DNA of 59,366 nucleotides from Paralimibaculum aggregatum (lineage in GTDB: Bacteria > Pseudomonadota > Alphaproteobacteria > Rhodobacterales > Rhodobacteraceae): positions 1 through 59,366 of the forward strand of contig NZ_BSYI01000030.1 of assembly GCF_030270585.1 (NCBI RefSeq), given 5' to 3'. Position 1 is the first letter of the stretch; every line of letters starts with the position of its first letter. Of this stretch, positions 1-59,366 are shown one piece after another. A model generated the notes under the pieces. It did not search any database. It was given only the letters and a program-made list of their open reading frames with translations, and was not told the origin of the DNA. Made by a program: the position numbers and the translations under genes.

Positions 1-29
1 CACCGGAAGGGGGGGGCGGCGGCGGCGGC

Positions 30-482
30 TCAGGAGATCTTCTTGAGCAGCCGCACCAGCGTCTTGCGCTCGGCCGCGGTGAGCGGGCCCAGCGTCGCCT
101 GCGAGATCGCGCTGACATCGGCGCGCCGCCGCTCGGCCAGCGCGCGGCCCTCCGGCGTGACCTCGAGCAGGATGCGCCGGCGGTCGGTCTCGTCGCGATG
201 GCCGACCACCAGCCCGCGGGCCTGCAGCCGGTCGGCCACGCCCTTGATCGTCGCCACGTCCATCGCGGTGCGCCGGCCGAGCTCGTTCTGCGAGATCGGC
301 CCGTCCTGCGCCACCGTGACGAGCGCGGAGAACTGTGTCGGCGTCAGGTCGGTGACATGCTCGGAGAAGATCGCCAGGTGCCGCTGCTGCACGCGCCGGA
401 TCAGGAAGCCCACCTGCCGCTCCAGGCTCCAGTCCTCGCCCTCGGACGCTGTCTCCCTCGCCGTGTCCATTTCTTGATCCAT
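30..482 (-). CDS. MarR-family transcriptional regulator
   Basis: A 150-residue winged-helix regulator. The central part reads as a MarR fold: a helix around LTPTQFSALVTVAQDGP, the recognition region around NELGRRTAMDVATIKGVADRL and the wing motif HRDETDRRRILLEVTPEG. It is divergent from the molybdenum hydroxylase operon across a 280-bp intergenic region holding a promoter and an imperfect dyad. MarR proteins commonly repress adjacent aromatic or heterocycle catabolic genes; that it controls this pyridine island is inferred from position and from related operator sequences at three promoters. A second ATG lies four codons in; neither start has a strong Shine-Dalgarno sequence. The effector is unknown, with nicotinate or 6-hydroxynicotinate the obvious candidates. 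Confidence 0.9.
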   Translation of the reverse strand: MDQEMDTARETASEGEDWSLERQVGFLIRRVQQRHLAIFSEHVTDLTPTQFSALVTVAQDGPISQNELGRRTAMDVATIKGVADRLQARGLVVGHRDETDRRRILLEVTPEGRALAERRRADVSAISQATLGPLTAAERKTLVRLLKKIS

Positions 483-698
483 CTGCCGGGTTGTTGTTCA
501 CTCGAATGACGAGGCTGGACGGCATCGCCGCCCGCAGACCGGCCCCGATCCGATCCGCGTGGCTGCCCCATGACATGCCGTGCCGATCGCGATCCGTCCA
601 GATGTTTGATCCTGCGGCATGCCCGGGCGGCCCGCCCGCCGGCGGTGCCGCGAGCGCCGCCGGACCCCGCCCCGGGCGCCGCGCGGCGCGCAAAACTG

Positions 699-740
699 TT
701 GACAGGGCGGGCGAAGCGGATTTTGTTAGTGTGCAAACAA
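699..740 (+). promoter_or_regulatory. Promoter and MarR-type operator upstream of the molybdenum hydroxylase operon
   Basis: A consensus -35 (TTGACA, 699-704) is followed after 17 bp by a weak -10 (TTTGTT, 722-727). An imperfect dyad, TTGTTAGTGTGCAAACAA (723-740), overlaps the -10 and lies just before the ATG at 763. The same TTGTT-N-GTRTGCAAAC string recurs at 9448-9463, and a GTATACAAA version is at 15883. A repressor bound here would block RNA polymerase, which fits the neighbouring MarR gene; the pairing is inferred. Confidence 0.6.
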
Positions 741-762
741 TTTTTCCAACAGGGCTGGCGCG

Positions 763-1635
763 ATGGACTATCTTCTGGCGACGTCTCTGAACCAGGCACT
801 GGACGCCCTTGCCGACCCCGCCGCCGGGCTGCGGGTGGTGGCCGGAGGCACCGATGTCTATCCGGCGCTGCGCGACGGCGCGCTCACCGATCCGCTGCTC
901 GACGTCACCCGGGTGCCGGGGCTGCGCGGGATCGCCGAAACCGGGGCCGGCTGGCGAATCGGTGCGGCGACGACCTGGACCGACGTGGTGCGGGCGCCGC
1001 TGCCGCCCTGCTTCGACGGGCTGAAGGCGGCGGCGCGCGAGGTCGGCTCGATCCAGATCCAGAACGCCGGCACCGTGGCGGGCAATCTCTGCAACGCCTC
1101 GCCGGCGGCCGACGGGGTGCCGCCGCTGCTGGCGCTCGAGGCCAGCGTCGAGCTGCAGTCGCGCCGCGGCAGCCGGCTGGTGCCGCTCGGCGGCTTCGTC
1201 ACCGGCGTGCGGCAGACCGCGCGGGCGCCGGACGAGCTGGTGGTGGCGGTGCATGTGCCGCGCCGCCCGGCGGCGACGCGGAGCGCCTTCCTCAAGCTCG
1301 GCTCGCGGAAATACCTGGTGATCTCGATCTGCATGGTGGCGGCGGAGATCACCCCGGACGCGGCGGGCCGGGTGGCGCGGGCGCGGGTCGCGGTCGGCGC
1401 CTGCTCGCCGGTGGCGCTGCGGCTCGAGGCGCTGGAGGCCAGGCTCGCCGGCCTGCCGGCCACCGCGGCGGCGCTGACAGAGGCGGTGACGGCGGCGGAT
1501 CTCGCGCCGCTCGCCCCGATCGACGACATCCGCGGCGGCGCCGGCTATCGCCGCGACGCGGCGCTCGAGCTGGTGCGGCGCACGCTGGCGGCGGCGGCCG
1601 GCACCGGCGGCATTTCGGAGATGGGCCATGGATGA
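763..1635 (+). CDS. FAD-binding subunit of a xanthine dehydrogenase-family molybdenum hydroxylase
   Basis: A 290-residue medium subunit of the CoxM/XdhB/NdhF type, which passes electrons from the iron-sulfur clusters to FAD. The FAD-binding signatures are visible: AGGTDVYPALRDG near residues 27-39 and IQNAGTVAGNLCNASPAAD near 99-117. It overlaps the next gene by 8 bp, indicating translational coupling with the fused iron-sulfur/molybdenum subunit. In this context (6-hydroxynicotinate reductase and enamidase homologues downstream) the likely reaction is hydroxylation of nicotinate at C6, but substrate specificity cannot be read from this subunit. It is the first gene of the operon and lies just downstream of the operator. 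Confidence 0.93.
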   Translation: MDYLLATSLNQALDALADPAAGLRVVAGGTDVYPALRDGALTDPLLDVTRVPGLRGIAETGAGWRIGAATTWTDVVRAPLPPCFDGLKAAAREVGSIQIQNAGTVAGNLCNASPAADGVPPLLALEASVELQSRRGSRLVPLGGFVTGVRQTARAPDELVVAVHVPRRPAATRSAFLKLGSRKYLVISICMVAAEITPDAAGRVARARVAVGACSPVALRLEALEARLAGLPATAAALTEAVTAADLAPLAPIDDIRGGAGYRRDAALELVRRTLAAAAGTGGISEMGHG

Positions 1636-4426
1636 TTTCGCCGACCGCCCGACGGGCGCGCTGTCCTTCACGCTGAACGGCCGCGCGGTCGAGGTCGCGA
1701 GCCTGCCCGGCGAGCGGCTCTCGGAGACGATGCGCGAGCGCTGCGGCGCGCGCGACGTGAAGATCGGCTGCAATGCCGGCGATTGCGGCGCCTGCACGGT
1801 GCTGGTCGACGGCGCCGCGGTCTGCGCCTGCCTGACCCCGGCGCACCAGGTCGCCGGCGCCCGCGTCGAGACCGCGGCGGGGCTCGCCGCCGGCGATCCG
1901 GTGGCGGAGCGGCTGAAGGCCAGCTTCGCCCGCCGCGGCGCCGCGCAATGCGGGATCTGCACGCCGGGGATGATGGCCTCGGCGGTGGCGCTGCTGCGCG
2001 CGGTGCCGGCGCCGACCGAGGCCGAGGTGCAGGACGCGCTCGGCGGCGTGCTCTGCCGCTGCACCGGCTACCGCGCGATCGTCGAGGCGGTGGTCGCGGC
2101 CGGCCGCGGCGCGGAGCCGGCGCCGGAGATCGCCGGCCGGGTCGGCGCGGCCAGCGCGCGGATCGACGGCGCGCGCAAGATCGACGGCACCGAGCTGTTC
2201 GGCGACGATGTCGCCCCGGCCGATGCGCTGGTGGTGCGGGTGCTGCGCTCGCCGCATCCGCATGCCCGCTTCAGCTTCGGCGATCTCGACGGCTTCGTCG
2301 CGGCGACGCCGGGGCTCGACTGCATCCTGACGGCGGCCGACATCCCGGGCACGAACCGCTTCGGGGTGATCCCCGGCTTCCACGACCAGCCGGTCTTTGC
2401 CGAGGGCACGGCGCGCCATCGCGGCGAGGCGGTGGCGGCGCTGGTCGGCTCGGCCGAGGCGATGCGCGGGCTCGATCTCGCCGCGGTGCCGGTGACCTGG
2501 GAGCCGCTGCCGGCGAGCCTCACCATCGACGAGGCGCTGGCCGAAGGCGCGCCGCAGCTGCACGAGGCCGCCGCCGGCAACGTGATGTGCCGCGGGCTGG
2601 TGCAGAAGGGCGATGCCGAGGCGGCGCTGGCCGCGGCCGAGGTCACGGTCGAGGGCCGCTTCGTCACCAGCTTCGTCGAGCACGGCTATATCGAGCCCGA
2701 GGCGGGCTTCGCGCAGATGGTCGGCGACCGGCTCGAGGTGCATGCCTGCACCCAGGCGCCGGTGATGGACCAGGAGGCGCTGGCGATCATCCTCGGCCTG
2801 CCGAAGGCGCGCATCCGCATCGTGCCGACCGCGGTCGGCGGCGGCTTCGGCTCCAAGCTCGACCTCTCGGTGCAGCCCTTCCTGGCGCTCGCGGCGATGC
2901 GCACCGGGCGGCCGGTGCGGATCACCTATACCCGCCAGGAATCGATGCAGTCGACCACCAAGCGCCATCCCGGCGAGATCGTGCTGAAGATCGGCGCGAC
3001 GCGGGACGGGCGGCTCACCGGCTTCGACTTCGACGGCGCGTTCAACACCGGGGCCTATGCCTCCTGGGGGCCGACGGTGGCCAACCGCGTGCCGGTGCAT
3101 GCCTCCGGCCCCTATCACGTGGCGGATTACCGGGCGCGCTCGGCGGCGGTCTATACCAACTGCCCGCCGGCCGGCGCGTTCCGCGGCTTCGGCGTGCCGC
3201 AATCGGCGATCGCGCAGGAATCGCTGATGGACGAGCTGGCCGGGCGGCTCGGCATCGACCCGCTGGCGCTGCGCATGCAGAACGCGCTCGGCAACGGCCA
3301 GCCCACGGCGACCGGGCAGGTCTTCGAGCAGGGCGTCGGGATCGGCGCCTGCTTCGCGGCGCTGCAGCCCGGCTGGGCGCGCGAGCGCGCGGCGGCGGAG
3401 GCCTTCAACGCCCGCGCCGCGGCGCAGGGCCAGCCGCTGCGCCGCGGCGTCGGCGTCGCCGGCGGCTGGTATGGCTGCGGCAACACCTCGCTGCCCAACC
3501 CCTCCACCATCAAGTGCGGGCTGCGCGCCGACGGCACGGTGGTGCTGCACCAGGGCGCGGTGGATATCGGCCAGGGCTCCAACACGGTGATCGCGCAGAT
3601 CTTCGCCACCGCGCTCGGCGTCGGCATCGAGGCGCTGGCCCTGCTCGGCGGCGACACCGACATCACCCCCGATGCCGGCAAGACCTCGGCCTCGCGCCAG
3701 ACCTTCGTCAGCGGCAATGCCGCCCGGCTCTCGGCGCTGGCGCTGCGCGAGCGGATCCTGCGCCTCAGCAACGCCGCCGAGGATGCCGCGATCCGGCTCG
3801 ATCCGGGCTCCGGGCAGATCCGCATCGAGGATGGCGGGCAGGTCCACACCGTGGCGCTCGGCGACATGGCGGCGGATGCCGACGGCTATGTGCTCGCCGC
3901 CACCGAGAGCTGGGACCCGCCGATCAGCCCGCTCGACGCCAACGGCCAGGGCATCCCCTATGCCCAGTTCGGCTATGCCGCGCAGATCGCGGTGGTCGAG
4001 GTCGATACCCGGCTCGGCACGGTGCGGCCGCTGCGCTTCATCGCCGCCCATGACGTCGGCCGCGCGATCAACCCGATGCTGGTCAGGGGCCAGGTCGAGG
4101 GCGGCATCGCGCAGGGCCTCGGCATGGCGCTGATGGAGGAGTTCATCCCCGGCCGCAGCGAGAACCTGCACGACTACCTGATCCCCACCATCGGCGACAT
4201 GCCGGAGGTCGAGACGCTGATCGTCGAGGAGCCGGACGCGCACGGCCCGTTCGGCGCCAAGGGCCTCGGCGAGCACGTGCTGATCCCCACCTCGCCGGCG
4301 CTGTTCAACGCCGTGCGCCATGCCACCGGCGCACGGCTGACCCGGGCGCCGGCAACGCCGGAGCGGGTGCTCGCCGCGATTCGTGAAGCAGAGAGCCGCG
4401 AGGCGGAGACCGACCGCAATGTCTGA
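1628..4426 (+). CDS. Fused [2Fe-2S]/molybdopterin subunit of molybdenum hydroxylase (candidate nicotinate dehydrogenase)
   Basis: A 932-residue protein joining two normally separate subunits. Residues 1-165 form the 2x[2Fe-2S] part: the plant-type cluster in GCNAGDCGACTVLVDG (about 48-63), then QCGICTPGM (about 107) and VLCRCTGYR (about 140). From about residue 172 it is the molybdopterin-cytosine-dinucleotide domain, with VGGGFGSK near 403, GAFRGFG, the GQGSNT loop and KGLGE near 880, whose glutamate matches the catalytic base of the xanthine dehydrogenase family. With the upstream FAD subunit it makes a complete enzyme. Water-derived C6 hydroxylation of nicotinate is inferred from the neighbouring hnr and enamidase genes. 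It overlaps hnr by 8 bp. Confidence 0.92.
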   Translation: MDDFADRPTGALSFTLNGRAVEVASLPGERLSETMRERCGARDVKIGCNAGDCGACTVLVDGAAVCACLTPAHQVAGARVETAAGLAAGDPVAERLKASFARRGAAQCGICTPGMMASAVALLRAVPAPTEAEVQDALGGVLCRCTGYRAIVEAVVAAGRGAEPAPEIAGRVGAASARIDGARKIDGTELFGDDVAPADALVVRVLRSPHPHARFSFGDLDGFVAATPGLDCILTAADIPGTNRFGVIPGFHDQPVFAEGTARHRGEAVAALVGSAEAMRGLDLAAVPVTWEPLPASLTIDEALAEGAPQLHEAAAGNVMCRGLVQKGDAEAALAAAEVTVEGRFVTSFVEHGYIEPEAGFAQMVGDRLEVHACTQAPVMDQEALAIILGLPKARIRIVPTAVGGGFGSKLDLSVQPFLALAAMRTGRPVRITYTRQESMQSTTKRHPGEIVLKIGATRDGRLTGFDFDGAFNTGAYASWGPTVANRVPVHASGPYHVADYRARSAAVYTNCPPAGAFRGFGVPQSAIAQESLMDELAGRLGIDPLALRMQNALGNGQPTATGQVFEQGVGIGACFAALQPGWARERAAAEAFNARAAAQGQPLRRGVGVAGGWYGCGNTSLPNPSTIKCGLRADGTVVLHQGAVDIGQGSNTVIAQIFATALGVGIEALALLGGDTDITPDAGKTSASRQTFVSGNAARLSALALRERILRLSNAAEDAAIRLDPGSGQIRIEDGGQVHTVALGDMAADADGYVLAATESWDPPISPLDANGQGIPYAQFGYAAQIAVVEVDTRLGTVRPLRFIAAHDVGRAINPMLVRGQVEGGIAQGLGMALMEEFIPGRSENLHDYLIPTIGDMPEVETLIVEEPDAHGPFGAKGLGEHVLIPTSPALFNAVRHATGARLTRAPATPERVLAAIREAESREAETDRNV

Positions 4427-5915
4427 GACCCAGAGCAAGCCCGCCGCGGCGGGCAAGATCCGCTGCGATGCCTGCCCGGTGATGTGCTACATCGCCGAGG
4501 GCAAGTCCGGCGCCTGCGACCGCTATGCCAACCATGCCGGCGAGCTGGTGCGGCTCGACCCGCTCACCGTGATCGAGGCGCGCCAGGGCACCGAGGGCGG
4601 CGTCGTGCCGTTCCTCGAGGCCGGCGATCCGGAGGACTGGGACGGCGACCTGCTGGCCGGCCAGCGCAGCTTCCTCACCGCGGTCGGCGCCGGCACCACC
4701 TATCCCGACTACAAGCCGGCGCCGTTCATCGTCAGCCAGAAGGCGGGCGATGCCGACATGGTCACCGTGGTGACCGAGGGCATCTTCAGCTATTGCGGCG
4801 CCAAGGTGAAGATCGACACCGATCGCCATATCGGCGAGGAGCGCGCCGTGGTGCGGGTCGACGGCGAGCCGATCGGCCATGTCACCACCAGCGAATACGG
4901 CTCGAAGATGCTCGCCCTCGGCGGCGTCGAGCACCTGACCGGCGGCTCCAAGAAGGAGGGCCGGGTCACCTGCGACGCGCTGATGACGCTGTGCAACCGC
5001 GGCCCGGTGGAGATGACCATCGACGACGGCGCCCGGCTCACCGTGCAGGCCGGCAGGGCGCCGGTGATCGACGGCGACACCGAGCGGCTGATGCGCGTCG
5101 GCTGCGGCTCGGCGACCATCGGGATGTTCGCCAAGCAATGGGTCGACCATGTCGACGAGGTGGTGGTGGTCGACGACCACATCACCGGGGTGATGTCGGA
5201 GCACCAGGCCGGCAAGGTGCTCGACGTGCCGCCGACCGGCATCAAGATCAAGGGCCGGCGCTCGACCCCCGGGCGCTATTTCCAGGTGGCCGATCCCGGC
5301 ACCGGCTGGGGCGGCACCAACATCGACGACCCGCTGGCGATCCTCGGCCCGTTCGACGGGAAGCACGCGCGCCCCGGGCTGCGCATGCTGATGGTCTCCA
5401 CCACCGGCGAGCAGCACGCCTATTACGAGCTCGACGAGAACCTCGTGCCGGTGCCGGCGGCGCTGCCCGCGGCGCTGCAGGTCAGCGTCGACCGCATCGC
5501 CGAGAACTGCGAGCCCTCGGTCTGCTCGGTGCTGTTCATGGGCGGCGCCGGCGGTTCGCTGCGCGCCGGCGTCACCGAGAACCCGGTCGGGCTCACCCGC
5601 TCGGTCAAGGACCTGCTGACCTATGTCAGCTGCGGCGGCGCGCCGGCCTATGTCTGGCCCGGCGGCGGCATCACCATCATGGCCGATGTCGAGGCGATGC
5701 CGGAGGCCTCGTTCGGCTATGTGCCGACCCCGGCGATCGTCGCGCCGATCGAGTTCACCATGCGGCTGTCGGACTACCAGGCCCTCGGCGGGCACATGGA
5801 CGCGGTGGTCCGCATCGAGGATGCGCTGGCCAAGGCCGGGCGCCGCGTCGGCCGCGCCGAGGAGGCGCCCTGGCCGGTCGACGACCGGCTGTATCGCTGG
5901 GGGCGGCAGCGGTGA
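4419..5915 (+). CDS. hnr: 6-hydroxynicotinate reductase homologue (iron-sulfur flavoprotein)
   Basis: A 498-residue protein resembling 6-hydroxynicotinate reductase of Eubacterium barkeri, which reduces 6-hydroxynicotinate to 1,4,5,6-tetrahydro-6-oxonicotinate with low-potential electrons. An N-terminal [4Fe-4S]-type motif, Cys16-x2-Cys19-x3-Cys23-x9-Cys33, is clear. Further conserved cysteines occur in FSYCGAK, RVTCDALMTLC, RVGCGSA, CEPSVC and YVSCGGAP. The E. barkeri enzyme contains several Fe-S clusters and a covalently bound flavin; here GSLRAGVTENP (Thr386) is a possible attachment site, which is my inference. The chosen ATG overlaps the preceding gene by 8 bp; an upstream in-frame ATG at 4383 would only add residues inside the previous gene. 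It is followed immediately by an ApbE-like gene. Confidence 0.85.
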   Translation: MSETQSKPAAAGKIRCDACPVMCYIAEGKSGACDRYANHAGELVRLDPLTVIEARQGTEGGVVPFLEAGDPEDWDGDLLAGQRSFLTAVGAGTTYPDYKPAPFIVSQKAGDADMVTVVTEGIFSYCGAKVKIDTDRHIGEERAVVRVDGEPIGHVTTSEYGSKMLALGGVEHLTGGSKKEGRVTCDALMTLCNRGPVEMTIDDGARLTVQAGRAPVIDGDTERLMRVGCGSATIGMFAKQWVDHVDEVVVVDDHITGVMSEHQAGKVLDVPPTGIKIKGRRSTPGRYFQVADPGTGWGGTNIDDPLAILGPFDGKHARPGLRMLMVSTTGEQHAYYELDENLVPVPAALPAALQVSVDRIAENCEPSVCSVLFMGGAGGSLRAGVTENPVGLTRSVKDLLTYVSCGGAPAYVWPGGGITIMADVEAMPEASFGYVPTPAIVAPIEFTMRLSDYQALGGHMDAVVRIEDALAKAGRRVGRAEEAPWPVDDRLYRWGRQR

Positions 5916-6829
5916 GCGCGGCCGGCGCGGTGTCCGGCGGCTGGCGCGAGGGGCCGGTGGCCACACTGACCCCGGACGGCACGCGCCCGCGCCTGATGCA
6001 CGGGCCGATCGACCTGATCCTGCTGGCCGAGGGGCCGGAGATCTCGGTGCGCATGGCGCATCGCCGGGCCTGGGAGCGCTTCCGCACGATCCTCGAGGAG
6101 CTGGTGGCCGAGCTGCCGGCGCTGCGCGCCCCGGCGCATCCCGGCGGCCCGGCGATGCGCGGCGCGGTGGCCCGGCGCATGGCCGCCGCCACCGCGCCGC
6201 ATGCCGCCGCCGGCTTCGTCACGCCGATGGCCGCGGTCGCCGGCGCGGTGGCCGACGAGGTGCTCGGCGCGATGGCCACCGTGGCCGGGCTGACCCGCGT
6301 CGCGGTCAACAATGGCGGCGACATCGCGCTGATGCTGGCGCCCGGCACCGGCTTCCGCGCCGCGATGGCCGACATGCGCGGCCCCGGCCTCGGCGCGGTG
6401 GAGATCGCCGCGGCGCAGCTGCCGCCGCATGGCCGCGGCGGCATCGCCACCAGCGGCTGGCGCGGGCGCAGCCATTCCCTCGGCATCGCCGATGCGGTCA
6501 CCGTGGTGGCGCGCTCCGCCGCCGCCGCCGATGCCGCGGCGACGCTGATCGCCAATGCGGTCGATCTGCCGGGCCATCCCGCGATCCGCCGCGAGCCGGC
6601 CGCGGCGCTGGCGCCGGACAGCGATCTCGGCGACCGTGCCGTCGTCACCGCGGTCGGCCCGCTGGCCCCGGCCGACCGGCAGGCGGCGCTCGCCGCCGGG
6701 CTGGCCCGGGCCGAGGCGATGGCCGGCGCCGGCCTGATCCATGCCGCATCGCTGCATCTCGGCGGCGATGCGGTCGAGACCACCCCCGCGCCGGCCCTTC
6801 CGGGCGGCGCCAACGAGCCAGAATCCTGA
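5912..6829 (+). CDS. UPF0280 family, ApbE-superfamily protein; candidate flavin transferase for Hnr
   Basis: A 305-residue protein of the UPF0280 family, uncharacterised but related in fold to the flavin transferase ApbE. ApbE-like signatures are visible in order: VNNGGDI near 132 (compare the N-x-GGD motif), IATSG near 178, then ADAVTVVARS and ADAAATLIANAV near 192-215, as in the ApbE core. The GTG start overlaps the hnr stop codon by 4 bp, so the two are probably translated together. Because E. barkeri Hnr carries covalent flavin, I infer this protein may attach flavin to Hnr. Alternatively it binds a different cofactor or has lost transferase activity. Nothing suggests export. Confidence 0.82.
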   Translation: MSAAGAVSGGWREGPVATLTPDGTRPRLMHGPIDLILLAEGPEISVRMAHRRAWERFRTILEELVAELPALRAPAHPGGPAMRGAVARRMAAATAPHAAAGFVTPMAAVAGAVADEVLGAMATVAGLTRVAVNNGGDIALMLAPGTGFRAAMADMRGPGLGAVEIAAAQLPPHGRGGIATSGWRGRSHSLGIADAVTVVARSAAAADAAATLIANAVDLPGHPAIRREPAAALAPDSDLGDRAVVTAVGPLAPADRQAALAAGLARAEAMAGAGLIHAASLHLGGDAVETTPAPALPGGANEPES

Positions 6830-6841
6830 CGGGAGACCCAG

Positions 6842-7426
6842 ATGGCAGCACCCGAGATCCGCAAGACCCTCGTGCAGGTGGAAGAGATCTTCCACGAGGG
6901 CGGCCCGCGGGCCGAGACCCCGCTCCTGCGCGGCGCGATCCTCAGCGTGGTGAAGAACCCCTTCGCCGGGCGCTACGAGCCGGACATCCAGCCCTGGATG
7001 GAGGACCTCAAGCCGCTCGGCATGGCCATGGCGCTGCGCCTGATCGAGGCGCTCGGGGGCGATCCGAAGCGGATCGAGGGCTATGGCAAGGCGGCGATCA
7101 TCGGCCAGGCCGGCGAGATCGAGCACGGCGCGCTCTGGCACGCCCCCGGCGGCTACGCGATGCGCGAGGCGCTCGGCGAGGCGAAGGCGATCGTGCCCTC
7201 CTCGAAGAAGGTCGGCACCGTCGGCACCCGGCTCGACGTGCCGATCACCCATGTCAACGCCGCCTATGTGCGGAGCCATTTCGACGCCATCGAGGTCGGG
7301 CTCAACGACGCGCCGCGGGCCGACGAGATCGTCTTCATCCTCGCCATGACCACGGGCGCGCGCATCCACAACCGGGCCGGCGGGCTGCCGGCCGGCGAGA
7401 TCAAGGGAGAGGACGGGCTGAGATGA
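6842..7426 (+). CDS. DUF1185 'amino acid synthesis' family protein, first copy
   Basis: A 194-residue protein of the DUF1185 (AA_synth) family, whose biochemical role is not established. Visible conserved strings are NPFAGRY, GYGKAAIIGQAGEIEHGALWHAPGG, VPSSKKVGTVGTRLDVPITHVNAAYVRSH and the NDAPRADEI segment. It has no signal peptide or membrane segment. It starts 12 bp after the UPF0280 gene with a GGGAG ribosome binding site and overlaps the next, equally long paralogue by the ATGA junction. Its place between Hnr and enamidase suggests a step in N-heterocycle breakdown not covered by the recognised enzymes. Confidence 0.85.
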   Translation: MAAPEIRKTLVQVEEIFHEGGPRAETPLLRGAILSVVKNPFAGRYEPDIQPWMEDLKPLGMAMALRLIEALGGDPKRIEGYGKAAIIGQAGEIEHGALWHAPGGYAMREALGEAKAIVPSSKKVGTVGTRLDVPITHVNAAYVRSHFDAIEVGLNDAPRADEIVFILAMTTGARIHNRAGGLPAGEIKGEDGLR

Positions 7427-8007
7427 AAGCAGACATCCGCAAGCTGGTGGTGACGGTCGAGGAGACCCGCACCGAGATGGGCCGCGCGGTGGAGCCGCCG
7501 GTGCGCAAGGCGGTGGCCGCGGCGGTGATCGCCAACCCCTTCGCCGGGCGCTATGTCGAGGACCTGACGCCGCTGATCGAGATCGGCGCCGAGCTCGGCG
7601 GGCTGCTGGGCGAGAAATGCGTCGCCGCGCTCGGCATCGAGCCGGCGGCGGCCGAGAGCTACGGCAAGGCCGCGATGGTCGGCGAGAACGGCGAGCTCGA
7701 GCATGCCGCCGCGCTGCTGCATCCGAGCATGGGCGCGCCGCTGCGCAAGGCGGTCGAGAAGGGCGCGGCGCTGGTGCCCTCGACCAAGAAGCGCGGCGGG
7801 CCGGGGCAGGATCTCGACATCCCGCTCGGGCACAAGGATGCCGCCTATGTGCGCTCGCATTTCGACGGGGTCGAGATCCGCATCAACGACGCGCCGCGGG
7901 CCAACGAGATCCTCGTCGCCATCGCGGTGACCGACAGCGGCCGGCCGTTCCCGCGCGTCGGCGGGCTGAAGGCCGACGAGATCTCCAAGGGCGACGGGCT
8001 GCGCTGA
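7423..8007 (+). CDS. DUF1185 'amino acid synthesis' family protein, second copy
   Basis: A second 194-residue DUF1185 protein, clearly paralogous to the one before it: both share NPFAGRY, YGKAA, AAYVRSHFD and INDAPRA/LNDAPRA segments at the same positions. The proteins differ in the KKRGGPGQDLDIPLGHKDAAY region, so the pair may be a heteromer or have divided tasks. It is coupled to the upstream copy by a 4-bp start-stop overlap and is the last gene of the operon, convergent with enamidase. Role unknown; one possibility is removal of the formyl or carboxyl group after 2-formylglutarate is formed, but nothing in the sequence proves that. Confidence 0.85.
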   Translation: MKADIRKLVVTVEETRTEMGRAVEPPVRKAVAAAVIANPFAGRYVEDLTPLIEIGAELGGLLGEKCVAALGIEPAAAESYGKAAMVGENGELEHAAALLHPSMGAPLRKAVEKGAALVPSTKKRGGPGQDLDIPLGHKDAAYVRSHFDGVEIRINDAPRANEILVAIAVTDSGRPFPRVGGLKADEISKGDGLR

Positions 8008-8048
8008 GCTCCACCCCCGCACCGGGCCTTCACCGGGCCCGCTTCGGG

Positions 8049-8072
8049 CCGCGGGAGCCGAGGCCCCCGCGG
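8049..8072. terminator. GC-rich hairpin between convergent genes
   Basis: Perfect 7-bp arms CCGCGGG (8049-8055) and CCCGCGG (8066-8072) surround a 10-nt loop in the 73-bp gap between the second DUF1185 gene and enamidase. There is no U-tract, so intrinsic termination is uncertain. The position between convergent genes fits a bidirectional stop. Confidence 0.35.
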
Positions 8073-8080
8073 CCGGCGGC

Positions 8081-9253
8081 TCAGCCGGCGACGATCTCCG
8101 GGATCGTCTTCGCCGGCGGGGTGTTGCGGCTGCGATGGCTGCGCACCACGCCGTCGATCACGGTCATGCCGACGCCCGGCAGGTTCCCGAGCTGCACCGA
8201 TTCGAGGATGGTGGCGCCCGGCGCGTGCTGGGCCTGGTCCATCAGCACGAAATCCGCCGCCCGGCCGACCTCGATGATGCCGCAGTCGAGCTCGCGCATC
8301 CGCGCGGTGTTGCCGGTGCCGAGGCAGAAGGCCAGCTCCGCCGGCAGGTCGCCGAGGCTGGACAGCAGCGCGATCATCCGCAGGATGCCGAGCGGCTGCA
8401 CGCCGGAGCCCGCCGGCCCGTCGGTGCCGAGGATGATCTGGTCGAGCTTGCCGAGCTCCCTGGCGGTGCGCAGGGTCAGCAGCGCCGCGCGCTCGTTGCC
8501 GTTGTGCACGATCTCCAACCCGGCCTGGCAGGCCTCGCAGATGCAGGTGATCTGGTCGTCCGGCAGCGCCGAATGCCCGCCATTGATGTGGCCGACGACA
8601 TCGGTGCCGGCCTCGAGCACCACGTCCTTGTCGATCAGCCCGGAGCCGGGGATCGAGGGGCCGCCGGTGTGGATCGTGCTCTGCAGCCCGTATTTGCGCG
8701 CCCATTCCACCATGCGCCGGGCGGTCGGCCCGTCCTTGACGCCGCCGAGCCCGACCTCGCCGAGCAGCTTGACGCCGGCATCCGCGAGGTCCTTGAAATC
8801 CTCCTCGACCATCTCGTGCTCGATCACCGGCGCGCCGGCATGGACCTTGACGCCGGAGGGGCGGAAGTTCTCGTACCAGCGCTGCGAGGCGATCGCGAGC
8901 GCCTTCAGCCCGACCACGTCCTTGGGCCGGCCGGGCAGATGCACCTCGCCGGCCGAGATCATCGTGGTGACACCGCCGTTCAGGGTCGAATCGATCCAGT
9001 GGAGCTGGTGCTGGCGGGGCGTGTAGTCGCCGATCACCGGGTGGACATGGCTGTCGATCAGGCCCGGCGCCAGCGTCACGCCCCTGGCGTCGATCACCGT
9101 GTCGGCGCCCTCGGCATCGATGTCGGCGGCGCGGCCGATGGCGGCGATGCGGCCGTCCTCGCAGAGCACCGTGTCGGCATCGAGGATGGGCTCTTCGAGC
9201 TTGCCCGAGAGCAGCAGCCCGATATTGCGGACGACGAGTCTGGATTGGGTCAT
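8081..9253 (-). CDS. ena: Enamidase homologue (amidohydrolase of reductive nicotinate degradation)
   Basis: A 390-residue metal-dependent amidohydrolase. It resembles E. barkeri enamidase, which opens 1,4,5,6-tetrahydro-6-oxonicotinate to ammonia and 2-formylglutarate. Matching segments include GLIDSHVHP, GDYTPRQ, NGGVTTMISAG, HLPGRPKD, GVKVHAGAP, GEVGLGG, IHTGGPSIPGSG, GHINGG, PLGILR, GTGNTA and SRNTPPAK at the end. The metal-binding HVH and later histidines and the aspartate in GTDGPAG are present. I chose the ATG at 9253 because AAGGAG lies upstream at good spacing; a longer frame to 9283 lacks support. It is convergent with the hnr operon and divergent from the TRAP operon, sharing its 281-bp control region. 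Confidence 0.88.
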   Translation of the reverse strand: MTQSRLVVRNIGLLLSGKLEEPILDADTVLCEDGRIAAIGRAADIDAEGADTVIDARGVTLAPGLIDSHVHPVIGDYTPRQHQLHWIDSTLNGGVTTMISAGEVHLPGRPKDVVGLKALAIASQRWYENFRPSGVKVHAGAPVIEHEMVEEDFKDLADAGVKLLGEVGLGGVKDGPTARRMVEWARKYGLQSTIHTGGPSIPGSGLIDKDVVLEAGTDVVGHINGGHSALPDDQITCICEACQAGLEIVHNGNERAALLTLRTARELGKLDQIILGTDGPAGSGVQPLGILRMIALLSSLGDLPAELAFCLGTGNTARMRELDCGIIEVGRAADFVLMDQAQHAPGATILESVQLGNLPGVGMTVIDGVVRSHRSRNTPPAKTIPEIVAG

Positions 9254-9422
9254 GGTCCCATTGCTCCTTGAACTGCGGATCAAACCTCTGTTGGCCTGCG
9301 AATGCGGCAGGCTGCCCGCCCGCCGCCGGGGCGGCGCATCCCGGCCCTGGCGCCGAGATTACCGCCTGCGCGCCCGAATCGATGCGTTTCCTGTCCCCTT
9401 CCACATCGGTTTCGGTTAGCGC

Positions 9423-9467
9423 TTGACAGCTCACGCTATCCGCCGGATTGTTCGTATGCAAACGAAT
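9423..9467 (+). promoter_or_regulatory. Promoter and MarR-type operator upstream of the TAXI-TRAP/nadC operon
   Basis: TTGACA (9423-9428) serves as the -35, with a weak -10 near 9446-9452. The -10 is overlapped by TTGTTCGTATGCAAAC, within which TTCGTATGCAAACGAA (9451-9466) is a near-perfect dyad, 14 of 16 positions symmetric. The motif matches the one at 723-740 in 14 of 16 bases and sits the same distance from its -35 box. It could also affect the divergent enamidase gene. Confidence 0.6.
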
Positions 9468-9534
9468 AAACTCGCGGCGTGAGCACCGACGAGAACCCTG
9501 GGGCGAGGGCCCCGTCAACAGCAGGGAGTCAGCA

Positions 9535-10545
9535 ATGACACAGACGACCGGACCATCCCGCACGCGGAAATATGCCTTCGCGGCCGCCACGATCGCCGCC
9601 GCGCTCGGCCTTTCCGCCCCCGCAGCGGATGCGGCGGACAACTACATCCTCTGCGGCGGCAGCCCGGGCGGGCTCTGGTCGCTGCTCGGCGCCGGCCTCG
9701 ACGCGGTGGTGAAGGCCGAGGACCCGAACGCCGCGGTCACCTACCAGACCTCGAGCGGCGGCTTCGCCAACATCGTGCAGATCAAGTCGGGCAAGTGCGA
9801 TCTGGCCATCGCGCATGTCGGCGAGGCGGTGATGGCGGCCAAGGGCGTCGAGCCCTTCCCGGCGCCGGTCGACGGCTTCGCCGCGGTGGCGGTGCTCTAC
9901 GACTGGGCGCCGATGCAGTGGATCGCCGACAAGGCCTGGGCCGAGGAGAACGGCATCGTCTCGCTGGCCGACCTGGCCGCGAAGAAGCCGGAGATGGACC
10001 TGGTGGTGAACCGCCGCGGCATCCTGCCCTCGATCCTCGCCGAGCGCTCGCTCGAGCTCTCCGGCACCAGCTTCGAGGACATCGAGAGCTGGGGCGGCTC
10101 GGTGCAGTTCGCCGGCTCGAAATCGGCCGCCCAGATCATGACCGACCGCAAGGCCGATGTCTGGGTCAACGCGATGTTCATCGGCGGCAGCCGGATCCGC
10201 GGCATCACCGATGTGCGCGAGACCACGCTGCTCTCGGTGCCGGCCGAGGTGACGGCGCAGATGGCCGAGGAATTCGGCTCGATGCCCTGGACCGTGAAGG
10301 CCGACGCCTATGACTGGCTCGACGGCGATGTCGAGACCTTCGGCGCCCGCGCGGTGCTGCTGATCTCCTCCGACGCCGACCCGGCCAAGGTCGAGGCGCT
10401 GACCGCGATGATCCTGAAGCACACGGACAAGGTGCAGAACGTGCACAAGGCGATGGCGCCGTTCGGCGGCGCGCTGATGTCCTCGCTGCAGGACGTGCCC
10501 TATCACCCGGGCGCCGCGGCGGCCTACAAAGCGGCCGGTCTCTGA
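9535..10545 (+). CDS. TAXI-family TRAP transporter solute-binding protein
   Basis: A 336-residue periplasmic receptor of the TAXI group. Residues 1-34 form a signal peptide (TRKYAFAAATIAAALGLSAP, cleavage probably after AADA). The TAXI signature region ILCGGSPGGLWSLLGAGL follows directly, then YQTSSGGFANIVQIKSGKCDLAIAHVGE. A GGGAG ribosome binding site precedes the ATG, which I preferred over an earlier in-frame start at 9448. Its stop overlaps the permease start. The operon also holds nadC and the R15P kinase/AMP-phosphorylase fusion, so a pyridine carboxylate such as quinolinate or nicotinate is a reasonable cargo, but this is inference. Confidence 0.9.
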   Translation: MTQTTGPSRTRKYAFAAATIAAALGLSAPAADAADNYILCGGSPGGLWSLLGAGLDAVVKAEDPNAAVTYQTSSGGFANIVQIKSGKCDLAIAHVGEAVMAAKGVEPFPAPVDGFAAVAVLYDWAPMQWIADKAWAEENGIVSLADLAAKKPEMDLVVNRRGILPSILAERSLELSGTSFEDIESWGGSVQFAGSKSAAQIMTDRKADVWVNAMFIGGSRIRGITDVRETTLLSVPAEVTAQMAEEFGSMPWTVKADAYDWLDGDVETFGARAVLLISSDADPAKVEALTAMILKHTDKVQNVHKAMAPFGGALMSSLQDVPYHPGAAAAYKAAGL

Positions 10546-12599
10546 TGCAGCGCGGCGCAGACAGCGATCCGGGCACGCGGGACCGCTCCGCGCCGCAGGA
10601 CGACGTGGCGGGCGCCGACGCGCCCGCTGCGGACGGCACGACGCCGGACGGCACCATCCCGGAGGTCGGCCCGGTCGCGGCCGGCGGCTTCTCGCTCGGC
10701 CGGCTCCTCTTCTCCACCGGCGCGCGGCGCCAGCTCGGCGGCCGGCTCGGCCTCGCGGTCAAGACCTATGCCGCCGGCGTCGCGGTCTGGACGCTCTACA
10801 GCGCCACGCTGGCGCGGATCGACCTGCTGGCGCTGACCGTGGTGTTCCTCTGCCTGATGCTGGTGCCGAGCTTCCTGGTGATCGGCGCCACCGAGCGCGC
10901 CGACCCGAAGCGCGCGACGATCCTCGATTTCGCGCTGGCCGCCGGCTCGCTCGCCTGCACGGTCTATTTCATCCTCACCGTCGACGACATCGCGACGCGG
11001 ATCAGCCTGCTGACACCGCTCAGCGAGGTGCAGTTCTTCTTCGCCGCGCTGGTGACGCTGCTGACCATCGAGATCACCCGGCGCTCGGTCGGGCTGCTGC
11101 TCTGCCTGATCGTGCTGGTCTTCATCGCCTACAACCTGTTCGGCGACACCATCGAGGGGCCGATGGGGCACGGCGTCATCACGCTGAACCATTTCCTCGA
11201 CATCAACGTCTACACCACCGACGGGCTGTTCGGCGTGCCGGTCGAGGTCTGCGCCACCTATGCCTTCCTCTTCGTGATGTTCGGCACCTTCCTCGAGCGG
11301 GCGCGCGGCGGCGACTTCTTCTTCGACATCGCCGCGGCGATCAGCGGCCGCAGCCCGGGCGGGCCGGCCAAGGTGGCGGTGGTCTCCTCGGCGCTGTTCG
11401 GCACGATGTCCGGCAGCCCGACGGCGGATGTCGCGACCACCGGCTCGATCACCATCCCGATGATGCGCCGCCTCGGCTACCGCCCGGCCTTCGCCGGCGG
11501 CGTCGAGGTCGCGGCCTCCACCGGCGGCAGCCTGCTGCCCCCGGTGATGGGCTCGGCGGCCTTCATCATGGCCGAGATCACCGGCATCGACTATCTCGAC
11601 ATCGCCGCCGCGGCGATCGTGCCGGCGCTGCTGTTCTATGCCGGGATCTTCGTGCAGGTGCATTGCCGGGCGCTGCGCGACGGGCTGCAGCCGCTGCCCT
11701 CGGACCGGCTGTCCAGCCTCGCCGGCACGCTGGCCTGGGGCTGGCCCTTCGTGATCCCGATCGCGGTGCTGGTCGGGGTGCTGGTCGAGGGCTATTCGCC
11801 GACCATGGCGGCGGCCTGCGCGACGCTGGCGCTGATCGTCTCCTCGCAGATCCGGCGCGACACCCGGCTGACCCCGGCGGCGATCTTCGACGCGCTGGCC
11901 AACACCACCTACCGGATGATCGGCGTCACCGGCGCCTGCGCCGCGGCCGGGCTGGTGATCGGCGGCATCACCATGACCGGGCTGGCGGCGAAGTTCTCCT
12001 ACATCGCCTTCTCCTTCGCCGGCGACAGCATGATGCTGGCGCTGCTGCTCAGCGCCGGGGTGACGATCATCCTCGGGCTCGGCATGCCGACGCCCAGCGC
12101 CTATGTGCTCTCGGCGGTGCTGATCGGGCCGACCCTGGTCAACGATTTCGGCATCCCGGCGCTCAACGCGCATCTCTTCCTGATGTATTTCGCGGTGCTC
12201 TCGGCGATGACGCCGCCGGTGGCGGTGGCGGCCTATTCCGCCGCGGCGATCGCCCAGGCCAACCCGCTGCTGATCGCGGTGACGGCGGTGAAGCTCTCGG
12301 TGGTGGCCTTCGTCGTGCCGATCGCCTTCACGCTCAGCCCCGACGTGCTGGCGCCCGGCTGGTCGCCCGGCGCCTGGGTCGGCGTCGTCAGCATGCTGCT
12401 CGGCACCGCCGCGGTCGCGGTCGCCGCCGAGGGCTGGATCCGCGGCGTGATGCCGGGCTGGATGCGCCTCGTGCTCGCCGCCGCCGGGCTGCTGCTGCTC
12501 GCCCCCGGCTTCCTGCTGCCGGGGATCGGCCTCGCCGCCGCCGGTGCGGTCGTCGCGCTCCGCCGCTCCGCCGCGGTCGCCGCGCCGCCGGCCGCCTGA
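10545..12599 (+). CDS. TRAP transporter fused permease (DctQM-type, TAXI-associated)
   Basis: A 684-residue integral membrane protein combining the small and large TRAP membrane subunits, as is usual with TAXI receptors. An N-terminal polar tail of about 60 residues precedes several hydrophobic helices. The DctM-like core carries segments such as MFGTFLERARGGDFFFDIA, SGSPTADVATTGSITIPMM, GLGMPTPSAYVLSA and YFAVLSAMTPPVAVAAY. It uses an ion gradient to import the ligand captured by the upstream receptor. The start codon overlaps the receptor stop by one base (TGATG). nadC follows after 43 bp on the same strand, so all four genes probably form one operon. Confidence 0.92.
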   Translation: MQRGADSDPGTRDRSAPQDDVAGADAPAADGTTPDGTIPEVGPVAAGGFSLGRLLFSTGARRQLGGRLGLAVKTYAAGVAVWTLYSATLARIDLLALTVVFLCLMLVPSFLVIGATERADPKRATILDFALAAGSLACTVYFILTVDDIATRISLLTPLSEVQFFFAALVTLLTIEITRRSVGLLLCLIVLVFIAYNLFGDTIEGPMGHGVITLNHFLDINVYTTDGLFGVPVEVCATYAFLFVMFGTFLERARGGDFFFDIAAAISGRSPGGPAKVAVVSSALFGTMSGSPTADVATTGSITIPMMRRLGYRPAFAGGVEVAASTGGSLLPPVMGSAAFIMAEITGIDYLDIAAAAIVPALLFYAGIFVQVHCRALRDGLQPLPSDRLSSLAGTLAWGWPFVIPIAVLVGVLVEGYSPTMAAACATLALIVSSQIRRDTRLTPAAIFDALANTTYRMIGVTGACAAAGLVIGGITMTGLAAKFSYIAFSFAGDSMMLALLLSAGVTIILGLGMPTPSAYVLSAVLIGPTLVNDFGIPALNAHLFLMYFAVLSAMTPPVAVAAYSAAAIAQANPLLIAVTAVKLSVVAFVVPIAFTLSPDVLAPGWSPGAWVGVVSMLLGTAAVAVAAEGWIRGVMPGWMRLVLAAAGLLLLAPGFLLPGIGLAAAGAVVALRRSAAVAAPPAA

Positions 12600-12642
12600 A
12601 CGCCATCCAACTGCCCAGCAAAGACCACGAGGGACAAGGGTC

Positions 12643-13479
12643 ATGTATGACAAGAGACGAGTTCGCCAGCTGATCGACCTGTGGCTGGACGAGGACACGG
12701 CGCATTACGACCTCACCGCGCAGATCATGGTCGAGCCCGGCAGCCGCGGCCGGTTCTTCTTCAACGCGCGGGAGCCCTTCGTGGTCTGCGGCGTCGAGGT
12801 GGCGGAGATGGTGCACCGGGCGGTGGACCCGGACTGCGGCTTCGAGATCAAGGTGGCCGACGGCACCCGGGTCGAGCCCGGCGCGGTGATCGCGGTGGTC
12901 GAGGGCGATGCCCAGGGCATCCTCACCGCCGAGCGGGTGGCGCTCAACCTGATGCAGCGGCTCTCCGGCATTGCCACGCTGACCGCGCGCTATGTCGAGG
13001 AGATCGCCGGCACCGGGGCCGAGCTGGTCGACACCCGCAAGACCACGCCGGGCCTGCGCATGCTGGAGAAGCACGCGGTGATGTGCGGCGGCGGGCGCAA
13101 CCACCGGCTCGCGCTCGACAACGGCATCATGCTCAAGGACAACCACATCGCGGTCTGCGGCAGCATCACCGCGGCGGTCGGGCGGGCCAGGGCGAAGGCG
13201 CCGCTGCTGACCAAGATCGAGGTCGAATGCGACCGGCTCGAGCAGGTCGAGGAGGCGCTGGCCGCCGGCGCCGACGTGATCATGCTCGACAACATGACCA
13301 ACGACGACATGCGCAAGGCGGTGGCGATGGCCGGCGGCCGGGTGCCGCTGGAATGCTCCGGCGGGGTGCGGCTCGAGACCATCCGCGCCAAGGCGGAGAC
13401 CGGGGTCGACGTGGTCTCGGTCGGGCGCATCACCCAGTCCGCCGCCTGCGTCGATATCGGCCTCGACGAAGCGGTGTGA
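12643..13479 (+). CDS. nadC: Nicotinate-nucleotide pyrophosphorylase (carboxylating), quinolinate phosphoribosyltransferase
   Basis: A 278-residue NadC: quinolinate + PRPP gives nicotinate mononucleotide + CO2 + PPi. The hallmark stretch starts near residue 130: DTRKTTPGLRMLEKHAV, then GGGRNHRLALDNGIMLKDNH, followed by KIEVEC, DVIMLDNM and LECSGGV. The HR and KDNH residues separate it from the related ModD proteins. It is not with nadA or nadB; instead it sits behind a TRAP importer and 2 bp before a fused R15P kinase/AMP-phosphorylase. That context argues for a catabolic role on exogenous or metabolic quinolinate rather than housekeeping NAD synthesis. The ATG at 12643 gives the family's usual length. 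Confidence 0.92.
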   Translation: MYDKRRVRQLIDLWLDEDTAHYDLTAQIMVEPGSRGRFFFNAREPFVVCGVEVAEMVHRAVDPDCGFEIKVADGTRVEPGAVIAVVEGDAQGILTAERVALNLMQRLSGIATLTARYVEEIAGTGAELVDTRKTTPGLRMLEKHAVMCGGGRNHRLALDNGIMLKDNHIAVCGSITAAVGRARAKAPLLTKIEVECDRLEQVEEALAAGADVIMLDNMTNDDMRKAVAMAGGRVPLECSGGVRLETIRAKAETGVDVVSVGRITQSAACVDIGLDEAV

Positions 13480-13481
13480 CC

Positions 13482-15545
13482 ATGCCGGGCTCCGCGCGCG
13501 ACCAGGGCAAGCTCGTCGTCATCGTCGGGCCGAGCGGCGTCGGCAAGGACACGCTCATCGACGGCGCACGGGCGCGGCTGGCGGAGAACCCCGCCTTCCG
13601 CTTCGCCCGGCGCTCGATCACCCGCCCGGCCTCGGCCGGCGGCGAGGCGCACCGGGAGATCACCCCGGAGGCCTTCGAGGCGGGCGTCGCCGGCGGCGCC
13701 TTCTTCGTCCACTGGACGGCGCACGGGCTCGGCTACGGCGTGCCGGTCGCGGTGCTCGAGGACCTGCGCGCCGGGCGCAACGTGGTGCTCAACGGCTCGC
13801 GCACCGCGCTGCCGGAGATCGTGGCGCGCGCCCGGGCCGAGGGCATCGAGGTGGCGCTGATCCATGTCGATGCCTCGCCCGAGGTCGTCGCCGCCCGGCT
13901 CGAGAAGCGCGGCCGCGAGAGCGCCGACGAGATCCGCGCCCGCCGCCAGCGCAAGCCGCTGGCGCAGGTCGAGGGCGTCACCGTCGCCACCGTGATCAAC
14001 GACGGCAGCGTCGAGGAGGGCATCGAGCGCTTCATCGCCGCCCTGCTCGGCGCCGCCAACCTGCCGCTGCGGCTGTTCCGCATCGCGCTGGCCCTCGGCG
14101 ACGAGCCGATCTGCGTGCTCAACGCCGAGTGCAACGTGGTGGCGGCGGCCAAGCTCGACGCCGCCTCGATGGTGGAGATCAGCTCCGGCGGGCGCACCGT
14201 GCGCGCCCGGGTGGCGATCACCACCGACGATGCGCTGGTGCCGCGCGACCGCGCCGCGCTCTCGCCGCGGGCCTTCGACGAGCTCGGCGCGGCGGAGGGC
14301 GACCTGGCCTGTTTCGAGCGCTCGCCCTCGCCGAAGAGCCGCGCCGTGCTGCGCAAGAAGGTGGGCGGCGGCGTGCTCGCCCCGGACGAGATCTCGCTGG
14401 TGATGCGCGACCTGATCGAGGGCCGCTATTCGCCGGCCGAGACCGCCGGCTTCCTGGTCTCGGCCTCGACCAATCTCGGCTTCGACGAGGTGGTCTCGCT
14501 GACCCGGGTGCGGGCCGAGCACATGGCCCGCTTCGCCTGGGATGCCGAGCGGGTGGTCGACAAGCACTCGATGGGCGGGGTGCCCGGCAGCCGGATCACG
14601 CTGATCGTGATCCCGATCGTCGCGGCGCAGGGGCTGATGATCCCCAAGACCTCGTCGCGCGCCATCACCTCCGCCGCCGGCACCGCCGATGCCATGGAGG
14701 CGGTCGCCCGCGTCGATCTCGACCGCGAGGAGATGCGCACGGTGGTCGAGCAGTGCGGCGGCTGCATCGTCTGGAACGGGCGGATCAGCCATTCCCCGAT
14801 CGACGACGTGATGAACGCGATCAACCGCCCGCTCGGGGTCTCCTCGCGCTATCTCGACGTCTCCTCGATCCTCTCGAAGAAGCTGGCGGCGGGGGCGACC
14901 CATGTGGTGATCGACCTGCCCGCCGGCCCCTCGACCAAGCTGCGCGACCCGGCCGATGCGAAGGAGCTGGCCGAGCTCTTCGAGCGCGTCGGCCGCGCGG
15001 TCGGGCTCGAGGTCTCGGCGCGGATCACCACCGGCGGCGCGCCGATCGGGCGCGGGGTCGGCCCGGCGCTCGAGGTGCGCGACGTGCGCGCGGTGCTCTC
15101 CGGCGATCCGGGCGCGCCGCGCGACCTGCGCGAGAAGGCGCTCGACTTCGCCGGCGCGCTGCTCGACTGGGACCCGCGCCTGCCCCCCGGCACCGGGCGC
15201 CAGCGCGCCGAGGAGCTGCTGCTCTCCGGCGCCGCGCTGGAGCGCTTCGAGGCCATCGTCGCGGCGCAGGGCGCGCGGGTGCCGGTGCAGCCGGGGGTGT
15301 TCTACCGCGAGATCGCGGCGCCGCGGCCGGGCCGCCTCGCCCGGCTCGACGGCTTCGCGGTGGCCGGCCTCGCCCGCGCCGCCGGCGCGCCGACCGACAA
15401 GTCCGCCGGGGTCGACATCCTGGCCGCGCCGGGCACCGAGCTGCGCGCCGGCGAGCCGGTGCTGCGCCTGCACGCGGCGGCGCAGAGCGCGCTCGACCGG
15501 GCGCTGAGCGAACATGACCCGGCCGGCGTTTTCGATATCGACTGA
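13482..15545 (+). CDS. Fusion: ribose 1,5-bisphosphate phosphokinase (PhnN-like) + AMP phosphorylase/thymidine phosphorylase-like domain
   Basis: A 687-residue two-domain protein in one uninterrupted frame. Residues 1 to about 185 match PhnN (ribose 1,5-bisphosphate + ATP to PRPP): Walker A GPSGVGKDT at 16-24, RSITRPASAGGEAH, LNGSR near 103, RLEKRGRES and NDGS. From about 190 it matches AMP phosphorylase/archaeal-type thymidine phosphorylase (nucleoside 5'-monophosphate + Pi to base + ribose 1,5-bisphosphate): KHSMGGVPGSR near 361, PKTSSRAITSAAGTADAME near 388, ITTGGAPIGRGVGPALE and PAPTDKSAG-like C-terminal segments. The product of the second domain is the substrate of the first, so the fusion is chemically sensible. 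Next to nadC, the obvious nucleotide substrate is nicotinate mononucleotide; that specificity is inferred. Confidence 0.88.
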   Translation: MPGSARDQGKLVVIVGPSGVGKDTLIDGARARLAENPAFRFARRSITRPASAGGEAHREITPEAFEAGVAGGAFFVHWTAHGLGYGVPVAVLEDLRAGRNVVLNGSRTALPEIVARARAEGIEVALIHVDASPEVVAARLEKRGRESADEIRARRQRKPLAQVEGVTVATVINDGSVEEGIERFIAALLGAANLPLRLFRIALALGDEPICVLNAECNVVAAAKLDAASMVEISSGGRTVRARVAITTDDALVPRDRAALSPRAFDELGAAEGDLACFERSPSPKSRAVLRKKVGGGVLAPDEISLVMRDLIEGRYSPAETAGFLVSASTNLGFDEVVSLTRVRAEHMARFAWDAERVVDKHSMGGVPGSRITLIVIPIVAAQGLMIPKTSSRAITSAAGTADAMEAVARVDLDREEMRTVVEQCGGCIVWNGRISHSPIDDVMNAINRPLGVSSRYLDVSSILSKKLAAGATHVVIDLPAGPSTKLRDPADAKELAELFERVGRAVGLEVSARITTGGAPIGRGVGPALEVRDVRAVLSGDPGAPRDLREKALDFAGALLDWDPRLPPGTGRQRAEELLLSGAALERFEAIVAAQGARVPVQPGVFYREIAAPRPGRLARLDGFAVAGLARAAGAPTDKSAGVDILAAPGTELRAGEPVLRLHAAAQSALDRALSEHDPAGVFDID

Positions 15546-15605
15546 ACCTTTGTCCGGGTGAACCTCCCGGCGGAACCCGCCGGGCGGCGCTTCGGACAAA
15601 GGTTC
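15544..15605 (+). terminator. Nested hairpin directly after the nadC operon
   Basis: Outer arms GAACCTTTGTCCG (15544-15556) and CGGACAAAGGTTC (15593-15605) are perfectly complementary over 13 bp. Inside, CCCGGCGG (15566-15573) and CCGCCGGG (15577-15584) form a second perfect 8-bp stem with a 3-nt loop. The structure begins at the stop codon of the fusion gene. It lacks a U-tract, so it may terminate transcription, protect the 3' end, or be part of the adjacent repeat. Confidence 0.5.
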
Positions 15606-15609
15606 GCGC

Positions 15610-15778
15610 AAGGGTTCCGGCCGAACCTTCCGGCCGGACCTTCCTGGGGAACCTTCCGGGCGGATCTTGCGGCCGGACCTTCTGGCCAAACCTTGCGGGC
15701 CGACCTTCCGGCCGGACCATTCGGGCCGATCTTCCCGTCAGACCTTCTCGGCCGACCTTGCGGGCGGACCATCCGGGC
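15610..15778. repeat. Degenerate 13-bp tandem repeat array (about 13 units)
   Basis: Thirteen consecutive 13-nt units can be cut without indels; the last twelve run exactly from 15623 to 15778. Examples: GAACCTTCCGGCC, GAACCTTCCGGGC, GGACCTTCTGGCC, CGACCTTGCGGGC, GGACCATCCGGGC. The consensus is close to GGACCTTCCGGGC. The arms of the preceding hairpin are also 13 nt and similar (GAACCTTTGTCCG), so both may have one origin. Frames read through it are proline/arginine/glycine-rich and do not look like a real protein. Confidence 0.8.
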
Positions 15779-15854
15779 ACGCACCCCCGGACGGGACCGC
15801 GCGGACCGCACCGCCTCCCGGCGGCATGTCGGGCGGCCGAGGCGCCGCTTTTCC

Positions 15855-15897
15855 TTGACCTCGCGGCCACGATAATTCATTTGTATACAAATGAATT
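15855..15897 (+). promoter_or_regulatory. Promoter with 24-bp perfect palindrome upstream of ferredoxin-NADP reductase
   Basis: A TTGACC -35-like box (15855-15860) is followed by a perfect 24-bp palindrome (15874-15897) centred on TTGTATACAA, with flanks AATTCAT and ATGAATT. It is very AT-rich against its surroundings. The core GTATACAAA (15883-15891) matches the cores at 729-737 and 9454-9462 and lies at a similar distance from the -35 box. It probably binds the same MarR-type regulator. Confidence 0.6.
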
Positions 15898-15951
15898 TGC
15901 CCAGGCGCCGCGGCACCGATTCGCGCCGCCATCGCAGAGGAGGACACCGAG

Positions 15952-16764
15952 ATGGACCAGATCACGGGCCAGGCCCGCGAGGCCGCGCCGATCCCCGCCA
16001 ATGTCTTCGCCGAGACCGTGACCGCGGTCGAGCACTACACCGACCGGCTGTTCCGCTTCCGCATGACCCGGCCGCGGAGCCTGCGCTTCCGCTCCGGCGA
16101 GTTCGTGATGATCGGCCTGCCGGGGGCCGCGAAGCCGGTGTTCCGCGCCTATTCGATCGCCAGCCCGTCCTGGGACGAGGAGCTCGAGTTCTACTCGATC
16201 AAGGTGCCCGGCGGGCCGCTCACCGAGCATCTCCAGAAGATCCAGCCCGGCGACACGGTGCTGATGAAGAAGAAGCCCACCGGCACGCTGGTGACCGACG
16301 CGCTGCTGCCGGGCAAGCGGCTCTGGATGTTCTCCACCGGCACCGGGATCGCGCCCTTCGCCTCGCTGGTGCGCGACCCCGAGACCTACGAGAAGTTCGA
16401 CCAGGTGATCCTCACCCATACCTGCCGCGAGGTGGCCGAGCTGCGCTATGGCGAGACCCTGGTGGCGCAGACGCTGGAGGACCCGCTGGTCGGCGAGCTC
16501 GCCAGCGGCCGGCTCGTCCACTTCGCCACCACCACCCGCGAGGCGAGCCCGCGGATGGGCCGGATCACCGACCTGATGCGCTCCGGCGCGGCCTTCGAGG
16601 CGCTCGGCCTGCCGCCGATCTCGCCGGAGACCGACCGCGGCATGATCTGCGGCTCGATGGCGATGCTGAAGGAGACCAGGGCGATCCTCGAGGAGTTCGG
16701 TCTCGCCGAGGGCGCCAACAACCGGCCGGCGACCTTCGTGGTGGAGCGCGCCTTCGTCGACTGA
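15952..16764 (+). CDS. fpr: Ferredoxin-NADP reductase
   Basis: A 270-residue FAD-containing reductase of the bacterial Fpr type that moves electrons between NADPH and ferredoxin or flavodoxin. The FAD motif RAYSIASPSWDEELEFYSIKV (about 65-85), GPLTEHLQ and the NADP-binding segment MFSTGTGIAPFASLVRDPE are present, and the C-terminus ends VERAFVD, close to the family's usual tail. AGGAGGA precedes the ATG. It is monocistronic, 55 bp downstream of the palindromic operator. E. barkeri Hnr takes electrons from reduced ferredoxin, so co-regulation with the hnr operon would make this its electron supply; housekeeping oxidative-stress function is the alternative. Confidence 0.92.
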   Translation: MDQITGQAREAAPIPANVFAETVTAVEHYTDRLFRFRMTRPRSLRFRSGEFVMIGLPGAAKPVFRAYSIASPSWDEELEFYSIKVPGGPLTEHLQKIQPGDTVLMKKKPTGTLVTDALLPGKRLWMFSTGTGIAPFASLVRDPETYEKFDQVILTHTCREVAELRYGETLVAQTLEDPLVGELASGRLVHFATTTREASPRMGRITDLMRSGAAFEALGLPPISPETDRGMICGSMAMLKETRAILEEFGLAEGANNRPATFVVERAFVD

Positions 16765-16792
16765 GCCGGCGGCCGGCCCGGCGCTGCCGCAA

Positions 16793-16824
16793 CGGCACGG
16801 AGGCACGGAGGCACGGCGGCACGG
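16793..16824. repeat. Four 8-bp tandem repeats
   Basis: Four adjacent copies of [AC]GGCACGG occupy the short gap between ferredoxin-NADP reductase and the VTT-domain gene. Two copies read AGGCACGG and two CGGCACGG. No function is evident; probably a slippage-prone microsatellite. Confidence 0.7.
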
Positions 16825-16889
16825 CGCTTGACAGCGGCCGGCGCCTCGGGGAGACGGGACGCAGCCCCGCCGTCACCCCGGAAGCCGCC

Positions 16890-17594
16890 ATGAACCGGAT
16901 CGCCCGCCTCGGCCTGCTGCTCGCCGGGCTCGCCGCGCTGACCCTGCTGCCGGCGCTGTTCCTCGGCACCGACATGCTGGCCGGGCTGCATGCCGGCGGG
17001 CTGGCGGACTGGCTGCGGGCGCAGGGCGGCTGGGCCTGGGCGGTGGCGATCGGGCTGATCCTCGGCGACGTGCTGCTGCCGATCCCCACCACCTCGGTGC
17101 TGGCGGCGCTCGGGCTGGTCTACGGGCCGCTGCTCGGCGGCGCGATCGGCACGCTGGGCTCCTTCCTCAGCGGGCTCGCCGCCTATGGCCTGGCGCGGGC
17201 GCTCGGCCGGCGCGCGGCGCTGCGGCTGATGGGCGAGGAGGGCCTCGCCGAGGCGCGCCGGCTGGTGGCGCGCTGGGGCACGCGGGTGGTGCTGATCTCG
17301 CGCTGGGTGCCGCTGCTGCCGGAATCGGTGGCGCTGTTCGCCGGGCTGGTGCCGATGCCGGCGGGGCGCTTCGCCGCCGCGCTGCTGTTCGGCGCCGCCT
17401 CGGTCTCCTTCGCCTTCGCCAGCCTCGGGCATTACGGCGCCGGGGCGCCGCTGCTGATGCTGGCGGCGGCGGCGCTGATCCCGCTCGCCACCGGGGCGCT
17501 GGCGCTGCGGTTCCTGGCCCGGCGCCACGCGCGGCGCATGGCGCGCCGCGGGCGGCCGCCGGAGCGCCAGTCGGAGCGCCAGTCGGAGCGCTAG
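16890..17594 (+). CDS. VTT-domain (DedA/TVP38-like) membrane protein
   Basis: A 234-residue integral membrane protein. After an N-terminal helix it shows the VTT/SNARE-associated pattern: GLILGDVLLPIPTTSVLAALGLVYGPLLGGAIGTLGSFLSGLAAYGLAR, then RWGTRVVLISRWVPLLPESVALFAGLVPMPAGRF. The conserved acidic-proline region and the R-W-x-P-x-x-P-E motif fit DedA-type proteins, thought to move or flip lipids or ions; the substrate is unknown. The C-terminus is arginine-rich and holds a short duplication (PERQSERQSER). It converges with the cytochrome gene, the two stop codons overlapping by 4 bp. Confidence 0.8.
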   Translation: MNRIARLGLLLAGLAALTLLPALFLGTDMLAGLHAGGLADWLRAQGGWAWAVAIGLILGDVLLPIPTTSVLAALGLVYGPLLGGAIGTLGSFLSGLAAYGLARALGRRAALRLMGEEGLAEARRLVARWGTRVVLISRWVPLLPESVALFAGLVPMPAGRFAAALLFGAASVSFAFASLGHYGAGAPLLMLAAAALIPLATGALALRFLARRHARRMARRGRPPERQSERQSER

Positions 17595-18040
17595 TCGGCG
17601 CGGAAGGTGTCGATGAAGGCCATCACCTTCAGGATGTCGTCCTGGTCCATGCGCCGGCCGAAGGCCTGCATCGCGCCGGCGCCGCCGCCATAGATGATCT
17701 CGAAGCGGCCGACCTCGGTGCCGGTGCGGGCGCGGGCCCATTCCTCGTCGGTCAGGTTCGGGCCGATGCGCCCGGTGCCGTCCTTGAGATGACAGGCCTG
17801 GCACATCTTCTTGTAGATCTTCTGGCCGTCGGCGATCGCCGCGGCGTCGCCGGCATAGGGGTTCTCGCCGGTCTTGTGGAAGCTCTCCACCGCGGGCGTG
17901 ATCTCCTGGTTGGTGCGGTACTTGAACTGCAGCGGCTTGTCGTTGAGCGTGGCCTTGAACTCGATGCCGTCGGCGGCGGCGGGCGCGGCGGCGGCGAGCG
18001 CCGCGGGCAGCAGCGCGGCGAGAAGGAGAAGTCGGTGCAT
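17591..18040 (-). CDS. Periplasmic c-type cytochrome
   Basis: A 149-residue secreted cytochrome with a signal peptide (about residues 1-23, ending APAAADG) and a single haem motif CQACH near residue 82. GRIGPNLTDEEW follows, then a distal FGGG-like stretch and MQAFGRRM. The NPYAGDAAAIADGQKIYKKMCQACH layout resembles the small cytochromes that accept electrons from PQQ-dependent alcohol and methanol dehydrogenases. Directly upstream on the same strand lies a PQQ-type sugar dehydrogenase, so this is its likely electron acceptor. Confidence 0.87.
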   Translation of the reverse strand: MHRLLLLAALLPAALAAAAPAAADGIEFKATLNDKPLQFKYRTNQEITPAVESFHKTGENPYAGDAAAIADGQKIYKKMCQACHLKDGTGRIGPNLTDEEWARARTGTEVGRFEIIYGGGAGAMQAFGRRMDQDDILKVMAFIDTFRAD

Positions 18041-18120
18041 GTGGGCTCCGGCTGGAAAGGGGTCTCAAAGGAAACGCGCCGGAGCCGCAGCCCCGGCGCG
18101 CGCATCGCCAGATCGGCGGA

Positions 18121-19533
18121 TTACTGGACGGTCTCGGCCACCACGGCGCCCTCGGGCACCTCGTCGGCCGGCACCACGCGCCAGAGCTGGCCCGGCGGGT
18201 TGCTGTCCGGCCCCTCGTCGGCGAGGTAGAAGTTGTTGGCGTTGACGGCGATCACGTTGCCGTCCTCGTCATAGCCGCCGGCGGTGAACTGCAGCCCGGT
18301 CTGCATCATCTCCTGCAGCTGCCATTTCTCGCCGTCATGGCCGAGGCCGAAGACGCGGCCCGAGCACCAGTCGCCCATCAGGTAGACGCCGTCCATGCCG
18401 CCGTAGTTGGCCACGCCGAAGCCCTGCACCGAGCAGCCGCCGGTGTTGTCCTCGGGCGCGCCCGGATAGGGGGCGGAATGCGGATACATCGCCGCCGGCA
18501 GGGTGCCGACCACCGAGCAGTCGGTGTCCTCGGCCGGGTCGCCGGTCATCGGGTGGCAGAACGCCGCCTCCATGCGCGGCCAGCCATAGTTGCGGCCCGC
18601 GGTGCCGGCCGGCTCGAAGATGATCTCCTCCCAGTGGTTCTGGCCGACCTCGGCGATGAACATGTCGCCGGTCTTCTGGTCGAAGGCGAACTCGTAGGGG
18701 TTGCGCACGCCATAGGACCAGATCTCGGGCAGCGAGCGGGTCTTGATCTGCGCGAACTGCTCCTCGGTGATCCCGAACAGCACCATCAGCCGCTCCGAGG
18801 AGGCGTTGGCGAAGGGGTTGTCGTCCGGGATCGCATAGGGCCGGTCGGCATCGTCCGGCACGTCGACGTCGATGCGCAGGATCTTGGCCAGCGGCGTCGA
18901 GAGATCCTGGCCGGCCTCGTAGGGGTCACCCTCCCAGCCGCCATCGCCGGAGCCGATGTAGAGATAGCCGTCGGGGCCGAACTCGATCTGCCCGCCATTG
19001 TGGTTGTACCAGGGCTGCTCGATGCGCATCAGCACCTTGGCGGTGCCGTTGGCGCGGTCGGCATCGACCACGTCCGGGCTCTCCGGATCGACGGTGAAGC
19101 GCACGATCATGCCGTCGCCGTTGAACGGCAGCGAGGCGTAGTGCACGTAGAAATGCCCGTTCTCGGCAAAGTTCGGGTGGAAGGCGACCGAATAGAGCCC
19201 CTGCTCCACGAAGCCGGTCTGCACGTCGTTGCCGAGCGGGTTGATCGAGGTGAGGTCGAGGAAGGGCTCCTCGTTCACGCTGCCGTCCTTGTTGACGATC
19301 TTGATCCGGCCGATGCGCTCGACCACGAAGATCCGGCCCGAGCCGTCGCCGGCATTGGCCACGTTGATCGGGTCGAGGAAGCCGTCGGCGATCTGCACCA
19401 GGGCGATCTTCGGGTTGCCGGGAAGCGTGCCGCCGGGCTGGGCGACCTCGTCCGGGGTCTTCGGCGCATCCTTCGCCATGGCCCCAAACGCCATCAAGGC
19501 CACCGCACAGGTGGCCCCCAACAGTTTCTTCAT
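18121..19533 (-). CDS. PQQ-dependent sugar dehydrogenase (soluble aldose dehydrogenase family)
   Basis: A 470-residue secreted beta-propeller of the glucose/sorbosone dehydrogenase (GSDH) family. The signal peptide is MKKLLGATCAVALMAFGAMA. Propeller segments are typical: IFVVERIGRIKIVNKDG, GLYSVAFHPNFAENGHFYVHYAS, GGQIEFGPDGYLYIGSGDGG, SYGVRNPYEFAFDQKTGDMFIAEVGQNHWEEI and NYGWPRMEAAFCHP. The start at 19533 has GGGAGGAC at good spacing. It likely oxidises aldoses in the periplasm and passes electrons to the cytochrome encoded just downstream. No PQQ synthesis genes are in the window, so cofactor supply lies elsewhere. Confidence 0.87.
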   Translation of the reverse strand: MKKLLGATCAVALMAFGAMAKDAPKTPDEVAQPGGTLPGNPKIALVQIADGFLDPINVANAGDGSGRIFVVERIGRIKIVNKDGSVNEEPFLDLTSINPLGNDVQTGFVEQGLYSVAFHPNFAENGHFYVHYASLPFNGDGMIVRFTVDPESPDVVDADRANGTAKVLMRIEQPWYNHNGGQIEFGPDGYLYIGSGDGGWEGDPYEAGQDLSTPLAKILRIDVDVPDDADRPYAIPDDNPFANASSERLMVLFGITEEQFAQIKTRSLPEIWSYGVRNPYEFAFDQKTGDMFIAEVGQNHWEEIIFEPAGTAGRNYGWPRMEAAFCHPMTGDPAEDTDCSVVGTLPAAMYPHSAPYPGAPEDNTGGCSVQGFGVANYGGMDGVYLMGDWCSGRVFGLGHDGEKWQLQEMMQTGLQFTAGGYDEDGNVIAVNANNFYLADEGPDSNPPGQLWRVVPADEVPEGAVVAETVQ

Positions 19534-19629
19534 GCTGTCCTCCCTTGTCTCGGGCCGGGCCCGATTATTTTGCGCGGTAAGGCTGCGGGAGGCGTGGGGC
19601 TTTTGCAAGCGGGAAAGGCGGAACGATCC

Positions 19630-20373
19630 ATGACCGACGATCTCATTTTCGCGAAACCGGACGGTACTTCACGCATCGCCGTTTCGCTCTGCGGAACACG
19701 CCTCGCCCCGCTCGCTGCCCTTGTCACTGCCCTTCTTGTCCTCGCCCTGCCCGGCGCGCCGGCCGCCCGCCCCGCCGCGGGGGCCGGCGCCGCGCCCTGC
19801 CCGGCCCGGCCCTGCGCCGCGGTGGCGGCGGTGTTCGACCGCTGGCACGCCGCGCGGCGGATCCGCTACGGCTATGGCATGACCGCGAAGCCGGAGCAGG
19901 CGGCGCGCTGGTATCGCCGGGAGGCCCGCCGCGGCGATGCCCGGGCGATGCACAATTACGGCCTGATGCTGGTGCGGGGCCTCGGCGTGCCGCGCGATCT
20001 CGCGGCCGGGCGGGCCTGGCTGTTCCGCAGCTTCGCGCGGGGCGGCACCGAGCCGGCCCTGGCGCTCGGCGCCCTGGCGCGCAGCGGCACCGGGCAGCCG
20101 CCGGACCTCGCCCGCGCCGGCGCCTTCTACCGCGCCGGGGCCGAGCGCGGCGATGCCCGCGCCATGCACGCGCTCGGCAATCTCCATGCCGCCGGCACCG
20201 GGCTGCCGAAATCCGCGCGGGAGGCCTATTTCTGGTATCACCTCGCCGCCGGGCTGGGGCTCGCCGAGGCGCGCCTCGTCCGCGACGCGCTGCGCGCCGC
20301 CCTGCCCCTCGGCGCGCGCGGCGAGATCGAGGCCCGCGCCGAACGCTGGAAGGCCCGCCGCGGGCGCGACTGA
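19630..20373 (+). CDS. Sel1-repeat protein, probably exported
   Basis: A 247-residue protein with a hydrophobic segment near residues 27-55 (LAALVTALLVLALPGAPAA) that may be an unusually late signal peptide or anchor. After this come Sel1-like (TPR-related) repeats: AARWYRREARRGDARAMHNYGLMLVRGLGVPRD, GRAWLFRSFARGGTEPALALGAL, AGAFYRAGAERGDARAMHALGNLHAAGTGLP and AYFWYHLAAGLGLAEA. Such repeats mediate protein-protein contacts; no partner can be named. It is divergent from the sugar dehydrogenase. An ATG further in is possible if the N-terminus is overcalled. Confidence 0.75.
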   Translation: MTDDLIFAKPDGTSRIAVSLCGTRLAPLAALVTALLVLALPGAPAARPAAGAGAAPCPARPCAAVAAVFDRWHAARRIRYGYGMTAKPEQAARWYRREARRGDARAMHNYGLMLVRGLGVPRDLAAGRAWLFRSFARGGTEPALALGALARSGTGQPPDLARAGAFYRAGAERGDARAMHALGNLHAAGTGLPKSAREAYFWYHLAAGLGLAEARLVRDALRAALPLGARGEIEARAERWKARRGRD

Positions 20374-20380
20374 GCCGGCC

Positions 20381-20734
20381 TCAGGCGGCGCGGCGGCGGA
20401 ACGCGACCAGCGCCGCCGCGGCGAGGCTCGCCACCACGATCATCATCCCCATGCCCTCGCGCGCCGTCTCGGTCTCCCACCAGACCTCCTGGCGCCACCA
20501 GCCCGGCGTCGCCGGCCAGTACCAGGCCAGCCCGGCCAGCGCCGCGGCGAGGCTGAGCGCCAGCCCGGCGCGCGCCGCCGGGCGCCCCGAAAGCCCCGGG
20601 CGCAGCGCCGCCAGCCCGGTCCAGAGCGCGCCGGTGCCGTAGATCGCCAGCCAGAGCGGGCCGTCGGGGTCGTTGTACTGCACCGCCGCAAACAGCAGCA
20701 GCACGGCAAGGAGCAGTCCGTTGAGCGCGCGCAT
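20381..20734 (-). CDS. TMEM220-like small membrane protein
   Basis: A 117-residue protein with about four hydrophobic segments. The N-terminal MRALNGLLLAVLLLFAAVQYNDPDGPLWLAIYG matches the transmembrane protein 220 family, whose typical Q-Y-N-D-P-D motif follows the first helix. Function is unknown in bacteria. Its stop codon lies 7 bp from that of the Sel1 gene on the other strand, and it diverges from the Ebo cluster. Confidence 0.8.
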   Translation of the reverse strand: MRALNGLLLAVLLLFAAVQYNDPDGPLWLAIYGTGALWTGLAALRPGLSGRPAARAGLALSLAAALAGLAWYWPATPGWWRQEVWWETETAREGMGMMIVVASLAAAALVAFRRRAA

Positions 20735-20840
20735 CGGGCCTCCGGAATGACGTGTTGATCGGGGCGGGCTTCGTCCCTAGGCTGCGTTACAAAATATGGC
20801 GCCCGCTGTCGATTGGCACGCGGGCGAGGGAGGGACGAGC

Positions 20841-22046
20841 ATGCCAGACCAGCGCAGCCCGGCGGTCCGCGACCGCTGGGAGACATCGATCACGTGGCAG
20901 CGCTTCTCGGTGCCCTTTGCCTATCCGGTCGCCTTCACCCGCGGGCTGCTGGCGCCGGAGAACCCGCTGCTGGCCGAGACCCTGGCGCTGCGCGAGCCGG
21001 ACAAGCGCCACCGCGCGCTGGTCTTCCTCGATGCCGGCGTCGCCGAGGCGCTGCCCGGCCTGGCCGGCGAGATCGCCGCCCATGCCGAGGCCCATGCCGC
21101 GGCGATCGAGCTGGTGGCGGCGCCGGTGATCGTGCCCGGCGGCGAGGCGATCAAGACCGAGCTCACCCATATCGAGGGCATCCAGGACGCGATCCACGCG
21201 CACCGGATCGACCGGCATTCCTACGTGATCGCGATCGGCGGCGGCGCGGTGCTCGACGCCGTCGGCCTCGCCGCCGCCACCGCCCACCGGGGCGTGCGCC
21301 ATGTCCGCATCCCGACCACCGTGCTGGCGCAGAACGACAGCGGCGTCGGCGTCAAGAACGCGGTCAACCTGAAGGGCGTGAAGAACTACACCGGCACCTT
21401 CGCGCCGCCCTGGGCGGTGCTCAACGATCTCGACCTGCTGCACGCCCTGCCGCGGCGCGACCGGCTCTCCGGCATCTCCGAGGCGGTCAAGGTGGCGCTG
21501 ATCCGCGACCCGGGCTTCTTCGCCTGGCTCGAGGCCAACGTGAACGCGCTCGCCACCTTCGACCCGGCCGCCGAGGAGCACATGATCCGCCGCTCGGCGG
21601 AGCTGCACATGCACCAGATCGCGCATGGCGGCGACCCGTTCGAGACCGGCTCGGCGCGGCCGCTCGATTTCGGCCACTGGTCGGCGCACAAGCTCGAGGC
21701 GATGACCCGCCACCATGTCCGGCACGGCGAGGCGGTGGCGATCGGGGTGGCGCTCGATGCCCGCTACTCGGTGCTGGCCGGGCTGCTGGAGCCGGGCCAG
21801 GAGGAGCGCGTCGCGGTGCTGCTCGAGGGGCTGGGCCTGCGCATCTGGCACCCGGCGCTGGCGCGGCCCGGGCGTGGCGGCCGGCCGGCGGTGCTCGACG
21901 GGCTCGACGAGTTCCGCGAGCATCTCGGCGGCGCGCTGACCGTGACGCTGCTCGCCGGCCTCGGCCGCGGCGTCGAGGTCAATGCCATCGACCCGGCACT
22001 GGTGGTGCAGGCGATGGACTGGCTCGCCGCGCGCGAGGCCGGCTGA
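20841..22046 (+). CDS. eboD: EboD, 3-dehydroquinate synthase-like enzyme of the Ebo cluster
   Basis: A 401-residue sugar-phosphate cyclase of the dehydroquinate synthase superfamily. The NAD-binding GGGAVLDAVGLAAAT, the strand VRHVRIPTTVLAQNDSGVGVKNAVN, and metal and substrate residues in GISEAVKVALIRDPGFF and HHVRHGEAVAIGVALD are visible. AGGGA precedes the ATG at 20841. It is the first of three overlapping genes (D-E-C), and its neighbours identify it as EboD rather than housekeeping AroB. Ebo proteins have been linked to export or processing of a lipid-like or indolic metabolite; the compound here is unknown. Confidence 0.88.
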   Translation: MPDQRSPAVRDRWETSITWQRFSVPFAYPVAFTRGLLAPENPLLAETLALREPDKRHRALVFLDAGVAEALPGLAGEIAAHAEAHAAAIELVAAPVIVPGGEAIKTELTHIEGIQDAIHAHRIDRHSYVIAIGGGAVLDAVGLAAATAHRGVRHVRIPTTVLAQNDSGVGVKNAVNLKGVKNYTGTFAPPWAVLNDLDLLHALPRRDRLSGISEAVKVALIRDPGFFAWLEANVNALATFDPAAEEHMIRRSAELHMHQIAHGGDPFETGSARPLDFGHWSAHKLEAMTRHHVRHGEAVAIGVALDARYSVLAGLLEPGQEERVAVLLEGLGLRIWHPALARPGRGGRPAVLDGLDEFREHLGGALTVTLLAGLGRGVEVNAIDPALVVQAMDWLAAREAG

Positions 22047-23248
22047 TGCGCCTGCCTGACGGACCGGGCGGGCCGCTCGGCGAGCTGACCTACTGCCTCA
22101 ACATCCACCCGACCGAGAGCTGGGCGGAGCTGCGCGCGGCGCTGGCCGGGCCGACGCGCAACATCGCCCGGGCGCTGGCCGGGGAGGCCCCCTTCACCGC
22201 CGGGCTCAGAATCTCCGGCCGGGCGCTGTCGGAGCTCGCCGACCCCGCGGCGCGGGCCGAGCTGAACGCGCTGCTGGCGGAGGGCGGGCTGCGGCCCTCC
22301 ACGGTCAACGGCTTTCCCTATGGCCCGTTCCACGGCACGCGGGTGAAGGAGGATGTCTACCAGCCCGACTGGCGCGGCGACACGCGGCTCGCCTACACCA
22401 ACGCGCTCGCCGAGCTGATGGCGGAGCTGGCGGCGGAGGGCGAGACGGTCAGCCTCAGCACCGTGCCGGGCACCTTCCGCCCGCTCGGCGCCGGGGCCGA
22501 GGCGGAGATGGCCGGCCGCATGCTCGCCGCCGCCGCGCATTGCGCGCGCCTCGCCGGCGAGACCGGGCGGGTGGTGGCGCTCGCCATCGAGCCCGAGCCC
22601 TGCTGCTTTCTCGAGACCATCGAGGAGACGGTGGCGTTCTTCGAGGAGCACCTCTTCGCGCGCGCCGGGCTGGCCCGCTTCGCCGCGCTCTCCGGGCTGG
22701 GGCCGGCCGAGGCCGAGCCGGCGCTGCGCCGCCATCTCGGGCTCTGCTACGATGTCTGCCATGCCGCGGTGGAGTTCGAGGACGCCGCCGGCAGCATCGC
22801 CGCGCTGCGCGCCGCCGGGATCGCCATCCCCAAGCTGCAGCTCAGCGCCGCGCTGCGCATCCCCAGCGTCGATGCCGCGAGCCGCGCCGCGCTCGCCGCC
22901 TTCGACGAGCCGACCTATCTGCACCAGGTGATCTCCCGCCGCGGCAATGGCCCGCTGCGCCGCGAGACCGATCTTGCGCCGGCGCTGGCCCGCGGTGCGG
23001 AGGCCGATGGCGAGGAATGGCGGGTGCATTTCCACGTTCCGGTCTTCCTCGCCGATCTCGGCGCCTTCGCCAGCACGCAGGACTTCCTCGCCGAGATCCT
23101 CGCCCTGCACCGGCAGGCGCCGATCTCGCCGCATCTCGAGGTCGAGACCTATACCTGGGACGTGCTGCCCGAGCCGCTGCGGGCCGGCGGGCTCGAGGCG
23201 GCGGTGGCGCGCGAGCTGCGCTGGGTGACGGAGCGGCTGACGGCATGA
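22046..23248 (+). CDS. eboE: EboE, metabolite traffic protein (TIM-barrel)
   Basis: A 400-residue protein matching the Ebo-cluster protein EboE, an AP-endonuclease/xylose-isomerase-like barrel. Recognisable segments are LTYCLNIHPTESWAEL near the N-terminus, NGFPYGPFHGTRVKEDVYQPDW, IEPEPCCFLETIEETVAFFEEH, GLCYDVCHAAVEFE, KLQLSAALRIP and the C-terminal HLEVETYTWDVLPEPLR. Histidines and glutamates in these positions could bind metal. The ATG shares one base with the eboD stop, and its end overlaps eboC by 4 bp, giving tight coupling. Confidence 0.87.
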   Translation: MRLPDGPGGPLGELTYCLNIHPTESWAELRAALAGPTRNIARALAGEAPFTAGLRISGRALSELADPAARAELNALLAEGGLRPSTVNGFPYGPFHGTRVKEDVYQPDWRGDTRLAYTNALAELMAELAAEGETVSLSTVPGTFRPLGAGAEAEMAGRMLAAAAHCARLAGETGRVVALAIEPEPCCFLETIEETVAFFEEHLFARAGLARFAALSGLGPAEAEPALRRHLGLCYDVCHAAVEFEDAAGSIAALRAAGIAIPKLQLSAALRIPSVDAASRAALAAFDEPTYLHQVISRRGNGPLRRETDLAPALARGAEADGEEWRVHFHVPVFLADLGAFASTQDFLAEILALHRQAPISPHLEVETYTWDVLPEPLRAGGLEAAVARELRWVTERLTA

Positions 23249-24099
23249 CCCTGACCACCTTCCTCAAGCTCGGCCGGCTCTCCAACCTGCCGACGGTCTG
23301 GAGCAATGCGCTGGCCGGCGCGGTGCTGGCGGCGGGCGCCGGGGCCGGGACCGGGGCCGGCACGGTGGCGCTGGCGGCGCTGGCGCTCACCTTCTTCTAT
23401 GTCGGCGGCATGTGGCTCAACGACGCCTTCGACGCCGAGATCGACGCCGCGATGCGCGCCGACCGGCCGATCCCGCTCGGCGAGATCCCGCGCGAGACGG
23501 TGTTTGCCGGCGGCGGGCTGTTCCTCGTGCTCGGCATCGGCACCGCCGGGCTGCTCGGCGCCGAGGTGGCGCTGGCCGGCTATGCGCTGGCCGGGACGGT
23601 GCTGCTCTACGACTGGCTGCACAAGCGCACGGCGCTGGCGCCGGTGATCATGGGCGCGACCCGCTTCCTCAGCTATGCGCTGGCGGCGATCGCGGCGGGC
23701 GGCTTCGGCGGCGATGCGGCGCTCGGCGCGGCCGGGCTCTTCGCCTATGTGATCGGGCTCACCTATGCCGCGAAGCAGGAGGCCTATGACCGGATCGAGC
23801 GCGCCTGGCCGCTGGCGGTGCTGGCGCTGCCGCTGCTGGTCGCGGGGTGGATGGCGGCGGGCTCCGGGCTGGCGCTGGCGCTGCTGGCGGCGCTGGTCGC
23901 GGTGACGGGCCTTGCGCTGCGGCGCTTCTTCCGCCGCGCCAGGGGCGACGTGCCGAAGGGCGTGGTGACGCTGATCGCCGGCATCGCGCTCTACGACGCG
24001 GTGCTGCTGGCGGGTGCCGGCGCGCCGGTCGCGGCCGGGCTGGCGGCGGCGGCCTTCCTGCTGACGCTGGCGCTGCAGCGGGTGGTCTCGGGCACCTGA
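23245..24099 (+). CDS. eboC: EboC, UbiA-like prenyltransferase
   Basis: A 284-residue membrane protein of the UbiA superfamily. The first aspartate-rich motif is NDAFDAEIDAAMRADRPIP near residues 59-78; the second region is weaker (YAAKQEAYDRIE). Seven to nine hydrophobic helices follow. It should transfer a prenyl group onto an acceptor in the membrane, consistent with Ebo making a membrane-associated compound. It overlaps eboE by ATGA and is the last gene of the D-E-C block, convergent with the phosphatase-like gene 18 bp away. Confidence 0.87.
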   Translation: MTLTTFLKLGRLSNLPTVWSNALAGAVLAAGAGAGTGAGTVALAALALTFFYVGGMWLNDAFDAEIDAAMRADRPIPLGEIPRETVFAGGGLFLVLGIGTAGLLGAEVALAGYALAGTVLLYDWLHKRTALAPVIMGATRFLSYALAAIAAGGFGGDAALGAAGLFAYVIGLTYAAKQEAYDRIERAWPLAVLALPLLVAGWMAAGSGLALALLAALVAVTGLALRRFFRRARGDVPKGVVTLIAGIALYDAVLLAGAGAPVAAGLAAAAFLLTLALQRVVSGT

Positions 24100-24117
24100 A
24101 CGCGGCGCCCGGCCGGC

Positions 24118-25515
24118 TCAGCCAACCCCCGGCCCGAAGATGTGGTCGAGCGTCAGCGCCTTGAACCCGGTCGCCGGCACCGGGCCCTCGGGCATGAGAT
24201 CCGGCTCGGAGGAGATCACCAGCGGCCCCTCGGCCGGGTCGTCGGTGAGCCGGCCATGGGTGCCCTTCACCAGATGCGTCGCCGAGGGCGAGATGATGTC
24301 GAGCAGCTGCCGGAAGCCGGCCTTGCGCTTCGCCAGCTTCCAGCCCGCGGCGAGCTTCGGGAAGCGGATCTCCGGATCGACGAAGAGCTCCACCGGGTCG
24401 TAGCCCGGCTTGCGGTGGATATCGACGGTGGCCGCGAAATCCGGCGCCTTCTCGGCATCGAGCCAGTAGTAGTAGCTGAACCAGCGGTCGGCCTCGGCCA
24501 CCGCCACCAGCTCGCCGGAGCGGGGATGGTCGAGCCCGTTGGCGCGCTTGCCCTCGCGGTCCCAGACCTGCTCGACGCCGGCGAGCCCCTCGACCAGCGC
24601 CCTGACCTCGGCGATCCGCGCCGGATCGGCGACATAGACATGGGCGATCTGGTGGTCCGCCATCGCGAAGGCGGCGGAGGCGCCGGCATCGAGCACCTCG
24701 CGCCCGTGCTCCTCGGGCCGCACCGCCAGCAGCCCGGCCTCGCGCAGCGCCCGGTTGATGTGCACCGCGTCCGTGGCCCTGGTGATGCCGTATTCCGAGA
24801 CCACCAGCACCCGCTGGCCCTCGCGCTCCGCCGCCTCGATCAGCTCGCCGCAGAGCGCGTCGACCTCGCGCAGGTCGGCCTGCAGGCGCGGGTGCCCGAG
24901 ATCGGGGCCGAGCCGCTGCAGGTTGTAGTCGAGATGCGGCAGATAGGTCAGCGTCAGCGTCGGCCGCCGGGTCTCCATCACGTGCAGCGTCGCCTTCGCG
25001 ATCCAGTCCGAGGAGGTGATGTCCGCCAGCGGCCCCCAGAAGCGGAACAGCGGGAACCGCCCGAGCCGCGCGTCGAGCTCGTCGTGCAGCGCGTGCGGGG
25101 CGGCGTAGTGGTCGGGGATCTTGCGCCCGTCGGCGGGATACATCGGCCGCGGCGTCGCCGACCAGTCGGCCGAGGCGTACATGTTGTACCACCAGAACAT
25201 CTTGGCGCAGGTGAACTCGGGGTTCCGCGCCTTGCCGGCATCCCAGATCTTCTCGCCGGCGACGAGGTTGTTGGGCTGGCGCCACAGCAGCACCTCGCGC
25301 AGATCGCGGAAATACCAGCCATTGGCCACCGCGCCGTGGCCCGAGGGCATGAGGCCGGTGACCAGGGTGGACTGCGCGCTGCAGGTGACCGCCGGCGTCA
25401 CCGTGGTGAGCGGGCGCATGCCGCCGCGCGCCGCGAGCCGGGCCAGATGCGGGGTGTGCGGGCCGACCAGATGCGGCGCGAGCCCGACGACGAGGATCAC
25501 GAGGGTGCGGTTCAT
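24118..25515 (-). CDS. eboF: Alkaline phosphatase/nucleotide pyrophosphatase-family protein (EboF-like)
   Basis: A 465-residue phosphodiesterase/phosphopentomutase-like hydrolase. The N-terminus has a hydrophobic start, then the metal and nucleophile region TVTPAVTCSAQSTLVTGLMPSGHGAVANGWYFRD, with a threonine in place for catalysis. Further metal ligands fit TYLPHLDYNLQRLGPD, VSEYGIT and ADHQIAHVYV, and the C-terminus has VKGTHGRLTDDP. Such proteins occur with Ebo genes. It is inverted relative to the other five, between eboC and eboA, and divergent from eboA. The usual GLD metal motif at the N-terminus reads GLAPHL here, so activity is uncertain. Confidence 0.8.
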   Translation of the reverse strand: MNRTLVILVVGLAPHLVGPHTPHLARLAARGGMRPLTTVTPAVTCSAQSTLVTGLMPSGHGAVANGWYFRDLREVLLWRQPNNLVAGEKIWDAGKARNPEFTCAKMFWWYNMYASADWSATPRPMYPADGRKIPDHYAAPHALHDELDARLGRFPLFRFWGPLADITSSDWIAKATLHVMETRRPTLTLTYLPHLDYNLQRLGPDLGHPRLQADLREVDALCGELIEAAEREGQRVLVVSEYGITRATDAVHINRALREAGLLAVRPEEHGREVLDAGASAAFAMADHQIAHVYVADPARIAEVRALVEGLAGVEQVWDREGKRANGLDHPRSGELVAVAEADRWFSYYYWLDAEKAPDFAATVDIHRKPGYDPVELFVDPEIRFPKLAAGWKLAKRKAGFRQLLDIISPSATHLVKGTHGRLTDDPAEGPLVISSEPDLMPEGPVPATGFKALTLDHIFGPGVG

Positions 25516-25623
25516 GGACCGGATCTAGGCAGGGTTCACCGCCCGATGCAATCGCCCACTTGGCCCGCGATGCCGGCGCCCATAAGCTGCGCGCCAGAGA
25601 CGACCAAGGGGAGGACAGCGGCC

Positions 25624-26361
25624 ATGACAACGGCCATCGGGCTGCTCGGCGACTGGGTGCTGGCCCGCGCGGGCGCGGAGCGCGGCTGGGTCGAGGCGAG
25701 CCTTGCCGAACTCGCCGCCGGCGCGCCGGAGCGGGCGCTGCACATCTTTCTCGGCCTCGCGCCGCGCCGCCTCGGCAAGGGCGATCTCGCGCTCGATGCG
25801 GCGGCGCTGGCGGCGGCCGAGGCGGCGCGCCCCGGCTGGCGCCCCGGCGGCTGGAGCCTCGACGGCGCGGCGCGGGTGCTCGGGCTGCTCAGCTTCCGCG
25901 GCAGCCGCCCCTTCGCCGAGACCTTCAAAGATCTCCGCCGCACCGCCGATGTCGCCGAGATGATCGCGCTCTATCGCGGCCTGCCGCTCTATCCCGGGCC
26001 GGAGGCGCTGGATTTCGAGGTCGGCGAAGGGCTGCGCTCCAACCTCCGCCCGGTCTTCGAGGCGATCGCCCACGACAATCCCTGGCCGCGCGACCATTTC
26101 GACCAGCACCGCTGGAACCACATGGTGCTGAAGGCGCTCTTCGTGGACTCGCCGCTGGCGCCGATCATCGGCCTCGACGAGCGCGCCAATCCCGAGCTCG
26201 CGCGGATCCTGATCGACTATGCCGAGGAGCGCTGGGCCGCCGGCCGGCCGGTGACGCCGGAGCTCTGGCGCCCGGTGAAGCCCTTCGCCGCGCTGCCCGA
26301 GATCCGCGCCGGGCTCGAGCGCGCCCGCGCCAGCGGCCACATGGAGGAGCTGCCGGCATGA
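25624..26361 (+). CDS. eboA: EboA-domain protein
   Basis: A 245-residue soluble, mostly helical protein with an EboA domain. Recognisable features are the N-terminal LGDWVLARAGAERGWVEASL, the SFRGSRPFAETFKDLRRTADVAEMIALYRGLPLYP segment, ALDFEVGEGLRSNLRPVFEAIAHDNPWPRDHFD and WNHMVLKALFVDSPLAPIIGLDERAN. No catalytic motif is known. AGGGGAGGACAG upstream supplies the ribosome binding site. It overlaps eboB by 4 bp and probably shares a divergent promoter region with the phosphatase-like gene. Confidence 0.87.
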   Translation: MTTAIGLLGDWVLARAGAERGWVEASLAELAAGAPERALHIFLGLAPRRLGKGDLALDAAALAAAEAARPGWRPGGWSLDGAARVLGLLSFRGSRPFAETFKDLRRTADVAEMIALYRGLPLYPGPEALDFEVGEGLRSNLRPVFEAIAHDNPWPRDHFDQHRWNHMVLKALFVDSPLAPIIGLDERANPELARILIDYAEERWAAGRPVTPELWRPVKPFAALPEIRAGLERARASGHMEELPA

Positions 26362-27290
26362 GCCGCGAGATGTATATCGACCCGCACGCCCACATGATCT
26401 CCCGCACCACCGACGACTACGAGGCGATGGCCGCGGCCGGCGTGGTGGCGGTGATCGAGCCGGCCTTCTGGGTCGGCCAGCCGCGCACCTTCGTCGGCAC
26501 CTATGTGGACTATCTCTCCTCGATCGTCGGCTGGGAGCGGTTCCGCGCCGGGCAGTTCGGCATCCGCCACTACTGCACCATCGGGCTGAACTCCAAGGAG
26601 GCCAACAACGAGGAGCTCGCCGAGGGGGTGATGGAATGGCTGCCCCGCTTCGCCCTGAAGGAGGGCGTCGTGGCGATCGGCGAGATCGGCTATGACGAGC
26701 AGACGCCGCTGGAGGACCGCTATTTCCGCGCGCAGATCGCCCTCGCCGTCGAGCTCGACCTGCCGGTGATGGTGCACACCCCGCATCGCGACAAGAAGCG
26801 CGGCACCTCGCGCTCGATGGATGTCTGCGAGGAGATGGGCATCGACCCCTCGAAGGTGGTGATCGACCACAACAACGAGGAGACCGTGGCCGAGGTGCTG
26901 CAGCGCGGCTTCTGGGCCGGCTTCTCGATCTATCCCTCGACCAAGATGGGCAACCGGCGCATGGTCGAGCTGCTGAAGCTGTATGGCGGCGAGCGCATCA
27001 TCGTCGACAGCGCCTGCGACTGGGGCATCTCCGACAGCCTCGGCGTGCCCAAGACCGCGCGGCTGGCGCTGGAGAGCGGCATCGCCGAGGAGACCGTGCG
27101 CGCGGTCTGCTACGGCAATGCGCTGGCCGCCTATGGCCAGTCCGGCCAGATCGCCGAGGCCGACTGGCTCGACCCGCCGGCGATCGACCAGCGCACGCTG
27201 TTCGAGGGCAACTCGGTGCTGCGCGGCGGCCGCGAGCCGGTGATCGAGGCGCCCGGCGCGGCGCGGCGCGGCAAGCTGGAGATCGAGTAA
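26358..27290 (+). CDS. eboB: EboB, TatD-family hydrolase
   Basis: A 310-residue metal-dependent hydrolase of the TatD/amidohydrolase superfamily. Metal ligands are evident: DPHAHM at residues 8-13, IGEIGYDEQ, MVHTPHRDKK, VIDHNNEET and VDSACDWG. It is the standard Ebo partner EboB. It starts within the eboA stop (ATGA) and ends just before a hairpin separating it from the convergent ureG. Confidence 0.88.
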   Translation: MSREMYIDPHAHMISRTTDDYEAMAAAGVVAVIEPAFWVGQPRTFVGTYVDYLSSIVGWERFRAGQFGIRHYCTIGLNSKEANNEELAEGVMEWLPRFALKEGVVAIGEIGYDEQTPLEDRYFRAQIALAVELDLPVMVHTPHRDKKRGTSRSMDVCEEMGIDPSKVVIDHNNEETVAEVLQRGFWAGFSIYPSTKMGNRRMVELLKLYGGERIIVDSACDWGISDSLGVPKTARLALESGIAEETVRAVCYGNALAAYGQSGQIAEADWLDPPAIDQRTLFEGNSVLRGGREPVIEAPGAARRGKLEIE

Positions 27291-27329
27291 CCCGGTTACC
27301 GGCGCGCCAGAAACTTGCCGGCAAGTTTC
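27287..27329. terminator. Palindromes between convergent eboB and ureG
   Basis: Two dyads fill the 51-bp convergent gap. GTAACC-C-GGTTAC (27287-27299) overlaps the eboB stop codon. A perfect 20-bp palindrome, GAAACTTGCCGGCAAGTTTC (27310-27329), follows. Neither has a U-tract. A bidirectional terminator or a dispersed REP-like element are both possible. Confidence 0.5.
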
Positions 27330-27341
27330 CGGGCGGCCGGC

Positions 27342-27965
27342 TCAGGCCGCCTGCCCGAGCCCGCCCTTGCGGATCAGGAATTCCGCCACCGGCGCCGCGG
27401 CCCCGGCGCGCCTCAGCTCGGTGAAGAGGAAGGGCCTTCCGGCCCGCATCCGGGTCGCGTCGCGCTCCATCACCTCGAGCGAGGCGCCGACATGCGGCGC
27501 GAGATCGGTCTTGTTGATCACCAGCAGGTCCGAGCGGGTGATCGCCGGCCCGCCCTTGCGCGGGATCTCCTCCCCCGCCGCCACGTCGATGACATAGATC
27601 GTCAGGTCCGCCAGCTCCGGCGAGAAGGTGGCGGAGAGGTTGTCGCCGCCCGATTCGATCAGGATCAGCTCGAGATCGGGATGCGCCGCGCGCAGCTCGG
27701 CCACCGCGGCGAGGTTGATCGAGGCATCCTCGCGGATCGCGGTATGCGGGCAGCCGCCGGTCTCGACGCCGCGGATCCGGTCCTCCGGCAGCGCCTGCAG
27801 CCGCAGCAGCGCCTCGGCATCCTCGCGGGTGTAGATGTCGTTGGTGATCGCCGCCACCGAAAGCCGCTCGCGCAGCAGCGTGCAGAGCGCCGCGGTGAGG
27901 GTGGTCTTGCCGGCGCCGACGGGGCCGCCGATGCCGACGCGGAGGGGTCCGTGGGGAGAGATCAT
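27342..27965 (-). CDS. ureG: Urease accessory GTPase UreG
   Basis: A 207-residue SIMIBI GTPase that drives nickel delivery to urease. P-loop [11 protein letters not shown] (13-23), [10 protein letters not shown], the metal-binding CPH in [29 protein letters not shown] and [10 protein letters not shown] are all present. The start overlaps the ureF stop by 4 bp. It is the last gene of the urease operon. Confidence 0.96.
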
Positions 27966-28630
27966 GTCCTGAACAGCCTCACTTCCTGGGTCTCGTGGCG
28001 CATCGCCGCGATGTCGGAGAGGAAGGCGCAGCCGCCGAGCTCGTCGAGGCTCGCCGTCTCCGCCGCCGCCGCGACGGCGCCGATCTCGGGCAGCAGCGCG
28101 GCGAGGATGCGCTGGCCCTCGGTCTGGCCGAGCGGCACCAGCCGCACCGCCGCCGAGACCAGGCTCGCCGCCATCGCCTGGAGAAAGAGCAGCACCGCCG
28201 GCCCGCGCGGGATGCCGTGCTCCGCCGCCGCCACGCCCACCGCGACCGGATAGGGCAGCGGCGCCGCGGAGCCGCCCCAGGCATCGCCGGTGACCGCGGC
28301 GAAGGCAGCGCCGATGCCCGAGGTCTCGGCCAGCCGCTCCTGCGCGGGCGCCAGCGCCTCGGCCAGCTCCGCCAGCCCGGCCAGCGCCGCCGGGTCTCCG
28401 CCCGGGTCTGCCGCCGCCGCCCAGGCATGGGCCAGCAGGATCGCGTCGTTGCGCCCGGAGCCGCGGGCGATGCAGTCCGCCATCCAGGCCCCGGTGCCGG
28501 CGGCATCCGTCACCTGCCCCGAGGCGATCGCCCATTCCAGCCCGTGGCTGTAGGCGAAGGCCCCCACCGGATAGCCCGGCGAGAGCCAGGTCGCGAGCTT
28601 GGCCAGCGCGGCCGGCTCGAGCCCGTTCAT
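27962..28630 (-). CDS. ureF: Urease accessory protein UreF
   Basis: A 222-residue all-helical accessory protein that, with UreD and UreG, forms the urease maturation complex. Typical parts are [24 protein letters not shown] near the N-terminus, [11 protein letters not shown], and [21 protein letters not shown] near the C-terminus. Start at 28630 chosen because it begins the conserved region and overlaps the upstream membrane-protein stop by 4 bp. Confidence 0.95.
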
Positions 28631-28908
28631 GCCTGCTCCTGCGCCGCCAGTTCCTCGATCTTCCCGGCGCGCAGATAGCTCAGCTCGCGCAGCAGCTTGA
28701 TCGTCGGTTTCATGGCGAAGCACAGGCTGCCGATCACGAAGCACCAGACCGCCGGGGTCTCCCATGCCGGCCAGAAGAACAGGATGCTGCCGATCAGGAA
28801 CAGCAGCGCGGCGGCGAAATCCACCACCGTATGCGCGATCTCGTAGGCCGCGTAGATCCGGGCATGGCGCGGGCTGCGCGCGTGCGCGGCGGGGTCAAAC
28901 AGGGTCAT
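28627..28908 (-). CDS. YrhK-like two-helix membrane protein within the urease operon
   Basis: A 93-residue protein with two hydrophobic segments ([22 protein letters not shown] and [17 protein letters not shown]) and a charged C-terminus, resembling the YrhK domain. It overlaps ureE by 14 bp and ureF by 4 bp, so it is translated with the accessory genes. It is not a standard urease subunit. A role in urea or nickel entry, or membrane placement of the maturation complex, is conceivable but unproven. Confidence 0.8.
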
Positions 28909-29428
28909 GGCGATGCGGGATATGCGCGTTGGGATTGGCGTGCGGGTCGTGCGAATGGCTGTGGCCATGGGTGCGCCCGTGGCCATAGGCGCCGCCCTCC
29001 GGCTCGAAGGGCGCCTCGACATGCACCACCGCGGCGCCGAGCCGCGCCAGCATGTCCTCAAGCACATGGTCGCGCTGCACCCGGAGCCGCCCCTCGAGCA
29101 CCTGGGCCGGGGTGTGCCGGTTGCCGACATGCCAGGCCAGCCGCGCCAGCCGGGCGCCCTCCGCCGCGATCTCGGCCAGCGGCTCCGGCGCCGCGCGCAC
29201 CGCGATCTGCCCGCCGCCCGCGAGCACCAGCCGGTCGCCGTCGCGCAGCGAGACCGGCTCCGGCAGATCCACCAGCAGGCTGCGCCCGTCGGCCAGATCC
29301 AGCGAGCGCCGGCGCAGGTAGCGCGCCTCGTAGCCCAGCTCGACCTCGCCGGCCGGCGCCGGGTCGCCGGGCTCGGCCGGCCGCGCCGCATGGGCGACGA
29401 GCCTGCCGATCTCCTGCATCAGATTCAT
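28895..29428 (-). CDS. ureE: Urease accessory nickel chaperone UreE
   Basis: A 177-residue nickel-binding chaperone. N-terminal sheet-rich domain, then the peptide-binding-like VGNRHTPAQVLEGRLRVQRDHVLEDMLARLGA region and a histidine-rich tail ([26 protein letters not shown]). I prefer the ATG at 29428, because GGAGGCGGAG sits immediately upstream; an ATG at 29440 that overlaps the ureC stop (TGATG) would add four residues. Confidence 0.93.
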   Translation of the reverse strand: MNLMQEIGRLVAHAARPAEPGDPAPAGEVELGYEARYLRRRSLDLADGRSLLVDLPEPVSLRDGDRLVLAGGGQIAVRAAPEPLAEIAAEGARLARLAWHVGNRHTPAQVLEGRLRVQRDHVLEDMLARLGAAVVHVEAPFEPEGGAYGHGRTHGHSHSHDPHANPNAHIPHRHDPV

Positions 29429-29439
29429 CTCCGCCTCCA

Positions 29440-31148
<1,709 letters not shown>

Positions 31149-31149
<1 letters not shown>

Positions 31150-31454
31150 CAGAGATCTCCCATCACGGCCTGGTTGAAGCCGAAGACCCGGCGCGCGCCG
31201 GCATAGGGCACCAGCCGCACCTCGCGGCGCTGGCCGGGCTCGAAGCGCACCGCGGTGCCGGCCGGGATGTCGAGGCGCATGCCCCGCGCCGCCGCCCGGT
31301 CGAAGGCCAGCGCCGCATTGGTCTCGAAGAAGTGGTAGTGCGAGCCCACCTGCACCGGCCGGTCGCCGGTGTTGGAGACCTCAAGCACCACCGCCTCGCG
31401 GCCCGCATTGAGCTCGATCTCGCCCGCGGCGGGAAACATCTCTCCGGGTATCAT
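31149..31454 (-). CDS. ureB: Urease beta subunit UreB
   Basis: A 101-residue structural subunit. The conserved start [46 protein letters not shown] and the [13 protein letters not shown] and GFNQAVMG segments are present. The gene overlaps the ureC start by one base and possibly the end of a small upstream frame by 4 bp. Confidence 0.97.
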
Positions 31455-31534
31455 CGCGCCTCCCCGCGGCCGGGGAACAGCCCGCATGCCGCGTCTGGTT
31501 TCGGTTTGGATGGGGTATCGGTCCGGTCTGCCAT
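31451..31534 (-). CDS. Possible small gene between ureA and ureB (27 codons)
   Basis: The 101-bp gap between ureA and ureB, unusual in a tightly packed operon, holds a short frame: [20 protein letters not shown] followed by PGRGEAR and a stop. A GGAG lies about 9 nt upstream of its ATG. Its TGA overlaps the ureB ATG by 4 bp (ATGA), the same coupling used elsewhere in the operon. It may encode a peptide or merely carry ribosomes to ureB. No homology is recognised. Confidence 0.4.
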
Positions 31535-31555
31535 CGGGTCGGTCTCCGCGCCGGC

Positions 31556-31858
31556 TCAGCGGATCGGCCGGTGCACGGTGACCAGCTTGGTGCCGTCCGG
31601 GAAGGTCGCCTCCACCTGCACCTCGGCGATCATCTCGGGCACGCCCTCCATGCACTGCGCGCGGGTCACGACATGGGCGCCGGCCTCCATCAGGTCGGCC
31701 ACGCTGCGCCCGTCGCGCGCGCCCTCGACGACGAAATCGGTGATCAGCGCGATCGCCTCCGGGTGGTTCAGCGGCACGCCGCGCTCGAGCCGGCTGCGCG
31801 CCACCATGGCGGCCAGCGACACGAGCAGCTTCTCGCGCTCGCGGGGGGTGAACTGCAT
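31556..31858 (-). CDS. ureA: Urease gamma subunit UreA
   Basis: A 100-residue subunit with the family hallmarks: [57 protein letters not shown] and [20 protein letters not shown]. Three bases separate it from ureD. Length is standard. Confidence 0.97.
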
Positions 31859-31861
31859 CTC

Positions 31862-32755
<894 letters not shown>

Positions 32756-33144
32756 GGCGAAATATGCAGCACGCGGCCGCCGGCTTGGCAAGCGGGCAAC
32801 CGACTCTCGGGGAAAAATTGCAAATCCTGCCCATTATGGAGTCAGAAGCCGCACCATATCGCACTTGCGATAGGCACATCTCGTTAATTGCTCATTTTTT
32901 AACTTTTTTCCTTGCGAATCTTCGGCGCTGCGGAATCAATGATCTCGCCAGCCGACCGGTGAGCGGTGCGGACGTGACGTGCTCGAACCGGCGGCGCTGG
33001 CGTGTGATGGCGGGGCGATGGCCAGATCGCACCTGCCGCACACTGGGTGCAACGAATTGTTGCGGGGCGGAGCCAGGAAGCTCCCCGTGCGTTCGGCAAG
33101 CCGAGGGGCGAAGGCCAGGCGCGCACCCCCGTGCGGAGGACGAG
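32756..33144. promoter_or_regulatory. Divergent control region between ureD and urtA
   Basis: This 389-bp region has a strikingly AT-rich patch (about 32880-32920). TATCGCA-CT-TGCGATA (32857-32872) is a perfect 7-bp inverted repeat. GCAAC-N5-GTTGC (33049-33063), in the context TGCAAC-N5-GTTGCG, loosely resembles NtrC sites (TGCACC-N5-GGTGCA). I found no convincing sigma-54 -24/-12 pair. Nitrogen control is therefore a reasonable guess, not an observation. Confidence 0.45.
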
Positions 33145-34437
33145 ATGAAGTCAGTGAACACCACGATCCGGGGCCTTGCGCTGGCCGCCACGCTCGCGGC
33201 CGGCCTCGGTGCCGGCGCCAAGGCCGAGGAGACCATCAAGGTCGGCATCCTGCATTCGCTCTCGGGCACGATGGCGATCTCGGAGACCACGCTGAAGGAC
33301 GTCATGCTGATGCTGATCGAGCAGCAGAACGCCAAGGGCGGGCTGCTCGGCAAGAAGCTCGAGGCGGTGGTGGTCGATCCGGCCTCCGACTGGCCGCTGT
33401 TCGCCGAGAAGGCGCGCGAGCTGATCGAGGTCAACGGCGTCTCGGCGGTGTTCGGCTGCTGGACCTCGGTGTCGCGCAAATCCGTGCTGCCGGTCTTCGA
33501 GGAGCTGAACTCGCTGCTGTTCTACCCCGTGCAGTACGAGGGCGAGGAGAGCCAGCGCAACGTGTTCTACACCGGCGCCGCGCCGAACCAGCAGGCGATC
33601 CCGGCGGTCGACTACCTGATGCAGGAGGAAGGCGTGGAGCGCTGGGTGCTGGCCGGCACCGACTATGTCTACCCGCGCACCACCAACAAGATCCTCGAGG
33701 CCTATCTGAAGTCCCACGGCGTCGCCGCGGAGGACATCATGGTCAACTACACGCCGTTCGGCCACTCGGACTGGCAGACCATCGTCGCCGACATCAAGGC
33801 CTTCGGCTCGGCCGGCAAGAAGACCGCGGTGGTCTCGACCATCAACGGCGATGCCAACGTGCCGTTCTACAAGGAGCTCGGCAACCAGGGCATCGAGGCG
33901 CAGGACATCCCCGTGGTCGCCTTCTCGGTGGGCGAGGAGGAGCTTGCCGGCCTCGACACCGCGCCACTGGTCGGCCATCTCGCGGCCTGGAACTACTTCA
34001 TGTCGGCCGAGGCCGAGGCCAATGACGCGTTCATCGAGGCCTGGCACGCCTATATCGGCGACGAGACCCGCGTGACCAACGACCCGATGGAGGCCCACTA
34101 CATCGGCTTCCAGATGTGGGTCGAGGCGGTCGAGAAGGCCGGCACCACCGATCCCGACGCGGTGATCGACGCCATCGTCGGCGTCACCGTGCCGAACCTC
34201 ACCGGCGGCTATTCGGCGATGATGCCGAACCACCACATCACCAAGCCGGTGCTGGTGGGCGAGATCCAGGACGACGGCCAGTTCGAGACCGTCTGGGAGA
34301 CCTCGGGCCTCGTCGTCGGCGATGCCTGGTCCGACTACCTGCCGGACAGCAAGGACCTGATCTCCGACTGGCGCGCGCCGATGTCCTGCGGGAACTTCAA
34401 CACCGCGACGGGCACCTGCAGCAGCGCCGCCAACTGA
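33145..34437 (+). CDS. urtA: Urea ABC transporter substrate-binding protein UrtA
   Basis: A 430-residue periplasmic receptor of the branched-chain amino acid type, urea-specific branch. Signal peptide residues 1-27 (cleavage after AKA). The mature start ETIKVGILHSLSGTMAISETTLKDV, NAKGGLLGKKLE, GCWTSVSRKSVLPVFEELNSLLFYPVQYEGEE and YVYPRTTNKILEAYL match UrtA. A CGGAGGAC ribosome binding site precedes the ATG. Confidence 0.95.
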   Translation: MKSVNTTIRGLALAATLAAGLGAGAKAEETIKVGILHSLSGTMAISETTLKDVMLMLIEQQNAKGGLLGKKLEAVVVDPASDWPLFAEKARELIEVNGVSAVFGCWTSVSRKSVLPVFEELNSLLFYPVQYEGEESQRNVFYTGAAPNQQAIPAVDYLMQEEGVERWVLAGTDYVYPRTTNKILEAYLKSHGVAAEDIMVNYTPFGHSDWQTIVADIKAFGSAGKKTAVVSTINGDANVPFYKELGNQGIEAQDIPVVAFSVGEEELAGLDTAPLVGHLAAWNYFMSAEAEANDAFIEAWHAYIGDETRVTNDPMEAHYIGFQMWVEAVEKAGTTDPDAVIDAIVGVTVPNLTGGYSAMMPNHHITKPVLVGEIQDDGQFETVWETSGLVVGDAWSDYLPDSKDLISDWRAPMSCGNFNTATGTCSSAAN

Positions 34438-34522
34438 TCCGATCACCTGAGCCCGGCGGGGGCCCACGGGCCCCCGCCACCCCCGCCCGACGCCGAGATC
34501 CCCCCGCACGAGGCCCTGACCC

Positions 34523-36139
34523 ATGCTGCTCCGTTTCCTGCTGGCCGCCGCGACCATTGCCGTCTTCATCGCCGCAGGCAGCCTGCTGCCGGCCCGCGCC
34601 GCGAGCCTCGAGACGCTGCTCGCCGAGCTGCCCGAGGGCGGCTATGACGAGCGCGCCGCGGTGGTGACCGCCATCGCCGGGACCGGCGACGACCGCGCCG
34701 TGGCGCTGCTCGAGGCGCTGGCCGAGGGGGATCTGCGCCAGATGAAGGATGGCGGGCAGATCGTCCGCGTGGTCCGCGAGGGCCGGACCCACACCGCCTT
34801 CGACCCGCTGACCGGCGCCGAGATCGGCGAGATCTCGTCCCGCGCCGCGAGCAAGATCAGGGTCAACAACAAGCTGCGCCGGGCGATCGCCGCGGCGCTC
34901 GGCCAGCTGACGCTGGCGAGCCCCGACCGGGCGCGCCGGCTCGCCGCCGCCGCCTCGGTGCTGAAGACCGGCGACCCGGAGCAGATCGAGGCGCTCGACG
35001 CGGCGCTGGAGACCGAGACCGACCCGGAGGTGCGCACCGCCTTCATGGATGCCCGCGCCGCCGCGGTGCTGAACGCCGCGCGGCCCACGGCGGAGAAGGT
35101 CGCCGCGATCGCGCAGCTCGCCGGGCGCAACGACCCGCAGGTGCTGTCGATCATCACCGCCGCCACCACCAGCGACGAGCCGGCGGTGGCCGCCGCCGCC
35201 GCCGATGCGCTCGACCGCATCGAGCAGGCCCGCGCGGCCTGGGGCGCGGTGCAGAACGTCTGGTACGGGCTCTCGCTCGGCTCGGTGCTGATGCTCGCCG
35301 CCATCGGGCTGGCGATCTCGTTCGGGGTGATGGGGGTCATCAACATGGCCCATGGCGAGCTGGTGATGCTGGGCGCCTACACCACCTTCGCGGTGCAGGA
35401 GCTGATCCGCAGCTTCGCGCCGGGGCTGTTCGAGGTCTCGCTGCTGATCGCGGCGCCGCTCGCCTTCCTGGTGGCCGGCGCGGTCGGGGTCGGCATCGAG
35501 CGCGGGGTCTGCCGCTATCTCCACGGCCGCCCGCTCGAGACGCTGCTCGCGACCTGGGGCATCAGCCTGATCCTGCAGCAGACCGTGCGCTCGATCTTCG
35601 GGCCGACGAACCAGCAGGTCGGCAACCCGGACTGGATGTCCGGCGCCTTCGAGATCGGCCAGCTGACGATCACCTGGAACCGGCTCTGGATCCTGCTCTT
35701 CGCGCTGGCGGTCTTCGCGCTGCTGCTGCTGATCCTCAAGCGCACGCCGGCCGGCCTGCAGATGCGCGCGGTGACGCAGAACCGCCGCATGGCCGAGGCC
35801 ATGGGCATCCGCTCGGGCTGGGTCGACGCGCTGACCTTCGGCCTCGGGGCCGGCATCGCCGGGCTCGCCGGCGTCGCGCTCAGCCAGATCGACAACGTCT
35901 CGCCGAACCTCGGCCAGTCCTACATCGTCGACAGCTTCATGGTGGTGGTGTTCGGCGGCGTCGGCAATCTCTGGGGCGCCTTCGCCGGGGCCTTCACCCT
36001 CGGCATCGTCAACAAGTTCCTCGAGCCCTATGCCGGTGCGGTGCTCGCCAAGGTGCTGGTGCTGGTCTTCATCATCCTGTTCATCCAGCGCCGGCCACGG
36101 GGGCTCTTTGCCCTCAAGGGCCGGGCCGTGGAGAGCTGA
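34523..36139 (+). CDS. urtB: Urea ABC transporter permease UrtB
   Basis: A 538-residue permease. A signal-like helix is followed by a soluble region of about 220 residues with HEAT-like alanine-rich helices, normal for UrtB, then the LivH-like membrane domain: GVMGVINMAHGELVMLGAYTTF, LATWGISLILQQTVRSIFG, QVGNPDW and GSYIVDSFMVVVFGGVGNLWGA-like segments. Follows urtA after 85 bp. Confidence 0.95.
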   Translation: MLLRFLLAAATIAVFIAAGSLLPARAASLETLLAELPEGGYDERAAVVTAIAGTGDDRAVALLEALAEGDLRQMKDGGQIVRVVREGRTHTAFDPLTGAEIGEISSRAASKIRVNNKLRRAIAAALGQLTLASPDRARRLAAAASVLKTGDPEQIEALDAALETETDPEVRTAFMDARAAAVLNAARPTAEKVAAIAQLAGRNDPQVLSIITAATTSDEPAVAAAAADALDRIEQARAAWGAVQNVWYGLSLGSVLMLAAIGLAISFGVMGVINMAHGELVMLGAYTTFAVQELIRSFAPGLFEVSLLIAAPLAFLVAGAVGVGIERGVCRYLHGRPLETLLATWGISLILQQTVRSIFGPTNQQVGNPDWMSGAFEIGQLTITWNRLWILLFALAVFALLLLILKRTPAGLQMRAVTQNRRMAEAMGIRSGWVDALTFGLGAGIAGLAGVALSQIDNVSPNLGQSYIVDSFMVVVFGGVGNLWGAFAGAFTLGIVNKFLEPYAGAVLAKVLVLVFIILFIQRRPRGLFALKGRAVES

Positions 36140-36205
36140 GCCGATGCCGATGCCCCTCGCCAGGCCCCTGCCGACCACCCTGCCCCCCTGCACGGAGCCC
36201 GCCCG

Positions 36206-37327
36206 ATGAAAGCCGATCCGCTTCTCGACCTGAAGAGCAAGCTCTTCCTCGCCCTGCTGGTGGCGGCCGCGATCGTGGTGCCGATGGCCAACCTCGTCGC
36301 CGCGCCGGGTTCGGACTTCTACCTGCCGAGCTTCGCGGTGGCGCTGTTCGGGAAATACCTCACCTATGCGCTGCTCGCGCTCTCGGTCGACCTGATCTGG
36401 GGCTATTGCGGCATCCTCTCGCTCGGCCACGGCGCCTTCTTCGCGCTCGGCGGCTATGCCATGGGGATGCACCTGATGCGCGAGATCGGGCCGCGCGGGG
36501 TCTATGGCGACCCGGTGCTGCCGGATTTCATGGTGTTCCTCGACTGGAAGGAGCTGCCCTGGTTCTGGTGGGGCTTCGACCAGTTCTGGTTCGCCTGCCT
36601 GATGGTGCTGCTGGTGCCGGGGGGGCTGGCCTTCGTGTTCGGCTGGCTGGCCTTCCGCAGCCGTGTCACCGGGGTCTATCTCTCGATCATCACCCAGGCG
36701 ATGACCTATGCGCTGATGCTCGCCTTCTTCCGCAACGACATGGGCTTCGGCGGCAACAACGGGCTGACCGACTTCCGCGACGTGCTCGGCTTCGACCTGC
36801 GCTCCGACGCGACCCGGGCCGGGCTCTTCGTGGCCTCCGCGGCGGCGCTCGGGCTCGGCTATCTGCTGGCCCGGCGGGTCACCACCTCGCGCGCCGGCAA
36901 GGTGCTGGTCTCGGTGCGCGACGCCGAGGCGCGGGCGCGCTTCCTCGGCTACCGGGTCGAGGGCTACAAGCTGATGGTCTTCACCCTCTCGGCGATGATG
37001 GCGGGCGTCGCCGGCGCGCTCTACGTGCCGCAGGTCGGCATCATCAACCCCGGCGAGTTCTCCCCGGCCAACTCGATCGAGATCGTCATCTGGGTCGCGG
37101 TCGGCGGGCGCGGGCTGCTGCTCGGCGCGGTGCTGGGCGCGATCCTGGTCAACGGCGCCAAGACGCTGCTCACCGGCTGGGTGCCGGAGATCTGGATCTT
37201 CGTGCTCGGCCTGATCTTCGTGCTGGTGACGCTGTTCCTGCCGAAGGGCGTGCTCGGGGCCTTCGGCACGTTGTCCTGGCGCAGCGGCGGCGCGCGGCGC
37301 GGCGCCAGCGCCCAGCCGGCGGAGTGA
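36206..37327 (+). CDS. urtC: Urea ABC transporter permease UrtC
   Basis: A 373-residue LivM-like membrane permease. DLIWGYCGILSLGHGAFFALGGYAMGMHLMR, FRSRVTGVYLSIITQAMTYALMLAFFRNDMGFGGNNGLTDF and VSVRDAEARARFLGYRVEGYK are characteristic. It pairs with UrtB to form the channel. Five bases separate it from urtD. Confidence 0.95.
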   Translation: MKADPLLDLKSKLFLALLVAAAIVVPMANLVAAPGSDFYLPSFAVALFGKYLTYALLALSVDLIWGYCGILSLGHGAFFALGGYAMGMHLMREIGPRGVYGDPVLPDFMVFLDWKELPWFWWGFDQFWFACLMVLLVPGGLAFVFGWLAFRSRVTGVYLSIITQAMTYALMLAFFRNDMGFGGNNGLTDFRDVLGFDLRSDATRAGLFVASAAALGLGYLLARRVTTSRAGKVLVSVRDAEARARFLGYRVEGYKLMVFTLSAMMAGVAGALYVPQVGIINPGEFSPANSIEIVIWVAVGGRGLLLGAVLGAILVNGAKTLLTGWVPEIWIFVLGLIFVLVTLFLPKGVLGAFGTLSWRSGGARRGASAQPAE

Positions 37328-37331
37328 GACC

Positions 37332-38081
37332 ATGGAATTCGCACGCGGCTCGATGCTCTATCTCGACGACGTCTCGGTCTCCTTCGACGGCTTCAAGGCG
37401 ATCAACGGCCTGTCGCTGATGCTCGCCCCCGGCGAGATGCGCGCGGTGATCGGCCCGAACGGCGCCGGCAAGACCACGATGATGGACATCATCACCGGCA
37501 AGACCCGGCCCGATCATGGCGACGTGATCTTCGACCAGTCGATCGATCTCACCCGGCACGACGAGACCGACATCGCCCGCATGGGCATCGGCCGCAAGTT
37601 CCAGAAGCCGACGGTGTTCGAGACCCATACGGTTGCCGACAACCTGCTGCTCTCGCTCGCCGGCAAGCGCGGCGTCTTCGAGACGCTGCTGGCGCAGATC
37701 ACCGGCGCCGAGGCCCGCCGCATCGAGGAGATCCTCGAGACCATCCGGCTGGAGGAGCGGCGCGACGACCTCGCCGCCGACCTCTCGCACGGCCAGAAGC
37801 AGTGGCTCGAGATCGGCATGCTGCTGGCGCAGGACCCCAAGGTGCTGCTGGTCGACGAGCCCGCCGCCGGCATGACCGATGCCGAGACCATGGCCACCGC
37901 CGATCTCCTGAAGCGCATCGCCGGCGAGCACACGGTGATGGTGGTGGAGCACGACATGGAGTTCGTCCGCGCCCTCGGGGTGAAGGTGACGGTGCTCAAC
38001 GAGGGATCGGTGCTGGCCGAGGGCTCGCTCGACCATGTGAGCGCCGATCCGCATGTGATCGAAAGCTATCTGGGGCGCTGA
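37332..38081 (+). CDS. urtD: Urea ABC transporter ATPase UrtD
   Basis: A 249-residue ABC ATPase: Walker A GPNGAGKTT, Q-loop region RKFQKPTVFETHTVADNLLLSL, signature LSHGQKQWLEIGMLL, Walker B VLLVDEPAAGM and the switch histidine VVEHDMEF. The LivG-like layout with the LSHGQKQ signature is typical of UrtD. Confidence 0.96.
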   Translation: MEFARGSMLYLDDVSVSFDGFKAINGLSLMLAPGEMRAVIGPNGAGKTTMMDIITGKTRPDHGDVIFDQSIDLTRHDETDIARMGIGRKFQKPTVFETHTVADNLLLSLAGKRGVFETLLAQITGAEARRIEEILETIRLEERRDDLAADLSHGQKQWLEIGMLLAQDPKVLLVDEPAAGMTDAETMATADLLKRIAGEHTVMVVEHDMEFVRALGVKVTVLNEGSVLAEGSLDHVSADPHVIESYLGR

Positions 38082-38084
38082 GCG

Positions 38085-38780
38085 ATGCTGGACGTGACCG
38101 AACTCGACCTCCACTACGGCGCGGCGCAGGCGCTGCGCGCGGTCTCGCTCTCGGCGCGGCCGGGGCGGATCACCTGCGTGCTCGGGCGCAACGGCGTGGG
38201 CAAGACCTCGCTGATGCGCGCGATCATGGGCCAGGCGCGGATCTCGGGCGGCAGCATCCGCTGGGAGGGCGACGAGATCGGCCGGCTCAGCCCCTCCGAC
38301 CGGGCCCGCCGCGGCATCGCCATCGTGCCCCAGGGGCGCGAGATCTTCCCGCTGCTGACGGTGGAGGAGAACCTCGAGACCGGCTTTGCCGGGCTGCCGC
38401 GCGAGCAGCGCTTCGTGCCGGACGAGATCTACGAGCTGTTTCCGGTGCTGAAGAAGATGCTGCGCCGGCGCGGCGGCGATCTCTCCGGCGGGCAGCAGCA
38501 GCAGCTCGCCATCGGCCGGGCGCTGGTGACGCGCCCGAAGCTCCTGATCCTCGACGAGCCGACGGAGGGCATCCAGCCCTCGATCATCAAGGATATCGGG
38601 GCGGCCATCTCGCTGCTGCGCTCGCGCGGCGACATGGCGATCGTTCTGGTCGAGCAGTATTTCGACTTCGCCTGGGAGCTCGCCGACGACGTGGTGGTGC
38701 TCGACCGGGGCGAGGCAATCCTGGCGAGCCCGCGGGACCGGCTCGACCGGGAGGAGGCGGCAGCGCGGGTCTCGCTTTGA
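38085..38780 (+). CDS. urtE: Urea ABC transporter ATPase UrtE
   Basis: A 231-residue ABC ATPase: Walker A GRNGVGKTS, VPQGREIFPLLTVEENLETG, signature LSGGQQQQLAIGRAL, Walker B LLILDEPTEGIQPSI and LVEQYFDFAWELAD. Three bases after urtD. Last gene of the operon. Confidence 0.96.
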   Translation: MLDVTELDLHYGAAQALRAVSLSARPGRITCVLGRNGVGKTSLMRAIMGQARISGGSIRWEGDEIGRLSPSDRARRGIAIVPQGREIFPLLTVEENLETGFAGLPREQRFVPDEIYELFPVLKKMLRRRGGDLSGGQQQQLAIGRALVTRPKLLILDEPTEGIQPSIIKDIGAAISLLRSRGDMAIVLVEQYFDFAWELADDVVVLDRGEAILASPRDRLDREEAAARVSL

Positions 38781-38870
38781 CAGGGAGAGCGAGGCACGCG
38801 CGCCGGGCCGAGGGGTGCGGGCGGAACCGTGGGGATGGTGCCGCCTGCAGGGGCCCCCTCGGCCCCAGGG

Positions 38871-38905
38871 CCGGATCGCCGGGGGTCGGTCACCCGGCGA
38901 TCCGG
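38871..38905. terminator. Strong hairpin overlapping the end of the alpha/beta hydrolase gene
   Basis: Perfect 13-bp arms CCGGATCGCCGGG (38871-38883) and CCCGGCGATCCGG (38893-38905) enclose a 9-nt loop. The hydrolase stop codon lies in the loop. Located between the convergent urtE and hydrolase genes, it may end both transcripts, although no U-run follows. Confidence 0.5.
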
Positions 38906-39876
38906 TCCCTCAAGGCAAGGATGCGCCCGGCGATCTCGGCGCCGTATTCCTCGAGCGCGAAATGGCCGGTGTCGAGCAGGTGGAACTCGAGGTCATCGAG
39001 GTCCTGCCGGTAGGGATGCGCGCCGGCCTCGGGGAAGATCGGGTCGTTCCTGCCCCACATCAGCAGCGCCGGCGGCTGGTGCGCGCGGAAGGCGGCCTGC
39101 CATTCGGGATAGCGCCCCGGATTGCTGCCATAGTCGCGGAACAGCGCCAGCTGGATCTCCCGGTTGCCCGGCCGGTCGAGGAGGTACTGCGCGTGGAACC
39201 AGTTGTCCGGGCTGACCCGGTCGGGGTGCTGCATGCCGGCGGTATACTGCCATTTCGTGCCCTCGATGCCGAGGAAGCCGGCGAGCGGCGCCGCGGTCTC
39301 GGGGCCCGGATCGGCCCAGTGCGCGCGGAACGGGTCCCAGAACGCCTGCAGGCCCTCGTCATAGGCATTGCCGTTCTGGATCACCAGCGCCGAGACCCGC
39401 GCCGGATCGGCGGCGAACATGCGAAAGCCCACCGGCGCGCCATAATCCATCACATAGACCGCGTAGCGCCCCACCCCCTTCGCGTCGAGCAGCGCCGTCA
39501 TCAGCCGGGCGAAGGTGTCGAAGCTGTAGTCGAACGCCGCCGCCGGCGGCATGTCGGAGGCGCCGAAGCCCGGATAGTCCGGCGCGATCACGTGCCAGCG
39601 CGCGGCGATGGCGGGGATCAGGTCGCGGAACATGTGGCTCGAGGTCGGGAAGCCGTGCAGCAGCAGGAGCACCGGGTCCGCCGGGTCGCCGGCCTCGCGA
39701 TAGGCGATCCTGACGCCCTCGACGGTCTCGGAGCGGTATTTCACCAGGGTCGCGACCTCTCCGGCGCGGAGGTCCTCGGCGGCGGCCTCCGGCGCCGCGG
39801 CGGGCGCGAGCGCGAGGGCGAGCGCCAGAGCCGGGGCGCCGGCGAGGCGGGACAGGATGGCGGGCAGGCGGGTCAT
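38890..39876 (-). CDS. Alpha/beta hydrolase with aspartate nucleophile elbow, exported
   Basis: A 328-residue hydrolase with a signal peptide (about residues 1-33, ending PEAAAED). The oxyanion region LLLHGFPTSSHMFRDL, the nucleophile elbow VYVMDYGAPVGF (an Asp, as in epoxide hydrolases and haloalkane dehalogenases) and the catalytic histidine in DTGHFALEEYG are visible. The start at 39876 follows AAAGGAGA. The substrate is unknown. It lies downstream of a PPOX-family gene and a divergent LysR regulator. Confidence 0.85.
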   Translation of the reverse strand: MTRLPAILSRLAGAPALALALALAPAAAPEAAAEDLRAGEVATLVKYRSETVEGVRIAYREAGDPADPVLLLLHGFPTSSHMFRDLIPAIAARWHVIAPDYPGFGASDMPPAAAFDYSFDTFARLMTALLDAKGVGRYAVYVMDYGAPVGFRMFAADPARVSALVIQNGNAYDEGLQAFWDPFRAHWADPGPETAAPLAGFLGIEGTKWQYTAGMQHPDRVSPDNWFHAQYLLDRPGNREIQLALFRDYGSNPGRYPEWQAAFRAHQPPALLMWGRNDPIFPEAGAHPYRQDLDDLEFHLLDTGHFALEEYGAEIAGRILALRDRIAG

Positions 39877-40014
39877 CGGGGTCTCCTTTCGGGGGCAGGT
39901 CCTGAAGGGCAGCAAGGGCACACCGCTCCCGCAGCCGCCCGCGCGGGGCGGGCGGCGGGGCACGGCGCATCCGGAGCCGGAGGCGGAACCGGGGCCGGGG
40001 CCGGGGACGGGGGC

Positions 40015-40656
40015 TCAGCCGGCGCCGGGCTCCAGCACCGCGAGGCGCTCCCTGAGCCAGGCGTTCTCCGCCTCGAGCCGGGTGAATTCCCGGCGCACCG
40101 GGGCGAGATGCGCCTCGAGCTCGGCGATGGTCAGGCGCTGCGGGATATGCGCCGGGCAGTTCCAGTCGAGCCCGGCGATCTCGATCAGCACCGCCCGCTC
40201 GGGCCGGCCGGGATAGCCCTCGACCGCGAGGCGGGCGACCAGTTCGGGGTCGTCGGCGAGGTCGACGCTGCGCGCCCGGCCCATCACCTTGAGCCGGCGG
40301 CGGTTGGGATAGTCCATCAGGATCAGCGAGATCCGCCCGTCGCCGCCGAGATTGCCGATGCTCACATACTGCCGGTTGCCGCGCAGGTCGGCATAGCCGA
40401 TGGTCCGGTCGTCGAGCACCCTGAGAAAGCCCGGCGGGCCGCCGCGGAACTGCACATAGGGCCAGCCGGTCTCGGAGACGGTGGCCTGGTAGAAGCCGTC
40501 GCGGGCGGCGATGAAGGCCGCCTCCTCCGGGCCGAGCCGGTCGGCGGGCTCGGCCTCCGGCGCGAGGAAGCGGTCATAGACGCGGGCCGACCCGGCGAGG
40601 GCCTGCGCGGCGCGGACGGCCGGGGTGAAGGCGATCTCTGCAAAGGCGCGGGCCAT
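40015..40656 (-). CDS. Pyridoxamine 5'-phosphate oxidase-fold flavoprotein
   Basis: A 213-residue split-barrel protein. FYQATVSETGWPYVQFRGGPPGFLRVLDDRTIGYADLRGNRQYVSIGNL and ISLILMDYPNRRRLKVMGRA fit the PPOX-family FMN/F420 or haem-binding fold rather than true PdxH. The C-terminus is a predicted coiled coil (IAELEAHLAPVRREFTRLEAENAWLRERLAVLE). It is divergent from the LysR gene and probably controlled by it. Confidence 0.85.
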   Translation of the reverse strand: MARAFAEIAFTPAVRAAQALAGSARVYDRFLAPEAEPADRLGPEEAAFIAARDGFYQATVSETGWPYVQFRGGPPGFLRVLDDRTIGYADLRGNRQYVSIGNLGGDGRISLILMDYPNRRRLKVMGRARSVDLADDPELVARLAVEGYPGRPERAVLIEIAGLDWNCPAHIPQRLTIAELEAHLAPVRREFTRLEAENAWLRERLAVLEPGAG

Positions 40657-40764
40657 CGCGGCCTCCTGTGCTCTGTTGCTGGGCGGGCGCGGGTTTCCGC
40701 GCCGGTGCGGCGAAGATGGAGGACTCCATGCGCAGGATTAATCCGTGTAACATGCACTTGATTG

Positions 40765-40779
40765 TTTCATTTGGTGAAA
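40765..40779. promoter_or_regulatory. Candidate LysR operator
   Basis: Inverted repeat TTTCA-N5-TGAAA directly upstream of the LysR-type gene, in the 127-bp region shared with the divergent PPOX-fold gene. It fits the T-N11-A dyad form recognised by LysR-type regulators. Confidence 0.4.
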
Positions 40780-40783
40780 TGGT

Positions 40784-41689
40784 ATGGACCGGTTTTCCGA
40801 GTTGCAGGCTTTCGTCGCGGTCGCCGAGGCAGGGGGCTTCAACGCCGCCGCGCGCCGGCTGAACCGCTCGGCGCCGACGGTGACGCGCCTGGTCGCCGGG
40901 CTCGAGGCGCGGATCGGCACGCGGCTGTTCTCGCGCACCACGCGGCAGGTGGCGCTGACCGAGGCCGGCGAGCGGCTGTTCCGCGACGCCCGCGGGGTGC
41001 TCGAGGACCTCGCCCGGGCCGAGGCCGCGGCGGCCGGCGCGCATGCGGCGCCGCAGGGGCTGCTCTCGGTCACCGCGCCGGTGATCTTCGGCCGGCGCTA
41101 TGTCGCGCCGCTGCTGCGCAGCTTCACCGACCGGCACCCGCAGGTGAGCGCCCGGGCGGTCTTCGTCGACCGCATCGTGAACCTGATCGAGGAGGGGCTC
41201 GACGTCGCGGTCCGGGTGGGGGAGCTGGCCGAATCGAGCCTCACCGCGGCGCGGGTCGGCGCGGTGCGGCGCGTGGTGGTGGCCTCGCCGGCCTATGTCG
41301 CGGCGCATGGCCGGCCGGCGGCGCCCGAGGAGCTCGCCGCCCACCGCATCGCCGCGGCCAGCCCCGGCACCGGCGACGAGCCCTGGAGCTTCGTCGCCGG
41401 CCCGCGGCGCCGGAGCGTGGCGGTCGGCCCGGCGCTGATGGCCAACAGCCTCGACGTGGCGATCGATGCGGCGCTGGATGGCTGGGCGATCACCCGGGTG
41501 CTGTCCTACCAGGTCGCGGATGCGCTGGCCGATGGCCGGCTGGTCGAGCTGCTGCCCGGCTTCGAGGACCGCCGCCTGCCGGTGCATCTGGTGCATGCCG
41601 AGGGACCGCTGCGCGCCGCCAAGATCCGCGCCTTCGTCGACCATGCCGCCCGCGCGCTGCGCGCCGAGGCAGCCGGCTGGGCCGCCTGA
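40784..41689 (+). CDS. LysR-family transcriptional regulator
   Basis: A 301-residue regulator. The N-terminal helix-turn-helix is MDRFSELQAFVAVAEAGGFNAAARRLNRSAPTVTRLVAGLEARIGTRLFSRTTRQVALTEAGE, followed by a periplasmic-binding-like effector domain (DRIVNLIEEGLDVAVRVGELAESSL). It is divergent from the PPOX-fold gene and likely controls it and the hydrolase. The 282-bp gap to the next gene (41690-41971) shows nothing recognisable. Confidence 0.92.
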   Translation: MDRFSELQAFVAVAEAGGFNAAARRLNRSAPTVTRLVAGLEARIGTRLFSRTTRQVALTEAGERLFRDARGVLEDLARAEAAAAGAHAAPQGLLSVTAPVIFGRRYVAPLLRSFTDRHPQVSARAVFVDRIVNLIEEGLDVAVRVGELAESSLTAARVGAVRRVVVASPAYVAAHGRPAAPEELAAHRIAAASPGTGDEPWSFVAGPRRRSVAVGPALMANSLDVAIDAALDGWAITRVLSYQVADALADGRLVELLPGFEDRRLPVHLVHAEGPLRAAKIRAFVDHAARALRAEAAGWAA

Positions 41690-41971
41690 GCCGCGCCCGC
41701 CTGCCGGAACGCCTGCCGGCATGGCCGCTCCGCCGGAGCCTCACGCGAGCCCTGCCCGAGAGGCCCCACCCCGTTGCCGGAGACGGGGCATGGCAGCGGC
41801 GCGTCGGACGGCCCCGGCAACACCTCGCCCGCCGCCGACGACGGCCATGCCCCGGACGCCCGGGCGATCCGGACGAATGCCGGGAATGCTGCGGCGCGCC
41901 CGATCGCGGGGGGCCCAGCGCGACCATGCGTCCACCGGCGCCCGCCGCGCGGGAGCGGCCGCCGGGGCGGT

Positions 41972-42916
41972 TCAGGCGAACAGGTCGGCGGCCAGCGCGC
42001 CGCGGCGCCCGATCACCCGGGCGGCGAGATCCGCCGCGCGCATCGCCGCCGTCTCGAGATCGGCGCCGGTGAGCAGTGCCGCCAGCAGCCCGGCATCGAA
42101 GCTGTCGCCGGCCGCGGTGCTGTCCACCACCGCTGCCACCGCGGGCGGGCTGACCTCCGCCGCCCCGGTCTCGGCCGACCAGAGCGTGACCGGCGCCTGC
42201 CCGTTCTTCACCGCGACGGTCCCCGCCCCGAGATCGCGGTAGCGCGCCACCGTCTCCCGCGGCGCGGCATCGCCGAACAGCCCCTGCTCCTCGTCGAAGG
42301 AGGGCAGCACGATGTCGGCCACGCCGGCGCCGAGGGCGAGCCCCGCCTTCATCGCCGCCTCGTCCTCCCAGAGCCGCGGCCGCAGATTGGTGTCGAAGGC
42401 GACCCGCGCCCCCGCCGCCCGCGCCCGGCCGAGCGCCGCGGCCAGCGCCGCGCGCCCCTCCGGCGGCAGCACCGCCAGGGTGATCCCGGTGAAGAACAGC
42501 AGATCTCGCCCGGCCAGCACCCGGTCGAGCCAGTCCGGGTCCTCGGCGAGCCGGCGCGCCGCCGACTGCCCGCGCCAGTAGGCGAAGCTGCGCTCGCCGC
42601 GGTCGAGCGAGATCATGTAGAGCCCCACCGTGCAGCCGGGCAGGCGGCGGACCGCGGCGGTATCGACCCCCTCGCCCTCGATGAAGCCGAGCATGGCGGC
42701 GGAGACCGCATCGTCGCCCACCGCGGTGGCATAGCCCACCTGCCAGTTCGCCGGCAGCAGGCGCCGGGCATACCAGGCGGTGTTGAAGCTGTCCCCCGCA
42801 TAGCCCATGCGGAACAGCCCGCCCTCCGCCGGCGCCATCTCCACCATGCACTCGCCGATGCTGAGCAGGCTGCCCCCCGCGCGCCCCGTGCCCCCCGTAC
42901 CCCCCGCGCTCAGCAT
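41972..42916 (-). CDS. kdgK: 2-dehydro-3-deoxygluconokinase (PfkB family)
   Basis: A 314-residue sugar kinase. N-terminal SIGECMVEMAP, GYAGDSFNTAWYARRLLP, and the C-terminal PfkB signature VDSTAAGDSFDAGLLAALL with its catalytic Asp are clear. The pattern matches KDG kinases (KDG + ATP to KDPG). Its first bases overlap the end of the alcohol dehydrogenase gene. An internal run GTGGTGRAGG near the N-terminus is low-complexity, so translation may begin later. Confidence 0.88.
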   Translation of the reverse strand: MLSAGGTGGTGRAGGSLLSIGECMVEMAPAEGGLFRMGYAGDSFNTAWYARRLLPANWQVGYATAVGDDAVSAAMLGFIEGEGVDTAAVRRLPGCTVGLYMISLDRGERSFAYWRGQSAARRLAEDPDWLDRVLAGRDLLFFTGITLAVLPPEGRAALAAALGRARAAGARVAFDTNLRPRLWEDEAAMKAGLALGAGVADIVLPSFDEEQGLFGDAAPRETVARYRDLGAGTVAVKNGQAPVTLWSAETGAAEVSPPAVAAVVDSTAAGDSFDAGLLAALLTGADLETAAMRAADLAARVIGRRGALAADLFA

Positions 42917-43947
42917 GGCACGAAATCCAGCTGCACCTTCATCGCGCGGCTGCGGTCGAGCGCGGTCTCGAAGGCGGCGCCATGCTCGGCGAGCGGGAAG
43001 CTGTGGGTCAGCAGCGGGCCGACATCGATCCGCCGCGCCTGCATCAGGGCGACCGCGGTGGCAAACTCGGGATGGAAGCGGAACGAGCCGCGGAGCTCGA
43101 TCTCCTTGGCGGTGAGCTGCATCATCGGCACCGGGAGATCCCCCGAGAGGCCGAGCTGCACCGCCACGCCGCGCGGGCGCAGCGCCGCGATGCCGAGGGC
43201 CAGCGCCGGCGCCGCGCCGGAGCATTCGAGCAGCACGTCGAAGCTGCCCTTGCCCGCGCAGTCGTCGGCCAGCGCCTCCGGGTCGCTCGCGGTGTCGTGC
43301 ACCCGTGCGGCGCCCGCCGCGGCGGCGAAGGAGAGCACCCCGGCGGCGATGTCGGTGGCGACGATCTCGCCGGCGCCGGCGGCGCGCGCCGCCATGATCG
43401 CCAGCACCCCGATCGGGCCGCAGCCGGTCACCAGCACGCGCCGGCCGAGCATCGGCCCGGCCCGGTTCACCGCATGCAGCCCCACCGCCAGCGGCTCGGC
43501 CATGGCGGCCTCGGCGGCGGTCAGCCCCTCGGCGCGCACGCATTGCGCGGCCTCGGCCACCAGCACCTCTCGGAAGGCGCCCTGTATGTGCGGCATCGGC
43601 ATGGCGGAGCCGTAGAACCGCATCTCGAGGCAGTGATTCGGCAGTCCCGCGAGACACTGGCGACAGGCGCCGCAGGGCCGCGAGGGCGAGACCGCGACGA
43701 GATCGCCCTCGGCGAAGCCCGTCACCCCCGCGCCCAGCGCCTCGACATGGCCGGCGACCTCGTGGCCGAGGATCATCGGCTCGCGCAGGCGCACCGGGCC
43801 GAAGCCGCCATGGGCATAGTAGTGCAGGTCGGAGCCGCAGATCCCGCCGCGCGCCATGCGGATGCGCAGCTGCCCCGGCCCCGGCGGCTCTGCCGTGCAG
43901 TCGGCCAGGCGCAGATCCCTGGCCCCGTGGACATAGAGTGCCTTCAT
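42910..43947 (-). CDS. idnD: L-idonate 5-dehydrogenase-like zinc alcohol dehydrogenase
   Basis: A 345-residue medium-chain dehydrogenase. CGSDLHYYAHGGFGPVRLREPMILGHEVAGHVEALG holds the catalytic zinc ligands, and CGACRQCLAGLPNHC holds the structural zinc cysteines. Rossmann motif VTGCGPIGVLA. The GSDLHYYxxGG...P sequence resembles L-idonate 5-dehydrogenase (IdnD), giving 5-ketogluconate. Its neighbours, a gluconate 5-dehydrogenase and KDG kinase, support this; sorbitol or other polyol activity remains possible. Confidence 0.85.
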   Translation of the reverse strand: MKALYVHGARDLRLADCTAEPPGPGQLRIRMARGGICGSDLHYYAHGGFGPVRLREPMILGHEVAGHVEALGAGVTGFAEGDLVAVSPSRPCGACRQCLAGLPNHCLEMRFYGSAMPMPHIQGAFREVLVAEAAQCVRAEGLTAAEAAMAEPLAVGLHAVNRAGPMLGRRVLVTGCGPIGVLAIMAARAAGAGEIVATDIAAGVLSFAAAAGAARVHDTASDPEALADDCAGKGSFDVLLECSGAAPALALGIAALRPRGVAVQLGLSGDLPVPMMQLTAKEIELRGSFRFHPEFATAVALMQARRIDVGPLLTHSFPLAEHGAAFETALDRSRAMKVQLDFVPC

Positions 43948-44003
43948 GTTCCCTCCCGCCGGCCCGGTCGGCTTTCTGTCCGAGGGCTCTTGCATGCTTC
44001 GGT

Positions 44004-44019
44004 AAATGGTATACCATTT
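44004..44019. promoter_or_regulatory. GntR/FCD-type operator in the idnD/SDR divergent region
   Basis: A perfect 16-bp palindrome, AAATGGTATACCATTT. The TGGTATACCA core recurs twice between the TRAP receptor and the GntR gene (57508-57523 and 57568-57577). The form is typical of FadR-subfamily GntR sites, including UxuR/ExuR-like ones. Confidence 0.7.
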
Positions 44020-44112
44020 TGTGCGGCCGGCACAACGCAGCCTTTGCGGAGAACGACCGGCCTCGCCCGGACGCTCACGGCACCCGGGCGGCAAGCATAT
44101 CTGGGGAGGCAC

Positions 44113-44874
44113 ATGCAGCTGTTCGATCTCGGGGGGCGGACCGCCCTCGTCACCGGCTCGTCCACGGGCATCGGCTTCAGCCTCGCGCGCGGACTGGCGG
44201 CGCATGGCGCGCGGCTGGTGCTGAACGGGCGCAACCGCGAGAAGCTGGCCGCCGCCGCCGAGGCGCTGCGCGGCGAGGGCGCCGAGGTGCGGGAGCTGCC
44301 CTTCGACGTGACCGACGGCGCCGCCGCCGCCGCCGCCATCGACGGCCACGAGGCGGCGCAGGGGCCGATCGACATCCTCGTCAACAATGCCGGGATGACC
44401 CATCGCTCGCCGCTCGAGGATTTCCCGCCCGAGCAGTTCGACCGGATCATGGCGACCAATGTCGCCTCGATCTTCCATGTCAGCCGCGCGGTGGCGCGCC
44501 ACATGATCCCCCGCGGCCGCGGCAAGATGATCAACATAGCCAGCGTGCAGTCCGCGCTGTCGCGCCCCGGCATCGCGCCCTATTGCGCCTCGAAGGGGGC
44601 GGTGGCCAATTTCACCAAGGGCATGGCGACCGACTGGGCGCCGAAGGGGCTCAACTGCAACGCCATCGCGCCGGGCTATTTCGAGACCGAGCTGACCGCG
44701 CCGCTGGTCGCCGATGCCGAATTCTCCGGCTGGCTCCGCAAGCGCACCCCGGCCGGGCGCTGGGGCAAGGTGGAGGACCTGACCGGCGCCTGCGTCTTCC
44801 TCGCCTCGCCGGCCTCGGATTTCGTCAACGGCCATGTCCTCTACGTGGATGGAGGGATCACCGCATGTCTCTGA
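44113..44874 (+). CDS. idnO: Gluconate 5-dehydrogenase (SDR)
   Basis: A 253-residue short-chain dehydrogenase. Cofactor motif TGSSTGIGFSLARGLAAHGARLVLNGRN, NNAGMTHRSPLEDFPPEQFDRIMATNV, and catalytic Ser/Tyr/Lys in INIASVQSALSRPGIAPYCASKGAV. The N-terminus MQLFDLGGRTALVTGSS is characteristic of gluconate 5-dehydrogenases (IdnO/Gno), which interconvert 5-ketogluconate and gluconate. GGGGAGGC precedes the ATG. First gene of the plus-strand operon. Confidence 0.88.
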   Translation: MQLFDLGGRTALVTGSSTGIGFSLARGLAAHGARLVLNGRNREKLAAAAEALRGEGAEVRELPFDVTDGAAAAAAIDGHEAAQGPIDILVNNAGMTHRSPLEDFPPEQFDRIMATNVASIFHVSRAVARHMIPRGRGKMINIASVQSALSRPGIAPYCASKGAVANFTKGMATDWAPKGLNCNAIAPGYFETELTAPLVADAEFSGWLRKRTPAGRWGKVEDLTGACVFLASPASDFVNGHVLYVDGGITACL

Positions 44875-45758
44875 GCGAAGAGCAGAAGCGCTTCTATGCC
44901 GAGAACGGCTATCTCCTGGTGGAGAACGCCGTCAGCCCGGAGCAGCTGGCGCGGCTGCGCGAGATCACGGCGGGGCTGATCGAGCGCTCGCGCGGCGTGA
45001 CCGAGAGCGACGAGGTCTATGATCTCGACGCCGGCCACGGGCCGGACAGCCCCCGCCTGACCCGGATCAAGCTGCCGCACCGGCGCGACCCCTATTTCTG
45101 GGAGGTGCTGCGCAACTCGCGCATGACCGAGGTGCTCGGCGACCTGCTCGGCCCGGACACCGCGCTGCTCACCTCCAAGCTCAACACCAAGGCGCCCGGC
45201 GGCGGCGCGGCGGTGGAATGGCACCAGGACTGGGCCTTCTACCCCCACACCAACGACGACCTGCTGGCCTTCGGCCTGATGCTCGAGGATGTCGACGCGG
45301 CCAACGGCCCGCTGATGGTGATCCCCGGCACGCATCGCGGCCCGGTGCTGAGCCATCGCCAGAACGGCGTCTTCTGCGGCGCCATCGACCCGGACGACCC
45401 GCTGTTCGAGCGCGACCGCGCGGTGACGCTGACCGGCCCGGCCGGCGCGATGACCGTGCACCATGCGCGCCTCCTGCACGGCTCGGCGCCGAACCGCAGC
45501 GACCGGGCGCGCAGGATCCTGTTCTACGAGATCGCCAAAGGCGATGCCTGGCCGATCCTCGGCGCCAATTCCTATTTCCACGCGCTCGGCCAGCGCGGCT
45601 TCTGGGACGACCTGCAGGAGCGCATGATCACCGGCAGCCCCTGCCTCGCGCCGCGCCTCGAACCGGTGCCGGTGGAGATGCCGCTGCCGCCGGCGCCGGA
45701 CATCTCCTCGATCTTCCGGACCCAGGCCTCGGCCGGGGCGAAGAGCGCCTTCGCCTGA
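44865..45758 (+). CDS. PhyH-family 2-oxoglutarate/Fe(II) dioxygenase, copy 1
   Basis: A 297-residue phytanoyl-CoA dioxygenase-domain protein. The iron facial triad fits EWHQDWAFYPHTNDD (His-x-Asp) and a distal histidine in MTVHHARLLHGSAPN; the 2-oxoglutarate-binding arginine is in PNRSDRARRIL. It overlaps the preceding SDR by 10 bp, so it is coupled to the idonate/gluconate genes. The substrate is unknown. A second PhyH protein lies at 51817. Confidence 0.88.
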   Translation: MSLSEEQKRFYAENGYLLVENAVSPEQLARLREITAGLIERSRGVTESDEVYDLDAGHGPDSPRLTRIKLPHRRDPYFWEVLRNSRMTEVLGDLLGPDTALLTSKLNTKAPGGGAAVEWHQDWAFYPHTNDDLLAFGLMLEDVDAANGPLMVIPGTHRGPVLSHRQNGVFCGAIDPDDPLFERDRAVTLTGPAGAMTVHHARLLHGSAPNRSDRARRILFYEIAKGDAWPILGANSYFHALGQRGFWDDLQERMITGSPCLAPRLEPVPVEMPLPPAPDISSIFRTQASAGAKSAFA

Positions 45759-45836
45759 GGGCGGGGGCCAGCAAGCACCTAACCGGAGGGCCGCGGCGCG
45801 CCCGCGGCCGGGACCACCGGCCAGGGAGGGCCAGCG

Positions 45837-47618
45837 ATGAGCGACACACGGGCGAACCGGAAGTTCCGGTCACAGGAATGGTTCGACAACCCCAACAATC
45901 CGGGCATGACCGCGCTCTATCTCGAGCGCTACCAGAACCAGGCCTTCACCCGCGACGAGCTGCAGGGCGAGCGCCCGGTGATCGGCATCGCGCAGACCGG
46001 CTCCGACCTCGCGCCCTGCAACAAGATCCATGTCTTCCTGGTGGACCGGGTGAAGGCCGGCATCCGCGACGCCGGCGGGGTGCCGATGGAGTTTCCCGTC
46101 CACCCGATCCAGGAGACCGGCAAGCGGCCCACCGCGGCGCTCGACCGCAACCTCGCCTATCTCTCGCTGGTCGAGGTGCTGCACGGCTACCCGATCGACG
46201 GGGTGGTGCTGACCACCGGCTGCGACAAGACCACCCCGGCGATGCTGATGGGCGCCGCCACCGTCGACCTGCCGGCGATCGCGCTCAATGGCGGGCCGAT
46301 GCTCGACGGCTGGTGGCGCGGCAAGCGGGCCGGCTCCGGCACCGTGGTCTGGGAGAGCCGGCGCCTGCTCGCCGAGGGGCAGATCGACTATGACGAGTTC
46401 ATCAGCCGGGTCTGCGCCTCCGCCCCCTCGCTCGGGCATTGCAACACCATGGGCACGGCGAGCACGATGAACGCCATGGCCGAGGCGCTCGGCATGAGCC
46501 TCACCGGCAATTCGGCGATCCCGGCGCCGTTCCGCGAGCGCATGGAGATGGCCTATGCCACCGGCCGGCGCATCGTCGAGATGGTGCACGAGGACCTGAA
46601 GCCCTCCGACATCCTGACCCGCGACGCCTTCGAGAACGCCATCGTCACCAACTCCGCCATCGGCGGCTCGACCAACGCCCCGCCGCATCTGCAGGCGGTG
46701 GCGCGCCATGCCGGCGTCGCGCTCGATGTGAAGGACTGGGAGACGGTCGGCTTCGAGGTGCCGCTCATCGTCAACATGCAGCCCGCGGGCAGCTATCTCG
46801 GCGAGAGCTTCTTCCGCGCCGGCGGCGTGCCCGCGGTGATGGGCGAGCTGATGAAGGCCGGGCGCATCCGGCCGGGCGCGATGACCGCCACCGGCCGCAC
46901 CATGGGCGAGAACCTCGAGGGCCGCGAGAGCCTCGACCGCGAGGTGATCACCACCTGCGCCGCGCCGCTGCGCGAGAAGGCGGGCTTCCTCGTGCTCTCG
47001 GGCAACCTCTTCGACAGCGCGCTGATGAAGACCAGCGTGATCTCGGAGGATTTCCAGCGCCGCTTCCTCTCCGAGCCGGGGGCCGAGGGGGTGCTGGAGG
47101 CCCGCGCCGTGGTCTTCGAGGGGCCGGAGGACTATCACGACCGGATCAACGACCCCGCCCTCGGGATCGACGCGCGCACCATCCTCTTCATCCGCGGCGT
47201 CGGCTGCGTCGGCTATCCCGGCTCGGCCGAGGTGGTCAACATGCAGCCGCCCGACGCGGTGATCCGTGCCGGCATCAATCACCTGCCGACGGTGGGCGAC
47301 GGGCGTCAGTCCGGCACCTCGGAAAGCCCCTCGATCCTCAACGCCTCGCCGGAGGCGGTGGTCGGCGGCGGCCTCGCCTATCTGCAGACCGGCGACCGGG
47401 TGCGGCTCGACCTCGGCGCGCGGCGGCTCGATGCGCTGGTGGACGAGGCCGAGTGGCAGGCCCGCAAGCAGGCCTGGCAGGCGCCGGAGATCACCCACCA
47501 GACGCCCTGGCAGGAGATCTACCGCACCCATGTCGGCCAGCTCGCCGATGGCGGCTGCCTCGAGCTCGCCACCGCCTATCACCGGGTCGCCAGGGACCTG
47601 CCGCGCGACAATCACTAG
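45837..47618 (+). CDS. IlvD/Edd-family sugar-acid dehydratase
   Basis: A 593-residue iron-sulfur dehydratase. Cluster cysteines lie in LAPCNKIHVF, LTTGCDKTTPAM and PSLGHCNTMGTASTMN; GGSTNAPPHLQAVARHAG and SGNLFDSALMKTSVIS are also typical. It is closest to aldonate dehydratases (gluconate, arabinonate, xylonate) rather than to IlvD or Edd, judging from the N-terminus RKFRSQEWFDNPNNPGMTALY. With idnD, idnO and kdgK around it, D-gluconate to KDG is the likeliest reaction, but pentonates cannot be excluded. Confidence 0.85.
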   Translation: MSDTRANRKFRSQEWFDNPNNPGMTALYLERYQNQAFTRDELQGERPVIGIAQTGSDLAPCNKIHVFLVDRVKAGIRDAGGVPMEFPVHPIQETGKRPTAALDRNLAYLSLVEVLHGYPIDGVVLTTGCDKTTPAMLMGAATVDLPAIALNGGPMLDGWWRGKRAGSGTVVWESRRLLAEGQIDYDEFISRVCASAPSLGHCNTMGTASTMNAMAEALGMSLTGNSAIPAPFRERMEMAYATGRRIVEMVHEDLKPSDILTRDAFENAIVTNSAIGGSTNAPPHLQAVARHAGVALDVKDWETVGFEVPLIVNMQPAGSYLGESFFRAGGVPAVMGELMKAGRIRPGAMTATGRTMGENLEGRESLDREVITTCAAPLREKAGFLVLSGNLFDSALMKTSVISEDFQRRFLSEPGAEGVLEARAVVFEGPEDYHDRINDPALGIDARTILFIRGVGCVGYPGSAEVVNMQPPDAVIRAGINHLPTVGDGRQSGTSESPSILNASPEAVVGGGLAYLQTGDRVRLDLGARRLDALVDEAEWQARKQAWQAPEITHQTPWQEIYRTHVGQLADGGCLELATAYHRVARDLPRDNH

Positions 47619-47637
47619 CGAAGGGGGCGCGCCCCCC

Positions 47638-48549
47638 TCACCGCCCGGCCCGCGCGAGCCGCGCCCGGTAGCGCTCGCGCTGCCAGATGTAGATCCCGGC
47701 GGCGATGATGATCAGCCCGCCGCCGAGGGTCCAGATCGTCGGCCAGGTGTCGAACACCACGACCCCGGCCACCGCCGCCAGCAGGATCTGGATGTAGACC
47801 ACCGGCGCCAGGATCGAGGCATCGGCGAAGCGCAGCGCCGAGGTCGCCGCGATGTGGCCGACCGCGCCGAACACGCCGATCAGCAGCAGCACCGCATAGC
47901 CGGTGCCGGTCTCCGGCCAGATCCAGAGCGGCAGCGCCACCGGGGCGAGGCAGAGCGCCGCCAGCCCCGAGGACCAGAGCTGGCTGGTGGCGTTCGACTC
48001 CACCCCCGCCAGCATCCGCGTCATCACGATGTAGAGCGAGGCCGCGGTCAGCGCCCCCAGCGAGTAGAACATCGCCGGGTCGAAGGCCACGCCCCAGGGC
48101 TGCATCACCACCAGCACGCCGATGAAGCCGACGCAGACCGCAGCGATCCGGTGGATGCCCACCCGCTCGCCGAGGATCGGGATCGCCAGCAGCGTCACCA
48201 CGATGGGCCCGGCGAACATGATCGTCGTGGTCACCGTGATCGGCAGGTATTTCAGCGCGGTGAAGTTGAGCGCCGTGCTGCCGAACAGGAACAGCGAGCG
48301 CAGGAACTGCTTCACCGGGCTGTTCGAGCGGAACGCGCCGATGCCCTCCTGCGGCAGGTAGGTCACCAGCGCCACGACGAAATGCCCGGCATAGCGCACG
48401 AAGACCACCTGCATCGCCGGCAGCCCCGCGAGGATGAGCCATTTCGCCGAAGTGTCGATCAGCGTGAAGAAGAACACCGCCGTCGCCATCACCGAGACGC
48501 CGAGGGCGATGCGGTCCTCCCGCGGGGCGACGCTGCGCGCGAGCGCCAT
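47638..48549 (-). CDS. DMT-family (EamA) transporter
   Basis: A 303-residue inner-membrane protein with ten predicted helices in two EamA repeats, e.g. AVFFFTLIDTSAKWLILAGLPAMQVVFVRYAGHF and AVCVGFIGVLVVMQPWGVAFD. The substrate is unknown. It overlaps the upstream SDR stop by one base (TGATG) and converges with the dehydratase. Confidence 0.88.
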   Translation of the reverse strand: MALARSVAPREDRIALGVSVMATAVFFFTLIDTSAKWLILAGLPAMQVVFVRYAGHFVVALVTYLPQEGIGAFRSNSPVKQFLRSLFLFGSTALNFTALKYLPITVTTTIMFAGPIVVTLLAIPILGERVGIHRIAAVCVGFIGVLVVMQPWGVAFDPAMFYSLGALTAASLYIVMTRMLAGVESNATSQLWSSGLAALCLAPVALPLWIWPETGTGYAVLLLIGVFGAVGHIAATSALRFADASILAPVVYIQILLAAVAGVVVFDTWPTIWTLGGGLIIIAAGIYIWQRERYRARLARAGR

Positions 48550-49274
48550 CAGCCGACGGTCCAGCCGCCGTCGATCACATGCGCCTGGCCGGTGGTGAAG
48601 GCGCTCTCGTCGGAGGCGAGATAGACCGCCAGCGCCGCGATCTCCTGCGGCGTGCCGATGCGGCCCATGGGCTGGCGCGCCACGAAGGCCTTGTGCGCCG
48701 CCTCGTAGTCGCCGGTGGCGCGCAGCCGGTCATGCAGCGAGGGGCTGTCGACCGTGCCGGGGCAGATGCAGTTGCAGCGCACCCCGGTGGTCACATGGTC
48801 GAGCGCCACCGATTTCGTCATGCCGATCACCGCCGCCTTGCTCATGCCGTAGATGAAGCGGTTCGGCGCGGCGATGATCGAGCCGACGGCCGAGGAGATG
48901 TTGATGATCGAGCCCGAGCCGCGGGCCACCATCGCCGGCAGCGCCGCCTGCATGGCGTGGAACTGCGAGCGCATGTTGAGGCTGACCGCGAAGTCGAAAT
49001 CCTCGTCGCTGGCATCCGCGATGGTGCCGTGATGCACGAAGCCCGCGCAGTTGGCGAGGATGTCCGGCGCCGCCGCCCTGATGGCGCCCTGCAGCGCCGC
49101 CTTGTCGGTGGCATCGAGCGCGAAGCTCTCTGCCGCGGCGAGCCCCTCGAGCAGCCCGGCGTTGAGATCGGTGGCCACCACCGCCGCGCCCTCGGCCGCG
49201 AAGGCCTCGGCGATCGCCCGCCCGATCCCCTGCCCCGCCGCTGTGACGAATGCCGTCTTGCCTGCAAGTCTCAT
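48549..49274 (-). CDS. SDR dehydrogenase (BDH2/2-keto-3-deoxy-L-fuconate dehydrogenase-like)
   Basis: A 241-residue SDR: TAAGQGIGRAIAEAFAAEGAAVVATDLN, NCAGFVHHGTIADASDEDFDFAVSLNMRS and catalytic S/Y/K in INISSAVGSIIAAPNRFIYGMSKAAVIG. The NCAGFVHHG segment and 2-oxo-acid-type substrate site resemble BDH2 and 2-keto-3-deoxy-L-fuconate dehydrogenase. In this cluster it may oxidise a keto-deoxy sugar acid. Four bases follow the upstream reductase. Confidence 0.85.
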   Translation of the reverse strand: MRLAGKTAFVTAAGQGIGRAIAEAFAAEGAAVVATDLNAGLLEGLAAAESFALDATDKAALQGAIRAAAPDILANCAGFVHHGTIADASDEDFDFAVSLNMRSQFHAMQAALPAMVARGSGSIINISSAVGSIIAAPNRFIYGMSKAAVIGMTKSVALDHVTTGVRCNCICPGTVDSPSLHDRLRATGDYEAAHKAFVARQPMGRIGTPQEIAALAVYLASDESAFTTGQAHVIDGGWTVG

Positions 49275-49278
49275 GCTC

Positions 49279-50163
49279 TCAATCCTTCAGCCGTTGCGAG
49301 AGGTAATCCACCATCTCGGGCACCATCTTGTCGCCGAAGCCGCCGTCGCGCGCCTCCGACAGCAGCGCATCCGCCGCCCCTGACATCCGCGAGCGCGCGC
49401 CGAGCCCCTCGGCCATGCTGCGGTAATAGCCGACATCCTTGGCCGCGTTGGCAACGGAAAAGGCCAGATCGACCTTGCCCTCGGCGGCGTAGTTCCTGAT
49501 GAAGTCCATCATGCCGGAGCGCAAGGGGCCCGCCGACATCACGCCATAGAGCGTGTCGCGCTCGATCCCCGCCGCATCGGCCATGGCAAAGGCCTCCGCC
49601 ATCGCCATCGCGGTGGTCATGCCGAAGAAGTTGTTGATCAGCTTCACCGAATGGCCGGCGCCGCTGTCGCCGAGATGGAACACGTTCTCGCCCAGCACGT
49701 CGAGCACCGGCTTGGCGCGCTCGTAGGCCGCGCTGTCGCCGGCGCACATGATGTTGAGCAGCCCGTCCACCGCATGGGCCGGGGTGCGGCCGAGCGGGGC
49801 ATCGAGATAGGCCGCGCCCTTCGCCGCCATCTCGGCGGCGATCTTCTGCGTCGAGCCCGGCAGCGAGGTGCCGAAATCGATCACGATCTGCCCCGGCCGC
49901 AGGCCGGCGAGCACGCCGTCGTCGCCATAGACCCGGGCCTCGACATGCGCCGAGGTGCCCATGCAGAGCATCACCATGTCGCAGCGCTCGGCGATCTCGC
50001 GGGCGCTCCCGGCCTCCGAACCGCCGCGGGCCAGCGCCGCCTCGATGCCGGCGCGGTTGCGGTTGCCGAGCACCGTCACCGCAAAGCCGTTCTTCTGCAG
50101 GCACTCGACCATGGCGGAACCCATGAGGCCGAGACCGATGAATCCGATCGTCGGTTTGTCCAT
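49279..50163 (-). CDS. 3-hydroxyisobutyrate dehydrogenase-family reductase
   Basis: A 294-residue beta-hydroxyacid dehydrogenase. NAD(P) motif IGFIGLGLMGSAMVECLQKNGFAVTVLGNRN, substrate motif DAPLGRTPAHAVDGLLNIMCAGD, and catalytic lysine in GAGHSVKLINNFFGM. Members include tartronate semialdehyde reductase and 2-(hydroxymethyl)glutarate dehydrogenase. Its cluster suggests sugar-acid metabolism; a role for 2-formylglutarate from the distant nicotinate genes is conceivable but not supported by position. Confidence 0.87.
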   Translation of the reverse strand: MDKPTIGFIGLGLMGSAMVECLQKNGFAVTVLGNRNRAGIEAALARGGSEAGSAREIAERCDMVMLCMGTSAHVEARVYGDDGVLAGLRPGQIVIDFGTSLPGSTQKIAAEMAAKGAAYLDAPLGRTPAHAVDGLLNIMCAGDSAAYERAKPVLDVLGENVFHLGDSGAGHSVKLINNFFGMTTAMAMAEAFAMADAAGIERDTLYGVMSAGPLRSGMMDFIRNYAAEGKVDLAFSVANAAKDVGYYRSMAEGLGARSRMSGAADALLSEARDGGFGDKMVPEMVDYLSQRLKD

Positions 50164-50253
50164 CGTCCTTCTCCATTGTTGGCGGCCGTCCCCGCGGGGT
50201 GCGGGGCGGCCGTTGCGGGCGGTCGCCGAGCCGGGCCGGAAGACCCGACCCGC

Positions 50254-51768
50254 CTACATCACCGCGCCGATCTGCCAGGGCACGAACTCGTAATCGCCGA
50301 GCCCCTGCGCCTCGGATTTCGTCTCGGTCCCGCTCGCCACCGCGAGCAGCGTCTCGTAGATCTCGCGGCCGACCGCCTCGACCGTGGCGCCGCCGGTGAG
50401 GATGCGCCCGGCATCGATGTCCATGTCCTCGGGCATCCGGGCGAAAAGCTCGGCATTGGTGGCGATCTTCAGCGAGGGTGCGGGCTTCGCGCCGAAGGCC
50501 GAGCCGCGCCCGGTGGTGAAGGCCACGAGGTTGCAGCCGCTGGCGATCTGCCCGGTGACCGAGGCCGGGTCGTAGCCCGGGCTGTCCATGAAGACGAAGC
50601 CCCGCGCGGTCACCGGCTCGGCATAGCGATAGACCCCCATCAGCGGCGTGGTGCCGCCCTTGGCGGCGGCGCCGAGGCTCTTCTCGAGGATCGTGGTCAG
50701 CCCGCCCTTCTTGTTGCCGGGGGAGGGGTTGTTGTCCATCGAGCCGTGGTTGCGGGCGGTATAGTCCTCCCACCAGCGCACCCGCTCGATCAGCTTCTCG
50801 CCGATCTCCCGGGTCGCGGCGCGGGCGGTGAGCAGGTGCTCGGCGCCGTAGATCTCCGGCGTCTCGGCCAGCACCCCGGTGCCGCCCTGCGCCACCAGCA
50901 GGTCGCAGGCATGCCCCAGCGCCGGGTTGGCGGTGACGCCGGACCAGGCATCCGAGCCGCCGCATTGCAGCGCCACCATCAGCTCCGAGGCCGGGCAGGG
51001 CTCGCGCCGCGCCGCGTCGACGATCGGCAGCATCGCCTCGATCCTGGCGATGCCGAGTTCCACGGTGCGCCGCAGCCCGCCGACATCCTGGATGTTCATG
51101 CGCTGGAACAGCGGGCCCGGGGTCAGCCCCATCGCCTCCACCAGCCAGTCGATCTGGTTCATCTCGCAGCCGAGCCCGGCCATCAGCACGCCGCCCACAT
51201 TGGGGTTGCGGGCATAGCCCCACATCACCCGCTGCAGCGCCTCGAAGCCCTCGCTGCCGGCGCCGGCCATGCCGCAGCCGGTGCCGTGCACGAAGGCGGC
51301 GACGCCATCGACATTGGGGAAGGCCGCCAGCCGCTCCGGCGTGAAATGCCCGGCGATCATCCGCGCCGCGGTCGCCGAGCAGTTCACCGAGGTGAGCACC
51401 GCGATGTAGTTGCGCGTGCCGCAGCGGCCATTGGCCCGGCGATAGCCCATGAACGTGTCGGCCTCGGCCGCCGGGGTCGCCGGGCGCAGATTGGTGGCGA
51501 ACTCGTAGGCCGTCTCGACATTGCGGAATTCGAGATTGTGGTCGTGGACATGCGCGCCCTGCGGAATGTCCGCCGCGGCATAGCCGATCAGCTGGGCGTA
51601 TTTCCGCACCGGGGCGCCGGCGGGGATCGGCTCGGCGGCCATCTTGTGGCCGCGCGGGATCAGCTGGGCGGCGCCCTCCTCGCCGACCGCGAGGGGCGAG
51701 ATCGCGGTCACCACGTTGTCGGCCTCGGCAAGCCGGACGGTCCTGGGGGCGGGTGTCGGTGCAGTCAT
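50254..51768 (-). CDS. uxaA: UxaA-family altronate/galactarate-type dehydratase
   Basis: A 504-residue dehydratase with the N-terminal SAF domain (about 1-100: DNVVTAISPLAVGEEGAAQLIPRGHKMA) followed by the UxaA/GarD catalytic part: GYRRANGRCGTRNYIAVLTSVNCSA, FVHGTGCGM, GLGCEMNQIDWL, LQCGGSDAWSG and MDSPGYDPASVTGQ. Conserved cysteines and histidines are iron ligands. Altronate would give KDG, the substrate of the KdgK encoded 8 kb away, but other aldarates or hexonates are possible. Confidence 0.87.
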   Translation of the reverse strand: MTAPTPAPRTVRLAEADNVVTAISPLAVGEEGAAQLIPRGHKMAAEPIPAGAPVRKYAQLIGYAAADIPQGAHVHDHNLEFRNVETAYEFATNLRPATPAAEADTFMGYRRANGRCGTRNYIAVLTSVNCSATAARMIAGHFTPERLAAFPNVDGVAAFVHGTGCGMAGAGSEGFEALQRVMWGYARNPNVGGVLMAGLGCEMNQIDWLVEAMGLTPGPLFQRMNIQDVGGLRRTVELGIARIEAMLPIVDAARREPCPASELMVALQCGGSDAWSGVTANPALGHACDLLVAQGGTGVLAETPEIYGAEHLLTARAATREIGEKLIERVRWWEDYTARNHGSMDNNPSPGNKKGGLTTILEKSLGAAAKGGTTPLMGVYRYAEPVTARGFVFMDSPGYDPASVTGQIASGCNLVAFTTGRGSAFGAKPAPSLKIATNAELFARMPEDMDIDAGRILTGGATVEAVGREIYETLLAVASGTETKSEAQGLGDYEFVPWQIGAVM

Positions 51769-51816
51769 CGGGGTGGTCCTCGGGCTGGCGCGCGGGGCGC
51801 AGGCGGGCGGGTATGC

Positions 51817-52758
51817 TCAGGCGCAGACGGGGCTGTCCGCCTGCCAGCGGTGGATCGGGACATGCGGCCGGCCGGCCAGCCTCTCGCGGGCCTCGAGCCA
51901 GAGCGCGCGCCAGTCCCGCCAGTCGGTCAGCACACGCCCGGGCGCGGCCCGGGAGCGCGCGACGAAATCGGGAAAATGCGCGCGGCCGGTCGGCTGTCCG
52001 GTCACGTTGTAGCGCAGGTCGAAGGACCAGCGGAAGCGCCGCGAGCGGTTCGGCAGCGAGGCATGCGGCGTCAGCGGGTGGAACAGCACCGCGCCGCCGG
52101 CCGGCACCGGCAGCGGCCGGGCAAGGCTCTCGTCGAGGAAGCCCGGCGCGATCGCGGTCTGGCGCTGCGGGCAGTGCGGATACATCGCCGGCCTGCCCGG
52201 CACGGCCTGCAGGCAGCCGTTCTCGACGGTGGCATCGGTGATCGCGAGCCAGACCGTGACCATCCGCGTCGCGTCGCCCTCGGCATGGGCCACCGCGCGA
52301 TCCTGATGCCAGTCGGTGCCGCCGACATGGGCGCGGATCTCGCCCGGATGCAGCGCCGCCGCGGGGGGCTTGATGCGGACATGCTGGATCGGGTTCGAGG
52401 TGATCTCCGGCCCGATCAGGCATTCCACCGCGTCGAGCACGCGCGGGCAGGTCACCATCTCGAAGACCGCCGGGCCGAAATGGAAGGGCGTGTCGGGGGT
52501 GATCGCATCGCCCGGCAGCGAGATGTCCATCGGCTGGAACCAGTCGCAGCCGGCGGCATAGCTCGCGGCGAGCTTCTGCCAGAAATCGAGGCCCTGCCCC
52601 GGCGGCACGCGGCCCTCCGCCTCCCAGCCGGCATGGAGCCGGTCGAGCAGCGCGGCATATTCCGCCCGGATGCGCCCGAGCAGCCCGCCCGGCAGCAGGT
52701 CGGGCACGACGATCACGCCGTCGCGCTCGAAGCTCTCGATCTGCTCCCGGGTCAGCAT
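51817..52758 (-). CDS. PhyH-family 2-oxoglutarate/Fe(II) dioxygenase, copy 2
   Basis: A 313-residue dioxygenase. Iron ligands in GGTDWHQDRAVAHAEGD (HxD) and FHPLTPHASLPNRSRRFRWSFDLR, the latter also holding the 2-oxoglutarate arginine. The N-terminal LTREQIESFERDGVIVVPDLL is a family hallmark. It is only distantly like the copy at 44865. Start at 52758 chosen by the conserved N-terminus. Confidence 0.88.
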   Translation of the reverse strand: MLTREQIESFERDGVIVVPDLLPGGLLGRIRAEYAALLDRLHAGWEAEGRVPPGQGLDFWQKLAASYAAGCDWFQPMDISLPGDAITPDTPFHFGPAVFEMVTCPRVLDAVECLIGPEITSNPIQHVRIKPPAAALHPGEIRAHVGGTDWHQDRAVAHAEGDATRMVTVWLAITDATVENGCLQAVPGRPAMYPHCPQRQTAIAPGFLDESLARPLPVPAGGAVLFHPLTPHASLPNRSRRFRWSFDLRYNVTGQPTGRAHFPDFVARSRAAPGRVLTDWRDWRALWLEARERLAGRPHVPIHRWQADSPVCA

Positions 52759-52778
52759 GGGCGGGGTCTCCGGAGGGG

Positions 52779-53867
52779 TCAGGGGCGCAGGCGCTCGAGC
52801 CGCTCCCAGTCGAACACGACGCCGTGGCCGGGGCGGTCGGGGGCCAGCGCATGGCCCTCCTCGATGACCAGCGGCGCCTCGATATACTGCTCGAGGCCGA
52901 ACCCGTGCGCCTCGAGATAGCTGCGGTTGGGGCAGGCCGCGAGCAGCTGCACCGTGATGTCGTGCGCGCCGTGCGAGGTCACCGGCAGGTGATGCGCCTC
53001 GGCCAGCCGGGCGATCTTCATGAAGGGGGTGACGCCGCCGCAATTGGTCACGTCCGGCTCGGGAAAGCTGACCCCGCCGCTGGCGATCACGGTCCTGAAG
53101 TCCCAGAGGCTGCGCAGGTTCTCGCCGGTGGCCACCGGGATGCCGCCCTCGGCGAGCACGCGGGCATGGCCGGCCGGGTCGTCCGGCGGGATCGGCTCCT
53201 CGAACCAGACGAGGTCGAACTCGCGGAAGGCCCGCGCCGCGCGGATCGCGCCGTCCACCGTGTAGGCCATGTTGGCATCGACCATCAGGGGCATGTCCGG
53301 CCCGAACTCGGCGCGCATCGCGGCGATCTTGGCGACATCCTCGCGCAGCAGCGGGCGGCCCACCTTCATCTTGATCGCGCGGTGCCCGGCGGCGCGGTTC
53401 TCGTAGGTCTGCGCCACCAGCTCGTCCGGCGTGAGGTCGATGTCGATCCCTCCGGCATAGGCCGGCACCTTCGGGTCATAACCGCCGAGCAGCCGCCACA
53501 GCGCCAGGCCGGCGCGCCTCGCCTTCAGGTCCCACAGGGCCATGTCGAGCGCCGAGAGCGCCAGCACCGTCGGCCCGCCGCGCCCGCCATAGTGGAAGGC
53601 CCACCAGAGATCCTTCCAGATCGCCTCGATCAGGTCGGCATCGCGCCCGGCCACCCGCGGCGCCATCTCGCGGCCGAGGATGTCGGCCGCCGCCCCGCCA
53701 TTGACGCCGCAGGTGAAGGTGTAGCCCACCCCCTCGGCGCCGTCGGCGTCGCGCACCCGGGCGGTGACCACCTCGAAGCCCGCCATCCGCCCGTGCATGC
53801 TGTCCTCCAGCGCGCGCGGCAGCGGGATCAGGTAGTGATCGGCCCGGGTCTCGCGGATCTCGGCCAT
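52779..53867 (-). CDS. Mandelate racemase/muconate lactonizing enzyme-family protein
   Basis: A 362-residue enolase-superfamily enzyme. Catalytic KxK in HRAIKMKVGRPLL, metal ligands VDANMAYT, FEEPIPPDD and GENLRS, and a C-terminal histidine in SHGAHDITVQLL. These place it in the mandelate racemase subgroup, many of which dehydrate sugar acids. The active-site lysine and histidine pair suggests acid-sugar dehydration or epimerisation, product unknown. Confidence 0.88.
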   Translation of the reverse strand: MAEIRETRADHYLIPLPRALEDSMHGRMAGFEVVTARVRDADGAEGVGYTFTCGVNGGAAADILGREMAPRVAGRDADLIEAIWKDLWWAFHYGGRGGPTVLALSALDMALWDLKARRAGLALWRLLGGYDPKVPAYAGGIDIDLTPDELVAQTYENRAAGHRAIKMKVGRPLLREDVAKIAAMRAEFGPDMPLMVDANMAYTVDGAIRAARAFREFDLVWFEEPIPPDDPAGHARVLAEGGIPVATGENLRSLWDFRTVIASGGVSFPEPDVTNCGGVTPFMKIARLAEAHHLPVTSHGAHDITVQLLAACPNRSYLEAHGFGLEQYIEAPLVIEEGHALAPDRPGHGVVFDWERLERLRP

Positions 53868-53876
53868 CGCTGCCCC

Positions 53877-55508
53877 CTATCGCAGGAACAGCGTGACGAT
53901 CGGCGGCCAGATCAGCAGCACCGAGAGCGCCAGCAGCTGGATGCCGATGAACGGCAGGAAGCCGCGGAAGATGTCGGTCAGCGAGATGTTCGCCGGCGCC
54001 ACCGACTTCAGGTAGAACGCCGCCGGCCCGAAGGGTGGCGAGAGGAAGCTGACCTGCATGTTCATGCAGAACACCACGCCGAACCAGATCGCGACATAGC
54101 GCTTGTCCATCTCGCCGATCAGGCCGAGCTCCTCCGCCGGCAGCTTGAGCACGATCGGCAGGAACACCGGCATGATCAGCAGCACGATGCCGACCCAGTC
54201 CATGAACATGCCCATGATGAGGAAGATCAGCATCATCACGAGGATGATCCCCATCGCCGGCAGATCGGCGCCGACGATCATGTTCGCCACATAGGTCGGC
54301 CCGCCGGCCAGGGTGTAGGCCGCCGCCAGCGAGGCCGCGCCGATGGTCACCCAGATGATCGTGCCGGTGGATTTCAGCGTGCGCATCACGCTGTCCCAGA
54401 TGATCTCGAGCGTCATCTCCCGGCGCACCAGCCCGATGGTGAAGACCGCGATCACCCCCATGCCGGCGGCCTCGGTGATGCCGGTGATGCCGCCATAGAT
54501 CGAGCCGAGCACCACGCCGATGACGATCAGCGGCGCCACCAGCCCCTTGCCCATCAGCCAGCCGAGCCGGGTGCGCTCGACCCCGAGCACGCCGAAGATC
54601 AGCACCAGCGCGAGCACGCCGGCGCCGATCAGCCAGGGCAGGTCGGAGACCATGCCGAGCGGCACCGGATCGACCCCCTCGGTCACGAGATTCGCCCCGG
54701 TGGCGGTGAAGAACAGCACCCGCACCGTCAGCACCGCGCTGGCGCCGAGCAGCAGCACCGCGAGGAAGCCGTAGAAATGCTTGCGCTTCTCGGCGCGCGG
54801 CGGGTCGTCCGGGCCGGGCTCGGGCAGCGGCGCCTGATCGGGGTTCAGGTTGCAGCGCAGCAGGATGTAGAGGATGAAGAACGAGGCGAGCATGAAGCCC
54901 GGCAGGAAGCTCGCGGTGAACAGCGCCTTGATCGAGGTCTCGGTGACGAGGCCGTAGAAGATCAGCACGATCGAGGGCGGGATCATCGTGCCCAGCGAGC
55001 CGCTGGCGCAGATCGTGCCGATGGCGAGGTTCTGGTTGTAGCCGAGGCGCAGCATCTGCGGCAGCGCGATCAGGCCGAGCAGCACCACCTCGCCGCCGAT
55101 GATGCCGGACATCGCCGCCATGATCACCGCCATGATCGAGGTGACGATGGCGATGCCGCCGCGGGTGCGGCTGAGCCACATGTTGAGCGAGTTGTACATG
55201 TCGCGGGCGATGCCCGAGCGCTCGAGCAGCGCCGCCATGAAGATGAACAGCGGCACCGATATCAGCACGTAGTTCGTCATCTGCCGGTAGACCGCCTGGC
55301 CCAGCACCGCCAGCGGCCCGCGCCCGAAATTGCCGTAGAGCAGCTCCGGGCCGAACTTCATCACCAGCGTCATCACCGCGAGGAAGGCCGAGGCGAAGCC
55401 GAGCGGCATGCCGATCGCCAGCAGCACGAACATCGAGATCAGCAGGATCAGGCTCAGCGTGCCGATATCGCCGACCTTCATCCAGCCGAGCAGGTCTAGG
55501 AGCTCCAT
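53877..55508 (-). CDS. dctM: TRAP transporter large permease DctM
   Basis: A 543-residue membrane permease, somewhat longer than usual because of a soluble insert (residues about 235-255, PLPEPGPDDPPRAEKRKH). The DctM pattern GMPLGFASAFLAVMTLV, GSLGTMIPPSIVLIFYG, and the C-terminal GVVFCMNMQVSFLSPPFGPAAFYLKSVAP are clear. Overlaps neither neighbour; 1 bp from dctQ. Confidence 0.94.
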   Translation of the reverse strand: MELLDLLGWMKVGDIGTLSLILLISMFVLLAIGMPLGFASAFLAVMTLVMKFGPELLYGNFGRGPLAVLGQAVYRQMTNYVLISVPLFIFMAALLERSGIARDMYNSLNMWLSRTRGGIAIVTSIMAVIMAAMSGIIGGEVVLLGLIALPQMLRLGYNQNLAIGTICASGSLGTMIPPSIVLIFYGLVTETSIKALFTASFLPGFMLASFFILYILLRCNLNPDQAPLPEPGPDDPPRAEKRKHFYGFLAVLLLGASAVLTVRVLFFTATGANLVTEGVDPVPLGMVSDLPWLIGAGVLALVLIFGVLGVERTRLGWLMGKGLVAPLIVIGVVLGSIYGGITGITEAAGMGVIAVFTIGLVRREMTLEIIWDSVMRTLKSTGTIIWVTIGAASLAAAYTLAGGPTYVANMIVGADLPAMGIILVMMLIFLIMGMFMDWVGIVLLIMPVFLPIVLKLPAEELGLIGEMDKRYVAIWFGVVFCMNMQVSFLSPPFGPAAFYLKSVAPANISLTDIFRGFLPFIGIQLLALSVLLIWPPIVTLFLR

Positions 55509-55509
55509 C

Positions 55510-56319
55510 TCAATCTTCCTTCAGCGCGCGGCGGATGTTCTCGATCTCGGTCTCGTCGATCTCGTCGGCCGGGGAATGATGTTCGGGCGCCTTGTGCCAG
55601 TCGGCGATCAGGTTGGAGAGCGCCTGGATCGCCACCAGCGAGATGATGATCAGGATGCCGGGCTTGATGGTGGCCGGGATCGGCGGGTCCCAGGCGGTGC
55701 CGAAGGCCTCCATGCGCATGAACTTCTGCACCGCCTCGTTGTAGCCGCCCCAGACCAGCGAGATCGCGAAGAGCCAGATCAGCGCCACCGAGACGCAGTC
55801 CGACAGCTTCTGCATGCCGCGCGGCATCAGGTCGTAGATGATGTAGATGCGGATATGGCTGCGCTGCTGCATGGCATAGAGCCCGGCGAACAGGAACACG
55901 AAGCCGGCCATCCAGAGCGAGAGCTCGTTGGCCCAGAGCGTCGGCCGCTCGAACACGTAGCGCGCCACCACCTCGTAGAACATCACGAGGACGATCAGCA
56001 CCACCCAGATCATCGCGAGGCGCGAGCAGATCAGCGAGATCCAGTCGAAGAAGCCGGCGGGCTTCGGCTCGATCGCCCCTATGGTGTCGGACAGGAAGAG
56101 CGAGGCGAAGACGAAGGAGGCGAGCAGCGCCCAGAGCATCGCCAGCACCTCGGTGCGGCCCTCCGGGCGCAGCATCTCGTGCATGCCCACCTCGCCGCCG
56201 AGGAAATGCGCGCTCACCGTCAGATAGGCGCCGATGATCGCCGCCGTGGCGACGGACAGATACATCAGAAGCTTGATGGGCTGGCGCATCGGTCCCAGCC
56301 AGACGCTCTCGTTCTCCAT
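55510..56319 (-). CDS. dctQ: TRAP transporter small permease DctQ
   Basis: A 269-residue small subunit, longer than the usual 160-200. About two extra N-terminal helices precede the typical DctQ core (WISLICSRLAMIWVVLIVLVMFYEVVARYVFERPTLWANELSLWMAGFVFLFAGLYAMQQRSHIRI). Start at 56319 preferred for its GGAGGGAG upstream; a longer frame to 56352 lacks support. Confidence 0.92.
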   Translation of the reverse strand: MENESVWLGPMRQPIKLLMYLSVATAAIIGAYLTVSAHFLGGEVGMHEMLRPEGRTEVLAMLWALLASFVFASLFLSDTIGAIEPKPAGFFDWISLICSRLAMIWVVLIVLVMFYEVVARYVFERPTLWANELSLWMAGFVFLFAGLYAMQQRSHIRIYIIYDLMPRGMQKLSDCVSVALIWLFAISLVWGGYNEAVQKFMRMEAFGTAWDPPIPATIKPGILIIISLVAIQALSNLIADWHKAPEHHSPADEIDETEIENIRRALKED

Positions 56320-56427
56320 GGGGGAGCTCCCTCCGCGGCGGGCGCGGGGCATCGCGGTCCGGCGGGCCAGAGCAACGGCCCGCCGGCGCGCATTCAGCCG
56401 CGCGGTCGCCTCGCCTCGCCTCGGCGA

Positions 56428-57438
56428 TCAGTCGGCCATCAGGCCGAGCTGGCGCAGATAGTTCGAGTGGCTCTCGACCAGCGCCTTCGCCTCCGGCGTG
56501 GTGGCGAAGTCGATCCAGGCCGCCTGCGCCGCCTTGCGGAAGGTCGCGAGATCCGCCGCCGACCAGGCATGCAGCGTCACGCCCTCGGCCTCGAGCTGCG
56601 CCGCCGCCTCGGCATTCTTCTTCTCGAAGGTCAGCGCGGTCTGCAGCGCGAGCTTCTGCATCGCGGTGTCGATGATGCGCTTGTGATGCTCGGGCATCCC
56701 CTCCCACACGTCCTTGTTGCAGGCGAGGTGGTCCGACGGCATCGAGTGGAAGCCCGGATAGGTCGCGTGCTTGACGATGTCGTAGAGGCCGAGGCCGACA
56801 TTGTTGGCGATGCCCGAGGCATCGGCGCCGTCGATGATCCCGGTCTCGAGCGCGGTGAAGATCTCGGTGAAGTCCATCACGATGGGCTTGGCGCCGAGAT
56901 TCTCGAAGATCTTGGTCTCCATGCCCGGCGGCGAGCGGAACTTCCAGTTGGTCAGGTCGGCCGGGCCGGCGATCGGCTTCGAGGAGGACAGGCTCTCCTG
57001 GCCATAGACCCACCAGCCGATCAGCTGCATGCCGTATTCGTTGTAGAGCTCCTGCGCCGCCTCGTAGCCGCCGCCGTGATAGAGCCAGGAGAGCTGCTGA
57101 TAGGGCGTCGCATAGCCGCCCATGATGTCGCCGACGAACTGGAAGCCGGCGTTCTTGCCGGTCTGGTAGGCGCCGCCGGTCATGTCGCAGTCGATGATGC
57201 CGGTGGCGGCGGCGTCGAAGGCCTCGACGGTGGCGACCACCGAGGAGGAGTAGAACATCTCGATCTGGATCTCGCCGTTCGACATCACCTGGATGTCGTC
57301 GACGAACTGGCCCGCCAGCTTGCCGGAGACGGTCTCGGGCGCATAGTGCGTCTGGATGCGCAGCGTGGTCTGGGCCATCGCGGGCGCGGCGAGCAGTGCG
57401 GCCATTGCGGCCGTCATCAGGAAGCTCCTGGATTTCAT
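56428..57438 (-). CDS. dctP: TRAP transporter solute-binding protein DctP
   Basis: A 336-residue periplasmic receptor. Signal peptide to about residue 23 (MKSRSFLMTAAMAALLAAPA...AQ). LRIQTHYAPETVSGKLAGQFVDDIQ, NWKFRSPPGMETKIFENLGAKPIVMDFTEIFTALETGIIDGADAS is the ligand-binding signature with its conserved arginine. GGGAGGA lies 6 nt before this ATG; an ATG six bases earlier has poorer spacing. Probably binds an aldonate or related acid. Confidence 0.93.
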   Translation of the reverse strand: MKSRSFLMTAAMAALLAAPAMAQTTLRIQTHYAPETVSGKLAGQFVDDIQVMSNGEIQIEMFYSSSVVATVEAFDAAATGIIDCDMTGGAYQTGKNAGFQFVGDIMGGYATPYQQLSWLYHGGGYEAAQELYNEYGMQLIGWWVYGQESLSSSKPIAGPADLTNWKFRSPPGMETKIFENLGAKPIVMDFTEIFTALETGIIDGADASGIANNVGLGLYDIVKHATYPGFHSMPSDHLACNKDVWEGMPEHHKRIIDTAMQKLALQTALTFEKKNAEAAAQLEAEGVTLHAWSAADLATFRKAAQAAWIDFATTPEAKALVESHSNYLRQLGLMAD

Positions 57439-57507
57439 CGTCATTCCTCCCAATCGGCGGGCAGTCCCGCACTTTGTTCTTGCTGCGGGCCCGGGGCCCG
57501 TCGTCGA

Positions 57508-57523
57508 GAATGGTATACCATTC
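57508..57523. promoter_or_regulatory. GntR operator, perfect palindrome
   Basis: GAATGGTATACCATTC is a perfect 16-bp palindrome 70 bp upstream of the dctP start. Same core as 44004-44019. Confidence 0.7.
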
Positions 57524-57567
57524 ACCCGTTACGTATAGAGGCAGGCAGGTCGACAATCAACGGAAAA

Positions 57568-57577
57568 TGGTATACCA
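57568..57577. promoter_or_regulatory. Second GntR operator core
   Basis: TGGTATACCA, 60 bp from the first site and about 86 bp upstream of the GntR gene. Two sites in one divergent region allow cooperative repression and autoregulation. Confidence 0.65.
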
Positions 57578-57662
57578 AATCCGCGAGCCCGGTCCGGGGC
57601 TCCCCCCGCGTCACCTCGCCCGGTGACACGGCGGCAGCACCCAGTCGAACCCTGGAGAGAGC

Positions 57663-58355
57663 GTGGCACGGCAGGCGCTATCAGTCGAGATTGCAGATCG
57701 CATGCGGCGCGAGATCCTGCGCGGCAGCCTCGCCCCGGGCGCGCCGATCAAGGAGCGCGTGCTGGCCGAGCGCATGCAGGTCAGCCGCACGCCGATGCGC
57801 GAGGCGATCCGCATCCTCGCCAAGGAGGGGCTGGTGATCCTGCGCCCGGCGCGCAGCCCGGTGGTGGCCGATCCGCCGATGCAGGAGATCGCCGATTCCA
57901 TCGAGGTGCTGAGCCTGCTCGAGCTGCGCTCGGGCGAGCTCGCCTGCGCCAATGCCACCAGCGCCGAGATCGCCGGGATCCGCGCGCTGAACGACCGCTT
58001 CGCCGCCGCCTACGACCACACCGACATGCTGGACCTGTTCGAGATCGACATGGGCTTCCACCGCGCCATCGCCCATGCCTCGCACAACCCGGTGCTGGCG
58101 GAGATCTACGAGGCGCTGCTCGCCCGGCTCTGGCGCGCGCGCTACCTCTCGGCCCGGCAGCGGCGCAACCGCGACCGGGTGCTGCGCCAGCACTGCGCCA
58201 TCGTCGAGGGGCTGGAGCGGCGCGACGTCGACCAGGTGCGGCGCGAGATCGCGGCGCATCTGCAGGGGCTGATGGACAACATCGTCGCCCATATCGCCGG
58301 CGAGGTCGCGGCCGAGGACCCGCCCCCCGGCGGCCCGCGGCCCGAACCCGCCTGA
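57663..58355 (+). CDS. GntR-family regulator, FCD (FadR-type) subgroup
   Basis: A 230-residue regulator. The N-terminal winged helix is LSVEIADRMRREILRGSLAPGAPIKERVLAERMQVSRTPMREAIRILAKEGLVILRPARSPVVAD; the C-terminal FCD domain has LLELRSGELACANAT, DMGFHRAIAHASHNPVLAEIYEALLARLWRAR and QHCAIVEGLERRD, where Asp/His residues can bind metal and carboxylate ligands. Divergent from dctP, it probably controls both TGGTATACCA-bearing promoters; the effector may be a sugar acid or KDG. Confidence 0.92.
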   Translation: MARQALSVEIADRMRREILRGSLAPGAPIKERVLAERMQVSRTPMREAIRILAKEGLVILRPARSPVVADPPMQEIADSIEVLSLLELRSGELACANATSAEIAGIRALNDRFAAAYDHTDMLDLFEIDMGFHRAIAHASHNPVLAEIYEALLARLWRARYLSARQRRNRDRVLRQHCAIVEGLERRDVDQVRREIAAHLQGLMDNIVAHIAGEVAAEDPPPGGPRPEPA

Positions 58356-58421
58356 ACCGCGCCCGCCTGACCCGCGCCGCGGCTCCGCCCCCGGCCCGTG
58401 CTCAGCCCGGCCCGTGCCGGC

Positions 58422-59195
58422 TCAGCCGAGGCCGAGCCAGCCCGGCAGCTCCGCCACCGAGGCGATGCGCGCATCGGGCTGCTCCGGGGCCTCGGCATCG
58501 GCCGGGCGGAACTTGCCGCTGCGCACCTGCACCGCCAGCAGCCCCGCCGCCCGCGCGCCGGCGATGTCGGCCTCCATGTCGTCGCCGACCATCACCACCT
58601 CGCCCGGCGCGAGGCCCGCCCCCAGCCCGGCGATCCCGGCGGCGAAGAAGCTCCCGGCGGGCTTGCCGACCACCGTCGCCTCGACCCCGGCCGCCATCTC
58701 CAGCGCCGCGACGAAGGGCCCGAGATCCAGCGCCAGCGCGCCGTCCCGGCGGCAGAAGCGGTTGCGGTGGAGCGCGACCAGCCGCGCCCCCGCCGCCAGC
58801 ATGGCAAAGAGCCCGTTCAGCCGCTCCCAGGTGAAGCCGGTGTGCAGGTCGCCGAGCAGCACCGCCTCCGGCGCCTCGGCAACCAGCGCGAGCCCCGGCA
58901 GATCCTCGGCCAGCGCCGGCGCCGCGGCGAGATGCACCCGGGCGATCCCGGCCTCCGCCAGCAGATGCCCGGCGGCCAGCACCGGCGTCAGGATCTCCGC
59001 CGGTTCCGCGATGATCCCCCGGCCGGTCAGCGCCGCCGCGATGGCCGCCCGCGGCCGCGTCGTGGTGTTGGTCAGGAAACGGAGCGGCAGCCCGCCGGCC
59101 CGCAGCCGCGCCACCGCCGCCGCGGCGCCGGGCACCGCCCGGCCCTCCTCGAGCAGCACCCCCTCGATGTCGAGCAGCACGCCCTTCGCCGTCAT
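58422..59195 (-). CDS. HAD-superfamily hydrolase (class IIA, LHPP/NagD-like)
   Basis: A 257-residue phosphatase. Motif I is LLDIEGVLL: the nucleophile Asp is kept, but the second acidic position is Glu where classical HAD phosphatases have Asp. LTNTTTRPR is motif II, and KPAGSFFAAG with VVMVGDDMEADIAGARAAG are motifs III and IV. This matches TIGR01458-type/LHPP-like proteins, whose first motif is often altered. The substrate is unknown. The last 171 bp of the window show no gene. Confidence 0.85.
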   Translation of the reverse strand: MTAKGVLLDIEGVLLEEGRAVPGAAAAVARLRAGGLPLRFLTNTTTRPRAAIAAALTGRGIIAEPAEILTPVLAAGHLLAEAGIARVHLAAAPALAEDLPGLALVAEAPEAVLLGDLHTGFTWERLNGLFAMLAAGARLVALHRNRFCRRDGALALDLGPFVAALEMAAGVEATVVGKPAGSFFAAGIAGLGAGLAPGEVVMVGDDMEADIAGARAAGLLAVQVRSGKFRPADAEAPEQPDARIASVAELPGWLGLG

Positions 59196-59366
59196 CGCCG
59201 GACCCTCCCTGCGCCGGCCGCCATCATAGCACCGCCGCCCCGCCGGCCGGAAATCGCCATCCGGGCCCGGCCCCCGGCATCACCGGGAGCTCCGCCCGGC
59301 TCGCCCCGCGGCGGGCAGCACGGCCGCCGGCCGAGATGCGGGAGGAACCTCCCCGAAGGCGCCGGC

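Follow-up and report, generated by a model that had tools for sequence, protein, structure and literature searches.

The window – the whole 59-kb stretch of DNA analysed here (59,366 nt) – carries an operon (9532–15545, forward strand) that we read, with a probability of roughly 0.7, as a quinolinate-utilisation module feeding nicotinate catabolism through a PRPP-recycling cycle. In this reading, a TRAP transporter would import quinolinate, and NadC would join it to PRPP, giving NaMN and releasing CO2 and PPi. Using phosphate, the phosphorylase domain of a fusion protein would then split NaMN, yielding nicotinate and ribose 1,5-bisphosphate, while the fused PhnN domain would close the cycle by converting ribose 1,5-bisphosphate, at the expense of ATP, back into PRPP. 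The predicted net reaction – quinolinate + ATP + Pi → nicotinate + CO2 + ADP + PPi – makes PRPP a reusable handle that would enable the C2 decarboxylation, and the nicotinate would enter the hydroxylase, Hnr and enamidase route; the same NadC would, in this strain, also supply NaMN for NAD.

Two of these steps are established chemistry: the NadC family converts quinolinate and PRPP into NaMN, CO2 and PPi, and PhnN makes PRPP from ribose 1,5-bisphosphate and ATP. The archaeal relative of the phosphorylase is known to use AMP, CMP and UMP. The operator-like sites, the retention of nadC without nadA, a Bug27-like receptor and changes in the base pocket together point to quinolinate entering and nicotinate leaving the module. 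The initial annotation had proposed the same cycle, and its domains, gene order, neighbours and direction of flow all stand; NaMN phosphorolysis and the cycle itself we still infer. We consider it probable, if a little less firmly so than the reading as a whole, that this is an undescribed cycle in which PRPP acts as a catalytic carrier, with a dedicated NaMN phosphorylase and the recharging step residing in the same protein.

If this is true, bacteria would consume quinolinate – a neuroactive product of tryptophan – via transient ribosylation, and NaMN phosphorylase would be a new activity within a known enzyme family. NadC, an NAD-biosynthetic enzyme, would double as a catabolic decarboxylase, one copy serving both breakdown and NAD synthesis in this strain. 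A widespread protein named "PhnN" would turn out to be a quinolinate-degradation enzyme, and the phosphonate-metabolism label that the fusion bears in public records would be corrected.

Organisation of the locus

As the initial annotation had stated, the fusion gene starts 2 bp past the nadC stop codon (Table 1), and profile matches confirmed that PhnN-type kinase and NMP-phosphorylase domains lie on one 687-aa chain. TAXI-TRAP transporter genes precede the pair, and the hydroxylase, Hnr and enamidase genes close by proved to be genuine nicotinate-gene neighbours, as had been claimed: the enamidase resembles 2vun, the hydroxylase has the nicotinate dehydrogenase 3hrd among its matches – albeit lower in the list than aldehyde oxidoreductases, its best PDB matches – and Hnr has homologues. 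Hnr found no match in Pfam, NCBIfam or the PDB; among the eight records listed for it, several are annotated as 6-hydroxynicotinate reductase. The product of the ferredoxin-NADP reductase-like gene, which has counterparts of about 50% identity in 4 of 80 fusion loci, could be the source of reductant for Hnr.

Table 1. Features of the module and its surroundings (window coordinates).
Feature	Position	Strand	Basis
MarR-family regulator, candidate for the three operator-like sites	30..482	-	Pfam MarR
Operator-like palindrome TTGTTAGTGTGCAAACAAT before the hydroxylase-hnr operon	723..741	+	28.0 bits
FAD subunit of molybdenum hydroxylase	763..1635	+	XdhB-type families, below cut-off
FeS-Mo hydroxylase large subunit (nicotinate hydroxylase by context)	1628..4426	+	PDB matches including 3hrd
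Hnr, 6-hydroxynicotinate reductase	4383..5915	+	26 plasmid records, 60–80% identical
Enamidase	8081..9283	-	PDB 2vun, E 8e-106
Operator-like palindrome TTGTTCGTATGCAAACGAA between enamidase and TAXI-TRAP-nadC-fusion operon	9448..9466	+	27.9 bits
TAXI-type TRAP solute-binding protein (predicted quinolinate binder)	9532..10545	+	TIGR02122 over cut-off; ligand inferred
TRAP fused permease	10545..12599	+	TIGR02123 over cut-off
NadC, quinolinate phosphoribosyltransferase (predicted decarboxylating step)	12643..13479	+	TIGR00078 over cut-off
PhnN-NMP phosphorylase fusion (predicted NaMN phosphorylase and ribose-1,5-bisphosphokinase)	13482..15545	+	profiles, structure model
Kinase domain, residues 9–188, Walker A-like GPSGVGKD	13506..14045	+	TIGR02322 over cut-off
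Phosphorylase domain, about residues 205–676	14094..15509	+	TIGR02645 over cut-off; 4ga5
Segment of residues 432–448 with N432, H437, N445, N448 distinguishing the fusion group	14775..14825	+	
Operator-like palindrome TCATTTGTATACAAATGA before ferredoxin-NADP reductase-like gene	15877..15894	+	27.9 bits
Ferredoxin-NADP reductase-like gene	15952..16764	+	PRK10926 132.7 bits, under cut-off 390

The fusion protein

The kinase domain matches the PhnN family TIGR02322 with 182.4 bits (cut-off 156), and its nucleotide-binding residues G16, G19, G21, K22 and D23 are at least 97% conserved across 80 fusions. The remainder of the chain passes two phosphorylase profiles, PRK04350 (residues 197–677; 572.6 bits, cut-off 434) and TIGR02645 (465.1 bits, cut-off 434.6), whereas with TIGR03327, the equivalog model for AMP phosphorylase, it scores 400.9 bits where 535 are required. 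An AlphaFold2 model of the fusion (mean pLDDT 88.9, pTM 0.68) finds its best PDB match in the archaeal AMP phosphorylase 4ga5, with 4ga4 matching too. By curated cut-offs and predicted fold, then, the domain is assigned to the NMP/thymidine phosphorylase group.

Within that group, the fusions differ at positions of the base pocket. R344, S363 and N445 are present in all 80, where non-fused relatives have M (44/45), C (45/45) and I (43/45), respectively; position 448 is T, N or V in the fusions and E in all 45 non-fused relatives, as well as in the archaeal AMP phosphorylase. The window protein has N448, N445 and – in place of the L found in 43 of the 45 relatives – H437, and so lacks the AMP-type residues E448, I445 and L437. 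In an alignment with human thymidine phosphorylase, positions 445 and 448 fall opposite Y199 and R202, respectively. Viral contigs scanned with the fusion and with NadC yielded no relatives, nor did a first scan of genome contigs with a single fusion sequence as query.

Recurrence of the nadC–fusion order

Of 80 named loci, 77 have nadC upstream of the fusion and in the same orientation; where the gap was measured, it is at most 50 bp in 63 of 73. nadC also adjoins the fusion in all seven genomes found by similarity, three of which are also within the 80. The same order is seen across alpha-, beta- and gammaproteobacteria, which is more than chance would produce. In support of the association, three loci (L135, L184 and L207) carry nadC, phnN and phosphorylase as separate adjoining frames; on the other side, six Cupriavidus loci have about 1 kb between nadC and the fusion, and one 20-kb locus (L209, in genome G939) contains no nadC.

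Around non-fused phosphorylase homologues, nadC was found in none of 17 loci; a beta-CASP nuclease-like gene is present in 13 of these and a prs gene in 7. Genes like these prs and beta-CASP genes were found in none of the 80 fusion loci (tblastn, one query each), and on this context we dropped the idea that the enzyme is an ordinary RNA-turnover NMP phosphorylase.

In 63 of the 80 loci, a transporter gene of the TAXI, NMT1, TctC or MFS type lies no more than about 10 kb away; the TctC receptor adjoining one module – the single receptor compared – is Bug27-like. Within a similar distance, hnr, ena or NicC genes are found in 22 loci and none of them in the other 58; hnr and nadC are divergent neighbours in six. 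One plasmid copy of the fusion sits among phenol and catechol degradation genes.

At the level of whole genomes, 56 of 58 with a fusion encode Hnr (37) or NicC (20, at least 50% identity), one of them both; the exceptions, G894 and G939, have neither at the thresholds used. Hnr and NicC represent two different nicotinate routes. Hnr is also found in 10 of 22 control genomes – alphaproteobacteria picked by hand, without phylogenetic matching – and in 9 of the 12 controls with a non-fused phosphorylase, over which the excess in fusion genomes is modest (Fisher P 0.03). Co-occurrence with Hnr was therefore demoted as main evidence.

Operator-like sites

Seven sites upstream of hnr, ena, NicC or hydroxylase genes in other loci were combined into a matrix. 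Scanned across the 59-kb window, it scores 27.9–28.0 bits at three places and -1.0 at the next non-overlapping one. Elsewhere, such a site lies 33–145 bp before nadC in 23 of 81 loci – several of them near-identical Bosea-type sequences – and 58 loci gave no match, against a background of 11 in 800 random windows and 27 in 1745 low-GC windows. As the search pattern was built from two of the window sites, and the seven matrix sites were chosen with it, this evidence is not fully independent. The nicotinate-catabolism promoters and the TAXI-TRAP-nadC-fusion operon may thus carry the same putative operator. The MarR-family protein of the window shows as much as 50% identity to members of a MarR family found in 27 of the 80 fusion loci.

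Degradation or NAD supply?

The most serious rival is NAD salvage, in which NadC would make NaMN for NAD and the fusion would supply PRPP from ordinary NMPs. This resembles how Sorci et al. 2024, who spotted the nadC-phnN-bug27 arrangement, read it; the accessible text of their paper ties Bug27/Bug69, nadC and phnN to NAD metabolism, cites growth with quinolinate as sole NAD precursor and describes a bug69 knock-out that still grew on quinolinate (PMC11452294). In keeping with salvage, nadA is missing from 32 of the 58 fusion genomes. All 32 keep nadC, as none of 12 nadA-less controls does, and this counts for the cycle, although the retention is not independent of the adjacency of nadC and the fusion. 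Salvage is also favoured by two of the 17 non-fused loci (L078 and L081), where a kinase-like sequence (35% identity to the domain in the fusion) adjoins the phosphorylase and nadC is absent, and by the window genome itself. The initial annotation had named a sole nadC co-expressed with nadA and nadB as counting against the cycle: the gene is indeed the only nadC detected in the whole genome, yet it is not clustered with nadA-nadB, which lie on another contig, with no nadC there. NadC must consequently also serve NAD synthesis in this strain, and a NaMN phosphorylase would compete with that synthesis; 10 of the 26 nadA-bearing fusion genomes likewise have a single nadC over the cut-off. What makes salvage unlikely is that the module and nicotinate-degradation genes seem to have operator-like sites in common, that the other 16 nadA-bearing fusion genomes have at least two nadC genes over the cut-off, that the base-pocket residues are unlike those of AMP-type phosphorylases, and that the plasmid copy lies amid genes for aromatic degradation.

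Alternatively, the phosphorylase might drain NaMN, derived from quinolinate or from NAD turnover, so as to keep NAD levels low or recover the ribose; nicotinate breakdown would then be mere disposal and quinolinate no growth substrate. The window genome, having NadA and NadB, could make its own quinolinate, and disposal, too, would fit an operator common to nicotinate breakdown; however, the frequent transporter genes near the loci and the presence of at least two nadC genes in 18 of the 58 fusion genomes point to import, and we regard a drain as improbable.

The 278-aa NadC protein has QRPTase_N and QRPTase_C domains (Pfam) and matches TIGR00078 over its full length with 323.4 bits (cut-off 198.4). 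In a tree, it falls in the branch of NadC proteins linked to modules, which is separated (99/97) from 10 others; Q265 is found in 81 of 81 module-linked sequences vs H in 9 of the 10 others, while R132, K133, R155, K165 and H168 are identical in both groups. That this NadC uses another pyridine carboxylate, so that the module serves a different substrate, would suit its separate branch, its fixed changes and transporter classes that differ between loci, but is very hard to credit given the shared residues, a profile score far above the cut-off and the in vitro preference of Bug27 – which binds quinolinate at about 0.1 µM – for quinolinate over nicotinate and nicotinamide, as given in the accessible text of PMC11452294.

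Comparison with known systems

Our search of the open-access literature found no description of a quinolinate-to-nicotinate route, in agreement with the initial annotation, which knew of no such pathway. NAD synthesis by NadC, including quinolinate salvage in Bordetella and streptococci, has NadC and external quinolinate in common with the module, and the salvage system with Bug27/Bug69 receptors even includes, in Variovorax, a nadC adjoining phnN (PMC11452294, accessible text). In contrast to these systems, the module is predicted to release nicotinate from NaMN for degradation; the main text of that paper nowhere uses the word "phosphorylase".

The archaeal NMP (AMP) phosphorylase (4ga5) and its pentose bisphosphate pathway share with the window fusion the phosphorylase fold and the predicted type of reaction, with ribose 1,5-bisphosphate as product (PMC9700705, accessible text). 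There, however, the product passes to an isomerase and Rubisco, whereas the window phosphorylase is fused to a kinase that is predicted to turn it into PRPP; the fusion also has other base-pocket residues and scores below the AMP phosphorylase cut-off. PhnN of phosphonate degradation, the name under which public records list the fusion, has a similar kinase domain, but in the window this domain is fused to a phosphorylase, and the annotated neighbours of two plasmid fusion copies include no phosphonate genes. Finally, nicotinate catabolism – by hydroxylase, Hnr and enamidase or by NicC – is found in the module's neighbourhood and seems to have the same operator-like sites; it begins at nicotinate, and the module would allow quinolinate to enter as well.

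The module and its proposed cycle

The best account of this gene module is, with a probability of about 0.72, the PRPP-recycling cycle proposed in the initial annotation, in which NadC would convert quinolinate and PRPP to NaMN, the phosphorylase domain of the fusion protein would split NaMN into nicotinate and ribose 1,5-bisphosphate, and the PhnN-type kinase domain would restore PRPP. The NadC and PhnN reactions are established for the families; to these, we infer, the organism would add quinolinate import and NaMN phosphorolysis, and with them the cycle as a whole. What the sequences themselves show are the identities of the genes, their conserved order, the operator-like sites, the retention of nadC where nadA is missing and a shift at specificity positions of the phosphorylase. 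A literature search of open-access papers found no published description of this route.

The initial annotation – that nadC is followed 2 bp later by one PhnN/phosphorylase protein – holds in the coordinates and the reading frame, and both domains exceed curated model cut-offs in a profile search, in which the AMP phosphorylase equivalog cut-off was not reached. Structure prediction gave a confident model (mean pLDDT 88.9), for which archaeal AMP phosphorylase is the best PDB match. Genes for a TAXI solute-binding protein and a TRAP permease lie upstream of nadC–fusion, and the hydroxylase, 6-hydroxynicotinate reductase (hnr) and enamidase (ena) genes said to adjoin the module were all located around it, the hydroxylase being of the molybdenum type. 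Just 3' of the fusion gene lie 12.5 copies of a 13-bp tandem repeat, TTCCGGCCGGACC, with 71% matches. Public records for two other loci name the fusion 'phosphonate metabolism protein/1,5-bisphosphokinase (PRPP-forming) PhnN', so that its phosphorylase domain is hidden.

Coordinates of the module and of other features (window positions unless a compared locus, L, is named)
Feature	Position	Remark
MarR gene	30-482	
Operator-like site	723	promoter of hydroxylase operon
Operator-like site	9448	promoter of TAXI-TRAP-nadC-fusion
nadC	12643-13479	gap to next gene 2 bp
NadC residue 265	13435-13437	
Fusion gene	13482-15545	single open frame, 687 residues, PhnN + NMP-phosphorylase domains
Tandem repeat	15615-15776	
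Operator-like site	15877	precedes ferredoxin-NADP reductase-like gene
Ferredoxin-NADP reductase-like gene	15952-16764	
Weakly SIR2-like gene	L074:7322-8524	directly 3' of fusion
Gene at the same place	L113:7479-8684	
Pseudomonas fusion	L209:8783-10825	
FRG-domain gene	L235:11481-12290	annotated on Variovorax plasmid
Fusions named PhnN	L234:13959-16085; L235:13998-16151	

Conserved gene order

A similarity search of 385 genomes of the class and 398 of the phylum found seven further fusion genomes, nadC adjoining the fusion in all of them. A fusion-specific segment, used to scan named genomes, picked out 138 relatives, of which 80 were kept (three of the seven among them). Upstream of the fusion and on the same strand, nadC is found in 77 of these 80 loci; the exceptions are two that begin at contig ends (L153, L167) and a Pseudomonas locus (L209) without nadC in 20 kb, whose genome has neither Hnr nor NicC (the alternative nicotinate route) at the thresholds used. 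Of the 73 loci in which the distance between the two genes was measured, 63 have no more than 50 bp, four have 133–231 bp and six, all from Cupriavidus, have about 1 kb. A single frame encodes both kinase and phosphorylase in 76 of the 80 (L187 included); in L135, L184 and L207 they occupy separate neighbouring frames, and L153 is cut. Hosts include Bosea, Jiella, Azorhizobium, Rhodoplanes, Xanthobacter, Cupriavidus, Caballeronia, Variovorax and Pseudomonas.

No match to nadC, hnr, ena or NicC was found in the 17 loci of non-fused phosphorylase relatives; these loci contain a beta-CASP nuclease-like gene in 13 cases and prs in seven, and a kinase-like sequence (35% identical) adjoins the phosphorylase in two.

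Other neighbours recur too. FRG-domain genes (PF08867; two clusters, one representative of each tested) occur near nadC–fusion in 16 of the 80 loci (L134, L139, L142, L144, L145, L150, L159, L204, L169, L171, L172, L181, L183, L185, L199 and L200). The gene placed in L113 like the weakly SIR2-like gene of L074 resembles it as judged by eye only.

nadC and NAD synthesis

All 58 fusion genomes carry nadC above the cut-off, nadA being present in 26 and absent in 32; among 22 control genomes, nadC reaches it in 10/10 with nadA and 0/12 without. The 26 nadA-bearing fusion genomes have at least two such nadC in 16 cases and one in ten, the P. aggregatum genome among the latter. In a tree of 91 NadC sequences, the 81 module copies are split from the ten others (including second copies of three fusion genomes) with support of 99/97, the program warning of long branches. 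Residue 265 is Gln in all 81 module copies versus His in nine of the ten others.

The objection raised earlier, that the window's nadC could be the sole NAD-synthesis copy co-expressed with nadA and nadB, stands in its first half: this is the single quinolinate phosphoribosyltransferase detected in the assembly, which spans 5.5 Mb in 201 contigs at 98.7% completeness. Against its second half, nadA and nadB sit on a different contig, in a 12-kb stretch with no nadC-like sequence; in a congeneric genome, nadA and nadC are about 1.7 kb apart. No full-length fusion match was found in four other genomes of the genus or in 148 further genomes sampled from the family, and a Pacificitalea manganoxidans plasmid carries TAXI-TRAP–nadC–fusion in the window's order. 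On the simplest reading, the module nadC would have been acquired horizontally and have replaced the old one.

Links to nicotinate breakdown

Within about 10 kb of the fusion, hnr, ena or NicC is found in 22/80 loci; hnr and nadC are divergent neighbours, 340–387 bp apart, in six, and one genome (G810) has NicC (PDB 5eow, E 1e-170) beside nadC–fusion. Whole-genome searches of the 58 fusion genomes found Hnr in 37 and NicC at 50% identity or more in 20, with at least one in 56 and both in one. NicC at 50% identity is absent from all 22 controls. Because Hnr also occurs in ten of these (9/12 with a non-fused phosphorylase, 1/10 others), the genome-wide association is suggestive, not decisive.

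A palindrome, TTGTTNGTNTGCAAACNAA, is common to the promoters of the hydroxylase operon and TAXI-TRAP–nadC–fusion. The pattern, composed from these two window sites, is expected 0.02 times in shuffled windows and has 11 sites in 20 other loci versus none in those loci shuffled, many preceding hnr, ena, NicC, hydroxylase genes or nadC. Seven sites 5' of catabolic genes in other loci were made into a matrix, which inherits the window-derived pattern; it gives three high-scoring places in the window (27.9–28.0 bits; next non-overlapping place −1.0), the third of which the pattern misses at three mismatches. The reductase-like gene behind this third site, about 50% identical to genes in 4/80 fusion loci, might serve Hnr. 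Operator-like sites lie 33–145 bp 5' of nadC in 23 of 81 other loci (several near-identical relatives), against backgrounds of 11/800 random windows and 27/1745 low-GC windows away from nadC. The window's MarR protein, related to MarR genes in 27/80 loci, is the likely regulator of these candidate sites.

Phosphorylase specificity positions

R344, S363, N432, H437 and N445 are invariant in the 80 fusions, N432 and H437 having formed part of the search pattern behind most loci and being invariant already in eight similarity-only fusions. The 45 non-fused relatives have Met (44), Cys (45), Gly (44), Leu (43) and Ile (43) there, and at position 448, where fusions have Thr, Asn or Val, all 45 have Glu. 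Counted by hand, positions 445 and 448 align with Y199 and R202 of human thymidine phosphorylase, which we take to line the base pocket. Judged from the sequences, losing an acidic and gaining polar or basic residues would suit a carboxylate-bearing base such as nicotinate.

Transport and comparison with known systems

A receptor or transporter gene lies within about 10 kb in 63/80 loci, all classes together: TAXI (20; nine at 52–55% identity to the window's receptor, 11 at 28–32%), NMT1-type ABC receptor (23), TctC receptor (12) and MFS (9), family names being taken from one representative each. Of the TctC proteins, one was compared, and it matches Bug27 (2qpq, E 4e-107). By the account in Sorci et al. 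2024 (PMC11452294), Bug27 and Bug69 bind quinolinate in vitro with an affinity of about 0.1 uM, and loss of bug69, as recounted there, leaves growth on quinolinate unimpaired. On a Variovorax plasmid, phenol-degradation genes adjoin a group made up of MarR, nadC, the fusion (named PhnN) and a TctC receptor; the same paper reports bug27 adjoining nadC and phnN in Variovorax, an arrangement that it reads as NAD metabolism.
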